NCBI GenBank assembly: GCA_023132135.1
Contig: JAGLYR010000132.1
Location: forward strand, 1-10,090
From: Candidatus Eiseniibacteriota bacterium
GTDB lineage: Bacteria; Arandabacterota; Arandabacteria; JAGLYR01
Direction of reading: 5' to 3'
Length of the DNA stretch: 10,090 nucleotides
The translations under genes were made by a program, and so were the position numbers. Positions 1 through 10,090 of the stretch are shown piece after piece (position 1 is the first letter of the stretch; each line of letters starts with the position of its first letter). The notes under the pieces were generated by a model. It ran no database searches. It was given only the letters and a program-made list of their open reading frames with translations, and was not told the origin of the DNA.

Positions 1-21
1 TCCCCGCGTGCGCGGGGATGA
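1..21 (+). CRISPR. Possible last repeat of a type I-E CRISPR array, cut by the window edge
   Basis: Bases 1-18 form a perfect hairpin: TCCCCGCG, loop TG, CGCGGGGA, followed by TGA. This is the core and 3' side of the usual type I-E repeat (NNGTTCCCCGCG-TG-CGCGGGGATGAACCG style). The match stops at base 21; the expected last four bases are absent, as is common in the degenerate terminal repeat at the trailer end. No second copy lies to the right, so any array would extend left of the window and be read on the + strand into the tail of the minus-strand operon. With only one copy visible, a plain GC hairpin or a factor-dependent terminator for the operon ending at base 69 is also possible; there is no T-run on either side. 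Confidence 0.4.
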
Positions 22-68
22 CAATCGCACTCGCCTTGTCGCGCACTCTCGCACTCGCTACGCTAGGG

Positions 69-1313
69 TCAGTTGCCCGTAATCCCTGCGCCATAGATAA
101 TGAGTTGTTTCCTTTCCACCAGGGACCAGCCACCGTTTTTCCAGTCGAACTCCTCGTAACCCTCCGGCATGGGATTGACCCGAATCGCCACTACGGCACG
201 GATGGACGGTCCGGCATTGTGGTCCCTGGCATCATCGTAGTCGTGTCCGTCCTCGTAACCGGAGGGCGAATAGCTGGAACCGCGATCGGGAGCCCCCGGG
301 GAGGTCGGTGGCACGACCAGCCGGTACGGCCCCTCGCCTTCGAGCCGGACCGAGGTGGGGTCCAGATGCGCCTGGTCCAGTTCACTTCCGTCACGGCCGT
401 AGGCAATCATGAGCCTTGCCTCACCGGGGATGGTCCCGCCATCCACCAGATCCCCGGGGATGTGCTCCTCGCCGGGGTAGGTGACGAAACCCTGATCCGG
501 ATCGCCGAAGCTTCCAGAATCCAGATTGGCGCAGTAGAGTCCCGGCGGGTATGCCTTCCTGATGGCATCAATCTCGAAATCCCTGGCGTACCCGTCCGGG
601 GCAATGAAGGTCACCGTCGTGGCGCTGCCGAGATCCGCGCCCGCTGCCGTCAACAGATTCTCGACTGTGACACCGCGATACGTGGCGTAGAAGTCTGACC
701 GCTGCGTGTGGGAGTTCATGAGAAGAAACTGCTCGTGCACTTCCCGTGTGACGATCTCGTCGCGGGTGATCGTCCGGACCGGTACGATGGGCTGTCCGGG
801 CTTGCTGCCCGGGTCGCCCGGATACCTCAGTTCAGCAAGCTCCGCGGTGTTGGCAAAGCCGTCACCGTCGGAGTCCAGGTTCCGGATGTCCCGCAGGGCC
901 TGCGTGCTTCGCCCGGCCCACCCATAGTCCAGACCGAATGGATTAAGAGTGTTCTCGTAGCTCCCCGGGGCGCCGGAGACGATGGATGCGTCCGGATATG
1001 GAACCAGATGGCAGTACGAGCAGGGGTTGAGCTCGAGCGTCCTCTCCCCGTCGTCTACGACTTCCCCTCCCCGGTGGCAGGTCCGGCAATCGTCCACCCG
1101 CGATCCCGCGGCAGCCGGATAGACGGCGATCAGCCCGTTGCTGTCCGCGTCGTTCTCGTGCCCCTTGTAGGACAGAGATGATACAGGTTCTGGACCCCTG
1201 GAATCCGTGGATTCGTCACGATCACAACCAATTGCTACTGCGAGCGCAATAGTAAACCCCACCCCCAACACAGCCAAGTACCGTCCCACAGCTCTTCCCC
1301 TCATCCCCACCAT
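69..1313 (-). CDS. Diheme c-type cytochrome lipoprotein, GEGP-motif type
   Basis: A 414-residue exported redox lipoprotein. Residues 10-30 are a signal sequence ending VAIGC, a plausible lipobox with Cys30 as the lipidated residue. Two haem-binding CxxCH motifs follow, CRTCH (76-80) and CSYCH (98-102). Next comes a calcium-loop-like DSDGDGFANTAEL (148-159). A domain of about 200 residues (185-405) contains the strand pattern 'VTVENLL...VTFIAPDGY' and ends with GEGPYRLVVPP (326-336). I recall this layout as the 'GEGP motif-containing diheme protein' family; the C-terminal domain resembles a sulfite-oxidase fold without an obvious cofactor cysteine. It is the last gene of a three-gene operon, with its ATG one base after the upstream stop, so translation is probably coupled. 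An ATG three codons in (1302-1304) is an alternative start. A likely role is electron transfer at the outer membrane; partners are unknown. Confidence 0.85.
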   Translation of the reverse strand: MVGMRGRAVGRYLAVLGVGFTIALAVAIGCDRDESTDSRGPEPVSSLSYKGHENDADSNGLIAVYPAAAGSRVDDCRTCHRGGEVVDDGERTLELNPCSYCHLVPYPDASIVSGAPGSYENTLNPFGLDYGWAGRSTQALRDIRNLDSDGDGFANTAELAELRYPGDPGSKPGQPIVPVRTITRDEIVTREVHEQFLLMNSHTQRSDFYATYRGVTVENLLTAAGADLGSATTVTFIAPDGYARDFEIDAIRKAYPPGLYCANLDSGSFGDPDQGFVTYPGEEHIPGDLVDGGTIPGEARLMIAYGRDGSELDQAHLDPTSVRLEGEGPYRLVVPPTSPGAPDRGSSYSPSGYEDGHDYDDARDHNAGPSIRAVVAIRVNPMPEGYEEFDWKNGGWSLVERKQLIIYGAGITGN

Positions 1314-1314
1314 G

Positions 1315-3411
1315 CTACCGCGTAACCAGGATTTTCCCGACTCTCCGGCAATCGCCCGTTCTCACATCGCAGAAATACACTCCGCTGGCCACGCGACGTC
1401 CGTCGTCGTCTTGCCCGTCCCACACAACAGTATGCTCGCCGGCCATGTGGAAACCGGTTGCCAGAGTCCGTCGTTTCCGCCCGGAGACGTCGTAGATTGC
1501 CACTTCTGTCTCGCCCGCGTGGGGAACGACAAAAGCGATATGTGTCTCCAGACTGAACGGGTTCGGATGGCCGGGTCTGAGGGCGAGCGACGCATCGGGT
1601 TCCCGGAGTTGACCCTCAGTACCGCTGGGCCTCGTGTACAGCGACGCCGTGACCTCCAGTTCCTGTGTCAACACCACGGATTCGCTGTTGGAGAACACCG
1701 CGCACCATGGCTCCGACGCAGGCAGCACGAAATCAACCGTATCGCCTGAGCTGTCCCGCCGGATTTCGAAGGCGTCGAAGCTTTCCCCTGCGATGTAGGA
1801 ATTGAAATTCACCTCGTTGCAGATAAAGAAATCGATATGCCCCGGCGAGATCGGTTCCGAGAAACGGTTGCGATCATCGAAGTTCTTGCCGTAGAGAACT
1901 TCCGACGGCACACTGTACTCGACGACAAGCCGGTAGTCGTCTGTCGGGTTTGCCGGAAGAGTGTCGGGAGAAACACCGGTCACGGGAATGGTCCCGGGCA
2001 GGGTAACATTCCACTCGTAACGCACACCCGCCACGCTGCCGGTGATGATCGTCTCCAGACCGACGGGAGGATAGCCCCCAATGCCGCTGGCCGCGCGCGC
2101 ATCAAAGTCGCGGTTGTCACCCAGGAAAAAGCGCTTGTGCCCATCGCGCCCGGTCCAGCCCGCGGTCGATCCCCAGATCGCCACGCACGGCTCACTGAGT
2201 ATCTTGATTTTCACGCCATCAACCGGATGCCCCTCACTGTCGGTGACGTTCACGTCGAGCGTACACACGTCCGTGTACCGTTCCGTGGTATCCCAGATGA
2301 AGCTGTCGCCGCGCCAGCTGAATACGGTTGCAACGTCCCATCCCCAGTTCTCGTAGCCCTCCGGGTAATCGATGAAGGTGTTGACCGGTTCCCAGGCAAT
2401 CCAGCGCCTCTCCCAGAACTCGTTGATCTTGTGGTTGTCGCTGTACATTGCAGTCACGGCTGCAGGTATGAGCGCAGCCCGAGCGGCAGCCGAAGTCAGA
2501 TAGGAATGGACGCTGCAGGTGCCGATGTGCTGGTGATATATCCGGACAGGTTGGTCGTGATGTGGATTCGACTGGAAGGTCATCACGTCCTTGATCCATT
2601 GCGTAAGGGCGCCGACCGCTCCATTGTCAACTGTGTTCTGTTGGCATTTCCACAGTACCGAACAACTCTCCAGACATGTTCTCAGAAGCGGATAGCCGGT
2701 GTCGTTGTGATTCATCAGGAAGTCCCGCCAGAACACACCCGTTGGTGGATCTGCGGGGAGCCCGGTGGCGGGGTTGATGTAGCCCGGCGTTTCCTTGTGC
2801 AGTTTCGGATGGACGATGTGCCAGTAGTAGATGTCCCGGGGCAGCTCGAGCTCCACCACATCCTCGCCCTCAAGGACTCTGTACAGAACAGTCGAGTAGT
2901 AGTCCTCGCCACCGTAGTCGACGATATCCGCGTAGTCGAGACCGGAATCGATGGCATACAGTGATTCGACATTCTCCAGCAACACGTCGGTACTGCCCGA
3001 GGCAGAGAGTATCTCCGGAGCAATGTGAGCTACCTCGAAGCAGATCTCATCGATGTACGGGTACACCGCGTTGATGATCAGAGCCGCGTGGAGATTCTGG
3101 CTGGTCTCATCGAGTCTCCGGAAATTGTCCCTCAACGCAGATCGAAGCCAGCCGGGGGCAATAGCCACGGCGGCTTCGGCATCCGGCGTGAGATTGTCGC
3201 ACGCCGGTACCACTCCAATAGAGCACGGCGAGGATTCCAGCGAAATGTGACACTGCTCCCCGGCCGGTACAAGGTCCGTGAACGACACGGAATCCACGAG
3301 TATCCACTGTGCGTTGAGACCGGTTGCGGCAAAAACCGAACACAACACAAGAGAAACAACCGCCGCCTTCGGAACTGGCAATGTGATGTTCGTTGTCATC
3401 ACCCCCATCAT
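1315..3411 (-). CDS. Secreted transglutaminase-fold protein with T9SS-type C-terminal domain
   Basis: A 698-residue exported protein with a signal peptide in residues 8-35 ending LNAQ. The middle carries the transglutaminase-like core: GTCSVHSYLTSAAARAALIP with Cys299 at the head of the helix, DNHKINEFWERRWIAWEP with His327, and NTFIDYPEG with Asp348. This is a complete Cys-His-Asp triad, so a peptidase, amidase or crosslinking activity is plausible. Residues 383-440 resemble a carboxypeptidase-regulatory-like beta domain (DSEGHPVDGVKIKIL...WTGRDGHKRFF). Residues 611-698 are a FlgD-like type A sorting domain (HPNPF, IYDVSGRKRRTL, VVWDGQDDDGRRVASGVYF), suggesting T9SS export and surface attachment. 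Three start codons compete: M1 and M2, 4 nt after the upstream stop with a weak ribosome site, and M5, preceded by GGGGGTG. It sits between the C25-like gene and the diheme gene. The substrate is not readable from sequence. Confidence 0.85.
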   Translation of the reverse strand: MMGVMTTNITLPVPKAAVVSLVLCSVFAATGLNAQWILVDSVSFTDLVPAGEQCHISLESSPCSIGVVPACDNLTPDAEAAVAIAPGWLRSALRDNFRRLDETSQNLHAALIINAVYPYIDEICFEVAHIAPEILSASGSTDVLLENVESLYAIDSGLDYADIVDYGGEDYYSTVLYRVLEGEDVVELELPRDIYYWHIVHPKLHKETPGYINPATGLPADPPTGVFWRDFLMNHNDTGYPLLRTCLESCSVLWKCQQNTVDNGAVGALTQWIKDVMTFQSNPHHDQPVRIYHQHIGTCSVHSYLTSAAARAALIPAAVTAMYSDNHKINEFWERRWIAWEPVNTFIDYPEGYENWGWDVATVFSWRGDSFIWDTTERYTDVCTLDVNVTDSEGHPVDGVKIKILSEPCVAIWGSTAGWTGRDGHKRFFLGDNRDFDARAASGIGGYPPVGLETIITGSVAGVRYEWNVTLPGTIPVTGVSPDTLPANPTDDYRLVVEYSVPSEVLYGKNFDDRNRFSEPISPGHIDFFICNEVNFNSYIAGESFDAFEIRRDSSGDTVDFVLPASEPWCAVFSNSESVVLTQELEVTASLYTRPSGTEGQLREPDASLALRPGHPNPFSLETHIAFVVPHAGETEVAIYDVSGRKRRTLATGFHMAGEHTVVWDGQDDDGRRVASGVYFCDVRTGDCRRVGKILVTR

Positions 3412-3415
3412 TCGG

Positions 3416-5182
3416 CTACTTCAACAACAGGCACTTCCTGGTGACACTGGAACCGTTGACCGTAACCCGGTAGAAATAGAGACCGGAACTCGCCGCCCCG
3501 GCGTCCCAGGCAACGGAGTGGCTCCCAGCCCGCTCGTCTTCGTCAACGAGGGTCTCGACCAGCTGACCCCTGAGATTGTAGATCTGCAGCGATACTCTGC
3601 CCGCTTGCGCCAGGCTGTAGGAAATGCTGGTGACCGGGTTGAACGGGTTGGGATGATTCTGGTGGAGGACAACATCCGCAGTCGACGGTCGTGGCGCCGT
3701 CTCTTCCTCGACACCGGTCGTAGCAAACTTGCAGGTGAAGACAACTTCTCTTGTCTCCCCCTCCGCCAGCGACGGCTGTCCCTGGTGCCAGACGTACATG
3801 AGGGCGAAGTCATCTTCCACGACCGTCGTCATGGCATCCGTGTAGATGATCTCGACCTCTTCCGCCCGGAAGGGCAGGATTGTTGCAGGGTGGCGCTCAC
3901 CCCACTTGCTGGTGAAGCCGGGGTTTCCTTCCCGATTCATCGTAATCCTGAAGGTGACCGTATCCCGTTCGGCTCTTCCACTGACAATCGTCAGTTCGCT
4001 CTCGAAGAGCGGCTGCTGGAAGACGCCGTCGTTGGACATGGTCATCTGCATTGCAGGATCGCCGTAGAGAGCTGAGCCGTTGAGATCCGGAGGATTCGTT
4101 CCGGGCGTGCCGTTGATGATGTCGAACTGCAGCGCCTGATTTCCAAGGAAGAAGGCCTCCGCCCAGGTGTATCCTCTTGCCACCCTGTAGAAGTACGCTT
4201 TGGTTGCCCCGTGCTGGCAGGAAGTCGAACCTTCAGGGATGACGTAGCCGGTATACTGCCGCGCCGCGCCGGTGCGAATCCAGGAGGGCGGCATGGAACT
4301 GCTCGACAGGATCTGGCCGATGTTGCAGTTGCCGAGACCAAAGTAGATCTTCGGATTGGACGAATTGATGTTGATGTTGGGCAGCCCACCGTGCGGGTCT
4401 CCATAGACCTGAACATCGCTGGAGCGGAAGTATCCCTCGAGATCCGTCGTCGGGTAGTGCAACTGCCACACATCGTGGCCGCCATGCCCGCTGGTGTAGA
4501 AGATATCGACCGGGTCGTAGTTGAATATGTCGATACCTTCGTTGATCATGGTAACGAGCCATTCCGTTCTGTCGGTGGGGCCGTCGGTGTGGGTGGTTGT
4601 CGTCAGGGACTCAGGGGACTTCACGTAGTAGAGACCATGGGTGCCCTCGCTGGTGCCAATCCCCTGGGTGTAGTACGCCAGGTCACAGGATGCGGTCCCG
4701 CCAAGAACGGTTTTTATCTCAACCCCCGCGGGATCGGAGAAGAGACCCATGGCATCGTCAGCATCGTAACCGGTAACGATGCCCCAGATGGCATCGCAGT
4801 AGGGATCGTCATCCAGGGCTCTTGTGAAAGGCCAGATGCTGTTTGACACAAAACTGGGCGAGGCAACAAAAATCTTGCAGACGAAGGCGATGTGCGTTGG
4901 CTGATAGGCCGCCACATCCGCCAGCACCTCGTCGAGGGCAACCGACCAGATAAACAGTTGGGCCGAGTACTTCGCCACGAGTGCATCAGCCACAGCTTTC
5001 CAGTTGGGACGATTGTAGTTCGACTCTTTGATGACCACCGCGTAGGCAAACGGTTCTACCCTGTCCATCGCGGGATTCCCGTTCCAGGAATGTGCGCCGC
5101 CCAACTCCTGCGCGTGGGCAGGCGCGGTGCAAAGCAGCAACACGGGTACAAGAAGATAGAGAACCAGTCGCTTCCGCATCAT
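3416..5182 (-). CDS. Secreted caspase-fold (peptidase C25/gingipain-like) protein with T9SS-type C-terminal domain
   Basis: A 588-residue exported protein, first gene of the operon. Residues 1-25 are a signal peptide (MMRKR, hydrophobic core, APAHAQ). The catalytic-looking part carries clan CD signatures: a hydrophobic strand into TSGHGGHD (His233), then a strand into FGLGNCNIGQ (Cys286). ALYGDPAMQM (371-380) matches the 'GDP' block that follows the catalytic domain in many C25 proteins. A beta-rich region (about 395-485) precedes the sorting domain at 506-588 (HQNHPNPFNPVTSISY, IYNLRGQLVETL, HSVAWDAGAASSGLYFYRV). The start at 5182 is well supported: AAGGAGG lies 6 nt upstream. The His and Cys pair suggests an active cysteine peptidase, but substrate preference cannot be read. 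No long propeptide is evident, unlike true gingipains. A non-proteolytic caspase-fold role remains possible. Confidence 0.85.
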   Translation of the reverse strand: MMRKRLVLYLLVPVLLLCTAPAHAQELGGAHSWNGNPAMDRVEPFAYAVVIKESNYNRPNWKAVADALVAKYSAQLFIWSVALDEVLADVAAYQPTHIAFVCKIFVASPSFVSNSIWPFTRALDDDPYCDAIWGIVTGYDADDAMGLFSDPAGVEIKTVLGGTASCDLAYYTQGIGTSEGTHGLYYVKSPESLTTTTHTDGPTDRTEWLVTMINEGIDIFNYDPVDIFYTSGHGGHDVWQLHYPTTDLEGYFRSSDVQVYGDPHGGLPNININSSNPKIYFGLGNCNIGQILSSSSMPPSWIRTGAARQYTGYVIPEGSTSCQHGATKAYFYRVARGYTWAEAFFLGNQALQFDIINGTPGTNPPDLNGSALYGDPAMQMTMSNDGVFQQPLFESELTIVSGRAERDTVTFRITMNREGNPGFTSKWGERHPATILPFRAEEVEIIYTDAMTTVVEDDFALMYVWHQGQPSLAEGETREVVFTCKFATTGVEEETAPRPSTADVVLHQNHPNPFNPVTSISYSLAQAGRVSLQIYNLRGQLVETLVDEDERAGSHSVAWDAGAASSGLYFYRVTVNGSSVTRKCLLLK

Positions 5183-5216
5183 TTCCTTCCTCCTTCGCTC
5201 CCGGACCTGTTAGAGA

Positions 5217-5234
5217 TCAGGCGACACAGCCTGA
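5217..5234 (-). promoter_or_regulatory. Leader hairpin upstream of the C25-like gene
   Basis: TCAGGC (5217-5222) and GCCTGA (5229-5234) form a 6-bp stem with a 6-nt loop, between the candidate promoter and the ribosome site at about 5188-5194. It could stabilise or modulate the operon leader. It is short and could be chance. Confidence 0.3.
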
Positions 5235-5251
5235 GGATTACTCCGTCTGCA

Positions 5252-5260
5252 ATTATAGCA
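5252..5260 (-). promoter_or_regulatory. Candidate extended -10 promoter for the three-gene operon
   Basis: On the minus strand this reads TGCTATAAT, a perfect extended -10 (TGnTATAAT), in a locally AT-rich patch. Transcription would start near 5245, leaving a leader of about 60 nt before the ATG at 5182. No good TTGACA -35 lies at the usual distance, as is common for extended -10 promoters. If the organism uses a Bacteroidota-type sigma factor with different preferences, this match may not be the real signal. Confidence 0.45.
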
Positions 5261-5328
5261 CAAATGCAGACATAACGCCAGAGGCAGTTTCACGCATTCA
5301 TTCCCGGCGGGTTCCCCCCTCACCCCAC

Positions 5329-5883
5329 TTCGGGCTTTCCATCCATGCCCTCTCCCTGCCTGCGTACGCCTGTGATGGGATCGACCCTGTGGATCTGATC
5401 CCCGGGGACGAAGAATGCACGGGCGTGACCCTCGACGGGGCAACGTTAGGCGCCTACACTCTGGCAGAGCTGACCGCTGTGATCAACGGCGAGGCGTTTC
5501 TCTACACCGGCTACGGCTGGATTGCATCCGCGTTCCAGAACTACCAGGTGGATGTGGGTGGAAAAGCCTCGTTGACTCTGAGCCTCTTCAATCAGGCAAC
5601 GCCGGCCAACGCAGAAGCACTCTACAATGATCCCCAGAGCGGGAGCGGTGATCCGGTGACCGGCTGGAGCGGAAACGGGGATGCTCGTATGACATCCGCC
5701 TTCGGAGTGACAACCCTTCAGTTCTGGGAAGAGTGCCTGTTCGGCAAGGTGCTTGTCATGGCACAGGGGCAGGCGGCGGTAGACGCTGTGCGGTGCCTGG
5801 CGGAGAAGGTGGTTACCGACATTCAGGGGCAGACACCTTTGGATGTTGAGACCTGGACGGCGATCAAGGCCATGTACAGATAG
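5329..5883 (+). CDS. DUF6599-like exported protein; 5' end unresolved, possibly truncated
   Basis: The body is convincing: YTLAELTAVINGEAFLYTGYGW, then FQNYQVDVGGKASLTLSLFNQATPANAEALYND, then a beta-rich end. This matches the DUF6599 pattern (…YINGEAELYFPYGF…, …MGSxxDAFGIY…), a family of unknown function. Just before it, GLSIHALSLPAYA|CDGID looks like the end of a signal peptide with an AYA cleavage site. However, no ATG, GTG or TTG lies in frame between 5092 and 5389. The frame stays open back to an ATG at 5092, but that stretch overlaps the divergent gene and its promoter and does not read like protein. The GTG at 5389 would remove the export signal and has a poor ribosome site. The coordinate given is the first plausible signal-peptide residue, not a start codon. 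Loss of the 5' end, a frameshift or an unusual start are all possible. The DUF362 gene follows after 109 nt, probably as a co-transcribed partner. Confidence 0.6.
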   Translation, partial: FGLSIHALSLPAYACDGIDPVDLIPGDEECTGVTLDGATLGAYTLAELTAVINGEAFLYTGYGWIASAFQNYQVDVGGKASLTLSLFNQATPANAEALYNDPQSGSGDPVTGWSGNGDARMTSAFGVTTLQFWEECLFGKVLVMAQGQAAVDAVRCLAEKVVTDIQGQTPLDVETWTAIKAMYR

Positions 5884-5992
5884 GAAGCCGGGTTCCGCCA
5901 AGGGCGGGGCGAAACGACGCAGATGCGTATCGCGGCGAGGAAAGAGTTGGGGCGACTCGGTGGGTCGCCCACTTTCATACAGGGGGACACCA
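5884..5992 (+). promoter_or_regulatory. Structured leader with three hairpins before the DUF362 gene
   Basis: This gap holds three potential hairpins: CCGCC-AAG-GGCGG (about 5896-5908), ACGC-AGAT-GCGT (5917-5928), and the strongest, GGGCGAC (5950-5956) with GTCGCCC (5964-5970) around a 7-nt loop. The last is followed by a short T-containing stretch and then the ribosome site AGGGGG (5981-5986) 6 nt before the ATG. No hairpin has a T-run, so a terminator is unlikely. A regulatory leader, a processing site or an internal promoter region is possible. I could not match it to a known riboswitch class. Confidence 0.3.
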
Positions 5993-7471
5993 ATGAAGAG
6001 CGACGGAGGAACCGGAAAGCGGCGACCGAAAACAAAGCACCCGGGGTTCGGGATTGCCAAGCGGACGGACGGCGTCACCCGCCGGAAGTTCCTTCGGAAC
6101 ACCGCAATCGTGACCGCGGGAGCCATCGTTGGGCCGAAGTTCTATGTCCCGGGCTGGGCACAGACCCGGGCCAAATCCAAGATCGTTCGCGCATTCCATC
6201 CGGATGCCACCACCGGCTGGTCCCAGGTCAATCAGGAACCCGTCACCATCATGGTTCACGCCGCGGTCTGTGAGCTCACGGGTATCGACAACACGGCCGA
6301 CGCATGGAAGAGTCTGTTCCCTGGAATGACGACTGCCAGCAAGGTTGCCATCAAGATCAACCTGGCCTGTGGCGACGTTCCGACCCATCCGGAGATGGTC
6401 AACGCCATCATCGACGGCCTGCTGATGATTGATCTGGAAGGGGGACCGCTGCCGGAAGAGAACATCATCGTTCATGACATGGACAACGCCTTCTTCTGCG
6501 CCCAGACCGGCTACGTCCAGAACTGGGGTGGCCCCGGCGTTCAGTACGTGGGCACGGACCATCCGAGCCTGGGCTGGGACAATGCCTATGTTTTCCCCAT
6601 CAGCCATCCGCACGGCTCGATCACGAACCACAAGCCGTCCAAGATCATTACCCAGCACTGCGACTATTTCATCAACGCGGCGGTGATCAAGGACCACTCG
6701 GACTCCGACGTTACCCTCTGCCTCAAGAACCACTACGGGTCCTTCAGCAACGTGCCCATCTCCCAGCTCCACCAGCATGGGTACTACGGGGATGGACACA
6801 CGCGAGGAGAGCCCGAGTTCAATCGTCTGCTGAGAGATGAGCTGGGTGACAAGACGAAGCTATGGCTGATCGACGGGACCTACGGATTGTTCGACGGAGG
6901 TCCCGGCTACGTTCCCCCATACCACACGCCGCCCAACTGGGCATACAACAGTGTAATCGTCGGCTTTGACCCTGTGGCCATCGACCGGATCGGAACGGAG
7001 AAAATCAACGAGGAGCGGATCAAACACAAGGACGATCCCATTCCACCGAGTCCGCTCATTCTGGATCCGAGCCACGTGACTGCAGCGGCGGGTGCTCCTT
7101 ACGACCTGGGAACTGATGATCCGGGCAACATCGATCTGGTGGAGTTCGATGCTTCGGCCACGACGGGAGTCGATGACTTCCGGCCCGGCCCTGGCCGAGA
7201 GCCGCTCCTGACGACGTACCCCAACCCCACCCGCGCTGTGTCCAACGTCCGTTTCAGCTGTCCTCGTGACGGAGATGTGGAAATGGTGGTTGTGGATGTC
7301 CGGGGACGGCTGGTGCGCCGGATCGCCCAGGGCCGCTACTCCCGCGGCATGCACCACCTGCAGTGGGACGGACGAGACGAGGGGGGAAGAGCCGTGGCCA
7401 GCGGCATATACTTCTGCCGTGCGGACATCGCCGGCCGCCGCCGGCAGCGTAGAATTGTGGTGTTGAGGTAG
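5993..7471 (+). CDS. DUF362 protein with Tat signal and T9SS-type C-terminal domain
   Basis: A 492-residue exported protein. The start at 5993 follows AGGGGG by 6 nt and places a twin-arginine signal, TRRKFLRNTAIVTAGAIVG, at residues 29-47. An upstream ATG at 5843 would overlap the DUF6599 gene. The DUF362 domain spans about 95-390: VAIKINLACGDVPTHPEMVNAIIDGL, VIKDHSDSDVTLCLKNHYGS, and VIVGFDPVAIDRIGTEKINEE, where the 'DPVAxD' block is typical. No ferredoxin-type Cys clusters are present, unlike many DUF362 proteins, so a bound Fe-S cluster is unlikely. Residues 405-492 are a FlgD-like sorting domain (TTYPNPTRAVSNVRF, VVVDVRGRLVRRI, LQWDGRDEGGRAVASGIYF) with a very arginine-rich end. Tat export would mean it folds in the cytoplasm, perhaps around a cofactor. 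The biochemical role of DUF362 is not settled. Confidence 0.88.
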   Translation: MKSDGGTGKRRPKTKHPGFGIAKRTDGVTRRKFLRNTAIVTAGAIVGPKFYVPGWAQTRAKSKIVRAFHPDATTGWSQVNQEPVTIMVHAAVCELTGIDNTADAWKSLFPGMTTASKVAIKINLACGDVPTHPEMVNAIIDGLLMIDLEGGPLPEENIIVHDMDNAFFCAQTGYVQNWGGPGVQYVGTDHPSLGWDNAYVFPISHPHGSITNHKPSKIITQHCDYFINAAVIKDHSDSDVTLCLKNHYGSFSNVPISQLHQHGYYGDGHTRGEPEFNRLLRDELGDKTKLWLIDGTYGLFDGGPGYVPPYHTPPNWAYNSVIVGFDPVAIDRIGTEKINEERIKHKDDPIPPSPLILDPSHVTAAAGAPYDLGTDDPGNIDLVEFDASATTGVDDFRPGPGREPLLTTYPNPTRAVSNVRFSCPRDGDVEMVVVDVRGRLVRRIAQGRYSRGMHHLQWDGRDEGGRAVASGIYFCRADIAGRRRQRRIVVLR

Positions 7472-7489
7472 GGGCTCAAAATCTTCAAC

Positions 7490-7505
7490 CACGAAGTGCA
7501 CGAAG
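7490..7505 (+). repeat. Short CACGAAG direct repeat
   Basis: CACGAAG occurs at 7490-7496 and 7499-7505 with a 9-base period, just after the DUF362 stop. This resembles the 'ACCACGAAGxxCACGAAG' intergenic repeats I recall from many uncultured bacterial genomes. Two copies are too few to call a real repeat family. Confidence 0.3.
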
Positions 7506-7519
7506 GGTAGTTCCTCCAA

Positions 7520-7543
7520 GGGAGCGGACATGGGTCCGCTCCC
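7520..7543 (+). terminator. Strong hairpin, probable transcript end of the DUF362 gene
   Basis: GGGAGCGGAC (7520-7529) pairs perfectly with GTCCGCTCCC (7534-7543) around an ATGG loop, 48 nt after the DUF362 stop. There is no T-run, so it is not a classical intrinsic terminator. It may work as a 3'-end stabiliser, a factor-assisted terminator or a U-tract-less terminator. The rest of 7472-7687 shows no gene. Confidence 0.5.
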
Positions 7544-7700
7544 CTAGCTGTGCAAGATTCCCCTCAAGTCGTTCCGCCCTCCACCCGATCCTCTCACTTG
7601 TATCTCCGGGGCGGAAGTGGTGGTGGGTATCCTTCCTGCAACACAAACGAACCTCCCGGACCAGACACTCAACTCATCTAGCATCAGAGGAGGTAGTCCT

Positions 7701-8003
7701 ATGCCATGCCTGGTCGTTGCGAGTACATTGATCTTCATTCTCACCGTCGTCGCTCCCGGTCCGTACGAAACGTCTATTGCCGGCGACGCGACAAATCACA
7801 CTCCGACCGTCCTCACGGTCCCGGTCGGCGTCGAAGTTCATCCCGTCGACTTCGCTACTCCGGCTGATCCGACCGACTGGGATTTCGCTATCGAGAATCT
7901 CGCCAGAAACATCGCGCTGGACATGGAACTCCGCTACCAACGCTCACTGGCGGAAATTTCCAGAGAACCGGTACGAACCCCCGCTGAGTGCCCCATCCAC
8001 TGA
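7701..8003 (+). CDS. Small exported hypothetical protein
   Basis: A 100-residue protein that I do not recognise. The start at 7701 is chosen because AGGAGG (7688-7693) lies 7 nt upstream; the frame is open further back, but upstream residues do not read as protein. Residues 3-18 are a hydrophobic segment, and with the following residues to about 30 they make a plausible signal peptide. The mature part has a short beta-like stretch ([18 protein letters not shown]) and an amphipathic helix ([29 protein letters not shown], about 59-87). There is one late Cys (Cys97). A hairpin lies before it and the AIM24 gene follows after 125 nt, so it may be monocistronic. It could be periplasmic or surface-bound; no function can be assigned. 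Confidence 0.65.
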
Positions 8004-8065
8004 GAGCTTTATTGGTTGACGACGCGCTCCCGTCACGCGACCATGCAGGGAATTTCGCTTTCACA

Positions 8066-8092
8066 GGACTCCTCACATCACAAGAGGTGTCC
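8066..8092 (+). promoter_or_regulatory. Imperfect hairpin before the AIM24 gene
   Basis: GGACTCCTC (8066-8074) pairs with GAGGTGTCC (8084-8092) except for one T-T mismatch, around a 9-nt loop. It lies 36 nt upstream of the AIM24 start, and could end the upstream transcript or regulate the downstream one. No T-run follows. The function is speculative. Confidence 0.3.
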
Positions 8093-8128
8093 CGAGTGGA
8101 TCGCTTTGCCGGAAGGGGGCAAACACCG

Positions 8129-8920
8129 ATGAAATGCCACGAGGTCGACTACGAGATCTTTGGCAACGACATGCAGATCGTGGAGATTGAGCTGGACAAC
8201 GGCGAGACCGTGATCGCTGAGGCAGGCGCCATGAACTACATGGACAGCGGCATCACGTTCGAGGCGAAGATGGGAGACGGGTCCACACCCAACGAAGGTC
8301 TGATGGGAAAGCTTCTGAACGTGGGCAAGCGGGTCCTCACCGGAGAGTCCATCTTCATCACCCACTTCACCAACTCGGACAAGGGCAAGCGGCGGGTTTC
8401 CTTCGCCGCCCCCTACCCGGGCAAGATCGTCCCGATCGACATGAACCGGATCGGTGGTGAGATCATCTGCCAGAAGGACGCCTTCCTGTGCGCCGCCAGT
8501 GGAACCAGCCTTGGAATCGCCTTCAACCGCCGCCTGGGCGCCGGGTTTTTCGGGGGCGAAGGCTTTATCCTGCAGCGGCTGCGGGGCGACGGGATGGCCT
8601 TCGTTCACGCCGGCGGGACCGTCATTCAGAAGGAGCTCCACAACGACACAATCCGGGTCGACACCGGATGCATCGTCGCCTTCATGCCCGGCATCCAGTA
8701 CGACATCCAACGGGCGGGCGGACTCAAGTCCATGTTCTTTGCCGGGGAAGGACTCTTTCTGGCGACTCTGAGCGGGACGGGGACCATCTGGCTTCAGAGT
8801 CTCCCGTTCTCCCGAATGGCCGACCGCATCCTCGCGCATGCGCCACGCGCCGGCGGAAAACGCCTGGGCGAAGGATCCGTCCTCGGCAGACTGGGTGGCC
8901 TCATCGACGGAGACCGGTAA
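8129..8920 (+). CDS. AIM24 / TIGR00266 family protein
   Basis: A 263-residue, all-beta cytoplasmic protein of the AIM24 (TIGR00266) family; the length is normal for the family. Recognisable blocks are [14 protein letters not shown] (26-39), the Gly-rich [15 protein letters not shown] (141-155), [16 protein letters not shown] (170-185) and [27 protein letters not shown] (208-234). The start at 8129 follows GGAAGGGGG (8111-8119) by 9 nt; the frame stays open upstream, but those residues show no family similarity. There is no signal peptide. The bacterial role is poorly defined; the yeast namesake is a mitochondrial protein. Nearby genes do not suggest a pathway. Confidence 0.9.
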
Positions 8921-9094
8921 TTGCGCTTGTGCAACTCTAGTCGCGAGAACGCGTCGTGCAGGTGCAGCCCTCAGGTCTTCCGTCTCCTCCAGAGCCAGCT
9001 GCCCGATGGATCTAATTGACTATGACACAAAGTGTTGAACGGTTGCTCCCGGCAGCCGTGATCGTTGGCACAGCGTGTGCGATGGACGCACCTT
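8921..9094 (+). other. Intergenic stretch without a recognised gene
   Basis: There is no coding frame with family resemblance or a good ribosome site before GGAGG at 9095-9099. TTGACT (9016-9021) and TTGAAC (9035-9040) look like -35 boxes, but neither has a convincing -10 at the right distance. A promoter for the DUF5320 gene is expected here but cannot be pinpointed. Confidence 0.4.
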
Positions 9095-9107
9095 GGAGGT
9101 GATGAAC

Positions 9108-9413
9108 ATGCCGAGAGGAAATGGAACGGGACCTATGGGGATGGGGCCCATGACAGGCCGAGCGGCGGGCTACTGCGCCGGCTTCGGGGTTCCTGGGTAC
9201 ATGAATTGGGGTGGAGGTGGGAGCGCACGTGGACTAGGTTGGCCAGCGGTGCCGGCGGTGCCGGCGGCAATGCCTTGGCAGGGCCCGGCAGCATATGCTC
9301 CCATGGCCTACGGTTACCGATCAAGGTTCGGCCGGGGCTTCGGCCGCGGATTGGGTCGCGGCCGGGGCCGCGGGTTTGGCCGAGGCTGGTGGGGCCGTGG
9401 ATGGGGATGGTAG
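9108..9413 (+). CDS. DUF5320 protein, N-terminal part with Gly/Arg-rich tail
   Basis: A 101-residue protein starting with the DUF5320 head MPRGNGTGPMGMGPMTGRAAGYCAG, followed by PGYMNW. GGAGG (9095-9099) lies 8 nt before the ATG at 9108; the ATG at 9102 is too close to it. Residues 47-55 are a Pro/Ala/Val repeat. Residues 71-101 are a Gly/Arg/aromatic tail (RFGRGFGRGLGRGRGRGFGRGWW...), resembling an RGG-type low-complexity region. The frame stops at TAG (9411-9413) without the C-terminal coiled coil that DUF5320 proteins usually carry; that coiled coil follows in another frame. DUF5320 proteins are small and of unknown function, and are often encoded near iron-molybdenum cofactor (NifX/NifB-like) and Mrp/ParA genes. 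The single Cys in the head (Cys23) is typical of the family. Confidence 0.8.
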   Translation: MPRGNGTGPMGMGPMTGRAAGYCAGFGVPGYMNWGGGGSARGLGWPAVPAVPAAMPWQGPAAYAPMAYGYRSRFGRGFGRGLGRGRGRGFGRGWWGRGWGW

Positions 9414-9613
9414 ATGACCGGATCTGTCCTACCCGCGGGTTCGCTGCGCGCTCCGTTGGTGAAGACCGAAATCGGGAAGATTCGCCAATCCTGGGGAACG
9501 ATCAGCTTCGGGCACAGGCGGAGCAGCTGGGGAGCGCACTGGGCAGGGTGCGGAAGCGGATTGAAGAGACGGATTGCCCGTCTCAAGCGTGCGTCCAGTT
9601 CGGCTGCCAATAG
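9407..9613 (+). CDS. Detached DUF5320 C-terminal coiled-coil tail in the -1 frame
   Basis: A 68-residue frame with an ATG at 9407 that overlaps the stop of the preceding gene (ATGGTAG). It contains DSPILGNDQLRAQAEQLGSALGRVRKRIEETD, the usual DUF5320 C-terminal coiled coil (…LRAQAEQLKxxLDxIxKRIEEL). The end is cysteine-bearing: CPSQACVQFGC. It lies in the -1 frame relative to the head. It could therefore be the tail of one protein broken by a real or assembly frameshift, the product of -1 frameshifting in the G-rich run around 9389-9410, or a separate coupled small protein. Heptad-like conservation argues that the region has been under protein-level selection. Confidence 0.5.
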   Translation: MVDDRICPTRGFAARSVGEDRNREDSPILGNDQLRAQAEQLGSALGRVRKRIEETDCPSQACVQFGCQ

Positions 9614-9618
9614 AGAAA

Positions 9619-9635
9619 TGCAATGTGGCATTGCA
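9619..9635. promoter_or_regulatory. Perfect palindrome, operator-like
   Basis: TGCAATG (9619-9625) and CATTGCA (9629-9635) are perfect inverted arms around TGG, just after the end of the coiled-coil frame. The size and symmetry suit a dimeric regulator's operator or a small hairpin. No T-run follows, so an intrinsic terminator is unlikely. Confidence 0.35.
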
Positions 9636-9732
9636 AGATCCGACCCCATAGGTCATTCTTCATGCTGAAGGCCAAGTGTCCGGTGATTGCCAATCATTTG
9701 GGCTGTGAGGTAGGAAGTTTGGTTTTGCAAAG

Positions 9733-9748
9733 GTCGGCCTTCGCCGAC
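9733..9748 (+). promoter_or_regulatory. Hairpin in the leader of the second DUF5320 gene
   Basis: GTCGGC (9733-9738) and GCCGAC (9743-9748) form a 6-bp stem with a CTTC loop, upstream of the ribosome site GGTGG (9764-9768). It is a compact, stable candidate leader structure or a terminator of the upstream transcript without a T-run. Confidence 0.35.
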
Positions 9749-9776
9749 TCCGGTACAGACAAAGGTGGTGATAAGT

Positions 9777-10090
9777 ATGCCAGGATTTGACGGAACAGGA
9801 CCGTTAGGACAAGGCCCGATGACGGGCCGGGGAATGGGCTATTGTGTGCTGAATATCTTAGAGGGCGCCCCCCTTCCTCCCGCGTTTGAACAAAACGTTC
9901 TCGCACGTAGTGAACAAGAGACAGATACCTTCAAGGAAACAGGAAAGGAGGTGATAACGATGCCAGCAGGTAATGGAACAGGACCGTTAGGATTTGGCCC
10001 GATGACGGGCCGGGCCGCCGGGTATTGCGCAGGCTACCCAGTGCCAGGCTACATGAATCCCGTAGCGGGCAGAGGCGGATATTACGGCCA
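9777..10090 (+). CDS. Two DUF5320 heads in one open frame (partial, runs off window)
   Basis: ATG at 9777, with GGTGG (9764-9768) 8 nt upstream, opens MPGFDGTGPLGQGPMTGRGMGYCVLNILEG, a DUF5320-type head. After residue 23 the sequence is unlike the Gly-rich family body and is hydrophilic (EQNVLARSEQETDTFKETGKEVIT). With no stop codon the frame continues at codon 62 into a second, better head: MPAGNGTGPLGFGPMTGRAA, then GYCAGYPVPGYMNP. It remains open at the window end (104 codons seen). The second head has its own ideal ribosome site. Two separate genes are therefore expected by translation signals, yet the reading frame fuses them. Codon choice (GGA, CCG TTA GGA, ACA) is more AT-leaning than in the first DUF5320 gene, suggesting a separate origin. 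Confidence 0.65.
   Translation, partial: MPGFDGTGPLGQGPMTGRGMGYCVLNILEGAPLPPAFEQNVLARSEQETDTFKETGKEVITMPAGNGTGPLGFGPMTGRAAGYCAGYPVPGYMNPVAGRGGYYG
9946..9962 (+). promoter_or_regulatory. Internal ribosome-binding site and second start
   Basis: AGGAGGTGAT (9946-9955) is a near-perfect anti-16S match, 8 nt before the ATG at 9960. It lies inside the open frame begun at 9777 and encodes KEVI there. It should drive independent translation of the second DUF5320 head (MPAGNGTGPLGFGPMTGR). Confidence 0.75.

Follow-up and report, generated by a model that had tools for sequence, protein, structure and literature searches.

A conserved gene pair for a gingipain-like peptidase and a transglutaminase-fold protein with T9SS sorting domains, next to a diheme lipoprotein gene

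Gene content of the locus

The window, meaning the entire stretch of DNA analyzed here, spans one whole contig (10,090 bp) from a MAG of 3.4 Mb, so genes beyond the diheme gene are lost. Three adjacent genes on the minus strand encode a cysteine peptidase, a transglutaminase-fold (TG) protein, and a diheme lipoprotein, with intergenic gaps of 4 nt (peptidase/TG) and 1 nt (TG/diheme); an earlier note on this DNA had described the same layout, and the ORFs confirm it. The assignment in that note of a T9SS sorting domain to both enzymes agrees with TIGR04183 scores of 38.0 and 23.5 bits (cut-off, 23), and its identification of the third product as a GEGP diheme lipoprotein is borne out by NF041762 (472.8 bits; cut-off, 300) and by two CxxCH motifs. 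Like its authors, we found no named system of this composition. The features are as follows.

3416..5182, minus strand: predicted gingipain-like (C25-fold) secreted cysteine peptidase, 588 aa (ORF, AF2 model, VIA-align, 80 homologous loci)
4028..5056, minus strand: peptidase catalytic domain, residues 43-385 (residues invariant in 45 homologues; VIA-align to RgpB)
4484-4486 and 4325-4327, minus strand: codons of the predicted peptidase catalytic residues His233 and Cys286, respectively
3722..4006, minus strand: beta-rich, presumably Ig-like domain, peptidase residues 393-487 (strands in the model)
3419..3676, minus strand: T9SS type A sorting domain of the peptidase (TIGR04183, 38.0 bits; PF18962, 35.8 bits)
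1315..3411, minus strand: predicted secreted TG protein, 698 aa (PF01841, 30 bits; in 25 loci its homologue is the next gene downstream of the peptidase gene)
2272..2844, minus strand: TG core, residues 190-380 (invariant residues in 30 homologues; family profile matches peptide:N-glycanases)
2515-2517, 2431-2433, and 2389-2391, minus strand: codons of TG residues Cys299, His327, and Glu341, respectively (invariant in 30 homologues)
1990..2271, minus strand: carboxypeptidase-regulatory-like beta domain, TG residues 381-474 (VIA-align Z 10.3 to 3e8v, 25% identity)
1318..1596, minus strand: T9SS/FlgD_ig C-terminal domain of the TG protein (PF13860, 36 bits; TIGR04183, 23.5 bits, cut-off 23)
69..1313, minus strand: GEGP diheme lipoprotein, 414 aa (NF041762, 472.8 bits)

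Further genes lie on the plus strand. The ORF at 5092-5883, whose start is probably further in, is divergent from the peptidase gene and encodes a DUF6599-like protein (E = 0.0012, below the cut-off); considered as a conserved partner, it was rejected because it has no relative in the homologous loci. The DUF362 protein encoded at 5843-7471 is a possible Tat-exported T9SS cargo, since it combines a twin-arginine signal (TIGR01409, 17.2 bits; cut-off, 16.7) with a tail of the T9SS/FlgD_ig kind. Two neighboring genes at 9075-9413 and 9765-10088 encode small proteins that are rich in glycine and contain GTGP and GYC motifs; the product of the first gene matches DUF5320 (48.3 bits).

Gingipain-like peptidase

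Pfam recognizes only the C-terminal tail of the peptidase; the match to PF01364 (C25) stays below the cut-off (9.1 bits against 23; E = 0.94), and a plain sequence search of the solved structures with this protein gave no match. The AF2 model, made from 45 homologues, has a mean pLDDT of 87.7. Foldseek with the full model listed mostly beta domains, and a gingipain surfaced only with VIA-align, which superimposes residues 43-385 on RgpB (1cvr) with a Z score of 22.4 and an rmsd of 3.2 over 278 residues at 13% identity. The Z score of the gingipain match is well above those of the unrelated rows. His233 and Cys286, which had been read as an intact catalytic pair, are both present and are kept without exception in the 45 homologues, down to ~26% identity. 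Together, the gingipain-fold match in the model and these invariant residues identify the predicted protein as a divergent gingipain-like peptidase, belonging to a sister family to C25.

In several peptidase relatives, the N terminus is extended by Big_7 Ig-like domains, and one of these extended proteins also has a weak carbohydrate-binding match. Thermoguttaceae bins from animal guts contain tandem copies of distant homologues (28-31% identity; L102, L105, and L106) without a TG gene.

Transglutaminase-fold protein

The TG protein of the window matches PF01841 at 30 bits (cut-off, 23), a family matched by 19 of 19 members of the TG family. Its TIGR04183 score is barely over the cut-off; the Pfam family Por_Secre_tail exceeds its cut-off for the peptidase only, and FlgD_ig catches the TG tail. 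Cys299, His327, and Asp348 had been proposed as the catalytic residues. The first two are invariant in 30 homologues, but Asp348 is replaced by Asn in 6 of them and aligns with a later D-x-P motif, and it was rejected in favor of Glu341, which is invariant and aligns with the catalytic Asp of peptide:N-glycanase.

A profile of the TG core from 19 sequences matches three peptide:N-glycanase structures with E values of 9.4e-10 to 5.5e-9 (2f4m, 9.4e-10; 1x3w, 4.9e-9), with XPC next, weakly, and no further TG structure among the solved structures up to an E value of 10. The core of the window's protein by itself matches no solved structure, so the link to peptide:N-glycanases is carried by the TG family. 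A stand-alone TG paralogue of a related genome matches mouse peptide:N-glycanase on its own (2e-5), and another TG protein encoded in the window's genome matches 3kd4, a putative protease. At the level of sequence profiles, the TG core thus groups with the peptide:N-glycanase/XPC branch of the TG superfamily. The model of the TG protein is weak around the active site, with residues 316-360 below a pLDDT of 50, and a structure search with it gave no TG-core match among the matches listed, the core being modeled at low confidence.

Yeast Png1 requires a CxxC zinc motif (PMC2866665); the Caenorhabditis elegans peptide:N-glycanase has CxxC motifs, yet zinc does not activate it (PMC3502110). No CxxC is found in the window's TG protein or, among the 30 homologues, in the 150-residue stretch that leads up to the catalytic Cys. 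Peptide:N-glycanases have a conserved Arg, two Trp, and a Glu close to the active site (PMC3502110), of which the window's protein retains one Trp (Trp337) and the Glu (Glu331), with Val319 in place of the Arg and Ile329 in place of the Trp at His+2. The Cys-His-Asp triad of these enzymes is likewise incomplete, as Cys and His are kept and Glu341 replaces the Asp in 30 of 30 homologues. Because of the Glu in place of Asp, the lack of CxxC, and the loss of the Arg and one Trp, the TG protein is not a peptide:N-glycanase by the sequence criteria applied here.

Conservation of the peptidase-TG pair

When species genomes were scanned with the peptidase alignment, 80 loci were recovered. Of these, 53 reach at least 35% identity and have 400 nt or more of downstream sequence; the TG gene lies directly downstream of the peptidase gene in 25 of the 53 and upstream in 3 more, with spacings that range from overlaps to 499 nt (a 4-nt overlap in six). 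The pair is carried by about nine phylum-level groups, with linked genes in, among others, Eisenbacteria, Cloacimonadota, a Bacteroidales bin, WOR-3, TA06, Zixibacteria, Fermentibacteria/Aegiribacteria, Latescibacterota, and Tariuqbacter. At some Cloacimonadota loci, the TG gene is followed by genes for one or two other T9SS-tailed proteins and then by the peptidase gene. Since the first two of the three genes are conserved neighbors in many phyla of uncultured bacteria, their arrangement exceeds chance, which does not hold for the diheme gene. The peptidase and TG genes are a conserved two-gene unit.

Distances among the peptidases and among the TG proteins of 26 pairs are closely correlated (Mantel r = 0.957; as high in 0 of 5,000 permutations), and common species history contributes to this value. 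In the TG tree, the pair-linked proteins form nearly one group (2 label changes versus 9.7 in shuffles); more distant TG paralogues are solitary, amid unrelated genes, and one solitary paralogue is found elsewhere in the window's genome. Only about half of 27 genomes in which no TG gene adjoins the peptidase gene have a near-full-length TG elsewhere. In the window's phylum (eight genomes), three others have peptidase homologues, none of them beside a TG gene, with one homologue lying where its contig ends. The window's pair is closer to the pairs of other Eisenbacteria bins. Among relatives, the synteny that the earlier note envisaged is thus seen for the two enzyme genes over the wider range, and not for the diheme gene or among the closest relatives.

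The gene neighborhoods offer no conserved third gene beside the pair that would fit a dedicated substrate of its own. Extra peptidases sometimes occur beside the pair or at related loci (C10 in L056, C1 and C25 in L049, and M28 in L062), but among the 25 commonest families listed, near neighbors show no visible excess of peptidase families over far ones. T9SS tails are present in 15 of 97 near neighbors versus 7 of 97 far ones. In the open-access literature, a scope that leaves out most subscription papers, we found the pair described nowhere.

Diheme lipoprotein

The diheme protein contains CRTCH at residue 76, CSYCH at residue 98, and GEGP at residue 326, along with a lipobox-like AIGC whose last residue is Cys30. 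Neither a relative of it nor any protein with two CxxCH motifs is encoded in the 80 homologous loci, and the full-length gene is present in only one of the eight genomes examined from its phylum. The diheme gene was rejected as a third partner on these counts and is probably a local addition outside the conserved unit. Of the three-gene unit first proposed, the two intact-looking T9SS-tailed cysteine enzymes stand as a pair, and the diheme gene as third member falls away. The diheme_GEGP model had no matches in four genomes of another phylum, a search that had no positive control. In two related genomes (L005 and L006), proteins of ~900 aa give weak partial matches to this model.

Secretion system and genome setting

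Homologues of two parts of the type IX secretion system (T9SS), the channel protein SprA (SprA_N) and the PorV family, are over their cut-offs in all eight genomes of the window's phylum. In the window's genome, sorting-tail matches number 64 and PF01364 (Peptidase_C25) matches 27, the latter looking like an unusually large set for 3.4 Mb. Given these numbers, two tailed neighbors alone would be unremarkable; it is the conservation of the pair that is remarkable. The T9SS, the tails, and the PF01364 matches point to a protein-degrading lifestyle. One strong canonical C25 match, on C141, lies closely upstream of a PorV homologue and, because of that proximity, is a candidate for, and likely is, the PorU of this genome.

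Proposed function and alternatives

The reading that we favor, with a probability of roughly 0.55, is that the pair is a conserved cassette of T9SS-exported cysteine hydrolases attacking extracellular protein, possibly glycoproteins. Both enzymes would be exported via Sec and then displayed at the surface or released by the T9SS. The peptidase would make endoproteolytic cuts, with Cys286 as the nucleophile and His233 as the base, and the TG enzyme would use Cys299-His327-Glu341 for amide cleavage, in the protein backbone or at the link between Asn and a glycan; the products would be taken up as nutrients. The diheme lipoprotein would be an incidental neighbor, cotranscribed with the pair in the window's genome. 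C25 and other extracellular peptidases have been tied to sediment protein breakdown (PMC6752024), and a gingipain-like peptidase has been reported for Cloacimonadota (PMC8542988). A more specific proposal, which we regard as unlikely, is that the TG protein is a secreted deglycosylating amidase of the peptide:N-glycanase/XPC branch and the pair a strip-and-cut cassette for extracellular glycoproteins; if true, the pair would mirror, outside the cell, the route by which eukaryotes dispose of glycoproteins in the cytoplasm.

The two enzymes might instead act on the cell's own T9SS cargo, with the peptidase trimming or anchoring it in a PorU-like manner and the TG protein crosslinking it at the surface. 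The T9SS tails on both enzymes, the numerous T9SS-tailed proteins in the genome, and the fold that PorU shares with the peptidase (Z 9.9, whole model) would suit such a role, which is nevertheless doubtful: the likely PorU is the match on C141 upstream of the PorV homologue, the pair is without a conserved partner gene beside it, and sequence searches put the TG core nearer to the hydrolytic peptide:N-glycanases than to crosslinking transglutaminases. It is very unlikely that the enzymes are effectors of competition that harm surface proteins of rival cells. They are predicted to be secreted, and their patchy distribution over phyla is consistent with horizontal transfer, but no conserved immunity-like gene is found beside the pair. 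Least probable is a three-gene system in which the two enzymes process or crosslink the surface diheme protein, as the earlier note had suggested. The 1-nt gap between the TG and diheme genes does suggest cotranscription; however, with the diheme gene absent from the homologous loci and so rare in its phylum, the idea loses its main support.

As a cassette of exported hydrolases, the pair would extend the extracellular protein degradation toolkit of little-studied sediment phyla by a recurring two-enzyme unit, the peptidase family of which is nearly invisible to Pfam. The TG protein would provide a secreted bacterial foothold for the fold branch that holds peptide:N-glycanase and the DNA repair protein XPC.

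Comparison with known systems

The gingipains RgpB and Kgp (C25) resemble the window's peptidase in the fold of the catalytic domain (Z 22.4 and 21.5, respectively), in a His-Cys dyad within GH and NC motifs, and in the beta-rich domain that follows the catalytic domain and precedes a T9SS C-terminal domain. The window's peptidase differs from them in its low identity (~13%), its position below the Pfam C25 cut-off, its N terminus, where no gingipain propeptide was seen, and its TG gene partner. PorU, the T9SS sortase, also combines the C25 fold with a T9SS tail, but it is a far larger protein of the secretion machinery than the 588-aa peptidase, and a better candidate for PorU adjoins a PorV homologue elsewhere in the window's genome.

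For the TG protein, the Bacteroides fragilis TG-family protein 3e8v, solved as a fragment only, has a similar C-terminal beta domain. The top-scoring solved structures for the TG core profile are from the branch comprising cytoplasmic peptide:N-glycanase (PNG1/NGLY1) and XPC/Rad4. Unlike PNG1/NGLY1, the window's protein is predicted to be secreted and T9SS tailed, has Glu for Asp, and is without the CxxC zinc motifs, the conserved Arg, and the His+2 Trp. It shares with the branch the aligned Cys and His, the Trp and Glu represented by Trp337 and Glu331, and, past the core, D-x-P...Y...W and RY motifs.
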